NCBI GenBank assembly: GCA_016870355.1
Contig: VGBR01000005.1
Span: 1 to 64,000, forward strand
From: Actinomycetota bacterium
GTDB taxonomy: Bacteria > Actinomycetota > Acidimicrobiia > IMCC26256 > PALSA-555
DNA: 64,000 nt
Direction: 5' to 3'
The notes beneath the pieces were generated by a model, which did no database searches, was not told the origin of the DNA, and was given only the letters and a program-made list of their open reading frames with translations. Shown piece after piece: positions 1 through 64,000 of the stretch. Every line of letters starts with the position of its first letter. Positions within the stretch are counted from its first letter, which is position 1. Made by a program: the position numbers and the translations under genes.

Positions 1-1
1 C

Positions 2-133
2 CGGTTCCTCGTCGATACGCAGCGGTTGTGGCACGTCGTCTGCAACCCGAGCGACACGACGCGCTACGCGCTCATCAGCAGCTACGAGTCAGGCCCCGCG
101 CTCGACGACTTCATCCGAGCGAACCTCCCATAG
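2..133 (+). CDS. C-terminal fragment, probable 2OG-Fe(II) oxygenase (aspartyl hydroxylase-like)
   Basis: The frame is open from the window edge and stops at TAG 131-133, giving the last 43 residues of a protein that starts outside. The tail contains W-H-V-V-C-N followed by R ten residues after the His. In aspartyl/asparaginyl beta-hydroxylase-type oxygenases the second iron-binding His and the 2-oxoglutarate-binding Arg have the same spacing. The family call rests on this one motif. The next gene starts 48 bp downstream on the same strand. Confidence 0.4.
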   Translation, partial: RFLVDTQRLWHVVCNPSDTTRYALISSYESGPALDDFIRANLP

Positions 134-181
134 CCAGCTCTCGGGAGTCCGGGAAGCCGCTCTCCTAGACTGACCGACTCC

Positions 182-1645
182 GTGGACACCACCGATCACG
201 AAATCGTCATCATCGGCGCGGGCCCAGCCGGCCTCACCGCCGCATACGTACTCACCAAGCGCGGCCTGACGAGCACGATCCTCGAAGCTGACACCGTCGT
301 CGGTGGCATCAGCCGCACTGCAACGGCTGACGGCTGGCGCTTCGACATCGGCGGCCACCGCTTCTTCACGAAGGTGCAGCCGGTCGAAGACCTGTGGTTC
401 GAGATCCTCGGCCCCGACGACTTCCTTCGCCGTCCGCGTCTCAGCCGCATCTACTACCGCGGGAAGTTCTACGACTACCCGATCTCGGCCATGAACGCGC
501 TCCGCAACCTCGGCCCCATCGAGGCCGTGCGTTGCGTCGCGTCATACCTGTGGGTGCGCGTGCACCCGCCCGAGGACAAGTCCACGCTCGAGGGCTTCGT
601 GGCCTCCCGGTTCGGGTGGCGGCTGTACCGGCACTTCTTCAAGACCCAGAGCGAGAAGGTCTGGGGTGTGCCGTGCACCGAAGTCCAGGCCGACTGGGGC
701 GCGCAGCGGATCAAGAACCTGTCGCTGTTCCGTGCCGTGTGGGAGGCCCTCAAGCCCAAGGGCATCCGCCGCAAGGCGAGCAAGGCGAAGCAGGTGACGA
801 GCCTGATCGAAGAGTTCAACTACCCGAAGTACGGACCCGGGATGATGTGGGAGCGGTGCACCGAGCTCGTCACGGCCAAGGGTGTCGAGGTCGTCTTCGA
901 CGCCAAAGTCACCAAGGTCGAGCACGATGCCGGCAAGGCCGTCGCCGTCACCGCGATGACCGACGGGGTGCCCGCCCGCTACCAGTGCACCGAGGTCATC
1001 TCGTCGATGCCGATCGGTGAGCTGCTGCGATCGATGGAGCCGGCACCCCCACCCGAGGTGCTCAAGGCAGCCGACGCGCTGCGCTATCGCGACTTCATCA
1101 CGGTCGCGCTCGTCCTCCCCGAAGCGGACGGCTTCCCCGACAACTGGATCTACATCAACGACGCGTCGGTGAAGGTCGGGCGCATCCAGAACTTCGGGAG
1201 CTGGTCCCCGTACCTCGTCAAGGACGGGCGCACGTGCCTCGGCCTCGAGTTCTTCGTCAACGAAGGCGACGACATGTGGGTCAAGGCCGATGCCGACCTG
1301 ATCGAGCAAGGCAAGCGCGAGCTGTGCGAGATCGGCTTGCTCTCCGATCCGTCACGGGTCGAGTCGGGCTACGTGGTGCGGATGCCCAAGGCGTACCCGT
1401 TCTACGACGCCGCCTACAAGGAGAACGTGGCGACACTCGCAAGCTGGCTCGAAGAGCACGCACCGAACGTCTATCCCGTCGGTCGCAATGGGATGCACCG
1501 CTACAACAACCAGGACCACTCCATGTACACCGCCATGCTCTCCGTAGAGAACATCTTCGGCGCGAACCACGACATCTGGTCAGTGAACGTGGAGGAGGAG
1601 TACCACGAGGAGCGCACCGCGGCGCCTCCTCATCCCAATCAGTAA
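182..1645 (+). CDS. FAD-dependent amine-oxidase-fold oxidoreductase (protoporphyrinogen oxidase / UDP-galactopyranose mutase-like)
   Basis: A 487-aa flavoprotein starting at GTG. Residues 8-20 carry the dinucleotide-binding motif VIIGAGPAGLTAAY, followed by an acidic residue at the end of beta2 (ILEAD) and the GGISRT loop. These are typical of the COG1232 NAD(P)/FAD oxidoreductase group. Residues IGGHRFFTK near 57 match the family's substrate-side loop. Members often sit near glycosyltransferases or lipid genes, and the real substrate is usually unknown. No membrane segment or signal peptide is visible, so it is probably cytosolic. Heme biosynthesis (HemY) is possible but not supported by the neighbours. 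Confidence 0.75.
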   Translation: MDTTDHEIVIIGAGPAGLTAAYVLTKRGLTSTILEADTVVGGISRTATADGWRFDIGGHRFFTKVQPVEDLWFEILGPDDFLRRPRLSRIYYRGKFYDYPISAMNALRNLGPIEAVRCVASYLWVRVHPPEDKSTLEGFVASRFGWRLYRHFFKTQSEKVWGVPCTEVQADWGAQRIKNLSLFRAVWEALKPKGIRRKASKAKQVTSLIEEFNYPKYGPGMMWERCTELVTAKGVEVVFDAKVTKVEHDAGKAVAVTAMTDGVPARYQCTEVISSMPIGELLRSMEPAPPPEVLKAADALRYRDFITVALVLPEADGFPDNWIYINDASVKVGRIQNFGSWSPYLVKDGRTCLGLEFFVNEGDDMWVKADADLIEQGKRELCEIGLLSDPSRVESGYVVRMPKAYPFYDAAYKENVATLASWLEEHAPNVYPVGRNGMHRYNNQDHSMYTAMLSVENIFGANHDIWSVNVEEEYHEERTAAPPHPNQ

Positions 1646-1650
1646 CACTC

Positions 1651-1745
1651 GCTCGTTCACTGCGGGCCGGGATGCCCGGCCCGCGGCCGTTCACTCGCTG
1701 GCGAGCACCTGCGCTCCCTCCGGTCGCTCCAGTGCCGCGTCCGTC
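1651..1745. repeat. dispersed intergenic palindrome, copy 1
   Basis: Located between convergent genes. A perfect 10-bp inverted repeat (GCGGGCCGGG at 1662-1671 with CCCGGCCCGC at 1675-1684, 3-nt loop) is preceded by TTCAC and followed by GGCCGTTCAC. The right flank (CCGGTCGCTCCAGTGCCGCG and following bases) closely matches the flank of the copy at 47.72 kb. Arm sequence differs from the other copies but pairing is kept, which suggests that structure is what is conserved. Confidence 0.75.
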
Positions 1746-1749
1746 GGGG

Positions 1750-2760
1750 CTATTGCTTGAAGCCGGCGAGGACCTGCTTCCAGCGGTCGGGGTCGCTTTG
1801 GTACGGCGCGTAGAAGGCGAGGCGGTCTACTAGGTCGCCGAAGCGGGCGAGTAGGGCCTTGGGTACGTCTTCTGGTTCTGCGATGACTGCGAAGGTTTCG
1901 AGCATGTCGTCGTCGATGAGGTTGCCCATCTCGACCCACTTGCCCTGCTTGGAGAGGATGTTCAGCTCGTCTTGCGCCGCGCCCCATCCGTGGTGTTCGA
2001 GCACACCGCGATACGCGGGTGTCGAGCCGTAGAACGCGATCTGCTGCTTCGTCCCTTCGCGCGCCGCTTCAACTTCCTGGTCGTTGGTGCCGGTGACGAC
2101 GAAGAGCGGGCCAGAGATCTCGAAGTCGGCGCGTGACTTGCCGCCCTTCGCGAAGCCGCGGTCGAGCGCGGGCATCGTGACTTCGCGCACATAGCTCTCG
2201 GTCGTGAAGCCATGGAGGATGAGACCGTCGGCGACCTCACCGGCGACCTCGGTCATGAGCTCGCCGACGGCCGCAAGCTGCACGCTCGGCGGCCCGTATG
2301 GACTTGGCCCCGGGTTGAAGAACGGCGTCATCAACGTGTGGGTGTAGAACTCGCCGCGGAACTCGAGCTTCTCGTTCTCGTTCCAGTTCGCCCAGATCGC
2401 TCGCATCGCGAGGATCAGCTCTCGCATGCGTGCCGCGGGATGCGACCACGGCATGGAGAAGCGCTTCTCGATGTGCGCCTTGATCTGGCTCCCCAAGCCG
2501 AGTCGCATCCGGCCCTGCGAGAGGAGCTGGAGGTCGTGGCCGATGTTGGCCAAGGTCATCGGGTTCCGGGCGAACGCCACCGCGATGCTCGTGCCGAGCT
2601 CGAGGCGCTCGGTGTGCTCCGCCGCGATGACCAGCGGGAGGAACGGGTCGTGGTTGGTCTCGGCGGTCCAGCCCCCGTCGTACCCGAGCCCCTCGAGCTC
2701 GGTCGCCACCTTCACGATCTCCTGTACCCCCGCTGAGGGGATCCCGCTGTCAACCTTCAT
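1750..2760 (-). CDS. LLM-class F420-dependent oxidoreductase (TIGR03617-like)
   Basis: A 336-aa luciferase-like TIM-barrel protein. The N-terminus (LEGLGYDGGWTAETNHDPF, about residues 23-41) and the segment GTSIAVAFARNPMTLA (about 57-72) are typical of actinobacterial F420-dependent LLM oxidoreductases. RMRLGLGSQIKAHIEKRF is the family's cofactor-loop region. Such enzymes use reduced F420 for hydride transfer to a substrate that cannot be inferred here. F420 use is supported by the cofC/fbiD gene at 40.9 kb. The start is ATG at 2760, transcribed divergently from the nuclease gene at 2819. Confidence 0.8.
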   Translation of the reverse strand: MKVDSGIPSAGVQEIVKVATELEGLGYDGGWTAETNHDPFLPLVIAAEHTERLELGTSIAVAFARNPMTLANIGHDLQLLSQGRMRLGLGSQIKAHIEKRFSMPWSHPAARMRELILAMRAIWANWNENEKLEFRGEFYTHTLMTPFFNPGPSPYGPPSVQLAAVGELMTEVAGEVADGLILHGFTTESYVREVTMPALDRGFAKGGKSRADFEISGPLFVVTGTNDQEVEAAREGTKQQIAFYGSTPAYRGVLEHHGWGAAQDELNILSKQGKWVEMGNLIDDDMLETFAVIAEPEDVPKALLARFGDLVDRLAFYAPYQSDPDRWKQVLAGFKQ

Positions 2761-2818
2761 GCAGGCACCCTAGGAGCGAGTCCACACCGCTGTCACACCC
2801 TTGTCGTATGTTGGATCC

Positions 2819-3652
2819 ATGGGTCGTGCACTCCCCTACTCACTGTCGCCGTCGTCGATCGCGGCGTTCAAGGAGTGCCCGCTCGCGTTCCGGTTCTCGT
2901 ACCTCGACCGCCTGCCGGAGCCGCCGTCCGCGCCCGCGTCCAGGGGGACCTTGGTGCACCGCGCGCTCGAGCTGCTGATGTGCCGCCCGCCCACGGATCG
3001 CACTCCCGATGCCGCGCTCGCTGATCTCGATCGGGCGCGGGCCGAGCTCGCCCAGGATCCCGAGTTCAGCGAGCTCGACCTCACCGCTGAGGAATGGGCC
3101 CAGTTCCACGCCGACGCGGAATCGTTGGTGCTGCGCTACTTCGAGCTCGAAGACCCCACGACCGTGCACCCGATCGGCCTCGAGCTCAAGCTCGAAGCGA
3201 CGATTGGCGACGCACGGTTGCGAGGCGTGATCGACCGGCTCGAGCTCGACGCCGACGGTGAGCTGGTGGTCACCGACTACAAGACCGGCGGCGTGCCTTC
3301 GGAGCGGTGGGAAGGCAAGAGCCTCAGCGGCGTGCACACGTATGCGCTGCTGTGCGAGCGGATGCTCGGCCGCCGTCCGGTGCGCGTCCAGCTCTTCTAT
3401 CTCCAGAAGCCGGAGATGATCATCGCGGAAGCAACTGAGCAGTCGGTGGGTGGCGTGCAACGTCGCACCACCGCACTCTGGAACGCGATCTGCCGGTCGT
3501 GCTCGCGCGACGACTTCCGTCCGAGCCCCAGCCGGCTCTGCGACTGGTGCGCGTTCAAGGCGTACTGCCCGGCGTTCGGTGGTGACCCCGTCGACGCCGA
3601 GGAGCTGAGGGGGCCGGGCACCATGATCGAGCCAGCACTGCCGCTGGCCTGA
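2819..3652 (+). CDS. RecB/Cas4-like PD-(D/E)XK nuclease
   Basis: A 277-aa protein. The N-terminus (SPSSIAAFKECPLAFRFSYL) is the usual start of the PDDEXK_1 domain. G-T-L-V-H-R-A-L-E carries the first catalytic His, and VVTDYKTGG (about residue 152) supplies the Asp and Lys of the active site. Cysteines at the C-terminus (CRSC...LCDWCAFKAYC) resemble the Fe-S staple of AddB/Cas4 nucleases. The likely role is single-strand exonuclease activity in DNA repair. There is no CRISPR nearby. ATG 2819 is preferred over the in-frame TTG at 2801. Confidence 0.85.
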   Translation: MGRALPYSLSPSSIAAFKECPLAFRFSYLDRLPEPPSAPASRGTLVHRALELLMCRPPTDRTPDAALADLDRARAELAQDPEFSELDLTAEEWAQFHADAESLVLRYFELEDPTTVHPIGLELKLEATIGDARLRGVIDRLELDADGELVVTDYKTGGVPSERWEGKSLSGVHTYALLCERMLGRRPVRVQLFYLQKPEMIIAEATEQSVGGVQRRTTALWNAICRSCSRDDFRPSPSRLCDWCAFKAYCPAFGGDPVDAEELRGPGTMIEPALPLA

Positions 3653-3672
3653 TCCCCATAGGCTCTCTGTCC

Positions 3673-4200
3673 ATGGGTGACGTCATCGATGCGGTTCACG
3701 CGCTCGACGACGCAGTCGACAAGTGGCTGGAGCTGCACCGCAGCGAACGGCTTGACCGCTTGTTCTATGGACTGTCGAGCGCGGCCGATCACGGCCTCCT
3801 CTGGCACGCGCTCGGTGCCGTGCGCGCGTTGCGTCGGCGGGAGCCGGGCTACGCGCTCCGGTTCAGCACCGCTCTTGGCATCGAGTCGGCCCTCACGAAC
3901 GGTCTGGTGAAGTTGCTGTTTCGGCGCATGCGGCCCCCCGACCACTTCGAGAACGACGACCCCTTGCCCTACGGGATGCGGCGACCGATCACGTCGTCGT
4001 TCCCGTCCGGGCACGCGGCGACCGCGTTCATGTGTGCCGTGCTGCTGTCGAAGGGCAATCGCGCCGGCCCGGCCTACTTCTCACTCGCGGCTCTGGTCGC
4101 GGCCAGTCGCGTGTACACGCGCATGCACCACGCCTCGGATGTTGCCGCGGGCGCAGTGCTCGGACTCGTGCTCGGCTCGGCCGCGCGCTCGAAGGTATGA
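3673..4200 (+). CDS. PAP2-family phosphatase, membrane
   Basis: A 175-aa type 2 phosphatidic acid phosphatase-like protein. All three signature blocks are visible: K-L-L-F-R-R-M-R-P (motif 1), S-F-P-S-G-H-A (motif 2, with the acid/base His) and S-R-V-Y-T-R-M-H-H-A-S-D (motif 3, with the nucleophile His). C-terminal helices are hydrophobic. Expected substrates are lipid phosphates or undecaprenyl pyrophosphate. It lies 20 bp after the nuclease, and its stop at 4198 is followed at once by the Shine-Dalgarno sequence of the next gene, so the three genes probably form one transcript. Confidence 0.85.
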   Translation: MGDVIDAVHALDDAVDKWLELHRSERLDRLFYGLSSAADHGLLWHALGAVRALRRREPGYALRFSTALGIESALTNGLVKLLFRRMRPPDHFENDDPLPYGMRRPITSSFPSGHAATAFMCAVLLSKGNRAGPAYFSLAALVAASRVYTRMHHASDVAAGAVLGLVLGSAARSKV

Positions 4201-4210
4201 AGGAGGCTCG

Positions 4211-4795
4211 GTGACCCGCCAGATCGCAGTGACGTTCGACTACCGCTGCCCCTTCGCGTACAACGGCCACGCTTCGATGCTCGCGGCTGTGCGCGGCGGT
4301 GCCGACCTCGACTTCCGCGCGCACGCGTTCTCGCTCGATCAGGTGCACATCCCGGAAGGCGAAGCCCCGATCTGGGAACGGTCGCCCGAACAATGGACCG
4401 GCGGGCTCGTCGGCCTTCTCTATGGCATCGCCGTGCGCGACCACTTCTCGGAGCACTTCCACGACGTCCACCTCGCGCTCTTCGGCATCCGTCACGAGCA
4501 AGGCAAGACGCTCGAGGAACCCGCGATCCGCGACGCCGTCAGCTCGTGCGGCCTCGATGTCGACGCGGTCGCAGGCGAGGCATGGACCGATCGGTCGCTC
4601 AAGGTGCTCATCGCCGAGCACACCGAAGCCGTGGATCGGTGGGCGGTGTTCGGCGTGCCGACGTTCATCGAAGGTGAGCACGCGGCGTTCGTTCGGTTCA
4701 TGGACCGCGGGAACCCCAGCGACATCGAGCGGATGCTTGCGCTCCTCGACTGGACCGACTTCAACGAGTTCAAGCGCCCGACGATCCCGCGCTAG
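4211..4795 (+). CDS. DsbA-family thioredoxin-fold protein (single active-site cysteine)
   Basis: A 194-aa protein. GTG 4211 is chosen because a strong AAGGAGG lies 5-12 nt upstream, overlapping the end of the PAP2 gene. The N-terminus runs into D-Y-R-C-P-F-A-Y, the active-site position of the DsbA/FrnE/HCCA-isomerase group. Only one cysteine is present there, so disulfide exchange by a CXXC pair is not possible. The cis-proline loop is F-G-V-P-T-F near residue 150. HCCA-isomerase-like or FrnE-like glutathione/mycothiol chemistry is possible, but the substrate is unknown. Confidence 0.75.
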   Translation: MTRQIAVTFDYRCPFAYNGHASMLAAVRGGADLDFRAHAFSLDQVHIPEGEAPIWERSPEQWTGGLVGLLYGIAVRDHFSEHFHDVHLALFGIRHEQGKTLEEPAIRDAVSSCGLDVDAVAGEAWTDRSLKVLIAEHTEAVDRWAVFGVPTFIEGEHAAFVRFMDRGNPSDIERMLALLDWTDFNEFKRPTIPR

Positions 4796-4802
4796 CTCGG
4801 CC

Positions 4803-5165
4803 TCACCGCCAGGCCGGGGGCTCGTCGATCAGGTCGTCGATCGCTTCGGCCCATTCCGCGGAACCGGGGTCGCGCCAGCCTGCGTGCGCGCAGTCCACGG
4901 CGAGGTCCTGCACATAGAGGTGAAGCGTTGGGGCGTCCTCAGCCAGCTCGATCACCTCGCGGGCGCGCAGGTGTGGCGGCGCGTCCTCGAGCACGTCAAC
5001 CAGAGCGACGCACGCGAGCACTCGGCTGCGACACCGCGGGCACGCCGACACCGTGGCCGCCTCCAAGCCGTTGGTCAGCGCGAGCAGCGAAGTCGCTTCT
5101 TCTGCGTCGAGCACGACCTCTTCACCATCGTCATCGACGAAGGCAAGGACACCGTCGGGGGCCAT
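4803..5165 (-). CDS. conserved hypothetical protein with CxxC pair
   Basis: A 120-aa acidic protein that I do not recognise. The N-terminal third (FVDDDGEEVVLDAEEATSL) is rich in Asp/Glu. A-C-P-R-C-R-S-R-V-L-A-C-V-A-L-V-D-V-L follows near residue 41 and gives a C-X2-C plus a further Cys, resembling half of a zinc ribbon. The C-terminus is rich in Trp, Asp and Glu. It is divergent from the quinone oxidoreductase gene, and a repeat cluster occupies the shared upstream region. Confidence 0.6.
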   Translation of the reverse strand: MAPDGVLAFVDDDGEEVVLDAEEATSLLALTNGLEAATVSACPRCRSRVLACVALVDVLEDAPPHLRAREVIELAEDAPTLHLYVQDLAVDCAHAGWRDPGSAEWAEAIDDLIDEPPAWR

Positions 5166-5210
5166 CGACGGCGACCGTAGCGCCCGCTCTCACTAGCCTC
5201 CCCTTCCCCG

Positions 5211-5415
5211 CTGATGGCGCTACGCGCCGAGCCGCACGGGCTGCGGCTACCTGCGTCGCAGGGGACCTGCCTCCATGGTCGACTCCGCAGGCTCCGTCTC
5301 CACCGACGTCGAAGCGGCATAGCCACTTCGACGCCTGCCTCCATGGTCGACTCCGCAGGCTCCGTCTCCACCGACGTCGAAGCGGCATAGCCACTTCGAC
5401 GCCTGCGCCGCGGTC
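5211..5415. repeat. dispersed palindrome copy 2, invaded by two tandem 68-bp units
   Basis: The left palindrome arm GCGTCGCAGG (5253-5262) plus loop GGA and CCTGC (5266-5270) is separated from the rest of the right arm (CCTGCGCCGC, 5402-5411) by two exactly repeated 68-bp units (5266-5333 and 5334-5401). Each unit begins with CCTGC, then CTCCATGGTCGACTCCGCAG, and ends in a hairpin (CGTCGAAG...CTTCGACG). CCTGC therefore occurs three times, as expected for insertion with target duplication followed by tandem amplification. The cluster fills the space between two divergent genes. Confidence 0.85.
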
Positions 5416-5431
5416 GGTAGCCTCCGGCGCG

Positions 5432-6388
5432 ATGCGGGCAGTGACCATCGTTGACGGTGCGCTCGAGTGGCGCGAGCACCCCGACCCCGAGCCCGCGGCG
5501 GGTGAGCTGCTCGTCGCCGTGCGCGCCGCCGGGCTCAACGGCGCCGACATGATGCAACGCCGAGGTCTCTACCCCGCACCGCCGGGCGCGCCGGCCGACA
5601 TCCCAGGACTCGAGCTCGCTGGCGAAGTGGTCGCGATCGGACGGGATGTCACACACTTCGCTCCGGGCGACCGAGTCATGGCGGTGGTCGCCGGTGGCGG
5701 TCAGGCCGAGCTCGCAGTCGTGCACGAGCGCCACGCGCTCGCCATACCCGAAGGACTCGGTTGGCCGCAGGCCGGTGGGTTCCCCGAGGTGTTCGCCACC
5801 GCGCACGACGCGCTCTTCATCCAGTGCGGGCTCGCGATGGGTGAGCGAGTGCTCGTTCACGGCGCGGCCGGCGGGGTCGGGATCGCCGGTGTCCAGCTCG
5901 CGGCGCGCGCCGGAGCATCGGTGGTGGCGACGGTGCGTGCGAGTGATCTTCGTGACGCGGTCGCGACGATCGGTCGATCGTGCGGAGACGTCGAGGTCGT
6001 GGCGCCCGATGCATTCGGCGATCGCGGACCGTTCGACGTCGTCCTCGAGCTCGTCGGCGCGCCGAACATCGCCGCGAACATCGATGCGCTCGCGATTGGT
6101 GGGCGCATCTCGGTGATCGGTGTCGGTGGTGGTGCGTCGACCGAGATGAACTTGCTCGCCCTCATGGGGAAGCGGGCGCGGATCCAGGGCTCGACGCTGC
6201 GCGCTCGCAGCTTGGAGGAGAAGGCAGCCGTGGCGCGTGCACTCGAGCGCTCGGTCCTGCCGCTGCTCCAGCGTGGTGAGCTCCAGGTTCCCCTCGCGGC
6301 CGAAGTGCCGATGGCCGACGCGGAGTCGGCCTACGAACGCTTCGCTGCCGGCGGCAAGCTCGGCAAGATCGTGCTGATGAGCTCCTGA
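5432..6388 (+). CDS. NAD(P)H:quinone oxidoreductase, zinc-free MDR family
   Basis: A 318-aa medium-chain dehydrogenase/reductase. The GroES-like N-domain includes A-A-G-L-N-G-A-D and the conserved P-G-L-E-L-A-G-E-V. The nucleotide-binding site is L-V-H-G-A-A-G-G-V-G-I-A near residue 146. Zinc-ligand cysteines are missing, which fits the QOR/PIG3 group that reduces quinones or enones with NADPH. The frame stays open about 500 bp upstream through repeat sequence, but ATG 5432 starts exactly where family homology begins. The stop is 10 bp from the convergent lipoprotein stop. Confidence 0.85.
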   Translation: MRAVTIVDGALEWREHPDPEPAAGELLVAVRAAGLNGADMMQRRGLYPAPPGAPADIPGLELAGEVVAIGRDVTHFAPGDRVMAVVAGGGQAELAVVHERHALAIPEGLGWPQAGGFPEVFATAHDALFIQCGLAMGERVLVHGAAGGVGIAGVQLAARAGASVVATVRASDLRDAVATIGRSCGDVEVVAPDAFGDRGPFDVVLELVGAPNIAANIDALAIGGRISVIGVGGGASTEMNLLALMGKRARIQGSTLRARSLEEKAAVARALERSVLPLLQRGELQVPLAAEVPMADAESAYERFAAGGKLGKIVLMSS

Positions 6389-6397
6389 CGCGGAGCA

Positions 6398-7186
6398 TCA
6401 CCTCATGATCAACACGCTGAGGTGCGAGCACGGCACGTCTTCGGCCGGGCACGTCAACCCGGGGGCCGGCCCCGACGCGCAGTCCGTCGTGAACGGTCGC
6501 TTCTCGTCCATCCCGATGAGCCACACCACCCGCTGAGGGAGCGGCACCGCCCCAGCAACGGTTGTCGTGGTCACCGGCGTCTGCTCACCTTCGGGGAGGT
6601 TCTTGACCCATTCGACGATGTTGATGTGGTACATCTCGCTCGCCGGGAACGTGAGTCGAAGATTACCTGGATACGCGAGCTCCGGTCGAAGCGAGTTCTC
6701 ACTCACCGAGACCGCAGGAGTCATCTCTACGTAGAGGATTGCGTTCGCGTCCTTGAAGCCCGCTGTCGACGTCGAGACACCTTTGCCGTCGGGATCCGCC
6801 TCCGACGGAAGCTCGGTGTACAGCTCGAACGGCGGCTCGCGGTACTCGACCGTGTAGGACGGGACGCACGTGAACGGCTCCGGCGCTTCGGGCGGAGGCG
6901 GAGCCTGCAGGTCTTTGCTGAAGGTGAAGGTGACCTTGTCGTAGCACGCGAACGTCTCGGCGACCGCGGTGTTGAGCCACTGCGCCGCGCCACCGGGGTT
7001 CGTCGCGCGAGGCTTGGTGCCCGCAACGATGTAGCGGCAGCCAGGGTCATCCGCGGAGATCCCCGTCGGTTCCGGCGTGTCGTCTCGGTTCGCGGCGGCC
7101 GACGATCCCTGGCTGTCCGTCGAGCCACCACCGCACGCGCTGAGGACGACGAACGTGAGGGCCGCGACAAATCGCTGGAACTTCAT
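6398..7186 (-). CDS. secreted lipoprotein with AMIN-like domain
   Basis: A 262-aa protein. Its signal peptide ends in a lipobox (L-S-A-C, Cys at about residue 18) followed by a Gly/Ser/Gln linker, so it is expected to be lipid-anchored outside the membrane. The body has C-Y-D-K-V-T-F-T-F and V-E-Y-R-E-P-P-F, matching the beta-rich AMIN-like lipoprotein domain of actinobacteria. The end (V-V-W-L-I-G-M-D-E-K-R-P-F) is nearly repeated in the neighbouring lipoprotein, so the two are paralogues. It starts 7 bp after that gene's stop, hence one operon. Function unknown. Confidence 0.7.
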   Translation of the reverse strand: MKFQRFVAALTFVVLSACGGGSTDSQGSSAAANRDDTPEPTGISADDPGCRYIVAGTKPRATNPGGAAQWLNTAVAETFACYDKVTFTFSKDLQAPPPPEAPEPFTCVPSYTVEYREPPFELYTELPSEADPDGKGVSTSTAGFKDANAILYVEMTPAVSVSENSLRPELAYPGNLRLTFPASEMYHINIVEWVKNLPEGEQTPVTTTTVAGAVPLPQRVVWLIGMDEKRPFTTDCASGPAPGLTCPAEDVPCSHLSVLIMR

Positions 7187-7193
7187 GAGGAGC

Positions 7194-7784
7194 TCAGCCG
7201 ATGTCGATGTACACCCGTGGTGGACCGGTCAGCTGTCCCATGGTGAACGGCCGCATGCCGTCGAGCCCGATCACCCAGACGAGCACCGCTTCGAAGTCTT
7301 CGAGTCTGCGGACTTCCCGGACATGCGTCAGGCCGGTCGGCACGATCGACTCTGGCCCGGTGTACGTCTGCGTCGCGTCAGCGGTAGTGAGGTCGACACC
7401 CGACGCTCTCGGGAAGGTGATCACGAGGAATGCGGTCCCTTGCACTGCGACGGGCATGTCCGACTCGCCGAAGGAGAAGGGACCCGTTCGGTACTCGATG
7501 TCGAAGGCGGGCGCCGCGCCATCACGGAACTCGAACACCACTCGATCGGCGCACGGCTGCCGACCGGTGCGCACGTCAGTGTGCTGCGAGATGGTGTCAG
7601 GACCTGTCCCTGACTTCGCGTCAGGCGTCGCGCCCGCGAGCGTGCACGGCCCCGTGCTCGTCGTCGTGCGCTCGGCTTCCGTCGTCGTGGTGCCGCTAGC
7701 GCTCACACTCTTGTCGTCACCGCCACACGCGCTCAGGAACACGAGCATGCCGGTGAGTGCCACGATCCCCGCAGTGCGCCGCAT
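7194..7784 (-). CDS. secreted lipoprotein with AMIN-like domain, paralogue
   Basis: A 196-aa protein with a lipoprotein signal peptide (lipobox F-L-S-A-C, Cys near residue 20) and a Thr/Ser-rich linker. The domain shows C-A-D-R-V-V-F-E-F and I-E-Y-R-T-G-P-F, and V-W-V-I-G-L-D-G-M-R-P-F near the C-terminus. These align with the downstream lipoprotein, indicating a tandem duplication with divergence. It is the first gene of the two-gene operon. A role in cell-envelope binding is plausible for the domain but not shown here. Confidence 0.7.
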   Translation of the reverse strand: MRRTAGIVALTGMLVFLSACGGDDKSVSASGTTTTEAERTTTSTGPCTLAGATPDAKSGTGPDTISQHTDVRTGRQPCADRVVFEFRDGAAPAFDIEYRTGPFSFGESDMPVAVQGTAFLVITFPRASGVDLTTADATQTYTGPESIVPTGLTHVREVRRLEDFEAVLVWVIGLDGMRPFTMGQLTGPPRVYIDIG

Positions 7785-7888
7785 CTGAACAGATTAGGGC
7801 CGGTGCGTCCGCACAAGTCGGCAGGTACGAGCGGGGGTAGCCTTCGCCCCGCCTCACGCAGTCCAGTGGTCGAATCCGGAGGTCACAC

Positions 7889-9079
7889 GTGGCAACGCTT
7901 GCCGACAACGACGTGGTCATCGTGGAGGCGGTGCGATCGCCGCTCGGACGACGAAATGGTGGCTTGTCGAGCGTGCACCCTGCCGATCTGCTCGGAGCAG
8001 TGCAGCGCGCCGCGGTCGAGCGCTCTGGCATCGATCCGAGTACGGTCGGTCAGGTCGTTGCTGGATGCGTAAGTCAGACCGGTGAGCAGACGTTCGACGT
8101 TGGTCGCACGGCGTGGCTCGGTGCCGGGCTGCCGCTCGGTGTGGCTGGCACCACCGTTGACGCGCAGTGTGGGTCGGCACAACAGGCAACGAACCTTGCC
8201 GCCGCGCTGATCGCGGGCGGCGTCGTCGACAGCGCGATGGGTTGCGGAGTCGAATCGATGAGCCGCGTCCCGCTCGGCGTCGCGGTGAAGAACGGTCCCG
8301 GGCGCCCGCTCTCCCCGACCTACTTCGAGCGCTACGAGTACGCGACGCAGTTCGAAGCCGCCGAGCGCATCGCCGACAAGTGGGGCATCACCCGCGCCGA
8401 CTGTGACCAGCTCGGTCTCGAATCCCAGACGCGAGCCCAGCGAGCGTGGGATGAAGGTCGCTTCGAACGAGAGGTCCTTCCGTACGACGCACCCGACGTC
8501 GACGACGAAGGCAAGCCCACCGGAACGACCCACGCGGTCACCTGCGATGAGGGCCTCCGCGAAACGTCACTCGAAGCCCTCGCGGCGTTGAAGCCCGTCG
8601 CGCGCGAGGACGGTGTGCACACGGCGGGTTCGTCGTCACAGATCACCGACGGTGCTGCGGCAGTGCTGATGACGTCGGCGGCGAAGGCAAAGGGGCTCGG
8701 GCTGCGTGCGCGTGCTCGCGTGGTCGACCAGTGCCTCGTCGGCGTCGACCCGGTGATGATGCTCACAGGTCCGATCGACGCGAGCCACCGACTGTTCGAA
8801 CGGACCGGCTTGTCGATCAACGACATGAACACAATCGAGATCAACGAGGCGTTCGCATCGATCGTTCTCGCATGGGAGCGAGAGCTTCACCCCGACATGG
8901 AACGGGTGAACCCCAACGGTGGCGCGATTGCCATCGGTCACCCGGTCGGCGCGACCGGTGCGCGCTTGATCACCACTGCGTTGCACGAGCTGGAGCGCAT
9001 CGACGGTACCCACGCACTGATCACGATGTGCTGCGGTGGCGGGCTCGGGAGCGGAACCATCATCGAACGCCTTTCCTGA
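7889..9079 (+). CDS. thiolase family acetyl-CoA acyltransferase
   Basis: A 396-aa thiolase starting at GTG. The acylated cysteine is in D-A-Q-C-G-S-A-Q-Q (Cys about 94), the His is in A-I-G-H-P-V-G-A-T-G-A, and the second catalytic Cys is in T-M-C-C-G-G-G-L-G-S-G. The reaction is CoA-dependent cleavage of 3-ketoacyl-CoA (or the reverse). The sequence style resembles actinobacterial FadA5/FadA6-type enzymes used for fatty acid or steroid side chains, but substrate length cannot be read. A ChbG-like gene starts 4 bp later. Confidence 0.88.
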   Translation: MATLADNDVVIVEAVRSPLGRRNGGLSSVHPADLLGAVQRAAVERSGIDPSTVGQVVAGCVSQTGEQTFDVGRTAWLGAGLPLGVAGTTVDAQCGSAQQATNLAAALIAGGVVDSAMGCGVESMSRVPLGVAVKNGPGRPLSPTYFERYEYATQFEAAERIADKWGITRADCDQLGLESQTRAQRAWDEGRFEREVLPYDAPDVDDEGKPTGTTHAVTCDEGLRETSLEALAALKPVAREDGVHTAGSSSQITDGAAAVLMTSAAKAKGLGLRARARVVDQCLVGVDPVMMLTGPIDASHRLFERTGLSINDMNTIEINEAFASIVLAWERELHPDMERVNPNGGAIAIGHPVGATGARLITTALHELERIDGTHALITMCCGGGLGSGTIIERLS

Positions 9080-9083
9080 GATC

Positions 9084-9908
9084 GTGACTGACCTCGCGGA
9101 GCGCTTGGGTCACAAGCCCGACGCGAAGCTGGTCATCGTCAACTGTGACGACCTCGGATCGTCACACGCCGCGAACGTCGCGACCTACGAAGCTCTCCGC
9201 ACGGGCGTAGCAACCAGCGCGACGGTGATGACGCCATGCCCGTGGGCCCGCGACGCGGCCGCGCAGTGTGACGGTGAGGACGTAGGAGTTCACCTCACGT
9301 TGAACGCTGAGTGGGAGACCTATCGGTGGGCGCCGATCACCCACGCGCCGAGCCTGCTCGACGGTGACGGCGGCTTCCCCCGAACCATCGATGACACGTG
9401 GGATCACGCCGACCTCGACGAAGTCCGTCGCGAGCTGCGGGCTCAGGTGGAGCGAGCGGTCCTCTGGGGCTTCGACGTAACCCACCTCGACAGCCACATG
9501 GGAATGTTGCAGCTGCGGGCCGACTTCTTCGACGTGTACCTCGAGCTCGCAGTCGATCTTCGCCTTCCGCTGCGGATGGCAGCGGCGAGCGCGCAACGTC
9601 TCGTCGGATTCCCATATCGAGAGCTCGCGGCGTCCGAGGGAATCGTGTTCCCTGATCACTTCGTGTTCTACGTCGGCGTCGGCGCCCGACCGCACATCGA
9701 GGAAGCGCTCGCCGACCTCCGACCGGGCGTGACCGAGGTCTACGTCCATCCGGCCGTCGACACCGACGAACTGCGCGCGTCGTTCCCGGACTGGGAGCAA
9801 CGAGTCGCCGACCACGACTTCCTGCGCACCGACCTCGCCGACCTGATCGACAAGGCCGGCGCCACTCCCATCGGCTACCGAGAGCTCCGCGACCTCCAGC
9901 GCGCCTAG
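9084..9908 (+). CDS. ChbG/HpnK (YdjC-like) carbohydrate deacetylase
   Basis: A 274-aa protein. GTG 9084 follows the thiolase stop by 4 bp. The metal site is recognisable as N-C-D-D-L-G-S-S-H near residue 20 (Asp and His ligands) and T-H-L-D-S-H-M-G-M near 135. The C-terminal V-Y-V-H-P-A-V-D-T-D supplies a further His. Members remove acetyl groups from N-acetylated sugars such as chitobiose or hopanoid-linked glucosamine. Its stop shares a CTAG with the convergent SCP2 gene. Confidence 0.82.
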   Translation: MTDLAERLGHKPDAKLVIVNCDDLGSSHAANVATYEALRTGVATSATVMTPCPWARDAAAQCDGEDVGVHLTLNAEWETYRWAPITHAPSLLDGDGGFPRTIDDTWDHADLDEVRRELRAQVERAVLWGFDVTHLDSHMGMLQLRADFFDVYLELAVDLRLPLRMAAASAQRLVGFPYRELAASEGIVFPDHFVFYVGVGARPHIEEALADLRPGVTEVYVHPAVDTDELRASFPDWEQRVADHDFLRTDLADLIDKAGATPIGYRELRDLQRA

Positions 9909-10291
9909 TACTCCGTGATCTTGCGGATCTCTTCTTGGAGAGCTTTGTACTCGGGGGACATCGTGAGCGGGAGCAGCTGCATGAGCTTGCCCATGTTGCC
10001 GCTCACCTTCATGCGCCCCTGCATGAAGGCCGCGTTCGGATCTAGCTCGCCGTTCTGCACGCTCACTGAGTCGTCGTAGCTGAGCGACATCGTGATCTCG
10101 GGCTCGGCGATGTCGCCGAGCTGCGACTTGAGCAGCTTTCCGTTCTCGAGCACCCAGTAATACTTCACGTCGCCGTCGGGACCTCCGGACACGACGTACT
10201 GGATCGTCGCGGACGCGCCGGCGCGCTCGGGTTGGTCCTTGGCGAGCTCGCGCGCTTCGTCGAGCCACTCCTGGGTCAAGTACTTGGTCAC
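9905..10291 (-). CDS. SCP2 sterol-carrier-like lipid-binding protein
   Basis: A 128-aa protein. The frame extends upstream, but GTG 10291 fits the SCP2 fold and has AAAGG about 12 nt upstream. The core Y-Y-W-V-L-E-N-G-K-L, P-E-I-T-M-S-L-S-Y-D-D and G-E-L-D-P-N-A-A-F-M-Q-G-R-M-K-V-S-G-N are diagnostic of SCP2, with the helix Q-G-R...G-N-M-G-K-L. Such proteins bind acyl-CoA or sterol-like lipids and often accompany beta-oxidation genes, as here (thiolase, acyl-CoA dehydrogenases nearby). It is 19 bp downstream of mca. Confidence 0.85.
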   Translation of the reverse strand: MTKYLTQEWLDEARELAKDQPERAGASATIQYVVSGGPDGDVKYYWVLENGKLLKSQLGDIAEPEITMSLSYDDSVSVQNGELDPNAAFMQGRMKVSGNMGKLMQLLPLTMSPEYKALQEEIRKITEY

Positions 10292-10310
10292 GTCGAGCCA
10301 ACACCTTTCG

Positions 10311-11231
10311 TCATCGTGTGCGCACGGCCTCACTGGCTCGAACGCCTGCAAACAAGTCGTCCTCAGGATCGCTGGAAGTCGCGTCGCCGACGAGGGACCG
10401 GGCGAGGATGTACTCGTCCCAGGGGAACACCTCGCGGATGACGTCGTCGGGCAGCCGCATCCAATGCCCTTCCGGATCGACCTGGGTGCGGTGCGCGAGC
10501 AACGCGGCGCGGCGGTGATGGAGCCACTCGCCGACGTCGACGAAGGTCGTGAACTGAGTGTCGTGCTCGGGCATCCCGCGCTCGAACCACTGCGCGTACG
10601 GGCTCTCCTCACCTCGCCGAATGTGAGTGTCGTGGAGCGCCTGGACTCGGCGACGTGAGAACCCGGTGTAGTAGATCTTCGACGGCTGCCACGGCGGACC
10701 CGCCGCGGGATGACAGTCGGGATCACCCGCCTCGGTGAAAGCCGGTACCGACACCTCGTGCACTCGGATGTGATCAGGGTGCGGGTAGAACTGCCGGTCC
10801 TCGGCGTAGGTCACGATCACCTGCGGTCGTTCGGCGCGGATGATCCGGACCAGCCGCTCGATCGCCTCTTCGAGCGGGGCGTTCGCGAAGTTGTCGGCCC
10901 GGGCGTTCACGTCGGTGTCGGGCATCCCTGAGTCGTGGTACCCGAGCATGTGCACGACGTCGTACCCAATTGCATCCGCGCTGGCCTGGAGCTCGTCGAG
11001 CCGCACCTGGGTGAGGTTCGCGCGCACCTCGGGCGTATCGACCGCGGGGTTGAGGATGTCACCGGCCTCACCGCCGGTGCAGCACACGAGCACGGTGCGC
11101 ACCCCCTCTTCGTGATAGCGCGCCATCGTCGCCGCACCCTTCGACGCTTCGTCGTCGGGGTGCGCATGCACGCTCAGCACGCAGAGGGGATTGCGATCGC
11201 GATCGACGGGGGGTTCGGTCGACAACGCCAT
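10311..11231 (-). CDS. mca: mycothiol S-conjugate amidase Mca
   Basis: A 306-aa PIG-L/LmbE-fold zinc hydrolase. The metal motif is S-V-H-A-H-P-D-D-E-A-S-K-G near residue 20, and the third ligand is in F-Y-P-H-P-D-H-I-R-V-H-E near 150. C-C-T-G-G-E-A-G-D-I-L-N-P and Y-Y-T-G-F-S-R-R-R are characteristic of the Mca/MshB group, and the length favours Mca. It cleaves mycothiol conjugates of toxins to a mercapturic acid plus GlcN-Ins. MshB (mycothiol biosynthesis) is the main alternative. Confidence 0.85.
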   Translation of the reverse strand: MALSTEPPVDRDRNPLCVLSVHAHPDDEASKGAATMARYHEEGVRTVLVCCTGGEAGDILNPAVDTPEVRANLTQVRLDELQASADAIGYDVVHMLGYHDSGMPDTDVNARADNFANAPLEEAIERLVRIIRAERPQVIVTYAEDRQFYPHPDHIRVHEVSVPAFTEAGDPDCHPAAGPPWQPSKIYYTGFSRRRVQALHDTHIRRGEESPYAQWFERGMPEHDTQFTTFVDVGEWLHHRRAALLAHRTQVDPEGHWMRLPDDVIREVFPWDEYILARSLVGDATSSDPEDDLFAGVRASEAVRTR

Positions 11232-11285
11232 GTCGATGCAGGGTACCGCGCAGGACGCGACTCATCGCTCCGTTACAGTCCGTGC

Positions 11286-12770
11286 GTGCCGCGACGCGCC
11301 GGGTTGGGTGTGTGCGTCGCGCTCCTTCTCCTGATCGGGACCATCCCCGCGGCGGGCGCCGGCACGGCCGTCACTCCTGAGCTCACGTGGCGCGGCTGTC
11401 GGGACGGCTTCGAGTGCGCCACCCTCGAGGTGCCGGTCGACTACTCGGTTCCCGACGGCGAACAGGTCACCATCGCCCTGATCCGTCGCGCCGCGACCGA
11501 CTCTGGGAACCGGATCGGGAGCCTGGTCGTCAACTATGGCGGGCCGGGCGATCCCGGCACCGAGACGTTTCGGTTGGCCTACTCGTCGCTGCCCGAGGTC
11601 GTGCGGGAGCGCTTCGATCTCGTGAGCTTCGATCCGCGCGGGACGGGCAGATCACGCCCGATCGACTGCATTGACGATCGCACCTTCGATGATGCGTGGA
11701 CCGAAGACGTCACGCCCGATGACGAATCGGAGCTTCGGTCGTTCTACGACGGCACGGCGTTCTCGATCGACCTGTTCGGGGCGTGCGTCGAGCGCCAGGG
11801 CGAGTGGCTGGCGCACGTAGGGACGCGCAACGTTGCCCGTGATCTCGACCGTCTGCGCGCCGCGCTCGGTGACGACAAGCTCACCTACCTCGGGTATTCG
11901 TACGGCACGGTCATCGGTGCCGTCTACGCACAGGAGTTTCACGACCGCGTACGCGCGCTCGTCCTCGATTCGGCAATCAACCTCTCGACGACCGCCGAGC
12001 AACGCCAGCGCGGTAACGCACGCGGGTTCGAGCGCACACTGAATCGCTTTCTCGACGAGTGCGCGGCGGATGCCGAGTGCGCGTACTCCTCGGATGGTCA
12101 CCCGCGCGAGGCACTTCTTCAGTTTCGAGACGAGCTCGAGGGAGGCGTGCGCATCGACGGCTCCGACGGCCGCAGCGTGGGCATCACCGAGCTGTACGTC
12201 GCCATGTTGGCCGCTCTCTACCAAGAAGAGACATGGCCGACGCTGGCCGAGGCCCTGCGGGCGGCCGATCACGAGTCCGACGGCGCGCTGTTGCAACGGC
12301 TCAGCGACCTCTATGCCGGACGGCGCGACGACGGGACGTACACCAACATCCAGGAAGCGATCAGCGTCATCAACTGCGCCGATCAGCCCCTCGAGCGAGT
12401 CAGCTTCGAGGAGTTCGCCGCGCGCTTCGACGACTTCGTCGACCGCTATCCGATCTTCGGTCGCGCCTTCGCTGGCTCTCCGCTTGGTTGTGATCCTCGC
12501 CTGCCGGTTCCCTCCGCCGAAGAACGCCTCGGCGATGTCCGGACGGCCGAGGCACCCGCCGTACTCGTGGTAGTCGTCACCGACGATCCGGTCACGCCAT
12601 CTGCCGGATCGATCGACCTCCGGAAGCGCTTGGATGGCTCACGCCTACTGACGCTTGATGCCGCCCGACACGCGGCGTACGGACTCGGCGTCGCGTGCAT
12701 CGACGACGCAGTGAACGACTATCTCGTGAACCTCGAGCTGCCGGCCCCGAAGACGGTCTGCGAGGGCTGA
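11286..12770 (+). CDS. secreted alpha/beta-hydrolase, tripeptidyl aminopeptidase (SlpD/TAP) family
   Basis: A 494-aa protein starting at GTG with a classical signal peptide (C-V-A-L-L-L-L-I-G-T-I, then A-A-G-A). The nucleophile elbow is G-Y-S-Y-G-T (Ser near residue 205) after the oxyanion segment N-Y-G-G-P-G-D-P-G. The C-terminal TAP-like domain has V-T-D-D-P-V-T-P and ends with the catalytic His in A-A-R-H-A-A-Y-G. It is predicted to remove N-terminal tripeptides, or hydrolyse esters or amides, outside the cell. The stop is 4 bp from that of the convergent cyclase gene. Confidence 0.85.
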   Translation: MPRRAGLGVCVALLLLIGTIPAAGAGTAVTPELTWRGCRDGFECATLEVPVDYSVPDGEQVTIALIRRAATDSGNRIGSLVVNYGGPGDPGTETFRLAYSSLPEVVRERFDLVSFDPRGTGRSRPIDCIDDRTFDDAWTEDVTPDDESELRSFYDGTAFSIDLFGACVERQGEWLAHVGTRNVARDLDRLRAALGDDKLTYLGYSYGTVIGAVYAQEFHDRVRALVLDSAINLSTTAEQRQRGNARGFERTLNRFLDECAADAECAYSSDGHPREALLQFRDELEGGVRIDGSDGRSVGITELYVAMLAALYQEETWPTLAEALRAADHESDGALLQRLSDLYAGRRDDGTYTNIQEAISVINCADQPLERVSFEEFAARFDDFVDRYPIFGRAFAGSPLGCDPRLPVPSAEERLGDVRTAEAPAVLVVVVTDDPVTPSAGSIDLRKRLDGSRLLTLDAARHAAYGLGVACIDDAVNDYLVNLELPAPKTVCEG

Positions 12771-12774
12771 CGCT

Positions 12775-13827
12775 TCAATCCCGCTCGAGTCGGAACACCT
12801 CGACGCGACCGATGTCCCGCAGCTTGCGCGACCCGTCACGGCGCGCGGCGATGCCCGCGGCAGGAGCGAGCGCCGACGCGAGCTCCGAAGAGACGAGCAC
12901 CTGGCCCGGTCGTGCGATGTCGGTGAGTCGACTCGCCTGGTTCACGACCGGTCCGAAGTAGTCGCCCTCGCGCGCGAGCAGCTGCCCGAAACTCACGCCT
13001 GATCGCACCGCGGGAAGGACGTCGTCGGCCTCCGATCGCTCGGCCAGCGTCAGGGCAATCGACGCGGCCGCGCCGGCCGTGTCGGAGACGAACATCACTT
13101 CGTCGCCGATGGTCTTGACCACCCGACCGCCTTGCTCAACGACTGCATCGTGGGCAACGTCGGTGAAGCGTGCAACGAGCGTCGCGAGCTCTTCACCTTC
13201 GAGATCCTTTGCGAGCGCGGTGAAGCCGACGAGATCGACGAACCCGACCGCGCCGGCGACCGTGCCCGGTGTGGATGGATCCACACCCGCGAGCCGTCGC
13301 CAGATCGCAGCACGGAGCTGGAGCCGGTGCGCATGATCGAAGAGCTGCGCGATCCCGTCGAAGTCGAGCCGCTCGGCGAGTGCAATCGAGAGCTGCTTCT
13401 CATCGAGACCTGCTTCGATCGCCAGCTCGAACGATCGGGCGAGCTCATCGGTCTCCGAGTCCGCCACCCGTGCCAGGGATGAGCTCAAGACACGCGCTTG
13501 CGCGAGCGCCCGATCGAGCGTCCAGTCGAACACCGAGCCGGTGCGGATGCGATCGACGAACGCACGCAACGCGTCGACATCGGCGTTGGTGAAGACGGGC
13601 AGGTCGTCGGCGAGATCGGGGAACCCGATGGCACGCCACAACAGCTTGGCGGTCGCCAGATCGGCACCGGCGCGCTGCGCGAGCTGCTCCAACGTGTACT
13701 GGCGCGTTCCCGGAAGGATCGCCCGGTCGAGCACGAGCAACGACAGGTATCCGTGCTCGACAGCGTTGTCGATCTCCGCGTGCGTGGCGCCGCGGCGGCG
13801 CAGGAACCGCAGGAGGGATCGCTTCAC
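12775..13827 (-). CDS. class III adenylate cyclase with N-terminal regulatory domain (Rv1264-like)
   Basis: A 350-aa protein. Residues 1-160 form an alpha-helical segment like the autoinhibitory domain of mycobacterial Rv1264. The catalytic domain follows. F-V-D-L-V-G-F-T carries the first metal Asp, V-V-K-T-I-G-D-E-V-M-F carries the purine-selecting Lys and second Asp, and V-V-N-Q-A-S-R-L-T carries the transition-state Asn and Arg. All catalytic residues are present, so ATP to cAMP is expected. The GTG start overlaps the acyl-CoA dehydrogenase stop in a GTGA, implying translational coupling. Confidence 0.88.
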   Translation of the reverse strand: MKRSLLRFLRRRGATHAEIDNAVEHGYLSLLVLDRAILPGTRQYTLEQLAQRAGADLATAKLLWRAIGFPDLADDLPVFTNADVDALRAFVDRIRTGSVFDWTLDRALAQARVLSSSLARVADSETDELARSFELAIEAGLDEKQLSIALAERLDFDGIAQLFDHAHRLQLRAAIWRRLAGVDPSTPGTVAGAVGFVDLVGFTALAKDLEGEELATLVARFTDVAHDAVVEQGGRVVKTIGDEVMFVSDTAGAAASIALTLAERSEADDVLPAVRSGVSFGQLLAREGDYFGPVVNQASRLTDIARPGQVLVSSELASALAPAAGIAARRDGSRKLRDIGRVEVFRLERD

Positions 13828-15116
13828 GCGGAGCGGGGCACGTCCTTCCAGGGCAGCTCGCGTGAGCTGTCGGGCTCCTTGGGAAGGCCGAGCACCCGCT
13901 CACCGAGGATGTTGCGCATCACGTTGGAGGTGCCGCCTTCGATCGTGTTCGCTTGCGCGCGCAGGAAGCCACGTGCGATGTCGCGTGATGCGTCGCTCTC
14001 AGCCGTCATCCAAGCCATCCCGCGCTCCTCGGTGCCCGCGAGCCTCAGCTCGCGACCCTCCCAGGCCATGCCCCGAGCACCTTCGAGGTCGATCGCCAGC
14101 TTCTGGAGCCGCTGGTTGTACTCGGCTTGCATCAGCTTGGTGATCGAGCCCTCGGGCCCAGCTTCGGCGCCCGACTTCCGCCGGTCGGCGGCGCGCTGGT
14201 TGTTGAGGCGGATCAGTCGATTCTCGATGTAGGCCTGCGCGAGCCGCTGGCGCATGCGCGGATCGGTGACGTCAGCGTGACGAGTCAGGAGCCGATCGAG
14301 CGCACTCCCGCCGACGGCTTCGCCACCGAGGGAACCCGCACCCGACAGCGCTACCCGCTCGTTCATCAGCGTGGTGACGGCGACGCGCCATCCCTCACCT
14401 TCGGGTCCGACGCGCATCGAGTCGGGGATGCGCACCTCCTCCATGAAGACCTCGTTGAACTCCGCATCACCCGTGATCTGCACAAGCGGACGTACGTCAA
14501 CGCCTGGGGCCTGCATGTCGAGCACGAAGTAGGACAGACCCTTGTGCTTGGGCACGTCCGGATTGGTGCGCGCCACCAACATCCCGTAGCGAGCGATGTG
14601 CGCGACCGTGGTCCACACCTTCTGGCCGGTGACGATCCACTCGTCGCCGTCGCGCACAGCACGGGTCGACAGACCGGCAACGTCAGAGCCGGCACCAGGC
14701 TCGGAGAACAGCTGACACCAGATCTCTTCGTTCGTCGCCAACCCGCGGAGGAACTTGTGCTTCTGCTCCTCGGTGCCCCACGTGATGATCGTGGGACCAC
14801 CCATGCCGATGCCGATGATGTTGAACGGGCGCGGCGCCTTGTAGTGGTTGAGCACGTCGTTCACGTGCTTCGCCTGACCCGGTGTCAACGACAACCCGGC
14901 GCCGTACTCCTGCGGCCAGGTGGGCGTGGCGTATCCCGCCTCACCCAGGCGCGTGCACCAGTCGTCATAGTCGATCGCGGCACGCATCTCGCCCCACCGC
15001 TCGCGATCGTCGGAGTCGATCGCTTCGATCCAGCCGGGCGGGAGCTGCTCGTGCAACCACGCCAACGTCTGATCCCGCAGCTGCTCTGCGGTCACCTCGG
15101 GAGCATCGACGGCCAC
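13824..15116 (-). CDS. acyl-CoA dehydrogenase
   Basis: A 430-aa protein. GTG 15116 begins the recognisable N-terminal helix, and the longer open frame upstream has no family similarity. The flavin/substrate signatures are C-Q-L-F-S-E-P-G-A-G-S-D and W-I-V-T-G-Q-K-V-W-T. The C-terminal block is N-T-I-E-G-G-T-S-N-V-M-R-N-I. It resembles mycobacterial FadE proteins of the kind that can pair as heteromers in sterol or branched acyl-CoA oxidation. The cyclase is read as its downstream partner through a 4-nt overlap, an unusual pairing of lipid oxidation and cAMP signalling. Confidence 0.87.
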   Translation of the reverse strand: MAVDAPEVTAEQLRDQTLAWLHEQLPPGWIEAIDSDDRERWGEMRAAIDYDDWCTRLGEAGYATPTWPQEYGAGLSLTPGQAKHVNDVLNHYKAPRPFNIIGIGMGGPTIITWGTEEQKHKFLRGLATNEEIWCQLFSEPGAGSDVAGLSTRAVRDGDEWIVTGQKVWTTVAHIARYGMLVARTNPDVPKHKGLSYFVLDMQAPGVDVRPLVQITGDAEFNEVFMEEVRIPDSMRVGPEGEGWRVAVTTLMNERVALSGAGSLGGEAVGGSALDRLLTRHADVTDPRMRQRLAQAYIENRLIRLNNQRAADRRKSGAEAGPEGSITKLMQAEYNQRLQKLAIDLEGARGMAWEGRELRLAGTEERGMAWMTAESDASRDIARGFLRAQANTIEGGTSNVMRNILGERVLGLPKEPDSSRELPWKDVPRSA

Positions 15117-15183
15117 CGCGGGATCGTACCTGCGACGGCGGTCGGGGCACCTGCTCCCAGGAGGCCTCCCGTAGGCTCGCGCG

Positions 15184-16197
15184 GTGATCCGCGCCTGGCG
15201 GTACCGCGAGGGCACCGACCAACCGGAGGCGATCGAAGGCACCGCGTTGCCGCAACCGTCTTCGGATGCGTTGCTCTGGATCGACTGTGTACACGCCAGC
15301 GACGACGAGCTCGAGCTGCTCGGCGCACACCTGAGGCTCAGCAAGTTCGTGATCGAAGACCTCCAGCAGGGCGAGCACCGCACGAAGCTCGACCGCTATG
15401 GCGACCACTTCCACATCGCGGTCCATGACTGCGAGCTCCGCGGCGATCTCGACGATCTTGAGGCCAACGTCGAGCTTGCGATGCGCGAGATCGACCTCGT
15501 GTTCGGCGATGGCTGGCTGCTCTCGGTCTGTCAGGAAAACGGCGAAGAGCAACAGCCGCACCCACCGATCGACGCGGTGCGACGCACCTTCGAACGCCAA
15601 CGCGGTGCGGACGGAACCACTGAGGAAGGCTTCCTCCTCTGGGCGCTTCTCGACATGGTGGTGGACCGGTACTTGCTCGTCAACGACGCGGTGGACGATC
15701 GTCTCGACGCCTTGCAAGAGGTGGTGCTGGACGACGATGTCGACCGGATCAGGCGCGGACGACCGCGCCAGCTCTTCGACACCAGCAAGTCGTTGCTGCG
15801 CTTCCGGCGCGCCGCGCTCCCCCTCCGAGAGGTCATCGGTCAGCTCCTGCGGCGTGACGTCCCCAACATCGGTCCGGTGGCGCTCGCGCACTTCCAGGAT
15901 CTCTATGACCACATCCTTCTAGTCGCGGACCTCGCCGAATCGCAGCGCGACGTCCTCACCGGCCTCCGCGACGCCGACCTCGCGGTCACTTCGAACCAGA
16001 TGAGCCTCGTACAGCAGAAGATCGCGTCGTGGGGCGCCCTCCTTTTGATCGCCACGCTCATCACGGGGTTCCTCGGCATGAACTTCCGGGACGCGCCCGA
16101 CGTGTCCTGGGAAGAAGGGTTCCTCTGGATCGGCGGCGTCGTGCTGGTGCTCGGCGGGCCGATGTACCTCTACTTCCGGCGCCGAAAATGGCTCTGA
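15184..16197 (+). CDS. corA: CorA-family Mg2+/divalent cation channel
   Basis: A 337-aa protein starting at GTG. A long alpha/beta cytoplasmic N-domain ends in the coiled stalk helix. Two C-terminal membrane helices follow, with the signature F-L-G-M-N-F at the end of TM1 (about residue 296). The tail is strongly basic (Y-F-R-R-R-K-W). GMN is the pore selectivity motif of CorA channels. Its last 10 nt overlap the VIT-like gene, so both are probably made from one mRNA. It opens a block of five ion-transport genes. Confidence 0.9.
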   Translation: MIRAWRYREGTDQPEAIEGTALPQPSSDALLWIDCVHASDDELELLGAHLRLSKFVIEDLQQGEHRTKLDRYGDHFHIAVHDCELRGDLDDLEANVELAMREIDLVFGDGWLLSVCQENGEEQQPHPPIDAVRRTFERQRGADGTTEEGFLLWALLDMVVDRYLLVNDAVDDRLDALQEVVLDDDVDRIRRGRPRQLFDTSKSLLRFRRAALPLREVIGQLLRRDVPNIGPVALAHFQDLYDHILLVADLAESQRDVLTGLRDADLAVTSNQMSLVQQKIASWGALLLIATLITGFLGMNFRDAPDVSWEEGFLWIGGVVLVLGGPMYLYFRRRKWL

Positions 16198-16892
16198 TCC
16201 GACGTCACCATCGCGAGCGACACCGCTTCCGGCGCATCGGCTGGCTCCGCGCTGCGGTGCTCGGCGCCAACGACGGGATCGTCTCCACCGCCAGCATCCT
16301 GATCGGAGTGACCGCAGCGTCCGCCGGTCGGACCGCGATCATCGTTGCCGGCCTCGCTGCGCTCGTGGGTGGCGCGCTCTCGATGGCGGCTGGCGAGTAC
16401 GTGTCGGTGAGCTCGCAGCGAGACACCGAACGGGCCGACATCGCGCGCGAGCGCGGCGAGCTGTCACGCAGTCCGGGACTCGAGCTCGACGAGCTGACCG
16501 ACATCTACGTCAAGCGAGGCCTTGACCGCGACCTCGCCCACGAAGTCGCGGTGCAGCTCACGGCGGTGGACCCACTCGGTGCACACCTGCGAGACGAGCT
16601 GGGCATGCACGAGTCGACGCGCGCGCGGCCGCTGCAGGCCGCGTTCGTCTCGGCCGCGAGCTTCGCGGCCGGTGCGGTCATCCCACTTGCCGTCGCGGCA
16701 GCGGCGCCAGCCGATGGTCGCCTCGCGGTGATCGCCGGGGCTGCACTCGTGCTGCTCGCCGTGACCGGCGCCGTCAGCGGTCGGCTCGGTGGCGCACCCG
16801 CGCCGCGGGCTGCCGCTCGAGTGCTGGCCGGCGGCGGCATCGCGATGGGCGCCGCTGCCCTCATCGGCGAGCTCGTCGGCACGCAGATCTAG
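16188..16892 (+). CDS. VIT1/CCC1-family iron/manganese transporter
   Basis: A 234-aa membrane protein starting at ATG 16188 inside the corA 3' end. The family hallmark is near the N-terminus: L-G-A-N-D-G-I-V-S-T-A-S-I-L-I-G-V. A-L-S-M-A-A-G-E-Y-V-S-V-S-S-Q-R-D-T follows at about residue 67. A soluble acidic helix pair (the metal-binding loop between TM2 and TM3) separates these from three more helices at 150-234. Members export or sequester Fe2+/Mn2+. Five membrane segments match the family. Confidence 0.88.
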   Translation: MALIRRHHRERHRFRRIGWLRAAVLGANDGIVSTASILIGVTAASAGRTAIIVAGLAALVGGALSMAAGEYVSVSSQRDTERADIARERGELSRSPGLELDELTDIYVKRGLDRDLAHEVAVQLTAVDPLGAHLRDELGMHESTRARPLQAAFVSAASFAAGAVIPLAVAAAAPADGRLAVIAGAALVLLAVTGAVSGRLGGAPAPRAAARVLAGGGIAMGAAALIGELVGTQI

Positions 16893-16899
16893 CGGTCGC

Positions 16900-19257
16900 T
16901 CACTCCGCCGCGGCTCGCCGGGAGCCGATGATGCGCGACGCTCGCCACCCGATCTCGAGCACCAGCATCGCTCCGGCCGCGATCAATGCACCTTGCCCGA
17001 TGATCCGCCATTGCGGGAGCTCGAGCGCGTAGAAGTCGCGGAACGGCTCGATGACGAGGATGAGCGCGACTGCACCCACCATCGCGCCCACGAGCGCGGC
17101 CTTCCAACGGGAGAACGGGCGGGCCAGGATCACGAGCACCCACAGCCCCACCGCCACCAGCACGAGCGTGGTGGTCGTGCGCGACTCACGGAACGAGAGG
17201 TTCTCCTCGAAGCGCGCGATCGCGTACGTCACGAGAGAGGCCGCGCCCGCCACGATGCCAGCGGGCACGCAGAAGCGCAGGACGCGTTGGAGGAAGCCCG
17301 GGATGTAGCGACGCGGGTTGGGCGCGAGCGCGAGGAAGAACCCGGGGACGCCGATGGTGAACGTGCTCACGATCGTGAGATGGCGCGGAAGGAACGGATA
17401 GCGCCAGCCGGTGATGACGACGGCGACCGCGAGCAGGATCGCGTAGACCGTCTTGGTCACGAACAGGTTGGCCGACCGCTCGATGTTCGCGATGACGCGA
17501 CGACCCTCGGCGACCACGCCCGGCATGGTGGAGAACCGGCCGTCGAGGAGCACCAGCTGCGCGACGGCGCGGGTGGCAGCGGCGCCCGAACCCATGGCGA
17601 TGCCCAGGTCCGCGTCTTTGAGCGCCAAAGCGTCGTTCACGCCGTCGCCGGTCATCGCGACGACGTGGCCCTTGGACTGGAGAGCTCCGACCATCGCCCG
17701 CTTCTGCTGGGGCGTGACGCGGCCGAACACGGAGTTGCGCTCGAGCACCTCGGCCAGCGCGTCCTCGTCGTCCGGCAGATCACGGGCATCCATCACGGAG
17801 TCGGCACCGGCAAGCCCGACGGTGCGTGCGACAGCCGCGACGGTGCGCGGGTTGTCGCCCGAGATGACCTTGAGGCTCACGCCTTGTTCGGCGAAGTACG
17901 CGAGGGTTTCGGCGGCATCAGAGCGGACGTTCTCTGCGAGCAACACCAGCGCGGTCGCCTGGAGGTCGTCGGGAAGCGTCTCGCGCTCGAGGCCTGACGC
18001 CGAACGAGCGAGCACCAGCACCCGATGTCCCTCGGCCGCGAGCTGGTCGGCCCGCGCACGCGCCTCGCTCTCGGGGTCCGCGGCGAGCACCATCTCAGGC
18101 GCTCCGAACACCCACGTTCCTTGTGCGCCAAACTCGGCTGCGCTCCACTTTCGGGCCGACGAGAACGGCACGACCGCCGTGCGCTCCCACCCCGGGTCGC
18201 TGAATGCCAGCGCGAGCGCACCGAGGGTGGCGTTGCGGTTCTCGTCGGCGGCGAGGGCTCCCAGGGCACGCGCGACGTCACCCTCGCCTTCCGCCAGCAC
18301 TTCGAGGCGGTCGAACACCACATCGCCCTCGGTGAGCGTTCCGGTCTTGTCGAGGCAGACCACGTCCACGCGCGCGAGCACCTCGACCGCCGGCAGCTCC
18401 TGCACGAGCACGTTGCGGCGCGCCAACGTCACGCTCGCGATGCCGAACGCGAGGCTCGTGAGCAGCACGAGACCTTCGGGAACCATGCCGACGACACCTG
18501 CGACCACACCCGTGAGTGCGGCATCGACGTCGTGGGTGTCGAGCTGCCGCCAGAGCAGCAGTCCGGCGACCGGGAAGAGCGCGTACTGGATGCAACGCAA
18601 GAGCGTGTTGATGCCGGACACGAGCTCGGACTTCACGAGCGTGAATCGGCGCGCTTCAAGTGCCAAGCGGCGCGCGTAGGCGTCGTCGCCAACCTGTGTC
18701 GCCTGGAAGCGACCCGATCCAGCCACGACGAACGAGCCCGAGAGAACCTCGTCGCCGCGCTCCTTCGCGACCGGGTCGGATTCACCAGTGAGCAGCGACT
18801 CGTCGATCTCCAGTCCCGCGACTGAGCGCACCTGACCGTCGACCGGAACCTGATCGCCGGTCCGGAGCTCGCAGAGGTCGTCGAGCACGATCTCCTCGAC
18901 GGGAACGTCCGTGCTGCTCCCGTCGCGCACGACATGGAGTCGGGGTGCGACGGTGACCGCGAGGCTGTCGAGGGTTCGCTTGGCCCGGACCTCTTGCACG
19001 ATCCCGATGAGGGAGTTGGCGATCAGGATCAGACCGAAGGTCGCATCCTGGATCTCGCCGACGCTCAGGATCACCGCAAGCATCACGCCGAGAATCGCGT
19101 TGAAGCGCGTGAACACGTTCGCGCGGACGATCTCGCCGTAGGTGCGGCTCGTGCGCTCGCGCGTCTGGTTCGTGAGACCGCGCGCGACGCGGTCATCAAC
19201 CTCAGAAGAGGCAAGCCCGGCGTCGGGGGTCTCGTGCGACGCCTTTGTCGCGGTCAC
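16900..19257 (-). CDS. cation-transporting P-type ATPase, CtpE-like
   Basis: A 785-aa protein. The open frame continues upstream, but GTG 19257 begins the homologous N-terminus. It shows the actuator motif T-G-E-S, the membrane motif P-E-G-L, the phosphorylation motif D-K-T-G-T-L-T and the hinge motif G-D-G-V-N-D-A. The block V-P-E-G-L-V-L-L-T-S-L-A-F matches mycobacterial CtpE (Ca2+ uptake) better than MgtA or heavy-metal pumps, and there is no N-terminal CXXC metal domain. Ion specificity is inferred. It lies 13 bp after the PhoU/TrkA-C gene in the same direction. Confidence 0.85.
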   Translation of the reverse strand: MTATKASHETPDAGLASSEVDDRVARGLTNQTRERTSRTYGEIVRANVFTRFNAILGVMLAVILSVGEIQDATFGLILIANSLIGIVQEVRAKRTLDSLAVTVAPRLHVVRDGSSTDVPVEEIVLDDLCELRTGDQVPVDGQVRSVAGLEIDESLLTGESDPVAKERGDEVLSGSFVVAGSGRFQATQVGDDAYARRLALEARRFTLVKSELVSGINTLLRCIQYALFPVAGLLLWRQLDTHDVDAALTGVVAGVVGMVPEGLVLLTSLAFGIASVTLARRNVLVQELPAVEVLARVDVVCLDKTGTLTEGDVVFDRLEVLAEGEGDVARALGALAADENRNATLGALALAFSDPGWERTAVVPFSSARKWSAAEFGAQGTWVFGAPEMVLAADPESEARARADQLAAEGHRVLVLARSASGLERETLPDDLQATALVLLAENVRSDAAETLAYFAEQGVSLKVISGDNPRTVAAVARTVGLAGADSVMDARDLPDDEDALAEVLERNSVFGRVTPQQKRAMVGALQSKGHVVAMTGDGVNDALALKDADLGIAMGSGAAATRAVAQLVLLDGRFSTMPGVVAEGRRVIANIERSANLFVTKTVYAILLAVAVVITGWRYPFLPRHLTIVSTFTIGVPGFFLALAPNPRRYIPGFLQRVLRFCVPAGIVAGAASLVTYAIARFEENLSFRESRTTTTLVLVAVGLWVLVILARPFSRWKAALVGAMVGAVALILVIEPFRDFYALELPQWRIIGQGALIAAGAMLVLEIGWRASRIIGSRRAAAE

Positions 19258-19270
19258 GTGGTGAAACTCT

Positions 19271-20509
19271 TCAGAAGTCTGAACTTCCAGCAGGAACCAG
19301 CTCGATCTCGCCGGTGTCGTCGTCCTCGCGGAGGTGATACCCGCACCGTTCGGCGAGCAGTGCTTGACCCTCATCGGGTCCGCTCGCGATGAGCTCGTCA
19401 CCAGCTTGGAGGCTTGCGTGTCCGCGCGGGCGGTAGACGTAGCGACCGGCACGTCGGATCGCGAGCAGGTAGAAGCCCGTCTCCACCTCGAGCCGCGCCT
19501 GCGCGAGCGTCTTGCCGTCGAGGTCAGACCCGGCGGCGACGGGCACCCACGCGATCACCTCGTCGCTCTCGCCGAGCGCCATCTTCAGCACCGGGTGCAT
19601 CTCCTCGCCTTCCTCGACGAGCCAGACCATCTCTTGCGCCGCGTCGCCGAGCTCCTCCGCCGCACCACCTAGATGCAGCAGACCCCGGAGCGGTGACGGA
19701 TCCACCTCGTCGGCGGCACTTCGCAGCACCCACACCTCGAGCCGTTCGCGCATCTCATCGAGCCGATCTTCGAGGTGCGTGACCTCGGCCGCGAGGCTCT
19801 GGTCGTTGAACAACAACGCCGAGTACGCCAGACCGACAGCCACCTCGGAGACGTTCTTCATCTCGACGAGCACGTCGACGGCACGGTCGAGGTCGGTGAT
19901 GGTCGGGTCTTCCTCGATCGACGGCGGGCGCCACTCCGGCGCGCCGGCCAGCTCTCGGAGCTCGGCGATCCCGGCGGGCGGGCCGCGCAGGATGAGCACA
20001 TCGTCGGGGACGAGCACCTCGTCACCATCGGGGTCGATGATCCACTCCTTGCCCCGACGGATCGCAACGACGCGCATCCCGGTCTCGACGGGAAGCTCGA
20101 GATCGGCGAGGGATCGTCCCGACAGTCCCGAATCCTCACGTACGCGCACTCGGTGCGACACCTCTTCGGCGGCCGCGAGGTCGGCGACCAGAGCAGCCGG
20201 GATTCCAAGGCGACGGGTGACGATGCGGGCGATGCCTTCGGCCGCGTTCGCGACGCGTTCGATGGTGGCCACGACGTGCAGGACGCTCGACATCTCTTCG
20301 GCGTCGCGCGGCGAACGGGCCGCGAGCACACAGACCTCGCGCATCTCGTGCACCAGTCCGCTCAGGCGCTCTTCGAGCTCATGCACCTCGGCGGCCATGT
20401 GCTCATCGGCGAAAAAGAGTGCCGCGTACGCCAGGTCGACCATGACTTCGGAGGTGTCCTTCGCCTCCGAGAGCATGGCCTTGAGATTCCGTGGGGGTTT
20501 TTCGTCCAT
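19271..20509 (-). CDS. tandem PhoU-like/TrkA-C domain regulator of ion transport
   Basis: A 412-aa soluble protein made of two similar halves. The order is PhoU-like helical bundle (about 10-115), TrkA-C beta domain (about 130-205), second PhoU-like bundle (about 220-310), second TrkA-C domain (about 325-400). The halves repeat motifs such as V-M-V-D-L-A-Y-A-A-L-F-F versus V-A-V-G-L-A-Y-S-A-L-L-F, and V-E-T-G-M-R-V-V-A-I-R-R versus V-E-T-G-F-Y-L-L-A-I-R-R. TrkA-C domains bind nucleotides and gate channels. Sitting directly after an MgtE/SLC41-like gene suggests it controls that transporter. Confidence 0.85.
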   Translation of the reverse strand: MDEKPPRNLKAMLSEAKDTSEVMVDLAYAALFFADEHMAAEVHELEERLSGLVHEMREVCVLAARSPRDAEEMSSVLHVVATIERVANAAEGIARIVTRRLGIPAALVADLAAAEEVSHRVRVREDSGLSGRSLADLELPVETGMRVVAIRRGKEWIIDPDGDEVLVPDDVLILRGPPAGIAELRELAGAPEWRPPSIEEDPTITDLDRAVDVLVEMKNVSEVAVGLAYSALLFNDQSLAAEVTHLEDRLDEMRERLEVWVLRSAADEVDPSPLRGLLHLGGAAEELGDAAQEMVWLVEEGEEMHPVLKMALGESDEVIAWVPVAAGSDLDGKTLAQARLEVETGFYLLAIRRAGRYVYRPRGHASLQAGDELIASGPDEGQALLAERCGYHLREDDDTGEIELVPAGSSDF

Positions 20510-20523
20510 CGTCCCTATTGGCT

Positions 20524-20632
20524 CACTCTCTGAGGCGCAGGATACCTGCACCTCTGGTCGACTCCGCAGGCTCGGTCTCCGCCGATATCGGGGTGGCAAA
20601 GCCACACCCGATGTCTGCGCCTCGGTCGTTCG
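20524..20632. repeat. dispersed palindrome copy 3, invaded by one 69-bp unit
   Basis: Palindrome arms GAGGCGCAG (20532-20540) and CTGCGCCTC (20615-20623) would pair perfectly but are separated by a 69-bp insert flanked by CTGC repeats (20546-20549 and 20615-20618). The insert shares GGTCGACTCCGCAGGCTC with the units at 5.3 kb and has its own hairpin (ATCGGGGTGGC / GCCACACCCGAT). That stem differs in sequence from the 5.3-kb units but keeps its pairing. The outer element keeps the GGTCGTTCG right flank. It lies inside a same-strand gene pair. Confidence 0.85.
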
Positions 20633-20651
20633 TTCGCCTGCTTCGCAAGAG

Positions 20652-21890
20652 TCATGAGAGCCCGAGGATGGCAATCGACAGCATCAGCGAAACCGCCCCG
20701 AGGAAGTCCGACGCCGACGACACCATGGGAATGCCGTTGTTGTCGGGATCCCACCCGAGGCGATACGTGACCACGCCGACGACGTACGCGACGAAGCACG
20801 CCAACGTGGTCGCGACCATCCCCGCGAGCATCATCAGCCCGAGCATCTCCAACACGCCCGGACTGCGAAGGTCGGCGACGACTGCCAGCACATCAGCCGC
20901 GCCTCCGAGGACGAGGAACGTTGGCATCGCGACCAGGAACACCGGCGTCACGTCCTCGGCGATCGGCCGAAGCGAAAGGCGCGACGGATCGACGAGACCG
21001 AGGTGCATCTTCGTCGAGATCCGGGCCGACAGGATCCCCGCGAGAGAACCCGCGAGCGAGAGCAGTGGTGGGATGACGATCAAGAGCGCCGGTTCGCGCG
21101 CGAGCGAGTCGATGCGCGACTGGATCGTGACGCCCGCGAGCGTGCTGATCGTCGCGGCGATGATCACGAACGGCAACGACTCGCGCACGATCCGACGGAC
21201 GGTCTGGAGCTGCGTGCGCAGCGCGGTGACGACGGCACCGACGGCAACGACCGTTCCGAGGATTGCGACGGTTGCCGGAAGCCATCCGGGCATGTCGAGC
21301 ACCACGTAGGTCGCCAGGAACAAGCTCGGCAGCGTGACGACGTCACCGGCTGCGGTGATCGTCGGCACGCTCACGTTGTCGATGTCCCACTCGCGCCGCA
21401 CGCTCAGTGCAGCAACACCCAGCGTGATCGCGAGCACCACGACGCTCGGCAGCAGCGCGGCGACCATCGACACCGCGACCATGTCTTCGAGACTGATTGC
21501 GTTCCGAACGCCGAACGCTTCTGCCACTCCCTTGGCGATGACGGCGAGGAGCAACGAGACCCCGAGCGACAAGGAGAGCGCGGCCCAGAGGTTCTGCCCG
21601 ACTTCGGTATCGCGGCGAGCCGACAGCCGGAACTGGCCGGTGGCGACGAGGGTTCCGAGCCGACTCCCGAGCGCACCGAAGACGTTGCCCCGCAGCCCTA
21701 CCGCGGCCGGGACGAGGACGAGGAGACCGGGAAGCTGCTCGAGGGTGTCAGTGATCGCGCCGAGCGTCAGCCCGGCTGCGAGACCCGTCGTGGTGGCGAG
21801 CAGATGCGCGACGAAACCAGTGCGGATGCCGGCTGGGTCCGCGCGAACGAGCGCGAGGAACCGCCGCACGAGGCGGAGGCGGCCAAGCAT
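20652..21890 (-). CDS. SLC41/MgtE-like divalent cation transporter (two MgtE membrane modules)
   Basis: A 412-aa, almost entirely hydrophobic protein with about ten membrane helices and no N-terminal MgtE regulatory or CBS domains. Two related modules are visible. The first has V-P-A-A-V-G-L-R-G-N-V-F-G-A-L-G-S-R-L-G-T near residue 60. The second has I-P-P-L-L-S-L-A-G-S-L-A-G-I-L-S-A-R near 270. Each is followed by an acidic pore-lining segment (D-P-D-N-N-G-I-P near the end). This is the SLC41 arrangement, expected to carry Mg2+ or another divalent ion. Regulation by the following PhoU/TrkA-C protein is inferred. Confidence 0.83.
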   Translation of the reverse strand: MLGRLRLVRRFLALVRADPAGIRTGFVAHLLATTTGLAAGLTLGAITDTLEQLPGLLVLVPAAVGLRGNVFGALGSRLGTLVATGQFRLSARRDTEVGQNLWAALSLSLGVSLLLAVIAKGVAEAFGVRNAISLEDMVAVSMVAALLPSVVVLAITLGVAALSVRREWDIDNVSVPTITAAGDVVTLPSLFLATYVVLDMPGWLPATVAILGTVVAVGAVVTALRTQLQTVRRIVRESLPFVIIAATISTLAGVTIQSRIDSLAREPALLIVIPPLLSLAGSLAGILSARISTKMHLGLVDPSRLSLRPIAEDVTPVFLVAMPTFLVLGGAADVLAVVADLRSPGVLEMLGLMMLAGMVATTLACFVAYVVGVVTYRLGWDPDNNGIPMVSSASDFLGAVSLMLSIAILGLS

Positions 21891-22048
21891 GAGTACGTAC
21901 TCGGAGGTTCGTTCATCGTCTCTTGCTCCATCACGGTCACCTCAAGGGTACTCGCTGACCACCCAAACGCCGTGGCGAGCGTGCCGCAGCGCGGCGATGT
22001 CACGTGTCGCCGCTCTCGTTGAAGCGGGTCAATCGGCTTCCGCCTCGG

Positions 22049-25000
22049 TCAGTGGAAGTCGCGAGATCTCAGGAGCGTGGCGGGGCGGAGCGAGAGCGGC
22101 TCGATGCGATGCGCGAGGAGGTTGATGACGCCTTGTCTGCGCTCGAGCATCCCGCGCACGAGCAGCGCGGGTGACGTGCGCGCCACCTTGCGGAAGCGTC
22201 TCCACACGGGTGGGGTGCACACCACGTTCACGAGCCCGGTCTCGTCTTCGAGGTTGATGAACACCACTCCCTTCGAGGTCTCCGGTTGCTGTCGGTGCGT
22301 GACGACTCCCCCGACCTCCACCACGCTGCGATCAGGCAACCCCCTCAGTGCCTCAGCCGTGACAGCACCGCGAGCGGCCAACGCCTCGCGCACGAACTCC
22401 GTGGGGTGCTGGTTCGGCGAAAGGCCGGTCGACCACAGGTCGGCGTTGATCTCGTCGATCGGCTCCATGCCTGGGAGCGCGGGTGCCTCGGTGCCGGTCA
22501 CCACGCCGGGCAGGGTGCCGGGCCGGGCGTCGCGCAGCGCGCCCGCGGCCCACAGCGCCTCTCGGCGCTCGATGCCGAGTGACCCGAATGCGCCAGCGGT
22601 GGCAAGCGTCTCCAGTGCGTCGCTCGGCGCGTTCGTACGCCGGGTGAAGTCTTCGAGTCCGGTGAACGGCCCGTGGACGTCGAACGTCTCGTCGATGCGG
22701 TCGAGCAACGCATCCGAGAGCCCGCGCACGTAGCGAAGCCCGATGCGCAGCGCACGGGTGGACGGGTCGGCGTGCCAACCGTTGCGCGGGTGACCGATCG
22801 GCCCGGCGTCGGCCGTCCGGGGTTCGAGCGTGCAGTCGCGGCGGGACAGGTTCACGTCGGGGCCGAGGGTCTGCACGCCGTGCCGCACGGCATCGCGCAC
22901 GAGCGTGTGCGGTGAGTAGAAGCCCATCGGCTGCGCGTTCAGCAACGCGCACACGAACTCGGCCGGGTAGTGCAGCTTCATCCACGAGCTCGAGTACACG
23001 AGGTAGGCGAAGCTCACCGAGTGGCTTTCGGGGAAGCCGAACTGCGCGAACGCTTCGAGCTTGTGCGCGATCTCGGTGGCGGCGTCGAGGTCGATGCCGC
23101 GTTCGGCCATGCCTTGCATCAGCCGGTCGTGCATGGCCGCCATGCGGTGGCGTGACCGCTTCGATCCCATCGCCTGGCGCAGCTGGTCGGCTTCACCCGG
23201 CGTGAAGCCGGCGGCATCGATGGCGATCTGCATGAGCTGCTCCTGGAACAGCGGCACGCCGAGCGTCTTGCGCAGACACGGCTCGAGGATCGGGTGCAGG
23301 TAGGTGACGGGCTCCTCGCCGGTGCGTCGTCGGAGATAGGGGTGCACCGAGCCGCCTTGGATCGGGCCGGGACGGATGAGCGCAACCTCCACTACAAGGT
23401 CGTAGAACCAGCGCGGACGCAGCCGCGGGAGCGTGCCCATCTGCGCGCGGCTCTCCACCTGGAACACGCCGACGGTGTCGGCCGCGCACAGCAAGTCGTA
23501 GACCTCGTCTTCCTGCGGGATGGTGGCGAGGTCGATCTCGATGCCTTCGTGCTCGCGCACGAGGTCGACGGCCAGGTGCAGCATCGTGAGCATCCCGAGC
23601 CCGAGCAGGTCGAACTTCACGAGACCGGCCGACGCGCAGTCGTCTTTATCCCACTGGAGCACCGATCGGTCCTCCATGCGGGCCCACTCGACAGGGCAGA
23701 ACTCCACGAGCGGCCGGTCGGCCATCACCATGCCGCCGGAATGGATGCCGAGGTGGCGCGGGAAGTCGAGCACCTGGGTGGCGAGGTCGAGCACGAGCTC
23801 CGGCACCGCCACCCCTTCTTCCTTGGCCATCTCGAACGCGCCGTGATCCCTCCCCCAACGGTCGATCCACTTGGTGAGTGCGTCAGCGTGGCCGGGCGAG
23901 AGCCCGGCGACCTTGGCCATCTCCCGCAATGCCGACTTCGGCCGGTAGGTGATGACGTTGGCGACCTGCGCGGCGCGGTCACGCCCGTACTTCTCGTAGA
24001 CGTACTGGATGACCTCTTCTCGTCGTTGGTGCTCGATGTCGAGATCGATGTCGGGCGGACCGTCGCGCTCGAGCGACAGGAACCGCTCGAAGAGCAATCC
24101 GAGCGCGACCGCGTCGGCCTTGGTGATGCCGAGCGCGTAGCAGACGGCGCTGTTCGCCGCGCTTCCTCGCCCCTGGCAGTAGATGTCGTTGGCCTTGCAG
24201 AACTCGACGATCTCGAAGATCAAGAGGAAGTAGCCGGGGAACCCGAGCTGCTCGATCACGTCGAGCTCATGAGCTATCTGCTGTTGTGCCTGCGTGTGCT
24301 GCGGATGGCTCGGTGGGTACCGGTGTGCCGCGCCGCGCTTCGTCAGCTCCCGCAGCCACGACATGTCGGTGTGCCCATCGGGCACGTCGAGGTCGGGCAG
24401 GTTCGGCGCCGCGAGCCGTAGGTCGAACGCGCAGCGCTGCGCGATGTCGACGGTGCGCTCCACCGCGCCGGGCCAGCGCACGAAGCGCCGCTGCTGCTCG
24501 GCCGGGCTGCGCAGGTGTGCGAATGACGACGCCGGCAGCCACCCGTCGATCTCATCCAGCGATCGCCGCGACCGAATGGCTGCGAGCGCATTCGCCAACG
24601 GTCGTTGCTGTGCAGTGGCGTAGTGAACGTTGTTGGTGGCGATCACGTCGACACCCGTCCTGATGGCGACCTCGGCCAGCGCGTCGTTGCGATGCCGATC
24701 GAGCGGATCCCCGTGGTCCCAGAGCTCCACGAGCACGCGGTCGCGACCGAACCCGTCAACCAGCCCGGCGAGCGCACGCCGGGCTGCTGCCGGTCCGTCG
24801 GCATGCAACGCGCGTGCAAGCGGTCCTTTGCGGCAGCCAGTGAGCACGAACCAAGCGTCATTGCCAGAGCTCGGTCGGTTCGCGGTGAGGTGCACTCCCG
24901 CGCTCGCCGCGTCAGCGAGATCCGTCAAGGTGAACCGCGGCGCGCTCTTCTCGCCCGCCATCTGCCCCGCGCTGATCGCGCGAGCAAGGCGCGCGTGGCC

Positions 25001-25345
25001 GCGCGGTCCCTCGGCGAGCACGACGAGATGCTCACCGGGCGGATCGGCGACACCTCTACTGGCTCGCTCGCTGCGAAACGGGATACCCGTCTCGCAGTCG
25101 TTCGCTCCCCCCCCGGCCCCCAGGGTGAGCTCGGCGCCGAAGACGGTGGGCATCCCCACGGCGGCCGCGGCCAACGCGAAGCGCACGATCCCGTAGAAGC
25201 CGTTGTGGTCGGTGACGGCCAGCGCGGCGAGCCCAAGGCGCGCGGCCTCGTCGACCAGCTCCTCGGGATGGCTCGCACCATCGAGGAACGAGAAGTTCGT
25301 GTGGCAGTGCAGCTCCGCATAGGCATGCTCGACCACTGGTCCCAC
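22049..25345 (-). CDS. dnaE2: error-prone DNA polymerase III alpha subunit DnaE2 (ImuC)
   Basis: A 1098-aa C-family polymerase. The N-terminal PHP domain has E-L-H-C-H-T-N-F-S-F. The catalytic acidic cluster is P-D-I-D-L-D-I-E near residue 432. Helix-hairpin-helix and OB regions follow (T-H-R-Q-Q-P-E-T near 1020). Length and the short PHP domain fit DnaE2 rather than replicative DnaE1. It performs mutagenic translesion synthesis with ImuA'/ImuB. The promoter carries a perfect LexA box. Residues about 81-96 are encoded by an in-frame copy of the window's dispersed palindrome, between A-E-L-T-L-G and D-P-P-G-E-H-L. Confidence 0.93.
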   Translation of the reverse strand: MGPVVEHAYAELHCHTNFSFLDGASHPEELVDEAARLGLAALAVTDHNGFYGIVRFALAAAAVGMPTVFGAELTLGAGGGANDCETGIPFRSERASRGVADPPGEHLVVLAEGPRGHARLARAISAGQMAGEKSAPRFTLTDLADAASAGVHLTANRPSSGNDAWFVLTGCRKGPLARALHADGPAAARRALAGLVDGFGRDRVLVELWDHGDPLDRHRNDALAEVAIRTGVDVIATNNVHYATAQQRPLANALAAIRSRRSLDEIDGWLPASSFAHLRSPAEQQRRFVRWPGAVERTVDIAQRCAFDLRLAAPNLPDLDVPDGHTDMSWLRELTKRGAAHRYPPSHPQHTQAQQQIAHELDVIEQLGFPGYFLLIFEIVEFCKANDIYCQGRGSAANSAVCYALGITKADAVALGLLFERFLSLERDGPPDIDLDIEHQRREEVIQYVYEKYGRDRAAQVANVITYRPKSALREMAKVAGLSPGHADALTKWIDRWGRDHGAFEMAKEEGVAVPELVLDLATQVLDFPRHLGIHSGGMVMADRPLVEFCPVEWARMEDRSVLQWDKDDCASAGLVKFDLLGLGMLTMLHLAVDLVREHEGIEIDLATIPQEDEVYDLLCAADTVGVFQVESRAQMGTLPRLRPRWFYDLVVEVALIRPGPIQGGSVHPYLRRRTGEEPVTYLHPILEPCLRKTLGVPLFQEQLMQIAIDAAGFTPGEADQLRQAMGSKRSRHRMAAMHDRLMQGMAERGIDLDAATEIAHKLEAFAQFGFPESHSVSFAYLVYSSSWMKLHYPAEFVCALLNAQPMGFYSPHTLVRDAVRHGVQTLGPDVNLSRRDCTLEPRTADAGPIGHPRNGWHADPSTRALRIGLRYVRGLSDALLDRIDETFDVHGPFTGLEDFTRRTNAPSDALETLATAGAFGSLGIERREALWAAGALRDARPGTLPGVVTGTEAPALPGMEPIDEINADLWSTGLSPNQHPTEFVREALAARGAVTAEALRGLPDRSVVEVGGVVTHRQQPETSKGVVFINLEDETGLVNVVCTPPVWRRFRKVARTSPALLVRGMLERRQGVINLLAHRIEPLSLRPATLLRSRDFH
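25061..25107. repeat. dispersed palindrome copy 4, inside the dnaE2 reading frame
   Basis: CTGCGA-A-ACGGG (25071-25082), loop ATA, CCCGT-C-TCGCAG (25086-25097). It is preceded by GGCTCGCTCG and followed by TCGTTCGCTC. The loop and the GTCGTTCG flank equal those of the intergenic copies. The element reads through in frame as part of DnaE2, so the protein carries a short non-conserved loop here. Confidence 0.75.
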
Positions 25346-25383
25346 TCCGCCGGGACCCAGGACCCCGAAGGGCCGGGCCGAGC

Positions 25384-25413
25384 ACCGTATCGAACAGGTG
25401 TTCGAGAGGTCAA
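25384..25413 (-). promoter_or_regulatory. dnaE2 promoter with LexA (SOS) box
   Basis: On the minus strand a -35 TTGACC (25413-25408) and -10 TACGGT (25389-25384) are 18 nt apart. The spacer is occupied by the perfect palindrome TCGAAC-N4-GTTCGA (25405-25390), the consensus LexA box of mycobacteria-type actinobacteria. LexA bound here would block the promoter, and DNA damage would release it. The dnaE2 start codon lies 39 nt downstream of the -10. Confidence 0.92.
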
Positions 25414-25485
25414 GCGCGCCCGTGAGCGGAGCACCGCTCCGCCGTCCTCTCTGCGCAACGGCCGATCACTCACGCGGAGGCGGAC

Positions 25486-26061
25486 ATGAACATCCTCGAC
25501 ACGGTCAACCAGCTCAAGCGGATCAAGCGCACTGGACTTGTCGACACCATCAAGGGCGTGCGCGAGCCCGATGCCGGCGTCGAGCCGGTGCCGGCCGAGA
25601 AGCTGCGCAAGAAGCTCCTGAAGATCGACGGCGGGTTGCGCTTCCCGCTCGAGGTCATCGAGGGCAAGGGCGGCAAGGAGGGCGACCTGCTCGCGCGGTG
25701 GTGCGTGCGGGATGCGCACTGGTGGACGTCGTTCCGCAACGCGCACACGAACATGGTCACCGAGCTGCACATGGTGCTCGACGAGGCGACCCACGAAGTG
25801 CGCGCCAAGGACCACTACGTGCAGGTCCGGTGGAACGGGAACGTGCCGAAGGTCGGCGGCTTCAGCACGAAGAAGCCCGAGTTCGAGCGCGAGGGCGCAC
25901 GTCAGCCCGTGGCGCATGGGCCCGATCCGCTGAATCCTGAGCGTGAGCGTCAGTACATGCTCGACACCAACGAGCTCAAGGAGCTCATCGGCGAGACCAT
26001 CACCCGTGCGGGCTGGACCTACCGCCAGGTGTACCGGAAGAAGACGCTCGCTGGGGAGTGA
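25486..26061 (+). CDS. conserved hypothetical protein
   Basis: A 191-aa protein that I do not recognise. ATG 25486 is preceded by a good GGAGG. It is rich in charged residues and in Trp (W-C-V-R-D-A-H-W-W-T-S-F near residue 72), with no signal peptide or membrane segment. The C-terminal part (N-E-L-K-E-L-I-G-E-T-I...W-T-Y-R-Q-V-Y-R-K-K) looks helical. Its upstream region, shared with the divergent dnaE2 promoter, holds a GCGGAGC-ACC-GCTCCGC hairpin (25426-25442). A terminator-like hairpin follows the stop directly. Confidence 0.65.
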   Translation: MNILDTVNQLKRIKRTGLVDTIKGVREPDAGVEPVPAEKLRKKLLKIDGGLRFPLEVIEGKGGKEGDLLARWCVRDAHWWTSFRNAHTNMVTELHMVLDEATHEVRAKDHYVQVRWNGNVPKVGGFSTKKPEFEREGARQPVAHGPDPLNPERERQYMLDTNELKELIGETITRAGWTYRQVYRKKTLAGE

Positions 26062-26064
26062 TTC

Positions 26065-26104
26065 GGCGGGGGAGGCAGGCCTCCCCCGCCAGCCCCCTCC
26101 GGCG
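26065..26104 (+). terminator. terminator-like hairpin cassette, copy 1
   Basis: Twelve-bp perfect arms GGCGGGGGAGGC / GCCTCCCCCGCC with a 2-nt loop start 4 nt after the stop at 26061. They are followed by the complement of the conserved flank CGCCGGAGGGGGC. The same cassette occurs at 43.67 kb and, slightly diverged, at 42.35 kb, always downstream of a gene in the same transcript orientation. There is no T-tract, so factor-dependent or pausing action is more likely than classical intrinsic termination. Confidence 0.65.
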
Positions 26105-26118
26105 GCGTGTTCCGTGAC

Positions 26119-26667
26119 ATGGAGATCAAGCGGCGGCAAGAGCCACCGCTCGGGCGCGCCAGCCCATACGTTCTCGAGGTGGCCGCCGTCATCGTGCTCA
26201 TGGGAGTGACCGGCGTCGGCAAGACCACGGTCGGTCGTCTGGTGGCCGATCACCTCGGGATCCCGTTCGTCGATGCCGACGACTTCCATGATCCCAAGCA
26301 CATCGAGCACATGCGCCGCGGTGAGCCGCTCGACGACGAAGCCCGCGCGCCTTGGCTGAAGCAACTCAACGCAGAGCTCAAGGAGCATGTCGACACGGAC
26401 GTGGCGATGGCGTGCTCCGCGTTGAAGCAGACGGATCGCACGAAGCTCACCCGCGGGATCGAGGGAGTGCAGTTCGTGGTTTTGAGCGGTGCGCCGGACC
26501 TGCTCCGTGAGCGAATCTCGGCTCGGCGCGATCACTACGCACCAGCGAGCCTGCTCCCGTCACAGCTTGAAGACCTGGAGATCCCGACCGACGCGATCAT
26601 CATCGGCGTCGACCGCGAGCCCGCCGCGGTCGCAGCAAAGGTCATCGTGGCTTTGGGCCTGGCCTAG
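26119..26667 (+). CDS. gluconokinase (GntK type)
   Basis: About 182 aa. Walker A is G-V-T-G-V-G-K-T-T. D-A-D-D-F-H, G-E-P-L-D-D-E-A-R-A-P-W-L and A-C-S-A-L-K match the E. coli GntK pattern closely. It phosphorylates gluconate to 6-phosphogluconate. The start is uncertain: ATG 26119, GTG 26107 and GTG 26179 are all in frame. Family length would favour 26179, where the protein would begin just before the P-loop strand. No gluconate permease is nearby. It converges with the nucleotidyltransferase, 10 bp apart. Confidence 0.82.
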   Translation: MEIKRRQEPPLGRASPYVLEVAAVIVLMGVTGVGKTTVGRLVADHLGIPFVDADDFHDPKHIEHMRRGEPLDDEARAPWLKQLNAELKEHVDTDVAMACSALKQTDRTKLTRGIEGVQFVVLSGAPDLLRERISARRDHYAPASLLPSQLEDLEIPTDAIIIGVDREPAAVAAKVIVALGLA

Positions 26668-26676
26668 ACAGGTACG

Positions 26677-27207
26677 TCAGCGCAGGTCACGCAGCCTTTC
26701 GATTCGAGGGTCGTCGCCACCCAAGTAGTCGACGAGCACCCCAAGTACGCGTTCGCGGTCGAGCGTCCCGGCCCGCGCCATCTCTTCGAGGTCGGCCCAG
26801 TCGCGAGTGCGATCGAAGAACGCTTTGAACACCGCGAGGTCAACGCAGCTCACGAACGGAACTTGTGACCCAGCGAACGGCTCGACGTGTACGCGGCGAC
26901 TCACCTCGTCATGGAACGGAGTGGTGCTGAGGAAGAGATCGATCGGTGTCTGGTCCCACCACAGGCGCGCCTGCCCGTCACGTGCGAGGTGCGCGAGCGC
27001 GGCCGGATCACGCCTGACTTCCGCTGGCATCGCGGCGATGACCTTGTCGAGGTGCTCGCGATCCGCGAATACGTTGAGATCGATGTCGATCGTGCCGCGA
27101 GCGCGTTCCGTGCACCACGCGAGCGCCAGCGCCCCACCGAACGCGTGCGGCACGTCGGCACCTTCCAGCGCCTTGTGGATGGCGATGATCTTCTGCGACA
27201 GCGTCAT
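26677..27207 (-). CDS. nucleotidyltransferase-fold protein, partner of HTH regulator
   Basis: A 176-aa protein. F-G-G-A-L-A-L-A-W...R-G-T-I-D-I-D-L-N-V-F near residues 23-48 matches the GG..R.T.DIDL core of MNT/AbiEii-like nucleotidyltransferases. The ATG overlaps the stop of the HTH gene in an ATGA, so the pair is translated as a unit. An HTH protein plus nucleotidyltransferase is a typical toxin-antitoxin or regulatory pairing. Toxicity is inferred and not visible in the sequence. Confidence 0.7.
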   Translation of the reverse strand: MTLSQKIIAIHKALEGADVPHAFGGALALAWCTERARGTIDIDLNVFADREHLDKVIAAMPAEVRRDPAALAHLARDGQARLWWDQTPIDLFLSTTPFHDEVSRRVHVEPFAGSQVPFVSCVDLAVFKAFFDRTRDWADLEEMARAGTLDRERVLGVLVDYLGGDDPRIERLRDLR

Positions 27208-27515
27208 GGCGCGCGCTGGAACTTCGGAGCGCGCAGCGTTGGCTCGTGTCGGGCGGGGAACTGCTCCGCGAGCTCGAGCACCTCGAGGAGCTCACGGCCT
27301 CGAGCTTCGGCGTCGTCGACAGCTGGCAGGAGATCGATCTCGAGCGTGAACCCGGCGGCACGGACGACGCGAGCAAGCGTCACCAACGACGGCTCCTTGC
27401 GTCCCGCTTCGTACGCAACAACGGTCGCGTGGGACGTTCCCGCGGCCCGGGCGAGCCGACGGAGCGACAGCCCCGAACGCTGACGGGCTGTCCGGATGAG
27501 GGCTGCGGCCTCCAT
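27204..27515 (-). CDS. XRE-family HTH transcriptional regulator
   Basis: A 103-aa protein starting at ATG 27515. The helix-turn-helix is G-L-S-L-R-R-L-A-R-A-A-G-T-S-H-A-T-V-V-A-Y-E near residues 12-33, followed by S-L-V-T-L-A-R-V-V-R-A-A-G-F. A perfect inverted repeat sits 8-27 nt upstream, suggesting autorepression. It is the first gene of a two-gene operon with the nucleotidyltransferase and would be the antitoxin if the pair is a toxin-antitoxin system. Confidence 0.85.
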   Translation of the reverse strand: MEAAALIRTARQRSGLSLRRLARAAGTSHATVVAYEAGRKEPSLVTLARVVRAAGFTLEIDLLPAVDDAEARGRELLEVLELAEQFPARHEPTLRAPKFQRAP

Positions 27516-27522
27516 GCCGAGA

Positions 27523-27542
27523 TGGTATCCGATCAGATACCA
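27523..27542 (-). promoter_or_regulatory. operator overlapping a leaderless-type promoter of the HTH gene
   Basis: TGGTATC (27523-27529) and GATACCA (27536-27542) form a perfect 7-bp inverted repeat with a 6-nt spacer. Read on the minus strand, the end of the repeat gives TACCAT, a TANNNT-type -10 box, 6-7 nt before the ATG at 27515. This is the layout of actinobacterial leaderless promoters. Binding of the HTH protein would cover its own -10 element. Confidence 0.7.
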
Positions 27543-27551
27543 CCTCGGCAC

Positions 27552-27879
27552 TCAGGGTCGATGCACGAGGCCCGTTGCGGACACGGCGACCACGGCCCCA
27601 CCATCGAACAGCTCGCCATCACCAAGCGCGTACGCCGCGATCCAGCCCGGCGTGCGCGCGGCGAGCACTCGGTCGTCGACGATCACCGGCACGCCGCTGG
27701 TGCCCGCGATGTCGCGACCCTTGTGCACCCAACGAACCTCACCGGTCATCGCGTCGAGCGGCGAGGTGCAGGTCGTCGTTCGCTGCGCCGATCTGGCGCC
27801 AACGCTCACTTCCGGTGGCGATCGACGTGGTGGCCCCGCGAGAGGGCGTCTGATAGGCATCCGATTCCTGGACCAGAGG
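27552..27879 (-). pseudogene. 3' remnant of a PQQ-repeat (beta-propeller) gene
   Basis: Translated on the minus strand, the last segment gives L-D-A-M-T-G-E-V-R-W-V-H, then G-V-P-V-I-V-D-D-R-V-L-A and a stop at 27552. This is a typical PQQ-like propeller blade. A one-base shift near 27760 separates it from T-S-I-A-T-G-S-E-R-W-R-Q-I-G-A-A-N-D-D-L, the preceding blade in another frame. No start codon or earlier blades exist before the acylase gene at 27888. It is therefore a truncated, frameshifted fragment. Confidence 0.65.
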
Positions 27880-27887
27880 GGAGCGGC

Positions 27888-30323
27888 GTGAAGCGTCGTT
27901 GGGTGTTGATCGGGATGACCGTGCTCACGTTCGCGATCTCGTTCCCTTCTCCGGCAAGAGGCGGGTCGCCCGAGGAAGAGGGCACGGACTACGCCGGCAC
28001 GGCACTGAACATCCTCCCGTCCGGCCAATACGGCGCTGTTCCGCCGCCCGAAGGCGCGACGGATCAGGCCCAGATGTACGACGCCCTGACAACTCAGTTC
28101 GATGACGTCACCGACGACGACCTCACCACGTACTTCAAGTCGCAGGCGCTCGGCGCGAGCGAGGACGAAGGTCCACTGGTCGAAGAGGAAGACACGCCAG
28201 ACGGCATCACGATCGTGCGGGACAAGTACAACGTGCCCCACATCACTGGCGAGACGTACGACGACGTCATCAAGGGCGCGGGCTGGGTGTCGGCCCAGGA
28301 CCGAGGTCTGCTCCTCGAGCAAGCTCGCTACAACGCGCGTGTGGCGGCGATCGACGCGCCCGGACTGCGTGCGATCGACCTGATCGCCAACTTGGCAACG
28401 TTCGAGCCGAGCGACCAAACCGAGCAGGAGATCGCAGAGCAGACCAAGGCGCTGGAGGCCGAAGGTGCCAAGGGCAAGGCCGTGCTGCGCGACATCGACA
28501 CGTTCATCAGCGGGATCAACGCGTACTACGAGCAGTCAGGTAGCGACGCGGAGCCGTGGACCCGCAACGACATCTATGCGCTCAACGCGGTGAAGGGGCA
28601 ATTCGTCGGTGACGGTGGTGGCGGCGAGGCCAGCCGCTCGATGTTCCTCGACGCCCTGATCGCCGAGCTCGGCGAGATTGACGGCACCGCCGTGTTCGAG
28701 GACCTGCGCGAGTCGTACGACCCCGAGAGCGCAGCGAGCGTGCCCGGAAGCGTCGAGTTCCAGCCGGCGCCACGGAGCACGAAGGGCAACATGATCCTCG
28801 ACGACGGCAGCTTCACGGCCGTCGATGCCGTGGATCGCCAAGAGGCCAGCAACGCGTTGCTCGTGTCGGCCGATCGTTCAGCCAACGGCCATCCGCTGAT
28901 GGTCGCGGGGCCGCAGATCGGCTACTTCTACCCGGGCTTCCTGCTCGAGATGGACCTCAACGGGCCGGGCATCCACGCGCGCGGCGCTTCGACCGTGCCC
29001 CTGCCTGGCTACATCCTCATCGGTCGCAGTGAGGACTACGCGTGGTCGTTGACATCCGCAGGGCTCGACATCATCGACACGTACGTCGAGACCCTGTGCG
29101 AAGGAAGCGACACGAAGTACGAGTACAAGGGCAAGTGCGAGGACATGGAGGAGTTCGACGCCGGCATCCTCGATGGGGAGCCCGTCACCTTCTTCCGCAC
29201 GGTGCACGGTCCGGTGATCGGTTACGCGACCGTCGACGGGGAGCGGGTCGCGGTCACTCGCAAGCGCGCGAGCTACGGCCGCGATGTGGTCGACCAGCTC
29301 CTCTTCCGCGACCTGACCCTTGGTGAAGTGGATAACGCTCGCGACTTCTTCCGGTCGGTCAACCAAACCCCGCAGACGTTCAACTCGTTCTACATCGACG
29401 ACCAGGACATCGCGGTGTTCACGAGCGGCGCGGTGCCGATCCGTCCGCGCGATGTCGACCCCGGGCTGCCCATCGACGGGCGCGGCAACTACGAATGGGG
29501 CGACACCATTGGGTTCGCGCAGCACCCACGCGGCATCAACCCACCGAACGGCGAGATCATCAACTGGAACAACCGGCCGATCGGCGGATACCGCGCCGCG
29601 GACGAGAACTGGGCGCTTGGGTCGATCCAACGGGTGGAGCTGCTCACGGACAACCTCAGTGACGGCGACGACCTGACACTGGGTGATCTCGTTGCAGCCA
29701 TGAACGCTGGTGCCACCCAGGATGTACGCGTCATGCAGCTGGAACCGGTGCTCGCCGAGGTCCTGCGCGGCGGCCCCGCGCCGAGCGAGCGCGAGGAGCA
29801 GATGCTCCAGCTGCTTGACGACTGGCGTGAGGCCGGTGGCAGCCGGCTCGATCGCGACCAGGACGGGCTCATCGACGATCCGGGCGCAGCGATCATGGAT
29901 GCTGCGTGGCCGAAGCTGGCCGACGCCTGGGCCGATCCCGTCCTCGGTGATCTGAAGGAGAACCTCGCCGAGGTGATCAGCCGCTTCGACCAGCCGCCTG
30001 GCGGTCAGTACGAAGGCTGGCACGGCTACATGGACAAGGACCTGCGCACGTTGCTCGACGAGGACGTGGAGGGCCCGTTCACGATGCAGTACTGCGGCGC
30101 GGGTGACCTCGACGCGTGTCGCGAGTCACTGTGGGAGGCGCTGCGAGCTGCCGGTGACGAGCTCGCGGCAGCTCAAGGTGACGACCCGAGCGCGTGGCGC
30201 GCCGACGCGACTGCCGAGCGCATCGAGTTCGTCCCGGGTCTGCTGCCGTTCACGATGCAGTACTCGAACCGCCCGAGTGGCATCCAGCAGGTGATCACCT
30301 TCACTGACCATCGGCCGCGCTAA
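27888..30323 (+). CDS. penicillin acylase family (Ntn) amidohydrolase, secreted
   Basis: An 811-aa precursor. GTG 27888 follows GAGGGGAG. The N-terminal signal peptide (W-V-L-I-G-M-T-V-L-T-F-A) is followed by the alpha-chain block I-V-R-D-K-Y-N-V-P-H-I-T-G. The autocatalytic cleavage site and N-terminal nucleophile are expected at E-A-S-N-A-L-L-V-S near residue 320 (new N-terminal Ser), with the oxyanion region G-P-Q-I-G-Y. Substrates may be acyl-homoserine lactones, N-acyl amino acids or beta-lactams. The wide frame upstream of the GTG is non-coding on this strand. Confidence 0.88.
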   Translation: MKRRWVLIGMTVLTFAISFPSPARGGSPEEEGTDYAGTALNILPSGQYGAVPPPEGATDQAQMYDALTTQFDDVTDDDLTTYFKSQALGASEDEGPLVEEEDTPDGITIVRDKYNVPHITGETYDDVIKGAGWVSAQDRGLLLEQARYNARVAAIDAPGLRAIDLIANLATFEPSDQTEQEIAEQTKALEAEGAKGKAVLRDIDTFISGINAYYEQSGSDAEPWTRNDIYALNAVKGQFVGDGGGGEASRSMFLDALIAELGEIDGTAVFEDLRESYDPESAASVPGSVEFQPAPRSTKGNMILDDGSFTAVDAVDRQEASNALLVSADRSANGHPLMVAGPQIGYFYPGFLLEMDLNGPGIHARGASTVPLPGYILIGRSEDYAWSLTSAGLDIIDTYVETLCEGSDTKYEYKGKCEDMEEFDAGILDGEPVTFFRTVHGPVIGYATVDGERVAVTRKRASYGRDVVDQLLFRDLTLGEVDNARDFFRSVNQTPQTFNSFYIDDQDIAVFTSGAVPIRPRDVDPGLPIDGRGNYEWGDTIGFAQHPRGINPPNGEIINWNNRPIGGYRAADENWALGSIQRVELLTDNLSDGDDLTLGDLVAAMNAGATQDVRVMQLEPVLAEVLRGGPAPSEREEQMLQLLDDWREAGGSRLDRDQDGLIDDPGAAIMDAAWPKLADAWADPVLGDLKENLAEVISRFDQPPGGQYEGWHGYMDKDLRTLLDEDVEGPFTMQYCGAGDLDACRESLWEALRAAGDELAAAQGDDPSAWRADATAERIEFVPGLLPFTMQYSNRPSGIQQVITFTDHRPR

Positions 30324-30369
30324 TCGCGCGGTCGGGGGTCGGTCAAGGAGCGGCGCGCGTGGTAACCGG

Positions 30370-31989
30370 TTAGTCGTAGACGGCCTCGATGCCGGCTCGG
30401 CCGGCTTCGAGCACGACGAGACACGCGACCTGGTGGTCCGCTTCACCGATCACGACCTGCCACAGCGCGCGCCGACGACGCGTGACATGCAGCGACGAGC
30501 GACCATCATCTTGTTCCCACCAACGAAGATCGTGCGCCCACGGCCCGGCCCATGCAGTGACCGCGCCACCACCGCCGGGCAGCGCGTCGCAACGAACCTC
30601 CGCGGGCGCGGCTGACGCCTCTCCGCGTCCCGACACAGTGACCGGTTGGCCGTCCGCATCGAGCAGCGCGATCGGGAGCGGCGGCGAGTGCACCCGCGCC
30701 GGGGATGGCCCTGGCACCGCGCCCGGCCACGCCGGAACCTCGGCTCCGGCCGTCAGCCCGCGATCGCGCGGTTCACCCCATGGCACCCAATTCACGCGCT
30801 CGGATGGCGCACGACCACCCGCGATCACTGCGGTCACCACCGACTCATGCCCGAGCATCCCCTGGAGGCGCGCGAGCGCGCGATCAGCCCGGTCGTGGGC
30901 GGCCGCGTCACCACCCCAGAACCCGAGCTGGCGCGCCGTCGCCGGCACCACCCGATCGGGCGCCAACCGGATGAGCGTGAGCCCACCGGAAAGACCGCCG
31001 TGCTCGGTCAGCCAACCGTCGAGCTGCCACCGCACGCGCGCGACGAGCGCGGCGGGGGTGAGCGCGCCCTCATGGCGCCAGCATCGGAGCAGGTGCTCGT
31101 TGTGCTCCGTCTCGGCCTCTACGACTACCTGTGTGCATGCAAGTCCGAGCACCTCGAGCCGTTCCAGCAGACGGTCGGCGAGGCCCTTCGCCGCGAAGGC
31201 GGCCTCGTCGACACGCGTCGCCGGCGGATCGAGCTCGCAGGTCTCCACAAGACCCGGCGGAGGTGGTACCGGTGGCGCGGCATCCTCGTCGAGCCCGAGC
31301 GCCAAGCGGTGCGCGAGCGCACCTTCGGTGCCGAAGCGAGCGAGCACTGCTGCGGGAGGAAGCGCAGCGACGTCACCCAACGTCGGGATGCCGAGCCGCA
31401 CGAGGAGGGATGCCAGGTCTTCTCCACGCTCGACCACGTCACGGAAGACGTGCACGGGCCAGGGTGCGAGGAACGCGGGTGACACGTCGGGATCGATGAC
31501 GCGCGCACTGTCAGGACCGGCGATCCGACTTGCCAGGCGGGCCGCAAAGCGACCGTCGGCCACACCGGCACGAGCGCCGATCACACCGGCGGCGCGGACG
31601 GCGTCGAGCACTCGTGTCGCGAGCGCGTCGTCACCACCGAAGTAGCGGGACGGCCCGCGGGTGGGGAACGTGAGCACTCCCGGTCGCTCGAGGACAACCC
31701 CCGGGGTGATCGGCTCCGTTGCACGGGCCACCGTCTCGAAGGTGCGGACCTCGGCGGCGAGATCAGCATCGACCACGACCAACCCGGCGCAGCGCGACTC
31801 TGCCTCCCGGCGCCGCAAGCCCACCGTCACTCCCTCAGCGCGCGCCTCCACGGACGCGGCGCGCACGACAAGCCCGCGTGCGCCGCGCTCGACCACCGCC
31901 AGCGGCGCACCGACGAGCGAGGGATCGGTACGGCACGCGGTCACGACTGCCCACGCTGGGCACCACAGCGCGAACGTGCGCGTGACCAC
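30370..31989 (-). CDS. imuB: ImuB, inactive Y-family polymerase scaffold of the SOS mutasome
   Basis: A 539-aa Y-family-like protein. The N-terminal palm begins F-A-L-W-C-P-A-W-A-V, where catalytic polymerases have D-X-D. The missing acidic residue is the hallmark of ImuB. G-P-S-R-Y-F-G-G-D-D and R-A-A-G-V-I-G-A-R-A-G-V-A-D cover the palm/fingers, and R-L-G-I-P-T-L-G-D-V-A-A-L-P the helix-hairpin-helix. A long C-terminal extension probably carries partner-binding regions. It shares one nucleotide with the upstream stop (TAGTG). It should bridge DnaE2, ImuA' and the beta clamp. Confidence 0.87.
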   Translation of the reverse strand: MVTRTFALWCPAWAVVTACRTDPSLVGAPLAVVERGARGLVVRAASVEARAEGVTVGLRRREAESRCAGLVVVDADLAAEVRTFETVARATEPITPGVVLERPGVLTFPTRGPSRYFGGDDALATRVLDAVRAAGVIGARAGVADGRFAARLASRIAGPDSARVIDPDVSPAFLAPWPVHVFRDVVERGEDLASLLVRLGIPTLGDVAALPPAAVLARFGTEGALAHRLALGLDEDAAPPVPPPPGLVETCELDPPATRVDEAAFAAKGLADRLLERLEVLGLACTQVVVEAETEHNEHLLRCWRHEGALTPAALVARVRWQLDGWLTEHGGLSGGLTLIRLAPDRVVPATARQLGFWGGDAAAHDRADRALARLQGMLGHESVVTAVIAGGRAPSERVNWVPWGEPRDRGLTAGAEVPAWPGAVPGPSPARVHSPPLPIALLDADGQPVTVSGRGEASAAPAEVRCDALPGGGGAVTAWAGPWAHDLRWWEQDDGRSSLHVTRRRRALWQVVIGEADHQVACLVVLEAGRAGIEAVYD

Positions 31990-32648
31990 TACCCCGCCAG
32001 GGCGACGACCCGCGTCTGTGCCGCTTTACCCTGGCCTTCGACGCGCACCGATCGAGCGCAATTAGTGAGCAGTCCTGCACCCGGCGCGAGACCATGCCAC
32101 GCGCCACCCGTCGCGTGCAGCCGTAGCACTGCGTCAACTGGCCAGCGCGCGCCGGTTTCGAGGGCGACGAGGATGCTGCCGCGCTCACGGGCACGCGCCA
32201 CAAGACGCCGCGCGTCACCAACCCGCACATGGCGGGGAACCTCTGCCATGACGAGCGTCGCTCCTTCGAGCAACGCTGCCACCACGGTCGTCCAACGGTC
32301 GGTCGACACGCGCCGCACTACTGCGAACCGTTCCAGCGCGACGCCAGCCGCGGCCGCAGCTTCCCCGCCGAGCGTGCCGTCGAGATCGACGGCGGCTGCC
32401 CACTCTCCGGTAGCGGTGACCGCAGCCGCGAGCTCGAACGCGAGCGACGTCGCGCCGGCCCCGACCATGCCGGCGACCGTCAGCGTGACCCCGCGCTGGA
32501 GCGCCGCACCGGGCACCACGTTCCCCAGCTCACCCGACACCACGATCGCCCGATCCCGCGCCAGTGTGACCGGCGCCGCCTGACGCCCTACCGCCTCCAA
32601 CCGCGCCCGAGCGTCCTCATCTCTCCGAGGAACCGGGGCCAGACCCAT
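31989..32648 (-). CDS. ImuA'-type RecA-fold accessory protein
   Basis: A 219-aa protein upstream of and coupled to imuB. The RecA-like core has a degenerate P-loop, G-M-V-G-A-G-A-T-S, in which the nucleotide-binding Lys is replaced by Ala. The Walker B-like strand is A-T-L-V-M-A-E-V-P. The ATG at 32648 lies directly behind a LexA box. Position, size and partner match the actinobacterial ImuA' component of the DnaE2 mutasome. ATP hydrolysis is unlikely given the lost Lys. Confidence 0.75.
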   Translation of the reverse strand: MGLAPVPRRDEDARARLEAVGRQAAPVTLARDRAIVVSGELGNVVPGAALQRGVTLTVAGMVGAGATSLAFELAAAVTATGEWAAAVDLDGTLGGEAAAAAGVALERFAVVRRVSTDRWTTVVAALLEGATLVMAEVPRHVRVGDARRLVARARERGSILVALETGARWPVDAVLRLHATGGAWHGLAPGAGLLTNCARSVRVEGQGKAAQTRVVALAG

Positions 32649-32659
32649 CCCACCGTTCT

Positions 32660-32677
32660 ACCGAACATACGTTCGGT
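32660..32677 (-). promoter_or_regulatory. LexA (SOS) box of imuA'-imuB
   Basis: ACCGAAC-ATAC-GTTCGGT is a perfect 18-bp palindrome containing the GAAC-N4-GTTC LexA core, 12 nt upstream of the imuA' ATG. TATGTT inside it on the minus strand could serve as the -10. Together with the box at dnaE2 it places both parts of the mutasome under one regulator. Confidence 0.9.
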
Positions 32678-32745
32678 ACGCAAGACCACTGTTCTGGAGG
32701 CTGTCACCCGTCAATCCGACGGGGCACGGTCTCCAAAATGGAGAG

Positions 32746-33111
32746 TCAGGCGGTGGGTTCTGGTCTGGGGAGGGGCTCGACGCCCATGGCGCGGAGGTTC
32801 TCGTCGGACCAGCCGGCGTCGTCGCCGTAGAACCCGAAGAGGCGTTGGATCGTCTCGACGACCTTCGGTTCGAGCGCGTCCCACTTCTCCGCGGGCGCCT
32901 CGACCGTCACATCACTCGAATAGATGGTCACGCGCGTCGCGCCCAGGCCGAGGAGTCGGTTCGCGAGCACGTCGGGTGGACGGCTGCCCTTGGCGTCGGC
33001 CATCGAGGCATACCGCTCGATGGCCATGCTCGTCAGCGACCGGTTGCAGTCGAAGATGCGGACGCTCGGTGACGAGCCCTGCCGCGCGTTGACCGTGATC
33101 TCCTGGCCCAC
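32746..33111 (-). CDS. small protein with NifU N-terminal (Nfu_N)-like fold, uncertain
   Basis: A 121-aa protein starting at GTG 33111 with a GGAG upstream. The middle (L-A-N-R-L-L-G-L-G-A-T-R-V-T-I-Y-S-S-D-V-T-V-E and E-K-W-D-A-L-E-P-K-V-V-E-T-I) resembles the Nfu N-terminal scaffold domain, where a strand-turn-strand is followed by W-x-x-L-x-P. There is no CXXC cluster-binding domain. It could be a stand-alone domain or an unrelated alpha/beta protein. Function unknown. Confidence 0.55.
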   Translation of the reverse strand: MGQEITVNARQGSSPSVRIFDCNRSLTSMAIERYASMADAKGSRPPDVLANRLLGLGATRVTIYSSDVTVEAPAEKWDALEPKVVETIQRLFGFYGDDAGWSDENLRAMGVEPLPRPEPTA

Positions 33112-33149
33112 TTCTCCGCTCCTGGCGTCGCGCCGGGCCGCTCGGGCCC

Positions 33150-33195
33150 CGGCTCACTGCGCCGCAGGATACCTGCGGCGCGGTCGTTCGCCTCA
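33150..33195. repeat. dispersed palindrome copy 5
   Basis: GGCTCACTG precedes arms CGCCGCAGG (33160-33168) and CCTGCGGCG (33172-33180) with loop ATA, followed by CGGTCGTTCGCC. This is the simplest uninvaded form and defines the family: TCACTG, paired arms ending in CAGG/CCTG, ATA or GTA loop, GTCGTTCG. It lies between two same-strand genes. Confidence 0.8.
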
Positions 33196-33212
33196 GTCCT
33201 CTTCCTTCTCTC

Positions 33213-33779
33213 TTATCCCCGCCGGCCCAGCGCGGCGAGAAGCCGGGTCTGGAGGTCGGCTCCGTCGGGCACATCAACGTCCGAACCGAACGCGCCAGTG
33301 CCGTCGAGCTCGGCTGCTTGCGGCTCGACCACCTCCCAGCACGCCTCGACGAGTGCCTCGGGCAGGTTCGTGTCCTGACCGGTCGACTCGGCCACGTCCC
33401 ATCCGTGGATGAGCACGTCGATGAAGCGGTGGCCGCAGTAGACCTCGCCGGGAACCGGTCCGTAGGACACGGCGGCGGGCTTCTCCATCGCACCGTCGGC
33501 CTTGAACGCCGCCGCTGCGACCGTGGCCGACGCGTTGTACGCCGCCACCGGGTCGTCGCCGAGCACGTCGCCATCGAGGCGGTCACCCACCTCTTCGATG
33601 GTCTTGCCGGCCATCAGCTCGTCAGCCCAGAAGTTCCCCGACACGACGTGGTTCACGAGCTCGCGCACCGTCCAGCCGTCGCACACTGAGTCACGGCCCC
33701 ACTGGTCGGCCGCGACCGCCGCGAGCTTCGGGCGGGTGAAGTCGAGCGCGCTGGCATGTACCTCAGGGAGGTTGGGCAT
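33213..33779 (-). CDS. TIGR03086-like DinB-fold metal-binding protein (mycothiol-enzyme superfamily)
   Basis: A 188-aa four-helix-bundle protein. C-D-G-W-T-V-R-E-L-V-N-H-V-V-S-G-N near residue 33 carries the first metal His. H-R-F-I-D-V-L-I-H-G-W-D-V-A near 116 carries the other two (H-x7-H-x-W-D). This pattern is typical of actinobacterial TIGR03086/TIGR03083 proteins related to mycothiol-dependent maleylpyruvate isomerase. Mca at 10.3 kb supports mycothiol in this organism. Substrate unknown. Confidence 0.85.
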   Translation of the reverse strand: MPNLPEVHASALDFTRPKLAAVAADQWGRDSVCDGWTVRELVNHVVSGNFWADELMAGKTIEEVGDRLDGDVLGDDPVAAYNASATVAAAAFKADGAMEKPAAVSYGPVPGEVYCGHRFIDVLIHGWDVAESTGQDTNLPEALVEACWEVVEPQAAELDGTGAFGSDVDVPDGADLQTRLLAALGRRG

Positions 33780-33788
33780 CGAACGAAA

Positions 33789-34448
33789 CTAGGCGAACAA
33801 CCGGCCCGCGGGCGGAGGGACGCCGGGCCAGCACAGCCCCTCCATGAAGATCCACGAGCGGCGGTGGATGGCGCTCGGGCCGTAGCCGCGCAGCGCCGCC
33901 TTGTGGACGGGCGACGGGTAGCCGACGTTCGACTCGAAGTCGTAAGGCGGGTAGTGCTCGGCCTCCTCGTGCATCATCGCGTCGCGGGTGACCTTGGCCA
34001 CACACGACGCGGCGGCAACGGCCAGCACCGACGCATCGCCCTTGATCACAAGGGTGCAACGACTCCCGAGCTTGAGGTAGTCGTGGTTGCCATCGAGGAT
34101 GACGCGGTCGGGCTCGTACCCCTGGTCGGCGAGCTCCTGGAGCGCCCGGTGGCCTGCGACCTTCTGCGCGACGGTCATCCCGAGCGCATCGCACTCCTCG
34201 TGTGATGCATGGCCGACGCCGACCGCCAGCGCCCAGTCCCGCACGTTCGCGGCCACGCGCGTGCGCTCGTCACGGAGCAGCTGCTTGGAGTCGCGCACTC
34301 CCTTGAGGTGCTCGGGTGCCGGCACGACGGCGGCCACGGTCACGGGGCCGGCCCAGGAGCCTCGGCCCACCTCGTCCATCCCCACGACCACCTTCTCGCC
34401 CGCCTGCCAGCAGCGTCGCTCGAGGCGGAGCGTGGGTGTCGCGGTCAC
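33789..34448 (-). CDS. rnhB: ribonuclease HII
   Basis: A 219-aa protein starting at GTG. The active site is G-M-D-E-V-G-R-G-S-W-A-G-P (catalytic Asp and Glu near residue 24). The third Asp is in V-I-L-D-G-N and the fourth acidic site in A-A-A-S-C-V-A-K-V-T-R-D near 130. It removes ribonucleotides and RNA:DNA hybrids. The full family length is present. It lies downstream of the HAD phosphatase on the same strand, with a long inverted repeat between them. Confidence 0.95.
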   Translation of the reverse strand: MTATPTLRLERRCWQAGEKVVVGMDEVGRGSWAGPVTVAAVVPAPEHLKGVRDSKQLLRDERTRVAANVRDWALAVGVGHASHEECDALGMTVAQKVAGHRALQELADQGYEPDRVILDGNHDYLKLGSRCTLVIKGDASVLAVAAASCVAKVTRDAMMHEEAEHYPPYDFESNVGYPSPVHKAALRGYGPSAIHRRSWIFMEGLCWPGVPPPAGRLFA

Positions 34449-34503
34449 GCGGCCGAACGTAGCCGTCCGCCCGCCGGGTCACGGGGACGGCCCCACCCCA
34501 GGT

Positions 34504-34550
34504 TTTTCGGCACGCTCAACCCAACTCTGCGTTGTTCAGCGTGCCGAAAA
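34504..34550. repeat. long inverted repeat, type II copy 1
   Basis: Perfect 13-bp arms TTTTCGGCACGCT (34504-34516) and AGCGTGCCGAAAA (34538-34550). On the minus strand the right arm continues as GAACAACG. The same minus-strand core TCGGCACGCTGAAC occurs at 58.8 kb. The right arm and loop are read as the last codons of the HAD phosphatase gene (I-F-G-T-L-N-N-A-E-L-G then TGA), so the element forms that gene's 3' end. Confidence 0.75.
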
Positions 34551-35178
34551 TCACAGCGTGCACGTCGGCGAGCGTGTCGAACGGCGTGTGCGCGACGCCG
34601 CTCAGCTCGCACCAGCGTTGGAGCGCACCCTTGGCGAACACCACGTCGGCCAACAGCGCGGCCTTGCGATCGCTCGTGCCGTCCCCGATCAGCACGGTCG
34701 TGAGACCCTCGTGTTGCGCGTCTTTGATCGGCGCCTGCTTGCAGGTGCCGCACGTCGAGCACGGGCAGCAACGGTCCTCGTGCGGGAACTCGAGCTCGCC
34801 AGACGCCCAATCGATGCGGTTGCTCAGCAATCGCAAGCCGAGCGGCTGGCAGACCTCCTCGGCGTAGAAGCCGAAGCCGTCGGATACGACTGTCACCTCG
34901 GCGCCCGCGCCCCGCAACGCTTCGAGCAACGGCACAAAGCCGGGGTCGATCTGCACCTCGCGAGCTACGGTGCGCAGCTGCGCCTCGTCCTTGGGGAGGA
35001 GGTCCCACTCGTCGAGCACGCACTCGCGGCTGCCGATCTCGCCGCGCGCGTATGCGTCACTCAGATCACGCCATTCGGGCGCGGCCAGCCGCTCCAGCAG
35101 GTGCACACCCGAGTCGACCTGCGTGACGGTTCCGTCGAAGTCGACGAACACCGCGGTCGCCGCGAGATCCAGGTTCAT
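34516..35178 (-). CDS. HAD-IB family phosphatase, MtnX-like
   Basis: A 220-aa protein. Motif I is F-V-D-F-D-G-T-V-T (nucleophile Asp near residue 13), motif II is V-V-S-D-G-F, and motif IV is V-L-I-G-D-G-T-S-D. The cap contains C-C-P-C-S-T-C-G-T-C-K, a cysteine cluster that could bind zinc. The substrate could be a phosphosugar or the methionine-salvage enolphosphate. The C-terminal 11 codons come from an inverted repeat, so the original C-terminus may have been replaced. The start is ATG, divergent from the mannosidase. Confidence 0.78.
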   Translation of the reverse strand: MNLDLAATAVFVDFDGTVTQVDSGVHLLERLAAPEWRDLSDAYARGEIGSRECVLDEWDLLPKDEAQLRTVAREVQIDPGFVPLLEALRGAGAEVTVVSDGFGFYAEEVCQPLGLRLLSNRIDWASGELEFPHEDRCCPCSTCGTCKQAPIKDAQHEGLTTVLIGDGTSDRKAALLADVVFAKGALQRWCELSGVAHTPFDTLADVHAVIFGTLNNAELG

Positions 35179-35200
35179 CCCGAAACCCTAGGGTTTGGGC

Positions 35201-37933
35201 ATGGAGCCGGTGACCGTGGCAATCGTGCCGCACACGCACTGGGACCGAGAGTGGTACGAGCCGTTCCAGTCGTTCCGAGTGCGGCTCGTCGGATTGCTCG
35301 ACTCGTTGCTCGACCTCCTCGAACGCGACCTCTCGTACGCGCGGTTCTTGCTCGACGGGCAGACCGCGGTGCTCGACGACTACCTGGAGATTCGGCCCGA
35401 GGCGGCCGGTCGCCTCGGTCGGCTGGTCGCGAGCGGGCGGGTGCAGGTTGGTCCGTGGATGATCCTCATGGACGAGTTCATGGTGTCGGGCGAGACCATC
35501 GTGCGCGACCTCCAGATGGGGAACGCCCGCGCCGCGGAGCTCGGTGGTGCGATGCCCGTCGGCTACCTCCCCGACATGTTCGGGCACATCGCGCAGATGC
35601 CGCAGATCCTGAAGCTCGCGGGTCTTGAGCACACGGTGGTGTGGCGCGGCGTCCCTGCCGCGATCGATCAAACGGCGTTCTGGTGGGCAGCACCCGACGG
35701 CTCACGCGTGCGGGCTGAGTACCTCTACGGCTCGTACTCCAATGGCCGCGACCTCCCCGACGACGCCAAGGCGCTTGTCGCGCGAGCGCGCGGCTACGAG
35801 CAAGAGCTCGGATCGGCGCGGCTCGATGGCGGCGGCATGTTGCTCATGAACGGCACCGACCACCAGCTCCCGCAACCCTGGCTCGGTCGGGTCGTCGCCG
35901 AAGCGAACGATCTTCAGGACGGCTACCGGTTCGCGGTGACATCGCTCGCGGAGTTCCTCCCCGCGCAGCCCGTCGACGGGATCAACACCTGGTCCGGTGA
36001 GCTGCGCTCCGGTGCTCGAGCAAACGTGCTCATGGGGGTGGCGTCCAACCGAGTCGACGTCCACCAAGCGTGTGCCGCAGCCGAACGGGCACTTGAGCGA
36101 CGGGCCGAGCCGATCAGCGCGCTGTTCCTCGCGGCGGATCGCTACCCCACCCGACTGCTGCAGGTCGGCTGGAGCAATCTCGTGCTCAACAGCGCACACG
36201 ACTCGTCGTGTGCGTGCAGTCACGACGAAGTCGTCGACGCGGTGACCGTCCGGTACCAAGAAGCGCGCCACATCGGCGACTCGTTGGCTCGCGATGCGAT
36301 GCGCCGACTGGCGACGGAAGTGATCAGCGAACCGGGCTCGACGATCGTCGTGAACTCCACGCAGCACGATCGGGGCGGGCTCGTCTACGGGTTCGCGCCT
36401 GGTGAGGGACCGCTGCACTTCGTCACCGATGACGGTGCGACGTGCCCGGCGCAGGTGCTCCGCACGGTCGGCGGCGACGGGTTCCACCAGGTCGTGACCG
36501 GTCAGAAGGTGCGGTGGGTGCTCGAGATGATGCGCGGGCCTGAGTTCGCGGGCAGCCAGATCGCACGAGTCACACCGACCCAGTCCGGCGACAACGAATG
36601 GGAGTACGTGTTCGAAGCGGCGCGTGCAGGTGAAGCCGTCCTCGATCTCGAAGCGACCCGCGAGGAGATCCTCGCCCTCGGTCAAGCCGGCGCGACTGTG
36701 CGGTTCCGACAGGTGAGAGCGCCCGCACGCGAGTTCGTGTTCGCCGCCGACACGGTGCCGGGGTTCGGCTGGCGCACCTACCGGGCGGTTGACGGCGACG
36801 GTCCGTCCACCGCCCTGCGTGGTGATGACCATTCGATCGCGAACGAACACCTCGAAGTGGTCGTTGATCCGGCCGACGGCACCTTCTCCGTCACCACGAA
36901 TGACGGTGTCACCGTGCATGGGCTCGATCGCCTCGTCGATGGCGGCGACGGCGGCGACACCTACAGCTACTCCCCGCCCGCACAGGACCGTCTCGTCGAT
37001 GCTCCGACGCGCGTCACGGTCACTCTGCTTGAACCAGGTCCGCTTCGCGCACGTCTGCTGATCGAGCGCACCTACGAATGGCCGCGTGCAGCCGTCGGCG
37101 ACGCCCAGGCGTGCACCGAGCGCAGCGACAACACCGTGCCGGTCGACGTACGTACCGAGCTCGAGCTCCGGTCGGGTGAGCGCTTCGTCCGCGTCCACAC
37201 GACGCTCGACAATCGTGCGCGCGACCATCGACTGCGCGCGCACTTCCCGCTCCCCGCCGCGGTCGACGGATCGGACGCGGAGTGCGCGTTCACGGTCGTG
37301 CACCGTGGCCTCGAGGCCGAGGGTGGACCGCACGAGTTCGGACTTCCCACGTTCGTGTCCCGCCGCTTCGTTGACTGCTCCGACGGGTCCGCGGGCCTCG
37401 CAGTCCTGCACGACGGGCTTCTCGAGTACGAGGTCGTCGACGACGGTCGCGAGCTCGCGCTCACGATGCTCCGCGCCACCGGCTACCTCTCGCGCATCGA
37501 GCCCTCGCTTCGTCCGAACCCGGCGGGGCCGCCCGACGAGCTCGAAGGACCCCAACTCCAACGCGTGCTGTCGTTCGACTACGCGGTGCTGCCTCACCGC
37601 GGCGACTGGCGTGCAGCCGATCTGTACGCCGCGGCCGACGAGCTCCTGGTTCCCCTCGAACGCGTGCGGGGCGACGGTGTCGACAGCGCGCATCGCCCGC
37701 CGTCGGGTCAGGAGCTGTCAGTCGACGGCGCGCAGGTGAGCGCCGTCGTTCGTGACGGAATCGGACTCGTCGTGCGGGTGTTCAATGCGTCACCAGAGCC
37801 GAGCGTCGCGACGGTCGAACGCCACGGCCCGGTGCAGGGGTGGATCATCGATCTGTTGGGCCGCCCGGTGTCACGCTTCGAAGGCACCGTCGACCTGCAC
37901 CCCTGGGAGATCGCCACGTTGCGCCTGGACTGA
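35201..37933 (+). CDS. GH38 alpha-mannosidase
   Basis: A 910-aa protein starting at ATG. The zinc-binding motif is at the N-terminus (P-H-T-H-W-D-R-E-W-Y), and the region of the catalytic nucleophile is G-Y-L-P-D-M-F-G-H-I-A-Q-M near residue 125. H-D-S-S-C-A-C-S-H-D-E-V-V near 330 belongs to the helical middle domain. The last 450 residues form the beta-sandwich C-domains (E-R-T-Y-E-W-P). There is no signal peptide, so it is cytosolic, probably acting on mannosylated oligosaccharides or lipid-linked mannose. It is followed by an unrelated convergent gene. Confidence 0.92.
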   Translation: MEPVTVAIVPHTHWDREWYEPFQSFRVRLVGLLDSLLDLLERDLSYARFLLDGQTAVLDDYLEIRPEAAGRLGRLVASGRVQVGPWMILMDEFMVSGETIVRDLQMGNARAAELGGAMPVGYLPDMFGHIAQMPQILKLAGLEHTVVWRGVPAAIDQTAFWWAAPDGSRVRAEYLYGSYSNGRDLPDDAKALVARARGYEQELGSARLDGGGMLLMNGTDHQLPQPWLGRVVAEANDLQDGYRFAVTSLAEFLPAQPVDGINTWSGELRSGARANVLMGVASNRVDVHQACAAAERALERRAEPISALFLAADRYPTRLLQVGWSNLVLNSAHDSSCACSHDEVVDAVTVRYQEARHIGDSLARDAMRRLATEVISEPGSTIVVNSTQHDRGGLVYGFAPGEGPLHFVTDDGATCPAQVLRTVGGDGFHQVVTGQKVRWVLEMMRGPEFAGSQIARVTPTQSGDNEWEYVFEAARAGEAVLDLEATREEILALGQAGATVRFRQVRAPAREFVFAADTVPGFGWRTYRAVDGDGPSTALRGDDHSIANEHLEVVVDPADGTFSVTTNDGVTVHGLDRLVDGGDGGDTYSYSPPAQDRLVDAPTRVTVTLLEPGPLRARLLIERTYEWPRAAVGDAQACTERSDNTVPVDVRTELELRSGERFVRVHTTLDNRARDHRLRAHFPLPAAVDGSDAECAFTVVHRGLEAEGGPHEFGLPTFVSRRFVDCSDGSAGLAVLHDGLLEYEVVDDGRELALTMLRATGYLSRIEPSLRPNPAGPPDELEGPQLQRVLSFDYAVLPHRGDWRAADLYAAADELLVPLERVRGDGVDSAHRPPSGQELSVDGAQVSAVVRDGIGLVVRVFNASPEPSVATVERHGPVQGWIIDLLGRPVSRFEGTVDLHPWEIATLRLD

Positions 37934-37955
37934 CGAAGGTCAAGACCTTGTTTGG

Positions 37956-39110
37956 TCAGCCAAGCAGCGCTTCGCCGGTCGGTTCGGTGGTTGACCACTC
38001 CGGATCCAGCCCGGGTGCTCGAAGGGCCACGCCCGTCGGGACCTCCCAGAGCAGCGCGGCTCGTTCACCGTGCCAGCGAACGGAGAAAGACACCGGACCA
38101 TGGCGCGTCGGTGCGCCGCGCAGATCGATCGGTCCACCCCGCCACTCATTGGGCAATTCCGCAAGGATCGAGGTCGCTCCGTCGGCGTCGTAGACGAGCA
38201 AGGACCGCAACGCGAGCAAGAACGGCGCACCGCCCTCGGCGCGTGCCGCGGTCACGTCGGACCACGACATCTGGTGTGGCGAGCGACGGGCCGCGGCGCG
38301 GCGTTGCCGCCAGGTCAACATCGCCCATCCCGCGGTTGCTTCGTCGTCAAAGCCCCAATCTTCAAGCGCCGCGACTGCCCGCGGTTCCGCAGTCGACAGC
38401 AACGCGGCGCCGAGCGCGCACCGGACCGCGGTCATCAGTGATTCGTCGGCAACCTCGAACCTCGTGCCCCGGTCGATCTGACGCTGCCAACCTCGCGCCA
38501 CCGAGTCGGCATCCGGTATGGTCGCGAGGTCGATGGGTGCGCCGGCACGTCGGCCGGACAGCACAAGCCGCACGGTGGCGCGGTGAGGCACCGGATGCAG
38601 GAAGGCCGCCTCGATTCGTGCTCCCCGATCGCGCATCGGCCGGAACGCGCCGGTCTGCGCGCCACCCGACATCACTTCTAGCTCCACCCCTCCGACGCCG
38701 CAGGACCAACGCGATGGCGGCCGGGGCGACACGACGGCCGACCTCCCATCCAGGAACACCTCCGCGCCGTCGAGCGTGATCGCCGACGCACCGGATGCTA
38801 CGAGCGCGACGACAAACGGCGCCGGTGATGCGTTCTCGACCTCGACCACGATCGGATCGCCATCCCCGGCCACGCCGTACACCCGATGCAGCGCGTCACC
38901 ACTCGGCACACGCATCGCGGTCTGCACAACTGGTGTGCCGTCGATCAGCGTCTGACGGACCGACGCTTCCCGCTCGGGAACGTGCCAGCGATCCTCGGCG
39001 CCGATCCACCAACCCAGCTCCCATGTGGCATCGGTCGGCGCGACGCGGCCCCGCTCGTCGACCAGTGCTCGATGCCGGTGCCCGAGCGCACCAACGAGGG
39101 TCTGAACCAC
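37956..39110 (-). CDS. hypothetical protein, possibly carbohydrate-related
   Basis: A 384-aa protein that I do not recognise. The N-terminal half is beta-rich with many Trp and Val-Glu runs (W-E-L-G-W-W-I-G-A-E-D-R-W, then V-V-E-V-E-N-A-S-P-A-P-F) and resembles the sandwich of glycan-processing enzymes. The second half is helical (A-V-R-C-A-L-G-A-A-L-L-S-T-A-E-P). Its GTG follows the gpsA stop with no gap, so it is the last gene of plsC-gpsA-this. Convergence with a GH38 mannosidase suggests, but does not prove, a sugar role. Confidence 0.55.
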   Translation of the reverse strand: MVQTLVGALGHRHRALVDERGRVAPTDATWELGWWIGAEDRWHVPEREASVRQTLIDGTPVVQTAMRVPSGDALHRVYGVAGDGDPIVVEVENASPAPFVVALVASGASAITLDGAEVFLDGRSAVVSPRPPSRWSCGVGGVELEVMSGGAQTGAFRPMRDRGARIEAAFLHPVPHRATVRLVLSGRRAGAPIDLATIPDADSVARGWQRQIDRGTRFEVADESLMTAVRCALGAALLSTAEPRAVAALEDWGFDDEATAGWAMLTWRQRRAAARRSPHQMSWSDVTAARAEGGAPFLLALRSLLVYDADGATSILAELPNEWRGGPIDLRGAPTRHGPVSFSVRWHGERAALLWEVPTGVALRAPGLDPEWSTTEPTGEALLG

Positions 39111-40118
39111 CTAGCGCATGCCGTGGAGCTCGGGCTTGGCCTCCCGGAGCATGAGTGCCGGCACCATGTCGGCGGCCCGGGCACCTTCGTAAAGGATCGC
39201 ACCGACGAAGGCCGCGATCGGCATCTCGACCCCGGCGCGGGCCGCGAGCTCGAGCACCGATCGCGTGCTCTTGACACCCTCGGCGACCATCTTCATCTCC
39301 GCGACGATCTCGTCGATCTTCCGACCCTTGCCGAGCTCGAAGCCCACGTGTCGGTTTCGGCTCTTCTCGCTCGCGCACGTCGCGACGAGATCACCCATCC
39401 CGGCGAGACCCGAGAACGTGAGCGGGTCCCCTCCGAGCGCGATGCCCAACCGCGCCAGCTCTGCGAGCCCCCGCGTGATCAGTGCAGCCTTCGTGTTGTC
39501 GCCGTACCCGAGCCCGGCCGCGATGCCAGCACCGATCGCGACGACGTTCTTCAGTGCGCCGGCGATCTCACACCCGATGACATCGGGGTTCGTGTACACC
39601 CGGAAGGTGCGGGTCATGAACACCTTCTGGAGCTCGCGCGCTGTGTCCTCATCGGTCATCGCCACTACTGACGCGGTCGGCTGACCCTCTGCGACCTCTT
39701 GAGCGAGGTTCGGTCCCGTGAGCACACCGATGCGACTGGTGTCCTTACGCCCGAGCACGTCGGCCACCACCTCGGTCATGCGCAGGTACGTCTCTTGCTC
39801 CACGCCCTTTGAGAGGCTGACGACCGGAACATCCGGCGCAATCGACGGCGCCGCAGCGCTGAGCACCTCGCGAAATCCGTGACTCGGTACGGCGATCACG
39901 ACCACCTCGGATTCGGCGCAAACCGCCGCAAGGTCGTTGGTAGCGCGCACCCGCTCCGAGATCTGGATGCCGGGGAGATACCGATCGTTCTCGTGCGTCG
40001 CCTCGAGCCGCTTGGCCAGATCTGCGTCGCGCGCCCAGAGGGTCACATCGACGTTGTCGGCCATGACGGCCGCGACCGTGGTGCCCCACGACCCGGCACC
40101 GATCATGCAGGTCTTCAT
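39111..40118 (-). CDS. gpsA: NAD(P)-dependent glycerol-3-phosphate dehydrogenase
   Basis: A 335-aa protein. ATG 40118 gives the standard N-terminus with I-G-A-G-S-W-G-T-T as the nucleotide-binding loop. S-L-S-K-G-V-E, T-G-P-N-L-A-Q-E-V and the active-site Lys in E-I-A-G-A-L-K-N-V-V-A-I-G-A-G-I are all present. It reduces DHAP to sn-glycerol-3-phosphate for phospholipids. The ATG overlaps the plsC stop (ATGA), which matches the metabolic order. Confidence 0.96.
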   Translation of the reverse strand: MKTCMIGAGSWGTTVAAVMADNVDVTLWARDADLAKRLEATHENDRYLPGIQISERVRATNDLAAVCAESEVVVIAVPSHGFREVLSAAAPSIAPDVPVVSLSKGVEQETYLRMTEVVADVLGRKDTSRIGVLTGPNLAQEVAEGQPTASVVAMTDEDTARELQKVFMTRTFRVYTNPDVIGCEIAGALKNVVAIGAGIAAGLGYGDNTKAALITRGLAELARLGIALGGDPLTFSGLAGMGDLVATCASEKSRNRHVGFELGKGRKIDEIVAEMKMVAEGVKSTRSVLELAARAGVEMPIAAFVGAILYEGARAADMVPALMLREAKPELHGMR

Positions 40119-40828
40119 GTTGCGCTGCGCACGGCCGGGCGCATGACGGCAGTTGCGGGCGACCGCACCCACCATCTGTCCTCGCCCTCCTTTGGTTGCT
40201 GCGGGTAGATCTCGCGGGCTCTCGCCACACACTTGGCGATGGCGGTCATGATCCGATCGGTTGCCTCGTAGATGTCCTCGTCGGGCCCCACGCGCACGCG
40301 TTCACCCACGACAACGGTCTCGGCGACTCCTGCCCGCCATCGAGGCTTGCGTCCTTTGAACAGGATCCGGTGCGCACCCCACATGCCGACCGGGGTGACA
40401 GGTACGCCGCTCATCGCCGCAAGCCGCGCCGTGCCCGTCTTGCCGGCCATCGGGTCGAGATCGAGCGAGATCGTCCCCTCCGGAAACACGCAGATGCACT
40501 CGCCACCGCGCAGCGCCTGCACGGCCGCGTCGAGCGAACCCGCCGCCTCGGACGTTTCGCGAGCCACGGGGATCTGGTGCGCGTGGCGCAGCACGAAGCC
40601 AACGCCGGCCTTGTCGAACAGCTCCTTCTTGGCGAGGAAGCGCACGTGGCGGTGTCGGCGGTGGGCAAGGTGCCCAAGCACCATCGGATCGAGGTACGAA
40701 GAGTGGTTGCTCGCGAGGATGAGGGGACCGTGCACCGGCACACGCTGCAAGCCCTCGATCGTGAAGCGGAGCGCGAGTCGCGTCGGAGCCATGAGCACGC
40801 CGCGCGCAAAGGCGTACGTAGGCTCCAT
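40115..40828 (-). CDS. plsC: 1-acyl-sn-glycerol-3-phosphate acyltransferase
   Basis: A 237-aa PlsC-type acyltransferase. The catalytic motif is N-H-S-S-Y-L-D (HX4D, near residue 42), and the acceptor-site motif is V-F-P-E-G-T-I-S near 115. It makes phosphatidic acid from lysophosphatidic acid and is coupled to gpsA, which supplies the glycerol-3-phosphate backbone. The upstream region is a low-complexity CGCTTCGCT repeat rather than a normal promoter sequence. Confidence 0.9.
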   Translation of the reverse strand: MEPTYAFARGVLMAPTRLALRFTIEGLQRVPVHGPLILASNHSSYLDPMVLGHLAHRRHRHVRFLAKKELFDKAGVGFVLRHAHQIPVARETSEAAGSLDAAVQALRGGECICVFPEGTISLDLDPMAGKTGTARLAAMSGVPVTPVGMWGAHRILFKGRKPRWRAGVAETVVVGERVRVGPDEDIYEATDRIMTAIAKCVARAREIYPQQPKEGEDRWWVRSPATAVMRPAVRSAT

Positions 40829-40835
40829 CTCTACT

Positions 40836-40918
40836 GCTCCGCTCCCGCTTCGCTACTTCCGCTTCGCTCCATCCGCTTCGCTCGCTGCGCGTGTTCCGCT
40901 CGCTGCGCTCGCTTCACG
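40836..40918. repeat. low-complexity GCTTCGCT/GCTCGCTGCGC tract
   Basis: The 110 bp between divergent plsC and cofC are largely built from repeated CGCTTCGCT and CGCTCGCTGCG words. These can fold with each other only weakly. No -10 or -35 is recognisable inside, so the cofC promoter must lie in the last 20 bp (TAGCATACG just before the ATG). It differs from the palindrome family, though it shares GCTCGCTGCG words. Confidence 0.6.
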
Positions 40919-40938
40919 GCCGGTAGCATACGCAGCCC

Positions 40939-41538
40939 ATGAGCGGAGACGTCGCGCGGAGTCCGCGCGTCGGTGTCGTCATCCCGATCCGTTCCTTCAT
41001 CGGAGCGAAGGCTCGCCTCGCTGATCATCTCGATGAGGACGCGCGCGCCACAGCATTGCGACTGATGGCCGATCGAGTGCTCGACGCGGCAGCACCCCTC
41101 ACCGTGATCGTCGTCTCGAGCGCTCCAGAAGTTCGTGCTTGGGCGGTCGAGCGCGGTGTCGAGGTCGTCGATGACGCGGGATCCCTCGACGCAGCGGCGG
41201 CGGGAGGGGTCGAGCACCTCAGGGCTCGGGGCTTCACGCGGGCGGTCGTCGTGCACGCCGACCTCCCCCACGCTCGGTCACTCGCACCCCTGGCCGAGGA
41301 CTTCGGAGCAGATGTCGTCGCGATGGTCCCCTGCCATCGCGAGGACGGCACGAACGTGCTGTCGGTCCCCACGACCGTTGACTTCACCTTCGCCTACGGC
41401 GCCGGCTCCTTCGCCCGGCACGTCGCCGAAGCGCAACAGCTCGGCCTCAACACGGTGGTGATCCACGACCCGGAGCTCTCCATCGACGTCGACGTGCCCG
41501 ACGATCTCGAACATCTGCGGTCGTCGAGCCCGACGTGA
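40939..41538 (+). CDS. cofC: 2-phospho-L-lactate / phosphoenolpyruvate guanylyltransferase (F420 biosynthesis)
   Basis: A 199-aa CofC/FbiD-family protein. The nucleotidyl-transfer N-terminus is V-V-I-P-I-R-S-F-I-G-A-K-A-R-L, A-V-V-V-H-A-D-L-P is the metal-site strand, and D-G-T-N-V-L-S is the substrate loop. In actinobacteria this enzyme joins GTP and phosphoenolpyruvate to start coenzyme F420. The stop overlaps the PIG-L gene start (GTGA). The LLM oxidoreductase at 1.75 kb is a potential user of the cofactor. Confidence 0.87.
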   Translation: MSGDVARSPRVGVVIPIRSFIGAKARLADHLDEDARATALRLMADRVLDAAAPLTVIVVSSAPEVRAWAVERGVEVVDDAGSLDAAAAGGVEHLRARGFTRAVVVHADLPHARSLAPLAEDFGADVVAMVPCHREDGTNVLSVPTTVDFTFAYGAGSFARHVAEAQQLGLNTVVIHDPELSIDVDVPDDLEHLRSSSPT

Positions 41539-42266
41539 TCGAGTCGCAGAACCTGACGCCGCCAACGCGAGCGCTCGCGGTTGGCGCTCACTTCGACGAC
41601 ATCGAGTTTGGGTGTGGTGCGACCCTCGCCAAGTGGGCATCGGCAGGAACCGAAGTTCACTGCTGCGTGCTGACCGACGGCTCGAAGGGGACCTGGGATC
41701 CCGATCGCGATCTGGCCAACCTCGTCGCCGAGCGCCGTCGCGAACAGGAGGCCGCGGCGGACGTCCTCGGCGTGAAAGCCGTCCACTTCCTCGAGTTCGT
41801 CGACGGGGAGCTCGTCGATGGCATCGACCAGCGTGCTGCCCTCTCCGCAGTGATCCGTGAGGCGAAGCCCGACGTCGTCCTCGGGCACGATCCGTGGAAG
41901 CGCTACCGAGTGCACCCCGACCACGCGGCTGCGGGCCACCTCACCATCAACGCCATCGTCGCCGCCCGCGATCCCCACTTCTTCCCCAACCAGGGCGAGC
42001 CTCATCGCCCGACCACGCTCTTGCTCTTCGAAGCAGAGGAACAGGACCATGTCGAAGACGCGGAGACCTTCCTAGAGAAGAAGGTCGAAGCGCTCCTGGC
42101 CCACAAGAGCCAATGGAAGTCGACGATGGGCATCGACGAGGACTCGCCCGCAGCCGCCGACCAAAGGGCGGCGTTCAAAGTGCAGATCGCGCAAGCAGCT
42201 CGCGCCGCCGGGCAGCACGCCGGCCTCGCCTCCGCAGAGGCCTTCAAGCGGATCGAACCGCTCTAG
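41535..42266 (+). CDS. PIG-L family deacetylase
   Basis: A 243-aa protein starting at a GTG that overlaps cofC. The zinc motif is V-G-A-H-F-D-D-I-E-F-G-C-G near residue 16, and the second site is Y-R-V-H-P-D-H-A-A-A-G-H near 128. It is an LmbE-fold N-acetyl hydrolase. The H-F-D-D variant (instead of H-P-D-D) separates it from Mca at 10.3 kb, so it is probably not a mycothiol enzyme. Translational coupling to cofC is notable, but a role in F420 metabolism is not established. Confidence 0.82.
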   Translation: MIESQNLTPPTRALAVGAHFDDIEFGCGATLAKWASAGTEVHCCVLTDGSKGTWDPDRDLANLVAERRREQEAAADVLGVKAVHFLEFVDGELVDGIDQRAALSAVIREAKPDVVLGHDPWKRYRVHPDHAAAGHLTINAIVAARDPHFFPNQGEPHRPTTLLLFEAEEQDHVEDAETFLEKKVEALLAHKSQWKSTMGIDEDSPAAADQRAAFKVQIAQAARAAGQHAGLASAEAFKRIEPL

Positions 42267-42338
42267 GACGACGACGCCAGGTGTTCGCCGATGACCGGCT
42301 TGTCCGGTCCTCAACCACAGCGCCGCAACCTGGGCCGC

Positions 42339-42378
42339 GCCGGAGGGGGCCGACGGGGGAGGCTGGCCCTCCCCCGTC
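42339..42378 (-). terminator. terminator-like hairpin cassette, copy 2 (diverged)
   Basis: Arms GACGGGGGAGG (42352-42362) and CCTCCCCCGTC (42368-42378) with the flank CGCCGGAGGGGGC to the left. For minus-strand transcripts the order is gene, hairpin, flank, as in the other two copies. It lies downstream of the intrinsic terminator of the histone-like gene. Confidence 0.6.
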
Positions 42379-42402
42379 CCACCTGTCTCCCCCGTGAAAA
42401 CG

Positions 42403-42432
42403 AAACCGGGGGGCCCGAAGGCCCCCCGGTTT
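42403..42432 (-). terminator. intrinsic terminator between convergent genes
   Basis: AAACCGGGGGGCC / GGCCCCCCGGTTT is a perfect 13-bp stem with a 4-nt loop. On the minus strand it is followed by TTTCGTTTTC. It therefore ends the histone-like gene transcript (stop at 42450), and it may also stop readthrough from the PIG-L gene on the other strand. Confidence 0.85.
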
Positions 42433-42449
42433 GGAGAGGTGGAGCAGGT

Positions 42450-42908
42450 CTAGCGGCTGCGCTTGCGACGCCGCTTCGCAGGCGCCTTCTTGGCGGTGGT
42501 CGTCTTGCGCCGACGCCGCTTCTTGGCCGGAGCCGCCTTCTTCGCCGTCGACTTACGCCGACGCCGCTTCTTGGCCGGAGCCGCCTTCTTCGCCGTCGAC
42601 TTACGCCGACGCCGCTTCTTGGCCGGAGCCTTCTTGGCCGGAGCCGCCTTCTTCGCCGTCGACTTACGCCGACGCCGCTTCTTGGCCGGAGCCTTCTTGG
42701 CCGGAGCCGCCTTCTTCGCCGTCGACTTACGCCGACGCCGCTTGGCCGGGGCCTTCTTCGCAGCTGTTGTCTTCCGACGACGGGTGGTCTTCCGTGCCGT
42801 CGACTTCTTGGCGGTCGCTTTGCGACGCCGCTTCGCCGGCTTACGGGCCGCCGTCCTCTTGGCCGCACTCTTGCGTGCGGTGCGTCTCTTTGCCGGAGGC
42901 ACGGTCAC
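42450..42908 (-). CDS. histone H1-like Lys/Arg/Ala-rich nucleoid protein
   Basis: A 152-aa protein of almost only K, R, A, T, S and P, starting at GTG. The core is a tandem repeat of [16 protein letters not shown] (16 residues, 48 bp, 42520-42740). Some units carry an extra K-A-P-A-K (63-bp period). Such tails resemble the C-terminal domains of mycobacterial HupB and eukaryotic H1 and should bind DNA nonspecifically. The HU gene lies 61 bp upstream on the same strand, so the HU fold and the basic tail appear as two genes rather than one fused HupB. Confidence 0.85.
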
Positions 42909-42969
42909 CTACCTTCCATTGATTGTGTGCTGTGTTGCTCGAATCCGATCGACGCAGACCGGATCCGTC

Positions 42970-43245
42970 TCAGGTGTTCACCTTCTTCTTGAAGTCGGCA
43001 CCCACCGAGAACTTGACGGCCTTCGAGGCCGGGATCGCTACGGGCTCACCGGTGCGCGGGTTGCGCCCTGTGCGCGCCTTGCGTTCCGAACGCGACCACG
43101 CGCCGAACCCCGGCAGCATGACCTTTTCGTCAGCCGAAACCGTGGCGACGATGACGTGAATGAAGGCGTTGACAGCCTTCTCTGCATCCGACTTGGCAAG
43201 GCCAGCTTCGCCGGCAACCTTTTCGATGAGCTCTGACTTGTTCAC
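42970..43245 (-). CDS. hup: HU-family DNA-binding protein
   Basis: A 91-aa protein. GTG 43245 is chosen because GGAGG lies 6 nt upstream, and the earlier in-frame TTG would add four residues. [10 protein letters not shown] starts the helical dimer domain, [18 protein letters not shown] is the DNA-binding arm, and I-P-A-S-K-A-V-K-F completes the HU signature. There is no basic C-terminal tail, unlike mycobacterial HupB, but a separate tail-like gene follows. It bends and packages DNA. Confidence 0.95.
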
Positions 43246-43706
43246 GCTTGCCTCCAAAAGTCGTGCGTGCTCAACAAAGTCGAACGCATTCGTCTGGAAG
43301 TGTCAAGCATTCCAACGCATTTGCGTGTAGATGCTTGCATTCACGTTTCCAAACGACTACGCGCGACCGGCATCCCCTCACTGTCGAACGCGCGCACAAC
43401 ACAACGCGCACGCACGTACAAGAAAACGGTAAAGCACCCAAACCCAAAAGTGGTGGATATCCAGCCGGATTTCTTTGCAATGCCGCTCGACCTGGTTGCG
43501 GCGCCCGGGGGAATCGGCGCCCACTTCAGACATGCGCCGTCCCGGAAGGCGCGCACGACGTGCGTGAGCAGCGCGTGATCTTCGACTCGTGACCGAAGCC
43601 ATCGGTTCGCACCGGGCCGGCTTGCCAGCCCGGATCCAACATCGATCCACCGCGAGTCGCGCCGGAGGGGGCAGGCGGGGGAGGCCTGCCTCCCCCGCCC
43701 GAGTTG
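43246..43706. other. intergenic region upstream of HU, A+T-richer than surroundings
   Basis: A 460-bp stretch with no convincing gene. On the minus strand a perfect -35 TTGACA (43306-43301) lies 56 nt before the HU start, with a weak TCGACT at the -10 position (43283-43278). AACGCATT occurs twice, 30 bp apart (43283 and 43313), flanking the -35. A further A+T-rich block (43415-43475) could hold a second promoter. The far end carries terminator-like hairpin copy 3. Confidence 0.6.
43660..43699 (-). terminator. terminator-like hairpin cassette, copy 3
   Basis: Twelve-bp arms GGCGGGGGAGGC (43674-43685) and GCCTCCCCCGCC (43688-43699), identical to copy 1, with flank CGCCGGAGGGGGC to the left. 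It begins 8 nt after the 3' end of tRNA-Glu on the minus strand and so marks the end of the gltX-ydcF-tRNA unit. There is no T-tract. Confidence 0.7.
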
Positions 43707-43779
43707 CAGCCCCGAGCAGATTCGAACTGCCGTTTCCGCCTTGAGAGGGCGGCGTCCTAGGCCACTAGACGACGGGGCC
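43707..43779 (-). tRNA. tRNA-Glu(CUC)
   Basis: A 73-nt cloverleaf. Acceptor GGCCCCG pairs with CGGGGCT. The D arm is GTCTAGTGGCCTAGGAC, the anticodon stem CCGCC/GGCGG with loop CTCTCAA (anticodon CTC), and the T loop TTCGAAT. The CCA end is not encoded. It is the last element of the gltX-side transcript. Confidence 0.96.
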
Positions 43780-44551
43780 GGATCCGGCGCCAGCGAGCAC
43801 GAACTCGACGACGCTTGGGGGCTCGGGGGGAAGGACTCGAACCCTCAATGACTGGACCAGAACCAGCAGTGTTACCGATTACACCACCCCCGAATGCGCC
43901 CAGAATAGCGAGTCCCGGTACGAGCTCCCCCACCCGTACCGAGCGACCAAAGCCGAAGATGCGCCCGACCGACACGCGCAGCGCTTCGGACGCGTAGCGC
44001 TTCCACACATCGAAGCCTTCGATCGGACTTGTGCGTGTCGGCGACGTCACCGCGTCGAGCCTGACTTCCTCAGCGATGAGCTTGACGCGCAGCGAGTGGA
44101 ACGGATCCGACACGAGCGTGACCCGATTGAGTCCTCGTTGCTCGAGCACGAGCGCAGAGGCTTGAAGCGACTCGACCGAGTTGTGACTGTCGACCTCGAG
44201 CAGCAGGTCTCCCTCGGGGACGCCCTTGTCGCGGAGGTACGTGAAGCCGGCCTGCGCCTCGGTGAAGCGGTCCCCGGGCTGCTTCCCGCCGGTCACGACG
44301 ATCCGTGGCGCGACGTCTTGGCTCCACAGCGCGAACGCATGGTCGAGGCGGGCTGCGAAGACGTTGCTCGGCCGACCGTCGAACTGCGCCGCGCCCAGCA
44401 CGATGATGGCGTCGGAGGTCCGGCGGTCGTCGTCGTCCGCGGTCATGACCACCTGGCCGAAGGTCACGAGGTAGTAGCCGACGAAGATCAGCCCGACGAC
44501 GATGATCACTCGCCGAACAAGCGCCCACGTCAGCCAGATGGGCAGGGCCAC
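43757..44551 (-). CDS. YdcF/SanA-like DUF218 membrane protein
   Basis: A 264-aa frame. The N-terminal membrane helix is V-I-I-V-V-G-L-I-F-V-G-Y-Y-L-V, followed by the DUF218 core A-I-I-V-L-G-A-A-Q-F-D-G-R-P, V-V-T-G-G-K-Q-P-G-D and D-P-F-H-S-L-R. Members are implicated in envelope or vancomycin-barrier functions. The frame has no stop before tRNA-Gln and reads through it into tRNA-Glu. Residues after about 220 are therefore tRNA-derived, and the functional C-terminus may end earlier or the mRNA be cut during tRNA maturation. It overlaps the gltX 3' end by 22 nt. Confidence 0.8.
   Translation of the reverse strand: MALPIWLTWALVRRVIIVVGLIFVGYYLVTFGQVVMTADDDDRRTSDAIIVLGAAQFDGRPSNVFAARLDHAFALWSQDVAPRIVVTGGKQPGDRFTEAQAGFTYLRDKGVPEGDLLLEVDSHNSVESLQASALVLEQRGLNRVTLVSDPFHSLRVKLIAEEVRLDAVTSPTRTSPIEGFDVWKRYASEALRVSVGRIFGFGRSVRVGELVPGLAILGAFGGGVIGNTAGSGPVIEGSSPSPRAPKRRRVRARWRRIRPRRLVA
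43822..43893 (-). tRNA. tRNA-Gln(CUG)
   Basis: A 72-nt cloverleaf. Acceptor TCGGGGG pairs with CCCCCGA, the anticodon stem is GCTGG/CCAGT with loop TTCTGGT (anticodon CTG), and the T arm is GAGGG-TTCGAGT-CCTTC. It lies 42 nt upstream of tRNA-Glu on the same strand. The whole gene lies inside the open frame of the upstream ydcF-like gene. Confidence 0.95.
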
Positions 44552-45984
44552 CGCGTGTCCTCTCCACCGAGCCGCTGGCGGGCCGCGTGCACCCGTGCGA
44601 GCGAGCGGTCACGCCCGAGCAAGTGGATGGAGTCGAACAGCGGGAGGCCCGCGTGCCGACCTTCCACGGCGGTATAGACCGCGGGCAAGGCCTTGCGCGG
44701 CTTCACTCCGAGCGGCTCGAGGACTGGTCGGAGATCGACGGCTTCCAACGTCCACTCGCAGTCCGCAAGGTGCGTCGCCACGGCATCGAGGACTTCACCA
44801 GCACGCTCAGTCGCGGCCAACTTCTCCCAGGAGTCCTCGTCGACCGTGAACTTCTCGTCGGCCAGGAAGAGAAAGTCCATCTGCTCGACGAGCGAGACGA
44901 GCGTGACGGCCCGTTCCTGACCGATGCGCAGCGCCTCCTTGAACACCCCGCGATCGATGCCGGCCCCGTAGCGCGCTTGGGCGTACGGAAGCGCCCGCAC
45001 CTCGACGTCATCCAAGGTCAGCCGCCGCATCCACTCGCCGTTCACCCAGTCGAGCTTCTTGTGGTCGAACGCCGCGGCGGCGTGCGTGACCCCATCCAGA
45101 TCGAACGCGGCGACGATCTCGTCGGCCGTCATGACCTCGCGACCCTCGTCGTCGCCCCAACCGAGCAGCGAGAGGTAGTTCAAGATGGCCTCCGGCAGGT
45201 ACCCCGCGTCCCTGAAGTCCTCGAGTGCTACAGCACCGTGACGCTTGGAGAGCTTCGATCGGTCGGGGGCGAGGATCAGCGGAAGGTGTGCATAGATCGG
45301 TTCGTCGCGCTCGCTCAGCGCGCGGCGCAGTGCCAGCACCCGGTGAGTCGAGTCGAGAAGATCTTCACCGCGGATCACGTGCGTGATGTCCATCGCGAGG
45401 TCGTCGACCGCGTTGGCAAGGAAGAAGATCGGGTTGCCGTCGGAGCGGACGATCACGAAGTCGGAGATGGTCGACCACTCGACCGCGACCTCGCCGCGGA
45501 TCGCGTCGACGAAGCTGCTCGACCCGTCGTCGGGCGTCCGGAAGCGGATCGACCGCGGTCGACCTTCAGCGGCCTTGGCCGCGCGCTCTTCCTCCGTGAG
45601 GTCACGACACGTGCCGTCGTACCCCGGAGTGCGCCCCGCCTTCTTGGCTGATTCATGCTTCGCCTCGAGCTCCCCAGGTGTGCAGAAGCACTCGTACGCG
45701 AAGCCGCGCTCGACCAACCCGTCGGCCGCGGCCCGGTACTCATCGAAGCGCTCACTCTGGAGGACCGGTCCTTCGTCGATGTCGAGACCGAGCCACTGCA
45801 AGATGCCGGGGATCTGCTCGACCCACTCCGTGCGAGAGCGCTCGCGGTCGGTGTCCTCGATCCGGAGTGCGAACACCCCGCCGTGGTGACGGGCGTAGAG
45901 CCAGTTGAAGAGGGCGGTTCTCGCTGACCCGACGTGCAGCTCTCCGGTCGGTGCCGGCGAGAACCGGACTCGCACCCCGCTCAC
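44530..45984 (-). CDS. gltX: glutamyl-tRNA synthetase
   Basis: A 484-aa class I synthetase. F-S-P-A-P-T-G-E-L-H-V-G-S-A contains the HIGH motif (here H-V-G-S), and the KMSKS loop is K-L-S-K-R-H near residue 250. The anticodon-binding helical domain follows from about 320. Because the organism encodes tRNA-Gln and actinobacteria commonly use GatCAB, it may be non-discriminating (inference). It is first in a unit that ends with its own substrate tRNA-Glu and with tRNA-Gln. Confidence 0.96.
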   Translation of the reverse strand: MSGVRVRFSPAPTGELHVGSARTALFNWLYARHHGGVFALRIEDTDRERSRTEWVEQIPGILQWLGLDIDEGPVLQSERFDEYRAAADGLVERGFAYECFCTPGELEAKHESAKKAGRTPGYDGTCRDLTEEERAAKAAEGRPRSIRFRTPDDGSSSFVDAIRGEVAVEWSTISDFVIVRSDGNPIFFLANAVDDLAMDITHVIRGEDLLDSTHRVLALRRALSERDEPIYAHLPLILAPDRSKLSKRHGAVALEDFRDAGYLPEAILNYLSLLGWGDDEGREVMTADEIVAAFDLDGVTHAAAAFDHKKLDWVNGEWMRRLTLDDVEVRALPYAQARYGAGIDRGVFKEALRIGQERAVTLVSLVEQMDFLFLADEKFTVDEDSWEKLAATERAGEVLDAVATHLADCEWTLEAVDLRPVLEPLGVKPRKALPAVYTAVEGRHAGLPLFDSIHLLGRDRSLARVHAARQRLGGEDTRWPCPSG

Positions 45985-46006
45985 AGGACAAGGGTACGTG
46001 CGGCGA

Positions 46007-47164
46007 TCAGGATCCGGTGATCTCGTCCAGCAGTCGACGGGCGATCACGATCTGTTGGACCTGGTTGGTGCCTTCGTAGATCTGGGTCACCTTGGCATCT
46101 CGCATCATCCGTTCGACCGGGAAGTCGCGGACGTAGCCGACACCGCCGAGGATCTGCACAGCGTCGGTCGTCACCTGCATGGCCGTGTCGGCGGCGAACC
46201 ACTTCGCCATCGCCGAGGCCTTCGAGGTGCCTTGACCCCCGGCATCGAGGAGCGCGCACGCCTTGTAGACGAGCAGACGCGCCGCCTCGAGCTTCGTCGC
46301 CATCTCAGCGAGCATGAACTGGATCCCCTGGAAGTCGGCGACGTGCGAGCCGAACTGCGAGCGCTCGGTGGCGTAGCGAAGCGCGGCGTCGAGCGCACCC
46401 TGCGCGATGCCGACGGCTTGGGCGCCAACGATCGGGCGCGATCCGTCCAGCGCACCCATCGCGTACCCGAAGCCCGCACCCTCGTCGCCGATCAGGTTTG
46501 TGGCGGGGACCGCCACGTCATCGAAGAGGATCTCGCCGGTCGGTGATCCGCGCACACCCATCTTGTTCTCGATCTTGCCGATCGAGAAGCCGGGGAAGTC
46601 CTTCTCGACGAGGAAGACGCTCATGCCGCGGTGCTCGGCATCGAGATCGGTCTTGGCGAAGACCGTGTAGAAGTCGGAGACCCCGGCGTTGGTGATCCAC
46701 ACCTTGCGACCGTTGAGCACGTAGTGATCTCCGTCGCGGGTCGCCTTGGTCGTCATCGCGGCGACGTCGCTCCCGGCCTGCGGTTCGGACAGGCAGTACG
46801 ACCCCTGCCACTCGCCCGCCACGACCTTCGGTATCACCCGGCTCGCGAGCTCGGGTGAGCCGTGCTTCAGCACCGGCTCACATGCGAGCCGGGAGATCAA
46901 CACGAACAGCGACGACGAGGCGCAGACGCGGGCAACCTCTTCGACGAGCATGGCGTAGGCGACCATGTCGCCACCGTCGCCGCCGTGCTCCTCGGAATAG
47001 GGCAGCCGGATGAAGCCGGAGTCGCGGTACGCCTCGAACGACTTCCACGGGTACTCGGCCCGTTCGTCGGCCTCAGCCGCATGGGGCGCCACTTGCTCCT
47101 CGGTGAAGCGGCGCAGCGCGACTCGGAGCTCTTCATGCTCCGGTGACAGGAGGAACGCGCTCAC
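46007..47164 (-). CDS. acyl-CoA dehydrogenase, short-chain type
   Basis: A 385-aa protein starting at GTG. Flavin/substrate signatures are Y-C-L-S-E-P-Q-A-G-S-D and V-W-I-T-N-A-G-V-S-D. The catalytic base Glu is in Q-I-Y-E-G-T-N-Q-V-Q near residue 370, the position used by short/medium-chain enzymes. It oxidises acyl-CoA to enoyl-CoA and passes electrons to ETF. It starts 5 bp after the unknown 179-aa gene's stop, suggesting co-transcription. Confidence 0.92.
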   Translation of the reverse strand: MSAFLLSPEHEELRVALRRFTEEQVAPHAAEADERAEYPWKSFEAYRDSGFIRLPYSEEHGGDGGDMVAYAMLVEEVARVCASSSLFVLISRLACEPVLKHGSPELASRVIPKVVAGEWQGSYCLSEPQAGSDVAAMTTKATRDGDHYVLNGRKVWITNAGVSDFYTVFAKTDLDAEHRGMSVFLVEKDFPGFSIGKIENKMGVRGSPTGEILFDDVAVPATNLIGDEGAGFGYAMGALDGSRPIVGAQAVGIAQGALDAALRYATERSQFGSHVADFQGIQFMLAEMATKLEAARLLVYKACALLDAGGQGTSKASAMAKWFAADTAMQVTTDAVQILGGVGYVRDFPVERMMRDAKVTQIYEGTNQVQQIVIARRLLDEITGS

Positions 47165-47169
47165 TTGCG

Positions 47170-47709
47170 TCAGCCCGACGTGGCGGTGGCCCGGACAGCG
47201 GCTCGGAGCTCGGTCACCTGCGGCACGATCGCCGAGGGAGCCATGCGCAGCACGTCGATGTCGACCGCGTCACACAATGCCCGTCGCCGGGAGTAGCTCT
47301 CGTGCGCACCTTCGACGGCGCCGACGCGCCACTTCGCGTCTTCGGGGTCGATGCCACCCTGGTATCCGAGGAGCAGCATCGCCACGTCGACGTCGGTGAT
47401 CACGGGCGCCCGTCCGAACGACGCGGCTCGCTTCATGGCGAGCTCACCGATCACCGCCTCCGCATCGGCACCGTGCTCGTACGGAGCCAGCGCGATGCGA
47501 TCACGGGCGCGCGCTACCAATGACAGCGCGTACCCGATGTTCGGACCGGGAGCGCCGAGCATCGGGCCTTCGGGCTGACGGCCGCGGAGGTCACCGGGGC
47601 GATCCGCGAACCACGGGCGGGCAGGCGGTCGGTGCACACCCGGCGCCAGGTTCTGCTCCTGGCGCGGGACGTCTTCGATCCGAGTATGGACGAACGGGTC
47701 TACACTCAT
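47170..47709 (-). CDS. conserved hypothetical protein
   Basis: A 179-aa protein that I do not recognise. The N-terminal 50 residues are Pro/Arg-rich (R-P-P-A-R-P-W-F-A-D-R-P). The middle is helical (N-I-G-Y-A-L-S-L-V-A-R-A-R-D-R), followed by D-V-D-V-A-M-L-L-L-G-Y-Q-G. No signal peptide or known motif is seen. It probably shares a transcript with the acyl-CoA dehydrogenase. Its upstream side abuts a dispersed palindrome. Confidence 0.6.
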   Translation of the reverse strand: MSVDPFVHTRIEDVPRQEQNLAPGVHRPPARPWFADRPGDLRGRQPEGPMLGAPGPNIGYALSLVARARDRIALAPYEHGADAEAVIGELAMKRAASFGRAPVITDVDVAMLLLGYQGGIDPEDAKWRVGAVEGAHESYSRRRALCDAVDIDVLRMAPSAIVPQVTELRAAVRATATSG

Positions 47710-47714
47710 GGCGC

Positions 47715-47808
47715 GCTCACTGCGGCGCAGGGTACCTGCGCCGCGGCCGTTCGCCAGCGCCGGCGAACACCTCCGGTCACTCCGGTGCCGCGTCCGCGAG
47801 GAGCAGAC
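47715..47808. repeat. dispersed palindrome copy 6, overlapping the cimA stop
   Basis: Arms GCGGCGCAGG (47722-47731) and CCTGCGCCGC (47735-47744), loop GTA, preceded by CTCAC and followed by GGCCGTTCG. The right flank CCGGTCACTCCGGTGCCGCG matches the flank of copy 1 and, on the minus strand, encodes the last residues (A-D-A-A-P-E) and the TGA of cimA. Confidence 0.85.
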
Positions 47809-49393
47809 TGTAGACGAGCGAGTCGTAGAGCGCCTGCCACGACGCCTCGATGATGTTCTCGCTCACCCCGATCGTCGACCAGGTGCGATCACCGTTCGTC
47901 GAGTCGATGAGCACACGCGTCACCGCGCCAGTGCCCTTCTGGGTGTCGAGGACTCGGACCTTGTAGTCGGTGAGGTGCACGCGGTCGAGGGCTGCGTACT
48001 GCCCACCCAACGCGGCCCGCAGCGCCGAGTCGAGCGCGTTCACCGGGCCGTTGCCCTCGGCGGTCGCGACGGTGCGCTCGCCGTTCACGTGCACCTTGAT
48101 GGTCGCTTCGGTGCTCACGCCCCCCGCCGTTGAGTCGGCGTCCTCGGTCTGGAGGTCGTCGGTGATCACGCGGAACGACTCGACCGTGAACCACGGCTGC
48201 TCCCAGCCGGCGACCCGCCGCATCAGCAGCTCGAGCGAGGCGTCGGCCACCTCGAAGTGGTACCCCTCGTGCTCCATCCGCTTGAGCGTGTCGACAACGT
48301 CGTTCACCTGCGGGCCGTCGAGCTCGAGTCCGAGCTCTTGGGCCTTGAGCAGGATCGTCGACTTGCCGGCCAGCTCCGACACGACGAACCGCGTGCCGTT
48401 GCCGACCGTGTCGGGTGGAACATGCTCGTACGCGTCCGGTCGCTTCGCGATCGCGCTGGTGTGCAAGCCAGCCTTGTGCGCGAACGCCGACTCGCCGACG
48501 TACGGCGCCTGCGGGTTCAGCGCCATGTTCACGAGCTCAGCGACGTGGTGCGCGACGGGTGTGAGTCGCTCCAGGCGATCCGCGGGAATCGTCTCGACTC
48601 CCATCTTCAAGGTGAGGTTCGGGATGATCGTGGTGAGGTTGCAGTTCCCGGTGCGCTCGCCGTAGCCGTTGATCGTTCCTTGCACCTGGATGGCGCCGCC
48701 GCGCACACCGGCCAGCGCGTTCGCCACGCCGGTGCCGGCGTCGTCGTGCAGGTGCACCGCCACACCGACGTCGCCATCGAAGTAGCTGACGACGGCCCGC
48801 ACGGTCTCCTCGACCTCGCTGGGCAGTGTGCCGCCGTTGGTGTCACACAGCACGAGTCGTGTTGCGCCCTTCTCGACCGCCGTCTCCAGCACCCGCAAGC
48901 TGAACTCGGGTGACCGGCGGTAGCCGTCGAAGAAGTGCTCAGCGTCGAAGAACACCTCGCGGCCGTTCGCCGAGAGGAACTCGACCGAGTCGCCGACCAT
49001 GGCAACGCCCTCGTCGAGGTCGGTCCCGAGCGCTTCGGTGACGTGGTAGTCCCAGCACTTCCCGACGATGCACACCGTCGACGTGTTGGCGTCGATCAGG
49101 TGGCGCAGCGTGTCGTCGGAGTCGACCTTGCCCTTCGGCCGACGCGTCGAACCGAACGCGACGAGTGTGCTCGTATCGAGCGTCAGCTCGGTCGCGGCCC
49201 GCTGGAAGAGCTCGTCATCCTTCGGGTTCGAGCCCGGCCATCCCGCCTCGATGAAGTGCACACCCAACCAGTCGAGCTGCTCCGCGATCCGAAGCTTGTC
49301 GTCGACGGTCAGCGAGATCCCCTCGAGCTGCGCGCCATCACGAAGCGTCGTGTCATAGATCTCGACCCGGGCGGGCAGGGCAACATCACCCAC
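47777..49393 (-). CDS. cimA: citramalate synthase
   Basis: A 538-aa protein starting at GTG. The TIM barrel begins I-Y-D-T-T-L-R-D-G-A-Q, H-L-H-D-D-A-G-T-G carries metal His residues, and G-N-C-N-L-T is the strand-8 motif. The C-terminal LeuA-dimer/allosteric domain follows. G-A-Q-L-E-G-I-S-L (not G-E-Q-S-P-G) and the length point to the CimA subgroup rather than LeuA. Pyruvate plus acetyl-CoA would give citramalate, a threonine-independent route to isoleucine. It overlaps the ilvE stop by 8 nt. The final codons come from a repeat. Confidence 0.9.
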   Translation of the reverse strand: MGDVALPARVEIYDTTLRDGAQLEGISLTVDDKLRIAEQLDWLGVHFIEAGWPGSNPKDDELFQRAATELTLDTSTLVAFGSTRRPKGKVDSDDTLRHLIDANTSTVCIVGKCWDYHVTEALGTDLDEGVAMVGDSVEFLSANGREVFFDAEHFFDGYRRSPEFSLRVLETAVEKGATRLVLCDTNGGTLPSEVEETVRAVVSYFDGDVGVAVHLHDDAGTGVANALAGVRGGAIQVQGTINGYGERTGNCNLTTIIPNLTLKMGVETIPADRLERLTPVAHHVAELVNMALNPQAPYVGESAFAHKAGLHTSAIAKRPDAYEHVPPDTVGNGTRFVVSELAGKSTILLKAQELGLELDGPQVNDVVDTLKRMEHEGYHFEVADASLELLMRRVAGWEQPWFTVESFRVITDDLQTEDADSTAGGVSTEATIKVHVNGERTVATAEGNGPVNALDSALRAALGGQYAALDRVHLTDYKVRVLDTQKGTGAVTRVLIDSTNGDRTWSTIGVSENIIEASWQALYDSLVYSLLLADAAPE

Positions 49394-50306
49394 GGGCGTG
49401 TTCCAGCCAGTCCGCGTACTTCTCGACCTCTCCGTGGACGGTTGCGAAGTAGGTCTCCTGGATCTTTCTTGTCATCTCGCCGGGGTCGCCGATGACCCGG
49501 TCGTCGACCTCACGGATCGGCACAACCTCGGCCGCGGTGCCGGTGAGGAACGCCTCGTCGGCGAGGTACAGATCGGTGCGCAGCAGCACGTCTTCGCGCA
49601 CCTCGTACCCGAGGTCGCGGGCGATTGTCATCACTGAGTGGCGCGTGATCCCTTCGAGGGCGCCCGACGACAGCGGCGGCGTGCGCAGCACACCGTCGGT
49701 CACGACGAAGAGGTTCTCGCCCGTCGCCTCCGACACCTCGCCGTTGGTGTTGAGGAGCACGGCCTCGTCGTAGCCACCCTTCAATGCCTCGACCTTGGCC
49801 AAGCTCGAGTTCACGTAGATGCCGGTGCCCTTGGCCGCGACCGGGTTGATGTTCGGGTCCATGCGCCGCCACGTCGAGATCTTCATGCGGACGCCCTTGG
49901 CCACACCCTCGTCGCCGAGGTACGTACCCCACGGCCACACCGCGATCGACACCTTCACCGGGCACGGCAACGGGTTGAGCCCCATCTCGCCGTAGCCGAG
50001 GAACGCGATCGGCCGGATGTAGCAACCCTCGACCTCGTTGACCCGCACGGTCTCCTTCGTGGCCTCGACGAGCTCTTCGACGGAGTACGGCAGGTCCATC
50101 ATCAACAGACCCGCGGAGTCGTGCAGGCGCCGGATGTGGTCGGTGAGCCGGAACACGGCCGGACCGCGAGACGTCGGGTAGGCGCGGATGCCTTCGAAGA
50201 CTCCCGAGCCGTAATGCAGCGTGTGCGTCAGAACGTGGACGTTCGCGTCGTCCCAGTCGACGAGCGTCCCGTCCATCCAGATCTTCTTCGTCTTCTCCAG
50301 TGGCAT
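49386..50306 (-). CDS. ilvE: branched-chain amino acid aminotransferase
   Basis: A 306-aa fold-type IV PLP enzyme. ATG 50306 is the family start (P-L-E-K-T-K-K-I-W-M-D-G). H-Y-G-S-G-V-F-E-G-I-R near residue 33 is the substrate loop, and the PLP Lys is expected in A-K-V-E-A-L-K-G-G-Y. E-A-T-G-E-N-L-F and L-T-G-T-A-A-E-V complete the signature. It performs the last step of Val, Leu and Ile synthesis. It is the middle gene of leuB-ilvE-cimA. Confidence 0.95.
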   Translation of the reverse strand: MPLEKTKKIWMDGTLVDWDDANVHVLTHTLHYGSGVFEGIRAYPTSRGPAVFRLTDHIRRLHDSAGLLMMDLPYSVEELVEATKETVRVNEVEGCYIRPIAFLGYGEMGLNPLPCPVKVSIAVWPWGTYLGDEGVAKGVRMKISTWRRMDPNINPVAAKGTGIYVNSSLAKVEALKGGYDEAVLLNTNGEVSEATGENLFVVTDGVLRTPPLSSGALEGITRHSVMTIARDLGYEVREDVLLRTDLYLADEAFLTGTAAEVVPIREVDDRVIGDPGEMTRKIQETYFATVHGEVEKYADWLEHARG

Positions 50307-50334
50307 TGGTTGGTCTCCGCTCTCGTCGCTGCTG

Positions 50335-51330
50335 CTACTGAACCTGCTCGGCAATCGCGTCGCCGATCTCGCTGGTCGAACCGGTCACGTCTTCGGTCTT
50401 CTCGATCGCCTCCCGGACGCGCTGGGCGGCGTCTTCCTTGCCGAGGAACTCCATCATCATCGCGGCCGACACGATCGCCGCTCGCGGATCCGCCTTGCCC
50501 GTCCCGGCGATGTCGGGCGCCGAACCGTGGACGGGCTCGAACACCGACGGACTGGTGCGGGTCGGGTTGAGGTTCGCCGACGCCGCTCGTCCGATCCCGC
50601 CCGAAACCGCGCCGCCGAGGTCGGTGAGGATGTCGCCGAAGAGGTTGTCGGTGACGACGACGTCGTAGCGCGCTGGGTCCTGCACCAAGTAGATGCACGC
50701 CGCGTCGACGTGGTGATACGCCGTCTCGACGCTGCCGAACTCGGCGGCCACCTCGTCGAAGACGCGCTGCCACAGGTCGCCGGCGAACTGGAGCACATTC
50801 GTCTTGTGCACGAGCGTGAGGTGCTTGCGACCGCGTGACGCCGCCAGCTCGAACGCGAAGCGCACACAGCGCTCGACGCCGAGGCGCGTGTTCACGGACC
50901 CTTGGGTCGCGATCTCATTCGGCGTGCCCTTGCGGAGGAAGCCGCCCTCACCCGCGTACACGCCTTCGGTGTTCTCGCGGATCACCACCATGTCGACGCC
51001 GTCGTTCAGGCTGCTCGGGCCGGCGACGAACGGGCGCAGGTTCACGAAGAGGTCGAGCTCGAACCGGAGCCGGAGCAGCAGCCCGCGCTCGAGCACCCCG
51101 GGGGCGACCTCGGGCGTGCCGACCGCACCCAACATCACCGCGTCGAGACCGCGGATGGCCTCGAGGTCGGCATCGGGCAGCACCTCGCCGTCGCGCAGGT
51201 AGCGCGCGCCGCCGAGGTCGAACACCACCGGCGTGTAAGCCACACCGGCCGCGTCGACCACCTTCATGGCCTCGGCCACAACCTCGGGGCCGACGCCGTC
51301 GCCCCCGATGATCCCGATCCGATGGGTCAA
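50335..51330 (-). CDS. leuB: 3-isopropylmalate dehydrogenase
   Basis: A 331-aa protein starting at TTG with GAGGAG upstream. G-G-D-G-V-G-P-E is the N-terminal signature, [10 protein letters not shown] the substrate loop, [13 protein letters not shown] the metal-binding Asp cluster, and [12 protein letters not shown] the NAD site. The short form is typical of actinobacteria. Because cimA is in the same operon, the enzyme could also oxidise the citramalate-pathway methylmalate. An attenuator precedes it. Confidence 0.95.
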
Positions 51331-51358
51331 GGTGCTCCTCTAGATGGTTCCGGACAAT

Positions 51359-51414
51359 GAAAAACCGCCCACCGAGGTGGACGGTCGAGGGCGAACGCCG
51401 GTGGCCGGCGTCCG
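51359..51414 (-). promoter_or_regulatory. attenuator terminator/antiterminator of leuB-ilvE-cimA
   Basis: On the minus strand, 30 nt after the leader-peptide stop, ACCG-T-CCACC / GGTGG-G-CGGT (51385-51364) forms a stem followed directly by TTTTTCATT, a complete intrinsic terminator 30 nt before leuB. Just upstream, GACGCCGG / CCGGCGTT (about 51411-51392) can form the competing structure. This is the layout of ribosome-mediated transcription attenuation. Confidence 0.85.
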
Positions 51415-51447
51415 CTACTGAATGACGATGACGTGTGGTGTCGCCAT
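51415..51447 (-). CDS. leader peptide of leuB-ilvE-cimA attenuator
   Basis: ATG at 51447, 10 residues M-A-T-P-H-V-I-V-I-Q, TAG at 51415. Four consecutive branched-chain codons (GTC ATC GTC ATT) sit just before the stop. Ribosome stalling there when charged tRNA-Val or tRNA-Ile is low would favour the antiterminator. The Val/Ile content matches an operon containing ilvE and cimA, not leucine-specific control. Confidence 0.85.
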   Translation of the reverse strand: MATPHVIVIQ

Positions 51448-51523
51448 GGGCCGACCATTCTCCCAGCCGCATCAAGGCAGGTCAACAACGTTGTTTGGGG
51501 CCACCCGGCAGTACGCTCCCTCG

Positions 51524-51994
51524 ATGGACGAGGTGCACCTCTCTCGCGACGCGTTCGAACGCCTCAAGACGGAGGCCGAGTGGCGGTCGGGTGAGCGGCG
51601 CGACGAGATCTCCCAGTGGATCGAGCGGGCCCGGGAGCACGGCGACATCCGGGAGAACGCCGACTACGACGCGGCCAAGAACGAACAGGGCCACAACGAG
51701 GCTCGGATCCGCCACCTCGAAGCGCTCCTGCGGTCGGCCGTGGTGGTGGAGGGCCCCGAGGGCGACGTCGTCGCGCCGGGAACGGTCGTAGAAGTGAGGA
51801 TGGACGACGAAGACGCCACCACCCAGTACCTGGTCGGCTCGATCGAGGAGCGCCACGACACCTACGACGTCCTCTCTACTTCTTCTCCCCTCGGCCAGGC
51901 TCTCATGGGGGCCTCCCCCGGCGAGGTTGTGAGCTACGACGGGCCCAAGCGCACGTTCCAGGTCGAGGTGGTGAGCGTCAAGCCGCTTGGGTAG
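51524..51994 (+). CDS. greA: transcription elongation factor GreA
   Basis: A 156-aa protein. ATG 51524 gives the standard start. The N-terminal coiled coil includes the acidic tip R-E-N-A-D-Y-D-A-A-K-N-E-Q, which enters the RNA polymerase secondary channel, followed by the FKBP-like C-domain (S-P-L-G-Q-A-L-M-G-A-S-P-G-E-V-V). It stimulates cleavage of backtracked transcripts. It is divergent from leuB, and leuC follows on the same strand after 190 bp that contain a long hairpin. Confidence 0.95.
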   Translation: MDEVHLSRDAFERLKTEAEWRSGERRDEISQWIERAREHGDIRENADYDAAKNEQGHNEARIRHLEALLRSAVVVEGPEGDVVAPGTVVEVRMDDEDATTQYLVGSIEERHDTYDVLSTSSPLGQALMGASPGEVVSYDGPKRTFQVEVVSVKPLG

Positions 51995-52084
51995 CGAACA
52001 CACCGTCGACATTGCGCCGCGGTGGTGGCGGGATCGACGGTGGCGCCGCCCGCTCCGTTTCCCGCCGCCAGCCCGGTTCTTTTT

Positions 52085-52131
52085 TTTCGGGGACGCTCAG
52101 GTCGCCATAGCGACCCTGAGCGTCCCCGAAA
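52085..52131. repeat. long inverted repeat, type II-like, upstream of leuC
   Basis: Perfect 16-bp arms TTTCGGGGACGCTCAG (52085-52100) and CTGAGCGTCCCCGAAA (52116-52131), with an inner GTCGC/GCGAC stem and one bulged base, making about 21 bp in total. Eight T residues precede it on the plus strand, but no T-tract follows on either strand, so it is not a classical intrinsic terminator. It shares only the TTTCGG...ACGCT/AGCGT...CCGAAA plan with the repeats at 34.5 and 58.8 kb. Confidence 0.75.
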
Positions 52132-52183
52132 TGCGAATCGGGGCGGCGCATGGTCATGGTCACGGTCATGCCACAATCCGGTC

Positions 52184-53578
52184 GTGGCGACGTTGTCGGA
52201 CAAGGTGTGGGAGCGCCATGTGGTGCGGCGCGCCGACGGCGAGCCAGACCTTCTGTATGTGGATCTCCACCTCGTCCATGAGGTCACCTCGCCGCAGGCG
52301 TTCGACGGACTCCGCATGCACGGGCGCAGCGTGCGCCGGCCCGACCTCGCCGTGGCCACCATCGACCACAACAACCCCACGACCGACGTCGACCTCGCGC
52401 ACCCCGATCCCATCTCGGCGCAACAGATGGCCGTCCTCGCCAAGAACTGCGAGGAGTTCGGCATCCGCTTCTACGGGATGGGCGACCCCCGCCGTGGCAT
52501 CGTCCACGTGATCGGGCCCGAGCAGGGGCTCACCCTGCCCGGGATGACGGTGGTCTGCGGCGACAGCCACACCTCGACCCACGGCGCGTTCGGTGCACTG
52601 GCCTTCGGGATCGGCACGAGCGAGGTGGAGCACGTGCTCGCGACGCAGACCCTCCCCCAGGCCCGGCCCAAGACCATGGCCGTCACCGTGGAGGGCGAGC
52701 TGCCACCCGGCGTGACCGCCAAGGACGTGGTGCTCTCGATCATCGCCCGGATCGGGACCGGCGGGGGCATCGGCTCCATCCTCGAGTACCGGGGCTCGGC
52801 GATCCGCGGCCTCTCGATGGAAGGCCGCATGACGGTGTGCAACATGTCGATCGAGGCGGGCGCGCGCGCCGGCATGATCGCGCCCGACGACACCACCTTC
52901 TCGTGGCTCGAGGGCCGACCCTTCGCGCCGACGGGCAAGGCATGGGAAGCGGCACTCGACGACTGGCGCTCCCTGCGCACCGACGCCGGACAGGGTTTCG
53001 ACACCGAGGTCGAACTCGATGCCGCGACCATCCGCCCGTCGGTGAGCTGGGGCACCAACCCCGCGCAGACCGTCGGCATCGACGACGTCGTTCCCGAGCC
53101 CGAGTCGTTCCCCGACCTCAGCCAACGTGAGTCGGCCACCCACGCACTCCGCTACATGGGCCTGAAGGCCGGCACGCCGATCCGGGACATCACCGTCGAC
53201 ACGGTCTTCATCGGCTCGTGCACCAACTCTCGCCTCGAGGACCTCCGCGTGGCCGCCGACGTCGTGCGTGGCCGCAAGGTGCGCGACGGGGTGCGCGCCA
53301 TGGTCGTGCCCGGCTCGTCACAGGTGAAGGCCGATGCCGAAGCCGAAGGGCTCGACGACGTGTTCATCGCAGCCGGCTTCGAATGGCGCGAATCGGGCTG
53401 CTCGATGTGCTTGGCGATGAACCCCGACAAGCTCGCGCCAGGCGAGCGTTCGGCCTCGACGAGCAACCGGAACTTCGAAGGCCGCCAAGGAAAGGGAGGC
53501 AGGACGCACCTGGTCTCCCCCGCGGTCGCGGCCGCGACCGCGATCGCCGGCCACTTCACGACGCCGGAGGATCTCTAA
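52184..53578 (+). CDS. leuC: 3-isopropylmalate dehydratase large subunit
   Basis: A 464-aa aconitase-family protein starting at [22 protein letters not shown], the Fe-S cluster cysteines (I-G-S-C-T-N-S-R near residue 345 and S-G-C-S-M-C-L near 408) and [11 protein letters not shown] are all present. With LeuD it isomerises 2- to 3-isopropylmalate, and it probably also handles citramalate made by CimA. The stop overlaps the leuD ATG (TAATG). Confidence 0.96.
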
Positions 53579-54189
53579 TGCCGGATCCCGTGCAGGAGAT
53601 CGTCGGACGGGCGGTGCCGTTGAACCGGTCCGACGTCGACACCGACCAGATCATCCCGAGCGATTGGCTCAAGCGCGTCGAGCGCACCGGCTTCGGGGAG
53701 GGCCTGTTCTCGGAGTGGCGCGAGAGCAGCGACTTCGTGCTCAACCGGGCCGAGTACCAAGGTGACGATGTGCGCGTGCTCGTCGCCGGCCCCAACTTCG
53801 GGATCGGATCGTCGAGGGAGCACGCGCCGTGGGCACTCGAGGACTACGGCTTCGAAGCGATCATCTCGCCGCGCTTCGCCGACATCTTCCGCAACAACTG
53901 CTTGAAGATTGGGCTCGTACCCATCGAGCTGCCGCACGAGATCGTCGACCGGATCATGGCCGCACTCGAGGACGATCCGTCGATCGAGATCGTGGTCGAC
54001 GTGGTCGACCGACGCGTTGCAGTCCCGGCCCTCGACCTCGACGAGCCGTTCCACCTCGACGACTTCCACCACCACCGACTCGTCCAGGGGCTCGACGACG
54101 TCGCGCTCACCCTGGCGCACGACGCGGAGATCGCCGCGTATGAGTCCCGGCGGGCCGGCTGGCTGCCACGGGTGGGCGCCGGGACCTGA
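53578..54189 (+). CDS. leuD: 3-isopropylmalate dehydratase small subunit
   Basis: A 203-aa protein. The N-terminal V-D-T-D-Q-I-I-P and the swivelling-domain signature G-P-N-F-G-I-G-S-S-R-E-H-A-P-W-A-L near residue 74 (substrate-binding Arg) are diagnostic. F-R-N-N-C-L-K-I-G-L follows. It pairs with LeuC, to which it is translationally coupled. Confidence 0.96.
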   Translation: MPDPVQEIVGRAVPLNRSDVDTDQIIPSDWLKRVERTGFGEGLFSEWRESSDFVLNRAEYQGDDVRVLVAGPNFGIGSSREHAPWALEDYGFEAIISPRFADIFRNNCLKIGLVPIELPHEIVDRIMAALEDDPSIEIVVDVVDRRVAVPALDLDEPFHLDDFHHHRLVQGLDDVALTLAHDAEIAAYESRRAGWLPRVGAGT

Positions 54190-54238
54190 GCCCCATTCCC
54201 CATCAAGTCCCCTTGGTTCCCGAACCGATGGGATTCGA

Positions 54239-55001
54239 ATGGGAGGCCGACCCGAGGATCGGGCGCGTCGCGACCGGCTGAGCCTCGCCTTCGCGGCCGC
54301 GGCAGGGCTGATCGCGGCCTGCGCGGCCTTCGGCCGCACGTCCGCGATCGGGACCCTGCTCGGCGCGCCCACCCTTGCGCTGCTCGTCACCGCCACGCTG
54401 GCAGTCGGCATCGCCCGGTGACGCCCTGAGAGCGCTCGAGCATGGTGGCGGCTTCGCCTTCCTCGCCGAGCTCACCGCGTGGACCTACGGACAGGTCGGC
54501 TCGGCGGCGTTCCCGTCGATGGCCGACGCGTTCCATCTCGCGTCGTACCCCGCGATCGCCGCCGGCCTCGTGACGCTGGCCGCGGCCCACACGAAGCTCA
54601 AGGATCGCTCCGCCGTCCTCGACGCGTGGATCGTGGCGGTCGCGGCGACGCTGGTCCTGTGGCTGGTGCTCGTGACCGCGTCGCCGATCGACTCGGGCAT
54701 GACCTCGTTGCAACGAGGCTTTGCGACCGCGTACCTCGGAGGCGACGTGCTGCTGCTCGCGCTCGCGGTGCGGTTGCTGTTCGCGTTGCGGACGCGCACC
54801 GTCGCGATGTTGCTGTTGTTCGGATCGATCGCGGTGATGCTGGTGAGCGACGTGCTGTACGCGATCGACGATCAGCGCCTCGACCCCGCGGGCGGCGGCG
54901 CGGCGCGCGCCTGCGTGCTCGTCGCGTACTCGTTGGCCGGCATGGCCGGGCTGCACCACTCGATCGCCGACCACGTGGAGCCGGCGCGGCCACTAGGGTG
55001 A
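54239..55001 (+). pseudogene. frameshifted, truncated multi-spanning membrane protein (GGDEF-type sensor N-terminus)
   Basis: ATG 54239 opens 60 codons of membrane sequence (L-A-F-A-A-A-A-G-L-I-A-A-C) to a stop at 54421. From about 54400 another frame continues the hydrophobic protein (E-H-G-G-G-F-A-F-L-A-E-L, S-Y-P-A-I-A-A-G-L-V-T-L-A, L-L-F-G-S-I-A-V-M-L-V-S-D) to 55001. The pattern resembles the membrane sensor region that precedes GGDEF/EAL domains in actinobacteria, but no GGDEF follows. A frameshift near 54415 plus a missing output domain suggest a decayed gene. A sequencing error would explain only the shift. Confidence 0.55.
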
Positions 55002-55140
55002 GCGTCGGCGCGCCGGGAAGTCTGGTCGGCAACTCCGTCCTCGTCCTTCGGAGGCTGACCTGACCCGTCGTCACGAGCTCCGGCTGCCCGGCATCGGCAG
55101 GTTCCTGCCGCCGTTCGGCAACGAGTTCGTCTCCGTCGAG

Positions 55141-56289
55141 GTGTTCTCGGGTTGGGTGCTGCTCGGCGCGGCGCTCGCGGCAGTGGGGTGGGCGAACGCC
55201 GACGCCGACTCGTACCGCGACGTGTGGGAGAGCGGCCTCACGCTCGGCGTCGGCGATGCGTCGATCTCGCTCGATCTCCGTCATTGGGTCACCGACGCGC
55301 TGATGGCGGTCTTCTTCTTCGTGGTCGGCCTCGAGATCAAGCGCGAGGTCATCGACGGGGAGCTGCGCGACATGAAGACCGCCGCAGTGCCCACGTTCGC
55401 CGCGTTCGGCGGGATGGTCGTGCCGGCGGCGCTCTACCTCGCGATGACCACCGGCGGTGAGGGTGCGCGCGGCTGGGCGATCCCGATGGCCACCGACATC
55501 GCCTTCGCCGTCGGCGTGCTCGCTGTCCTCGGCCCACGCGTGCCCAAGGGAGCCAAGCTGTTCCTGCTCACCCTGGCGATCGTCGACGACATCGGGGCGA
55601 TCCTGGTGATCGCGCTCGTCTACTCGGAGGGCCTGCACGCATGGTGGCTGCTCGCCGCGATCGCAGTGGCGGCGGTCGTCGCCGCCTGCTCGCGCGCTGG
55701 CATCACCAGACCATGGGTGTATCTCGCGCTCGGTGTCCCCTTGTGGATCTGCGTCCACGAGGCGGGCGTGCACGCGACGATCGCGGGAGTCGTCCTCGGA
55801 CTGCTGGTGCCAGGGAAGCCCGGCTCCGAAGCGGGCCCCCTGGAGCGCATCGAGCGCGCGCTGCACCCATGGTCGAGCTTCGTGATCGTGCCGATCTTCG
55901 CGCTCGCGAATGCCGGCGTCGCGCTGTCGACGGCATCGCTGGACCGAGCCGCGTCGTCCGCGGTGGCCGGCGGCGTGCTGCTCGGGCTCGTCATCGGCAA
56001 GCCGTTGGGCATCGTCGGGGCGACATTGCTGGCGCTGCGCTCGCGCCGGGCCCGACTCCCATCGGGCATGCGGACCATCGATGTCGTCGGGGTGGGGTTC
56101 GTCGCCGGGATGGGGTTCACGGTGTCGCTCTTCATCGCCAACCTGTCGTTCGGAGCGGCGCGACTCGATGCGGCCAAGCTCTCGATCCTGCTGGCCTCGC
56201 TCGTCGCGGCGACGGTGGGGGCGCTGGTGTTCGTCGTCGCGCCCGCGACAAGCACCGGCACGCGTCGGATCAGGCGCCCGAAGCCCTGA
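55141..56289 (+). CDS. nhaA: Na+/H+ antiporter NhaA
   Basis: At least 382 aa. V-V-G-L-E-I-K-R-E-V, A-T-D-I-A-F-A-V-G-V (the ion-binding region) and L-A-I-V-D-D-I-G-A-I-L-V-I-A (the essential Asp pair) are all present, with about 11 membrane helices. Homology begins before GTG 55141: upstream in-frame residues (R-F-L-P-P-F-G-N-E-F) resemble the family N-terminus. The only earlier start-like codon with a Shine-Dalgarno sequence is CTG 55060, 5 nt after GGAGG. The true start may therefore be that CTG. Confidence 0.92.
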   Translation: MFSGWVLLGAALAAVGWANADADSYRDVWESGLTLGVGDASISLDLRHWVTDALMAVFFFVVGLEIKREVIDGELRDMKTAAVPTFAAFGGMVVPAALYLAMTTGGEGARGWAIPMATDIAFAVGVLAVLGPRVPKGAKLFLLTLAIVDDIGAILVIALVYSEGLHAWWLLAAIAVAAVVAACSRAGITRPWVYLALGVPLWICVHEAGVHATIAGVVLGLLVPGKPGSEAGPLERIERALHPWSSFVIVPIFALANAGVALSTASLDRAASSAVAGGVLLGLVIGKPLGIVGATLLALRSRRARLPSGMRTIDVVGVGFVAGMGFTVSLFIANLSFGAARLDAAKLSILLASLVAATVGALVFVVAPATSTGTRRIRRPKP

Positions 56290-56902
56290 TCCCCGTGAGC
56301 AGCGCCATCTCGCGCCACTTCCACAGGCAGTCGACCTGCTCGAAGCCGATGTCGCGGAGCCACCCGAGCTGCGTCTCGACCGAGACGAGCTTGTTCGAGG
56401 GGTCGTCGAACTCGATGGCTGTGCCGATCGCGACGAGGAACGCTTCATGGAGCTCCGGCGTCGGCGAGTCGACGTGCTCAAGGTTGAGGAAGATGCCGCC
56501 CGGGTCGAGACGGTCGAACACCTCTCGGTAGAGCTGCTGCTTGCGCTCGTCGACGAGGTGATGGATGGCGAACGCCGAGGCGATGACGTCGAACGTCCCC
56601 CAGTCGTCCGGGATCGGCACTTCCAGGTCGTGCTCGACCACCTGCACGCCGGAACCATCGAAGCGGGCGCGGGCACGCTCGAGCATCTCGGGTGAGAAGT
56701 CGCATGCGATGCCCCCGGAACCCGGTGCGTGCTCCACGATCCGACCGATCACCTCGCCGTCACCACAACCGAGATCGAGCACTCGGTGCGGCGCGGGCGT
56801 GATGAGCTCCAGGACGACGCCGTAGCCCTCCTGGCGGTGCGGATAGCTCGTGCGCCGGTCGAGGTACCGCTGCGCATGATCGGACTCCGTCCACAGATTC
56901 AC
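56270..56902 (-). CDS. SAM-dependent methyltransferase, class I
   Basis: A 210-aa protein. GTG 56902 is preferred, since upstream in-frame sequence is low-complexity. Motif I is V-L-D-L-G-C-G-D-G-E near residue 45. Motif II is F-D-V-I-A-S-A-F-A-I-H-H-L, and motif III is L-D-P-G-G-I-F-L-N-L-E-H-V. The substrate is unknown; the group includes ubiquinone/menaquinone-type and small-molecule methylases. Its 3' end overlaps the nhaA 3' end by 20 nt (convergent). Confidence 0.8.
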   Translation of the reverse strand: MNLWTESDHAQRYLDRRTSYPHRQEGYGVVLELITPAPHRVLDLGCGDGEVIGRIVEHAPGSGGIACDFSPEMLERARARFDGSGVQVVEHDLEVPIPDDWGTFDVIASAFAIHHLVDERKQQLYREVFDRLDPGGIFLNLEHVDSPTPELHEAFLVAIGTAIEFDDPSNKLVSVETQLGWLRDIGFEQVDCLWKWREMALLTGIRASGA

Positions 56903-57030
56903 AGACGGGGAGCGAACAGCCGCGGGTCGGTCACCGAGTGGCTCTGCCGCTCGGTGATCACGAGACGGCGCCTGCGCCGTCGACCCTGGAGTTGGTTCCC
57001 GACCCGCAGAGAGCGAGCCCATGGACAAGG

Positions 57031-58575
57031 TCATGGACCTACTGCGCGCTCTCGGGGACCACGATCACGCAGGCGCACGAGCTTGTTCACTGCGTTGAGA
57101 TAGGCGCGCGCCGACGCCTCGACCACGTCCGTCGCCAACCCCCGGCCAGACACCTTCGCCCCGTCGGCATCGAGCTGCACGACCACGTCCCCCAACGCGT
57201 CACCACCTTTGGTGACCGACGAGACCTTGAAGTCCAGCAACGTGCCGGTGACACCGGTGGCCGTCGCGATCGCGCCGATCGCGGCGTCGATCATCCCGTT
57301 GCCCTCGGCGGTGGCCTCGACGCGATCGCTGCCATCGGCGAGCACGACCGTGGCCGAGGGTGTGCTGAGGGTGCCACCGTGCACGTCGAGGCTGAGGATC
57401 GAATACCGGTGGACGGCCCCCGCGCCGAGCTCTTCGGCGACGAGCGCTTCGAGGTCGGCCTCGGTGATCTCCACCTTGCGGTCGGCCAGCTCCTTGAAGC
57501 GGGTGAACGCCTCGTTGAGCGAGTCACCCTGGAGGTGCAGGCCCATCTTCGTGAGCGTGTCGGCGAACGCGTGCCGCCCGGAGTGCTTGCCCAGCACGAT
57601 CTGCGCCGCTTCCTGACCGACCGTGGACGCGTCGATGATCTCGTAGGTCTCGCGGTCCTCGAGCACGCCGTGCTGGTGGATGCCGGCTTCGTGCGCGAAC
57701 GCGTTTCGTCCGACGACGGCCTTGTTGTACTGCACCGGATAGCCCGTGAGACGCGACACGAGACGTGAAGTGCGGGCGAGCTCCTCGGTGCGCACGTGCG
57801 TCTCGACCATCCCGAAGAAGTCGCTGCGGGTCTTGATGGCCATGACGATCTCCTCGAGCGCGGCGTTGCCCGCGCGCTCGCCGAGCCCGTTGATCGCGCA
57901 CTCCACCTGCCGCGCGCCCGCAGCCACGCCGGCGAGCGAGTTCGCCACCGCGAGACCCAGATCGTTGTGGCAGTGGGTCGACACGACGTAGTCACCCTTC
58001 ACGGTCTCGATGATGTGGGCGATCAGCCGCCCGAACTCCTCGGGCACGCCGTAGCCCACGGTGTCAGGGATGTTCAGCGTCGTCGCACCGTTGTCGACTG
58101 CGAGCTGGAGCACCTCGCACATGAAGTCCACGTCGGAGCGGCTGCCGTCCTCGGGCGAGAACTCGACGTCGGCGGTGTACCCGGCGGCCCGAGCCACTCC
58201 GGCGGCGGCCTCGGCCTTCACCTGGTCCTCGGTCATCCGCAGCTTCTTCTTCATGTGGATGGGCGAGGTCGCGATGAACACGTGCAAGCGGGGCTTCTCG
58301 GCGTGCTGCACCGCCTCCCACGCCCGGTCGATGTCCTTGAACCCGGTGCGGGACAGCCCGGCGATCACCGGGCCACGCACTGCCTTGGCGATGGCCTCGA
58401 CGGCCTCGAAGTCGCCGTGGCTGGCGATCGGGAACCCGGCCTCGATGATGTCGACACCGAGACGCGCGAGCTGTTCGGCGATCTCGAGCTTCTCCGCCAC
58501 GTCCAACGAGATGCCGGGTGACTGCTCGCCGTCGCGCAGCGTGGTGTCGAAGATCCTGACGTGCTGATCGCTCAT
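57031..58575 (-). CDS. leuA: 2-isopropylmalate synthase
   Basis: A 514-aa protein starting at ATG 58575. F-D-T-T-L-R-D-G-E-Q-S-P-G, H-C-H-N-D-L-G-L-A (metal His), G-L-G-E-R-A-G-N-A and the C-terminal regulatory domain (L-N-A-V-N-K-L at the end) are visible. It is of the bacterial LeuA1 type, distinct from the CimA at 47.8 kb. It commits 2-ketoisovalerate to leucine and is expected to be feedback-inhibited by leucine. Transcription is preceded by a leucine-coded attenuator. Confidence 0.95.
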   Translation of the reverse strand: MSDQHVRIFDTTLRDGEQSPGISLDVAEKLEIAEQLARLGVDIIEAGFPIASHGDFEAVEAIAKAVRGPVIAGLSRTGFKDIDRAWEAVQHAEKPRLHVFIATSPIHMKKKLRMTEDQVKAEAAAGVARAAGYTADVEFSPEDGSRSDVDFMCEVLQLAVDNGATTLNIPDTVGYGVPEEFGRLIAHIIETVKGDYVVSTHCHNDLGLAVANSLAGVAAGARQVECAINGLGERAGNAALEEIVMAIKTRSDFFGMVETHVRTEELARTSRLVSRLTGYPVQYNKAVVGRNAFAHEAGIHQHGVLEDRETYEIIDASTVGQEAAQIVLGKHSGRHAFADTLTKMGLHLQGDSLNEAFTRFKELADRKVEITEADLEALVAEELGAGAVHRYSILSLDVHGGTLSTPSATVVLADGSDRVEATAEGNGMIDAAIGAIATATGVTGTLLDFKVSSVTKGGDALGDVVVQLDADGAKVSGRGLATDVVEASARAYLNAVNKLVRLRDRGPRERAVGP

Positions 58576-58607
58576 GTCCCTCTCGCTCTCATTTCGTCCC
58601 TCGCAAC

Positions 58608-58669
58608 GAAAAACCTCCCCGGCCCGAAGGCTCGAGGAGGCGGACGCGAGCACCGGTTGGCGCTCGCGT
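58608..58669 (-). promoter_or_regulatory. leuA attenuator terminator/antiterminator
   Basis: Read on the minus strand, directly after the leader stop comes ACGCGAGC / GCTCGCGT (58669-58662 with 58651-58644, 10-nt loop). It is followed by a CCTCC...GGAGG stem-loop (58640-58614) and TTTTTCGTT, an intrinsic terminator 33 nt before the leuA ATG. Ribosome position on the Leu codons would decide between the two structures. Confidence 0.85.
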
Positions 58670-58720
58670 CTAGGTAAGGAGCAGGCCCGTGCTGATCGTG
58701 AGGCGCAGTTCCTTGGTCAT
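58670..58720 (-). CDS. leuA leader peptide
   Basis: ATG at 58720, 16 residues M-T-K-E-L-R-L-T-I-S-T-G-L-L-L-T, TAG at 58670. Five of the 16 codons are leucine, three in a row (CTG CTC CTT) just before the stop. This is the expected form of a leucine-sensing attenuation peptide, placed directly before the hairpins. Confidence 0.87.
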   Translation of the reverse strand: MTKELRLTISTGLLLT

Positions 58721-58769
58721 GGTCCAGACATCATCGTCGCTCACCGCCGAAAACTCAAGTCCCGTCCGC

Positions 58770-58818
58770 GTTCTCGGCACGTTCAACAACAAATACGTGG
58801 GTTCAGCGTGCCGAGAAC
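58770..58818. repeat. long inverted repeat, type II copy 2
   Basis: Arms GTTCTCGGCACGTT (58770-58783) and AGCGTGCCGAGAAC (58805-58818) pair over 14 positions with one G-T. On the minus strand TCGGCACGCTGAAC is identical to the element at 34.5 kb, while the loop sequence differs. It lies between serA and the leuA leader on the same strand, 15 nt after the serA stop. Confidence 0.75.
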
Positions 58819-58833
58819 CGTGGGAGTGTGGAG

Positions 58834-60420
58834 TCAGTCGAGCTCGAGGGCGTGGGCGTCGAGGACGCCGTCGGTGGCGCGGAGCTGATTCACGACGGCG
58901 TCGGGAACCGCGGAGTACGTCGAGAGCGCCATCAGCGCGGCCTCGCCTTCCGGATTCTTTCCGACGTCCATGTCGGCGATGTTGACGCCCGCGTCGCCCA
59001 AGATCGAGCCGACCTTCCCGATCATCCCCGGTGTGTCCGAGTTGCGAACCACGAGCATGTGGCTCGACGGTGGGAGGTCGACGACGTGGTCGTTGATGCC
59101 CACGATGCGCGGACGGGCCAGCTTGCCGAACAAGGTGCCTGCGACGTGCACATCCCGGTCGCCGGCGCGGCCTCGGAGCGTCACCAAGTTCACGTAGTCG
59201 AGCGCGGCCGACGACGTGGATTCCCGCACCGTGATGCCTCGCGCGTCCGCCAGCTGCGGAGCGTTCACGAACGACACCGGCTCGTCGGTGACTGCGCTCA
59301 GCGCACCCTTGAGCACCGAGAGGGTCAGCACCCGGCAGTCGTAGTCGGCGATCTCACCCTCGTACGAGACCTCGAGCGTCTCGACCGAACCACCGGCGAG
59401 CGCGGTGAACAGGCGGCCGAGCCGCTCGGCAAGTGGCAAGAACGGCTGCACCGTCGCGTTCGCCTCGGTGGCGGCGACGTTCACGGCATAGGGCACGAAC
59501 TCGCCCCGGAGCGCGAGCACCACCTGCTCGGCGATCGTCACGCCCGCCTTGTCCTGGGCCTCGACCGTCGAGGCGCCGAGATGGGGCGTGACGACCACGG
59601 AATCGAGGTCGAAGAGCGGTGACTCGGTGGTCGGCTCGGTGGCGAAGACGTCGAGCGCGGCTCCCGCGATCCGACCTTCGCGCACGGCATCGGCGAGCGC
59701 GGCCTCGTCGACGATCCCGCCACGCGACGTGTTCACGATGCGCAACGTGGGCTTGGCGTGGGCCAGCAGCTCCCGACCGATCAGGCCGACCGTGTCGGCC
59801 GTCTTCGGGATGTGGAGCGTGAGGAAGTCGGCCTCGCGCACGAGCTCCTCGAGGTCACCGACCAGCCCGATCCCGAGCTGTCGCGCGCGCTCCGCGCTCA
59901 CGTACGGGTCGTAGGCGAGCAGCTTCATGCCGAACGCGAGCGCACGTTGCGCGACGAGCACACCGACCCGACCGAGACCGATGATGCCGAGCGTCTTGCC
60001 GTGCAGCTCCACGCCTTCCCATCGGGTTCGGTTCCAGGAGCCACTGCGCAGGTCGGCATCGGCCTTGGGGATGTTGCGGGCCTGTGCGAGCACGAGCGCG
60101 ACCGTGTGCTCGGCGGCCGAGAGCACGTTCGACTGCGGTGCGTTCACGACCATGACGCCTCGTTTGGTCGCGGCGTCGACGTCGACGTTGTCGAGGCCGA
60201 TGCCGGCCCGCCCCACGACCACCAGATCGCGACCCGCCTCGAGGACGTCGGCGTCGACCTGGGTCGCGCTCCTGATCACGAGCGCGGCGGCGCCGACCAC
60301 CGCCTCGCGCAGCTCCTCGGGTGAGAGCCCGAGCCGGTCGTCGACCTCGAACCCCGCCGCGCGCAGCGCGTCGAGGCCACGCGGGGCGAGCTGCTCGGTG
60401 ATGAGGACGCGCGAGGTCAC
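58834..60420 (-). CDS. serA: D-3-phosphoglycerate dehydrogenase, type I (ASB + ACT)
   Basis: A 528-aa protein. The NAD site is L-G-I-I-G-L-G-R-V-G near residue 147, the catalytic Arg is in N-T-S-R-G-G-I-V-D, and the His is in T-P-H-L-G-A-S-T. Residues about 320-450 form the allosteric substrate-binding domain, and the last 75 the ACT domain (V-R-N-S-D-T-P-G-M-I-G-K-V-G) for serine inhibition. This is the long actinobacterial form. First step of serine synthesis. Confidence 0.96.
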   Translation of the reverse strand: MTSRVLITEQLAPRGLDALRAAGFEVDDRLGLSPEELREAVVGAAALVIRSATQVDADVLEAGRDLVVVGRAGIGLDNVDVDAATKRGVMVVNAPQSNVLSAAEHTVALVLAQARNIPKADADLRSGSWNRTRWEGVELHGKTLGIIGLGRVGVLVAQRALAFGMKLLAYDPYVSAERARQLGIGLVGDLEELVREADFLTLHIPKTADTVGLIGRELLAHAKPTLRIVNTSRGGIVDEAALADAVREGRIAGAALDVFATEPTTESPLFDLDSVVVTPHLGASTVEAQDKAGVTIAEQVVLALRGEFVPYAVNVAATEANATVQPFLPLAERLGRLFTALAGGSVETLEVSYEGEIADYDCRVLTLSVLKGALSAVTDEPVSFVNAPQLADARGITVRESTSSAALDYVNLVTLRGRAGDRDVHVAGTLFGKLARPRIVGINDHVVDLPPSSHMLVVRNSDTPGMIGKVGSILGDAGVNIADMDVGKNPEGEAALMALSTYSAVPDAVVNQLRATDGVLDAHALELD

Positions 60421-60439
60421 AGCGTCGAGGGTATTTGGC

Positions 60440-60532
60440 CTACAGCTTCTTGACGGCGATCTTTGCCACGTCGATCAGGTGCGCCTCGAGCTGGGCGGGA
60501 TCGGCCTCGAGGTCGGTCCCGATCGAGAGCGG
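60440..60532 (-). pseudogene. short C-terminal gene fragment
   Basis: On the minus strand, 30 codons P-L-S-I-G-T-D-L-E-A-D-P-A-Q-L-E-A-H, then V-A-K-I-A-V-K-K-L and TAG look like the natural helical end of a protein. No in-frame start exists. An ATG with a perfect GGGAGG lies at about 60536 but is one base out of frame. It may be a frameshifted small gene or a remnant between the aminotransferase and serA. Confidence 0.4.
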
Positions 60533-60578
60533 TCATGTGACCTCCCGAGAGGCGCCCGTCATGACACGCCCCGACCTC

Positions 60579-61787
60579 TCACGCCAGGAGTTCGATGATC
60601 CGCGTGCAGCCTTCGACGAGATCGTCGTCGGACAACGCGAACGACAGACGCGCGTATCCGGGCGCGCCGAAGGCCTCGCCGGGCACGATGGCGACCTTGG
60701 CCACGTCGAGGAGCACCTCGCAGAGCTCGAGCGAGGTGGTCACGTTCCGGTCCGCGATCTCGCGTCCCAGCACTCCGATGAGCGAAGGGAAGCAGTAGAA
60801 CGCGCCCTGCGGCTCCATGCACGTGACGCCAGGGACTGAAGAGAGCATCTCGTGCATCGTCCGACCGCGCCGTTCGAACGCGGCGCGCATCTCACCGACC
60901 GCGGCGAGGTCACCGCGCACCGCCGCCAGTGCGGCGCGCTGGGACACGTTGGCGACATTCGACGTGGAATGGGATTGGAGGTTGCCAGCCGCGACGATGA
61001 TGTCGGCCGGACCAATCATCCAACCGACGCGCCATCCGGTCATCGCGTAGGTCTTCGCGACACCGTTCACCACGACGCAGTTCTCGGTGATCTCGGGCAC
61101 GACGCCCGGGATCGACGAGAACTTGTGGTCGCCGAACGTGAGGTGCTCGTAGATCTCGTCGGTGACGACCCAGAGGTCCCGCTCGTTCGCCCATCGACCG
61201 ATCGCCTCCACCTCTTCACGCGGGTAGACCGCGCCGGTCGGGTTGCTGGGTGAGACGAACAGGATCGCCTTGGTGCGGTCGGTGCACGCCGACTCGAGCT
61301 GGTCGATCGAGGCGCGAAAGCCCATCTCGGCCGTCGTCGGCACATCGACCATCACGCCGTCGGCCAATGCGATGGCTTCGGGATACGTGGTCCAGTACGG
61401 CGAGGTGACAAGCACCTCGTCGCCCGGGTCGAGGAGCACCTGGAACGTGTTGTAGACAGCGTGCTTCCCGCCGTTGGTCACGAGCACGCGCGACGCCTCG
61501 CACGCGAAGTCGGAGTCGCGCGCCGTCTTCGCCGCGATCGCCTCGCGCAGCTCGGGGAGCCCGGCCGCGGGCGTGTACTTGTGGCTCCCGGGATCGCGGC
61601 AGGCCTCGACCGCCGCCTCGACGATGTGCGGCGGAGTCGGGAAGTCGGGCTCCCCCGCGCCGAAGCTGATGACGTGCTCACCCGCGGCCTTGAGCGCCTT
61701 GGCCTTGGCGTCGACGGCCAACGTCGCGGACTCGGCGATCGCACCGATCTTGCGCGAGACGCGCAGCCGTTCCGAGATCCGCGCCAT
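60579..61787 (-). CDS. class I PLP aminotransferase (aspartate aminotransferase-like)
   Basis: A 402-aa protein starting at ATG 61787. [29 protein letters not shown] and the PLP Lys in [14 protein letters not shown] are diagnostic of the AspC/AAT-I family. The substrate could be aspartate, aromatic or glutamate-linked. Placement beside serA and leuA suggests general amino-acid biosynthesis. Confidence 0.9.
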
Positions 61788-61887
61788 GCCTAATCCTCGC
61801 ACGCGAGGCCTTGAGGAGCGGTGGAGTTCGCGCTGGTTCAGTCTCGGGTGAAGGCCCACTCCCGAGTGGGTTCGGCGCGGCCTGGAT

Positions 61888-63066
61888 TCAAGCCGAGACC
61901 GAGGCCTCCGCTGCGGGATCCCAGGCCTTCAGGTCGGTCAGCCGCGGGTCGTTCGAGAAGACCTCGACCCACGGGATCGAGAGGCCGAGCCGGCGCTGCA
62001 CCACTCGCACGGCGTTCTCCTGGTTCCAGAGCATGAGCGTGACGGCCACCCCCGACTCGCCCGCGCGCGCCGTGCGTCCGGATCGGTGGAGGTAGTTCTT
62101 GTGATCATCGGTCGGGTCCCAGTGGACGACGACGTCGATGCCTTCGATGTGCAGGCCACGAGCCGCCACATCCGTGGCGACGAGCACCGGGATCTTCCCG
62201 GCCATGAAGTCGGCGAGTGCCTTCTCGCGCGCACCCTGTCCGAGATCGCCGTGGATCGCCCCGGCCCTCACGTCTTCGCGCCGCAGCTTGGACACCAGCT
62301 TGTCGGCCCCGCGCTTGGTGTCACAGAACACGAGCACCCGTTCTGCACCCTTGGTGATGGCCGCGAGCACCTTCACCTTGTCCATCTCGTGCACGTAGAG
62401 GAAGCGGTGCTCCATCTCCTCGACCGTGGGCTCGTCCGACTCCACCTCGTGGAAGACGGGATCCTGCATGTACCGGTTCACGACCACCTTCACCGCGCCG
62501 TCGAGCGTCGCCGAGAAGAGCATCGTCTGGTGCTCCGACCTGATGCCGTAGAGGATCTTCTGCACCTGCGGCATGAAACCCATGTCGGCCATGCGGTCGG
62601 CCTCGTCGAGCACGAGCACCTCGATCGCCTCGAACGAGACCTCGCCGCGCTCCATGAGGTCGATCAAACGACCGGGCGTGCCGACGATGATGTCGGCACC
62701 CTTCTTGAGTGCGTCGATCTGCGACTCGAACCCGACGCCTCCATAGACCGCCTTCACGCGGCGACCGACGAGCTTCGCGAGGGGCGCCAGCACTTCGAAC
62801 ACCTGGTTCGCGAGCTCGCGAGTGGGCACGAGCACGAGGCCGGTGGGCTTGCGGGACTGAGCCTTGGAGACCCGCTCGAGCAGCGGGATGCCGAACGCGA
62901 GCGTCTTGCCCGAGCCGGTCTTCGCCTTGCCGCACATGTCGCGTCCGGCGAGCGCGTCACGGATCGTGAGCGCTTGGATGGGGAACGGCGTCTCGATGCC
63001 GTCTCGGGCGAGCGCGTCGACGATGTCGCGCGAGACACCGAGTGCCTCGAAGGTGGTGCTGGTCAC
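61888..63066 (-). CDS. DEAD-box ATP-dependent RNA helicase
   Basis: A 392-aa two-domain core with little C-terminal extension, starting at GTG. The Q-motif is F-P-I-Q, motif I A-K-T-G-S-G-K-T, motif II D-E-A-D, motif III S-A-T, motif V A-T-D-V-A-A-R-G and motif [12 protein letters not shown]. The D-E-A-D is followed by R-M-A-D-M-G-F, as in RhlE/CshA-type helicases. It lacks the long basic tail of CsdA/DeaD. A role in mRNA turnover or ribosome assembly is likely. The 208-bp upstream region shows no clear cold-shock element. Confidence 0.93.
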
Positions 63067-63274
63067 GGGGAAGTGCTCTCTTTCTCAAACGGTGGTCTGG
63101 GCGAGCCACGCCGTGTCCCGTAGATGGAGATGGACGTGACCCCGGGTCGTCCCCGCGTCGTGCCCGGACTTTCCGGAGAAATCGAGAAAGACCCACGAGC
63201 ACGTGTGCGTGCCCGTCGAGCCATCAGTGTACCCCGCAAACGGCCTCCGTCGACACTTCTAGAGTGGGCGCGGC

Positions 63275-63478
63275 ATGGCTGACGATCCCGCCGAGGTGGT
63301 GCAGATCGCACGTGGCATCGCCACGGCGGTCGCGCCGGAGGATGGGCTCACCGACACCCAAGCCGCGCTCTTGCAAGCGATCGCGAGCGCACTCACGGGT
63401 GTCGACGTCGACTACCGCGACCTCGAGCCGTTGGGTCCCGACGAGCTCGCCGCGGTGCTCGCGGGCAAGGAGACGTGA
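63275..63478 (+). CDS. TerB-like domain N-terminal fragment, ended by in-frame TGA
   Basis: A 67-aa acidic helical protein (L-T-D-T-Q-A-A-L-L-Q-A-I-A-S-A-L-T-G near residue 25, then E-L-A-A-V-L-A). The same frame continues past TGA 63476-63478 as Y-R-Q-R-I-V-H-H-M-V-L-G-E-L, which is the expected next helix of such proteins. The stop therefore looks secondary, and this may be a broken gene rather than a complete small one. Confidence 0.5.
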   Translation: MADDPAEVVQIARGIATAVAPEDGLTDTQAALLQAIASALTGVDVDYRDLEPLGPDELAAVLAGKET

Positions 63479-63493
63479 TACCGCCAGCGCATC

Positions 63494-63781
63494 GTGCACC
63501 ACATGGTGCTCGGCGAGCTCGCCGCGAAGTGGGACGAGATGCATGCAACCGCCGACATCATGGGGTACATGGGCAGCCACGTGCTCGCGCATCGTGATCG
63601 GCCCGGCGAGTACAAGATCGTGGCCGAGTTCGGCGTGGTCGACCCCGACGTGTCGGCCGCCGAAGAGGCGATGAAGAACAACGATCGCCCAGATACCCAG
63701 CTGTGGGCCAAGAAGCTGCAAGAGATCATCCACGGCGAGCCCGAGTACGACAACTACGACGAGATCTACCGGACGTCCTGA
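63494..63781 (+). CDS. antibiotic-biosynthesis-monooxygenase-like alpha/beta-barrel protein, truncated N-terminus
   Basis: A 95-aa frame. The residues M-G-S-H-V-L-A-H-R-D-R-P-G-E-Y-K-I-V-A and E-P-E-Y-D-N-Y-D-E-I-Y-R resemble the second half of ABM/heme-degrading-type barrels, which end with a G-x-P-x-Y motif. The N-terminus is shared with the TerB-like frame upstream and gives no normal first beta-strand. Either the gene starts at an internal ATG (63539) or it is a fusion remnant. Confidence 0.5.
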   Translation: MHHMVLGELAAKWDEMHATADIMGYMGSHVLAHRDRPGEYKIVAEFGVVDPDVSAAEEAMKNNDRPDTQLWAKKLQEIIHGEPEYDNYDEIYRTS

Positions 63782-63793
63782 TCCCGCTTCGGG

Positions 63794-64000
63794 TCAGTCG
63801 GCTTTGGTCTTGCCCTTCTTCTTCTGGGCGCGCTTCCAGTCGCGCACCTGTGCGAGGGTCTCCTGGGAGTCGATGTCGGCGACCGAGCGCGGCGTCGCGT
63901 CGGAGAACGGTGCGGCGGCGGCTTCCCATCCCGTCGGCTTGACGCCGAGGCGCTTCGCGAGGAGCGCGACGAAGATCTTCGACTTCTCCTCGCCGAAGCC
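63794..64000 (-). CDS. C-terminal part of HhH-GPD family base-excision repair protein
   Basis: The 68 final residues of a gene that starts beyond the window. G-F-G-E-E-K-S-K-I-F-V-A-L-L-A-K-R-L-G-V, then G-W-E-A-A-A-A-P-F-S-D and R-S-V-A-D-I-D-S-Q-E-T-L, with a Lys-rich tail, match the actinobacterial HhH-GPD proteins (TIGR03252-like). The catalytic HhH-GPD motif would lie in the missing part. Confidence 0.7.
   Translation of the reverse strand, partial: GFGEEKSKIFVALLAKRLGVKPTGWEAAAAPFSDATPRSVADIDSQETLAQVRDWKRAQKKKGKTKAD

Follow-up and report, generated by a model that had tools for sequence, protein, structure and literature searches.

Short repeats that sit inside other repeats have been described in several bacteria: in T. 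roseum the REP GTAG-23 lies within the palindrome CCGSSCC(n3,4)GGSSCGG, which also occurs as hundreds of empty targets (Di Nocera 2013, PMC3733652), and palindrome-inserted REPs are also found in A. variabilis (GTAG-15) and in H. neapolitanus (PMC3733652). REPs are themselves the targets of the autonomous insertion sequences IS1397, ISKpn1, IS621, ISPpu9, and ISPpu10 (PMC1525189), the end hairpins of IS200/IS605 elements have been described (PMC6006769), and the BOX, RUP, and SPRITE repeats of Streptococcus pneumoniae insert into one another (PMC3049150). We found no literature on such repeats in Acidimicrobiia. The best overall explanation for the arrangement reported here, and one we consider likely, is that a small repeat, designated B, inserts into the hairpin of a second, palindromic repeat, designated A, and that the composite was then amplified.

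B resembles the GTAG-tagged REPs in being a high-copy set of short, mostly intergenic hairpins with a tag-like tetranucleotide at the stem foot (GTAG, GCAG, or CTAG on the bottom strand) and, like GTAG-23 of T. roseum, it sits inside a small palindrome that is also present empty in many copies. Unlike those REPs, B has two adjacent hairpins that are not inverted and a variable tag, and no RAYT was found; unlike their targets, A forms a covarying repeat family in its own right, with a separate distribution, and amplification of the composite is probable. With IS200/IS605 elements B shares two hairpins on one strand, one of them bulged, the lack of inverted repeats, a short target on one side, and possible insertion without duplication, but it is only ~68 bp long, holds no tnpA or tnpB, and has no Y1 gene in its genome. 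It enters a fixed position of a palindromic repeat, as the REP-targeting insertion sequences do, but those are autonomous and B is tiny and non-coding. Its site is fixed and recurs across species, in contrast to the pneumococcal BOX, RUP, and SPRITE repeats, for which the accessible part of the source describes no fixed target position (PMC3049150). B functions like a REP or a miniature IS200 but cannot be classed as one or the other, since a search for the associated enzyme found none. What is new relative to these precedents is the presence of two independent covarying families, orthologous empty sites that order the events, recurrence across species, and a probable amplified chimera; such an ordered series (palindrome, insert, amplified chimera) across close genomes is rarely available for tiny bacterial repeats.

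The window, by which we mean the whole 64,000-nucleotide stretch analysed, comes from contig 5 of an assembly of 31 contigs and 2.8 Mb, and we searched it with one covariance model for A (R2) and another for B (R1). Four uninterrupted copies of A, at ~60 bits each, lie on the forward strand at 1653–1694 (60.1 bits), 25064–25105 (60.0 bits), 33150–33191 (60.3 bits), and 47713–47754 (60.5 bits). The third belongs to the GCAGG-ATA-CCTGC type, into which B is inserted in what we call type 1 composites, and the fourth to the GCAGG-GTA-CCTGC type. Together with two interrupted copies near 5.25 and 20.53 kb, these account for the six palindromes counted in the preliminary description. The sequences TCACTG and GTCGTTCG, given there as common to all of them, are not invariant: the arms vary by copy and the consensus is approximately TCRCT...GGNCGYTCGC. 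A third interrupted copy, overlooked there, lies near 56.9 kb.

The first composite, on the forward strand, begins with the A left arm GCGTCGCAGG (5253–5262), the loop GGA (5263–5265), and CCTGC (5266–5270), which is the first half of the right arm, as read from the sequence. Two identical tandem copies of B follow, each ending in CCTGC, at 5271–5338 (74.4 bits with R1) and 5339–5406 (from repeat comparison, as family D2, and the B model), and then the remainder of the A right arm, GCCGC, with the 3′ flank GGTCGGTAG (5407–5420, from the sequence and the alignment with the relative G003). The second, also on the forward strand and read from the sequence in its A parts, has the left arm GAGGCGCAGG (20532–20541), the loop ATA, and CCTGC (20545–20549), one copy of B ending in TCTGC (20550–20618, 83.9 bits with R1), and the remaining right arm GCCTC with the 3′ flank GGTCGTTCG (20619–20632); nine nucleotides of arm complementarity span the insert. 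The insert had been described as a single sequence of 64–65 bp at both places, which in respect of a single copy holds at 20.5 kb and fails at 5.2 kb, where there are two copies of 68 bp; these share 74% identity with the copy at 20.5 kb. The third composite, of a second type (type 2), occupies 56922–57007 on the reverse strand, where arm complementarity and the fold delimit the arms GCGGGTCGG (57007–56999) and CCGACCCGC (56930–56922) around a B match at 56926–56992 (44.7 bits with R1, reverse strand). The A arms are complementary across the insert yet differ between copies (GAGGCGCAG, GGGCGCAGG, CGGCGGCAGG, and others). When the top strand of the 20.5 kb composite is folded as DNA, the predicted A stem stays closed over the internal hairpins; in the predicted bottom-strand fold of the composite, the left part of A closes locally and not over B.

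B is a non-coding sequence of ~65–70 bp (68 bp at 5.2 kb) whose ends are not fixed to the base, and it consists of a six-base leader, GGTCG with a head hairpin, and an adjacent second hairpin. In one subfamily the head has only a GNC/GN′C stem of three pairs, and in others it has a full stem, GTCGTCGC-CGCAC-GCGACGAC or GGCATCG-CAGG-CGATGCC; the second hairpin is a stem, a bulge or internal loop, and then GGC-NNA-GCC. Both families covary: with alignments that were model-fitted to their own structures, which favours structure, the margins are still large, at 249 cells changed on both sides versus 90.8 in shuffles for B (79 distinct copies) and 79 versus 21.9 for A. The covariation score of B is 0.448 and at most 0.142 when the structure is slid, and one head pair occurs as CG in 35 copies, AU in 21, GC in 11, and GU and UA in two each. 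The genome that carries the window holds ~80 copies of B (95 model matches at E<=1, best E 7e-17) and more than 100 of A (131 covariance-model matches at E<=1), and the B core GGTCGACTCCGCAGGCTC recurs with two or fewer mismatches at 30 places in 2.8 Mb, versus none for a reversed control. By a home-made gene caller, B is mostly intergenic. The left flanks of isolated B copies vary, and at L145, L150, L174, and L293 two to three copies of B stand in tandem, with a unit of ~63–70 bp.

Among the 61 genomes compared, the genus has B (73, 59, 7, and 3 matches), as does G030 (50), and a few copies occur elsewhere; A occurs both in the genus (98, 99, 33, and 28 matches) and across many further families of the order. 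A occurs without B in G012 (102 copies), G016 (52), G052 (43), G014 (33), and G029 (20), and B occurs without A in G030, with its 50 copies. On this comparison of sequences, A and B are independent families of small non-coding structured repeats. In a scan of a contig database, two Acidimicrobiia-like MAGs carried the B head, and Pseudonocardia had a similar-looking motif that is tandem in places. The head motif alone (GGTCGNCTCCGCARGCTCCGN'CTCC) was present in 19 Pseudonocardia and four MAG stretches (L031–L053), in Pseudonocardia partly as 33-bp tandem arrays (L037, L050); N and N′ of the first copy were complementary in 22 of these 23 stretches with a search pattern that did not require pairing, and the MAG records CAMDCC01 (L034, L044, L053) carry these elements. 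A phage origin was rejected, as neither the A core nor the B core had an exact match in viral contigs.

The order of events can be read at orthologous loci. G003 has an uninterrupted A and no B at both the 5.2 and the 20.5 kb locus (at 5.2 kb, GTGGCGCAGG-GTA-CCTGCGTCGC); G001 and G002 have no A at the 5.2 kb locus and no B at either, and at 20.5 kb all three relatives carry A or an A remnant without B. At 14 further B loci of the window's genome, no relative has B at the orthologous place, and at ~10 of these the flanks align well enough to call the site empty, L019, L025, L027, and L015 being among those with diverged intergenic DNA. A resident A without B in relatives gives the direction, B into A, and makes the event recent on the scale of the genus, so that B is very probably a separate element inserted into A. 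The preliminary description of a second small element at a fixed site of another repeat is thus borne out: searched as separate models, A and B each occur without the other in some genomes, B stands elsewhere on its own, and relatives do not always carry the insert, G003 having the expected empty sites. At the orthologous A corresponding to 20532–20623 of the window (L195–L197), both arms differ concertedly between species (GAGGCGCAGG versus GCGGGCCAGG), as if one arm corrected the other.

The position of insertion is fixed. At least seven composites of the window's genome (those at 5.27 and 20.55 kb in the window and L002, L015, L016, L023, and L156) have the left junction RTACC/TGC, the slash marking the point of entry, with the variant GGACC/TGC at 5.2 kb; ~0.04 copies would be expected by chance, given an intergenic fraction of 8% from the home-made gene caller. 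All seven lie in the GCAGG...CCTGC type of A, which makes up 11 of the 42 intact copies examined in this genome (26%). The same junction recurs in G001 (L116, L123, L128, L255, L258, L267) and G003 (L124).

Not every composite need be a separate insertion. In G001, ~30 of the 45 B copies that we read sit in A units, and 22 of them, classified by eye, are of type 2; the junction in most of these is GGGAACCA/B or closely similar to it, and their arms, of many sequences, are still complementary. Type 2 composites of the window's genome are L001, L008, L012, and the copy at 56926 in the window. The common type 2 junction would point to a single original insertion from which the chimera spread, and many of the G001 composites probably descend from one insertion and were then amplified; more generally, we lean towards amplification of composites as units, and where it is likely, as for type 2, a composite cannot always be taken as an insertion of its own. 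An extreme form of this reading is that B entered A once or a few times and that all composites spread as units, through mobility of A or gene conversion between A copies. The derived junction GGGAACCA common to ~20 type 2 copies in G001 fits it, but A was resident before B at two window loci, the B copies at those loci are only 74% identical, the arms of type 1 composites differ, and B also occurs in a second hairpin of the A unit, all of which make so small a number of insertions unlikely. The copies in that second hairpin, three in G001 with the form GGCGCTACGC/B/GCC (L283, L291, L292), belong to B subfamily 2 and the hairpin is the same as GGCGC-TAC-GCGCC of the window; one further G001 copy lies in the left arm of A (L278).

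The ends of B bear on how it moved. The CCTGC direct repeats had been noted as a possible target-site duplication. They do flank the inserts, but duplication is unproven, since a 3′ CTRC or CTAG also ends isolated copies. At the empty sites of L010 and L011 the tetranucleotide is ancestral on one side and has no copy on the other, without duplication, a pattern that insertion 3′ of a target would leave if nothing were duplicated. On the top strand T(A/G)(C/G) follows the 3′ end of B in most of 32 high-scoring copies, and on the bottom strand the stem foot in the high-scoring subfamily reads GTAG, GCAG, CTAG, or TTAG, GTAG itself appearing only in some copies. With flanks assigned by hand, 8 of 29 copies have matching 3-mers on the two sides, versus 3.0 in shuffles (p 0.001), as TGC..TGC and TAG..TAG.

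We propose that B is a gene-less, non-autonomous mobile element composed of two abutting hairpins. It would prefer hairpin-forming DNA and enter A in its right arm, immediately 3′ of the loop, at RTACC/TGC, leaving A arms that can still pair and enclose both B hairpins. Insertion may have taken place while A was single-stranded or extruded, through a single-strand reaction like that of IS200/IS605 or TnpA-REP, with an enzyme that came from outside these genomes, has since disappeared, or has diverged too far for Y1_Tnp to recognise; in G001 the type 2 composite would later have multiplied as a whole. A Y1/HUH-type single-strand enzyme as the mover of B is a tentative suggestion that we rate below even. 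The preliminary description had noted that the window contains no transposase or RAYT gene, and no Y1 or RAYT match was found across the whole assembly, window included. PF01797 (Y1_Tnp, TnpA/RAYT) had no match in the eight B-bearing genomes searched (G000–G003, G030, G039, G043, G050), among them G001, rated 100% complete, so no autonomous parent with ends matching B was found there; a Y1_Tnp gene is present in five of the 61 relatives, none of them B-bearing. RAYT/TnpA was accordingly rejected as the mover, given the lack of a PF01797 match in the window's own genome and its B-bearing relatives.

The agreement of flanking 3-mers above the shuffled level could reflect a 3-bp target duplication, which would fit a different enzyme. 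Under that reading B is a DDE- or IS110-type non-autonomous element with target-site duplication instead of a substrate of single-strand HUH chemistry, and elements of the IS110, IS3, IS4, IS5, and IS256 families do insert in REPs (PMC1525189). We think it improbable: the B copies listed have, by eye, no terminal inverted repeats, the empty sites L010 and L011 show no duplication, and the IS110 (DEDD) transposase has only partial matches, in the window's genome (G000) and G001, and none in G002, G003, or G030. IS110 was rejected as the mover, its presence tracking neither B nor A. How REP-like elements move without a recognisable REP transposase has been asked earlier for CGTC REPs (PMC3733652), and B poses the question again. 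Insertion of B into A at a fixed site beside a hairpin loop makes single-stranded DNA directly testable as the insertion substrate. The most far-reaching version, that B is a new minimal mobile element of two abutting hairpins and ~68 nt, moved by an enzyme still to be identified, whose target is the extruded hairpin of another repeat and whose chimera then became mobile itself, seems to us rather doubtful; if true, the birth of a new composite repeat family has been caught across four species.

The strong covariation of A and B, together with the closeness of A to gene boundaries, often no more than a few tens of bases away, could instead indicate conserved regulatory RNA, with A and B as 5′-UTR hairpins or terminators and the composite as a modular RNA. 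This is very unlikely, as the species of the genus do not share the positions of these repeats, gene pairs of every orientation flank B, no U-tract or T run was found 3′ of the B hairpin, and Rfam searches matched neither repeat; an intrinsic terminator and a known RNA family were rejected on the last two counts. Some IS families excise precisely, and type 2 composites resemble one ancestral unit, but an ancestral composite from which B was precisely lost to leave intact A at orthologous sites is scarcely credible, because A is widespread in families wholly without B, the 5.2 kb locus has A without B in G003 and no A in G001 or G002, B would have to have been lost independently at every examined locus that can be called empty, and the four present species already suggest that uninterrupted A is basal at several loci.

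A is apparently the centre of a larger unit, seen in L084–L113, in which sequence like TCGCTGGCGAGCGCC often follows it and, in some copies, a GGCGC-TAC-GCGCC palindrome and a GGGCC..GGGCC hairpin precede it; in the window the small palindrome upstream of A was read from the sequence at 5216–5228 on the forward strand. Many A copies in this set seem to be located immediately upstream of an opposite-strand start codon. Elsewhere in the window, 48- and 63-bp tandem repeats at 42471–42821 lie in a likely coding region and probably encode a lysine/alanine-rich tail. The only Rfam matches obtained were two tRNA genes on the reverse strand, at 43707–43779 and 43822–43893.
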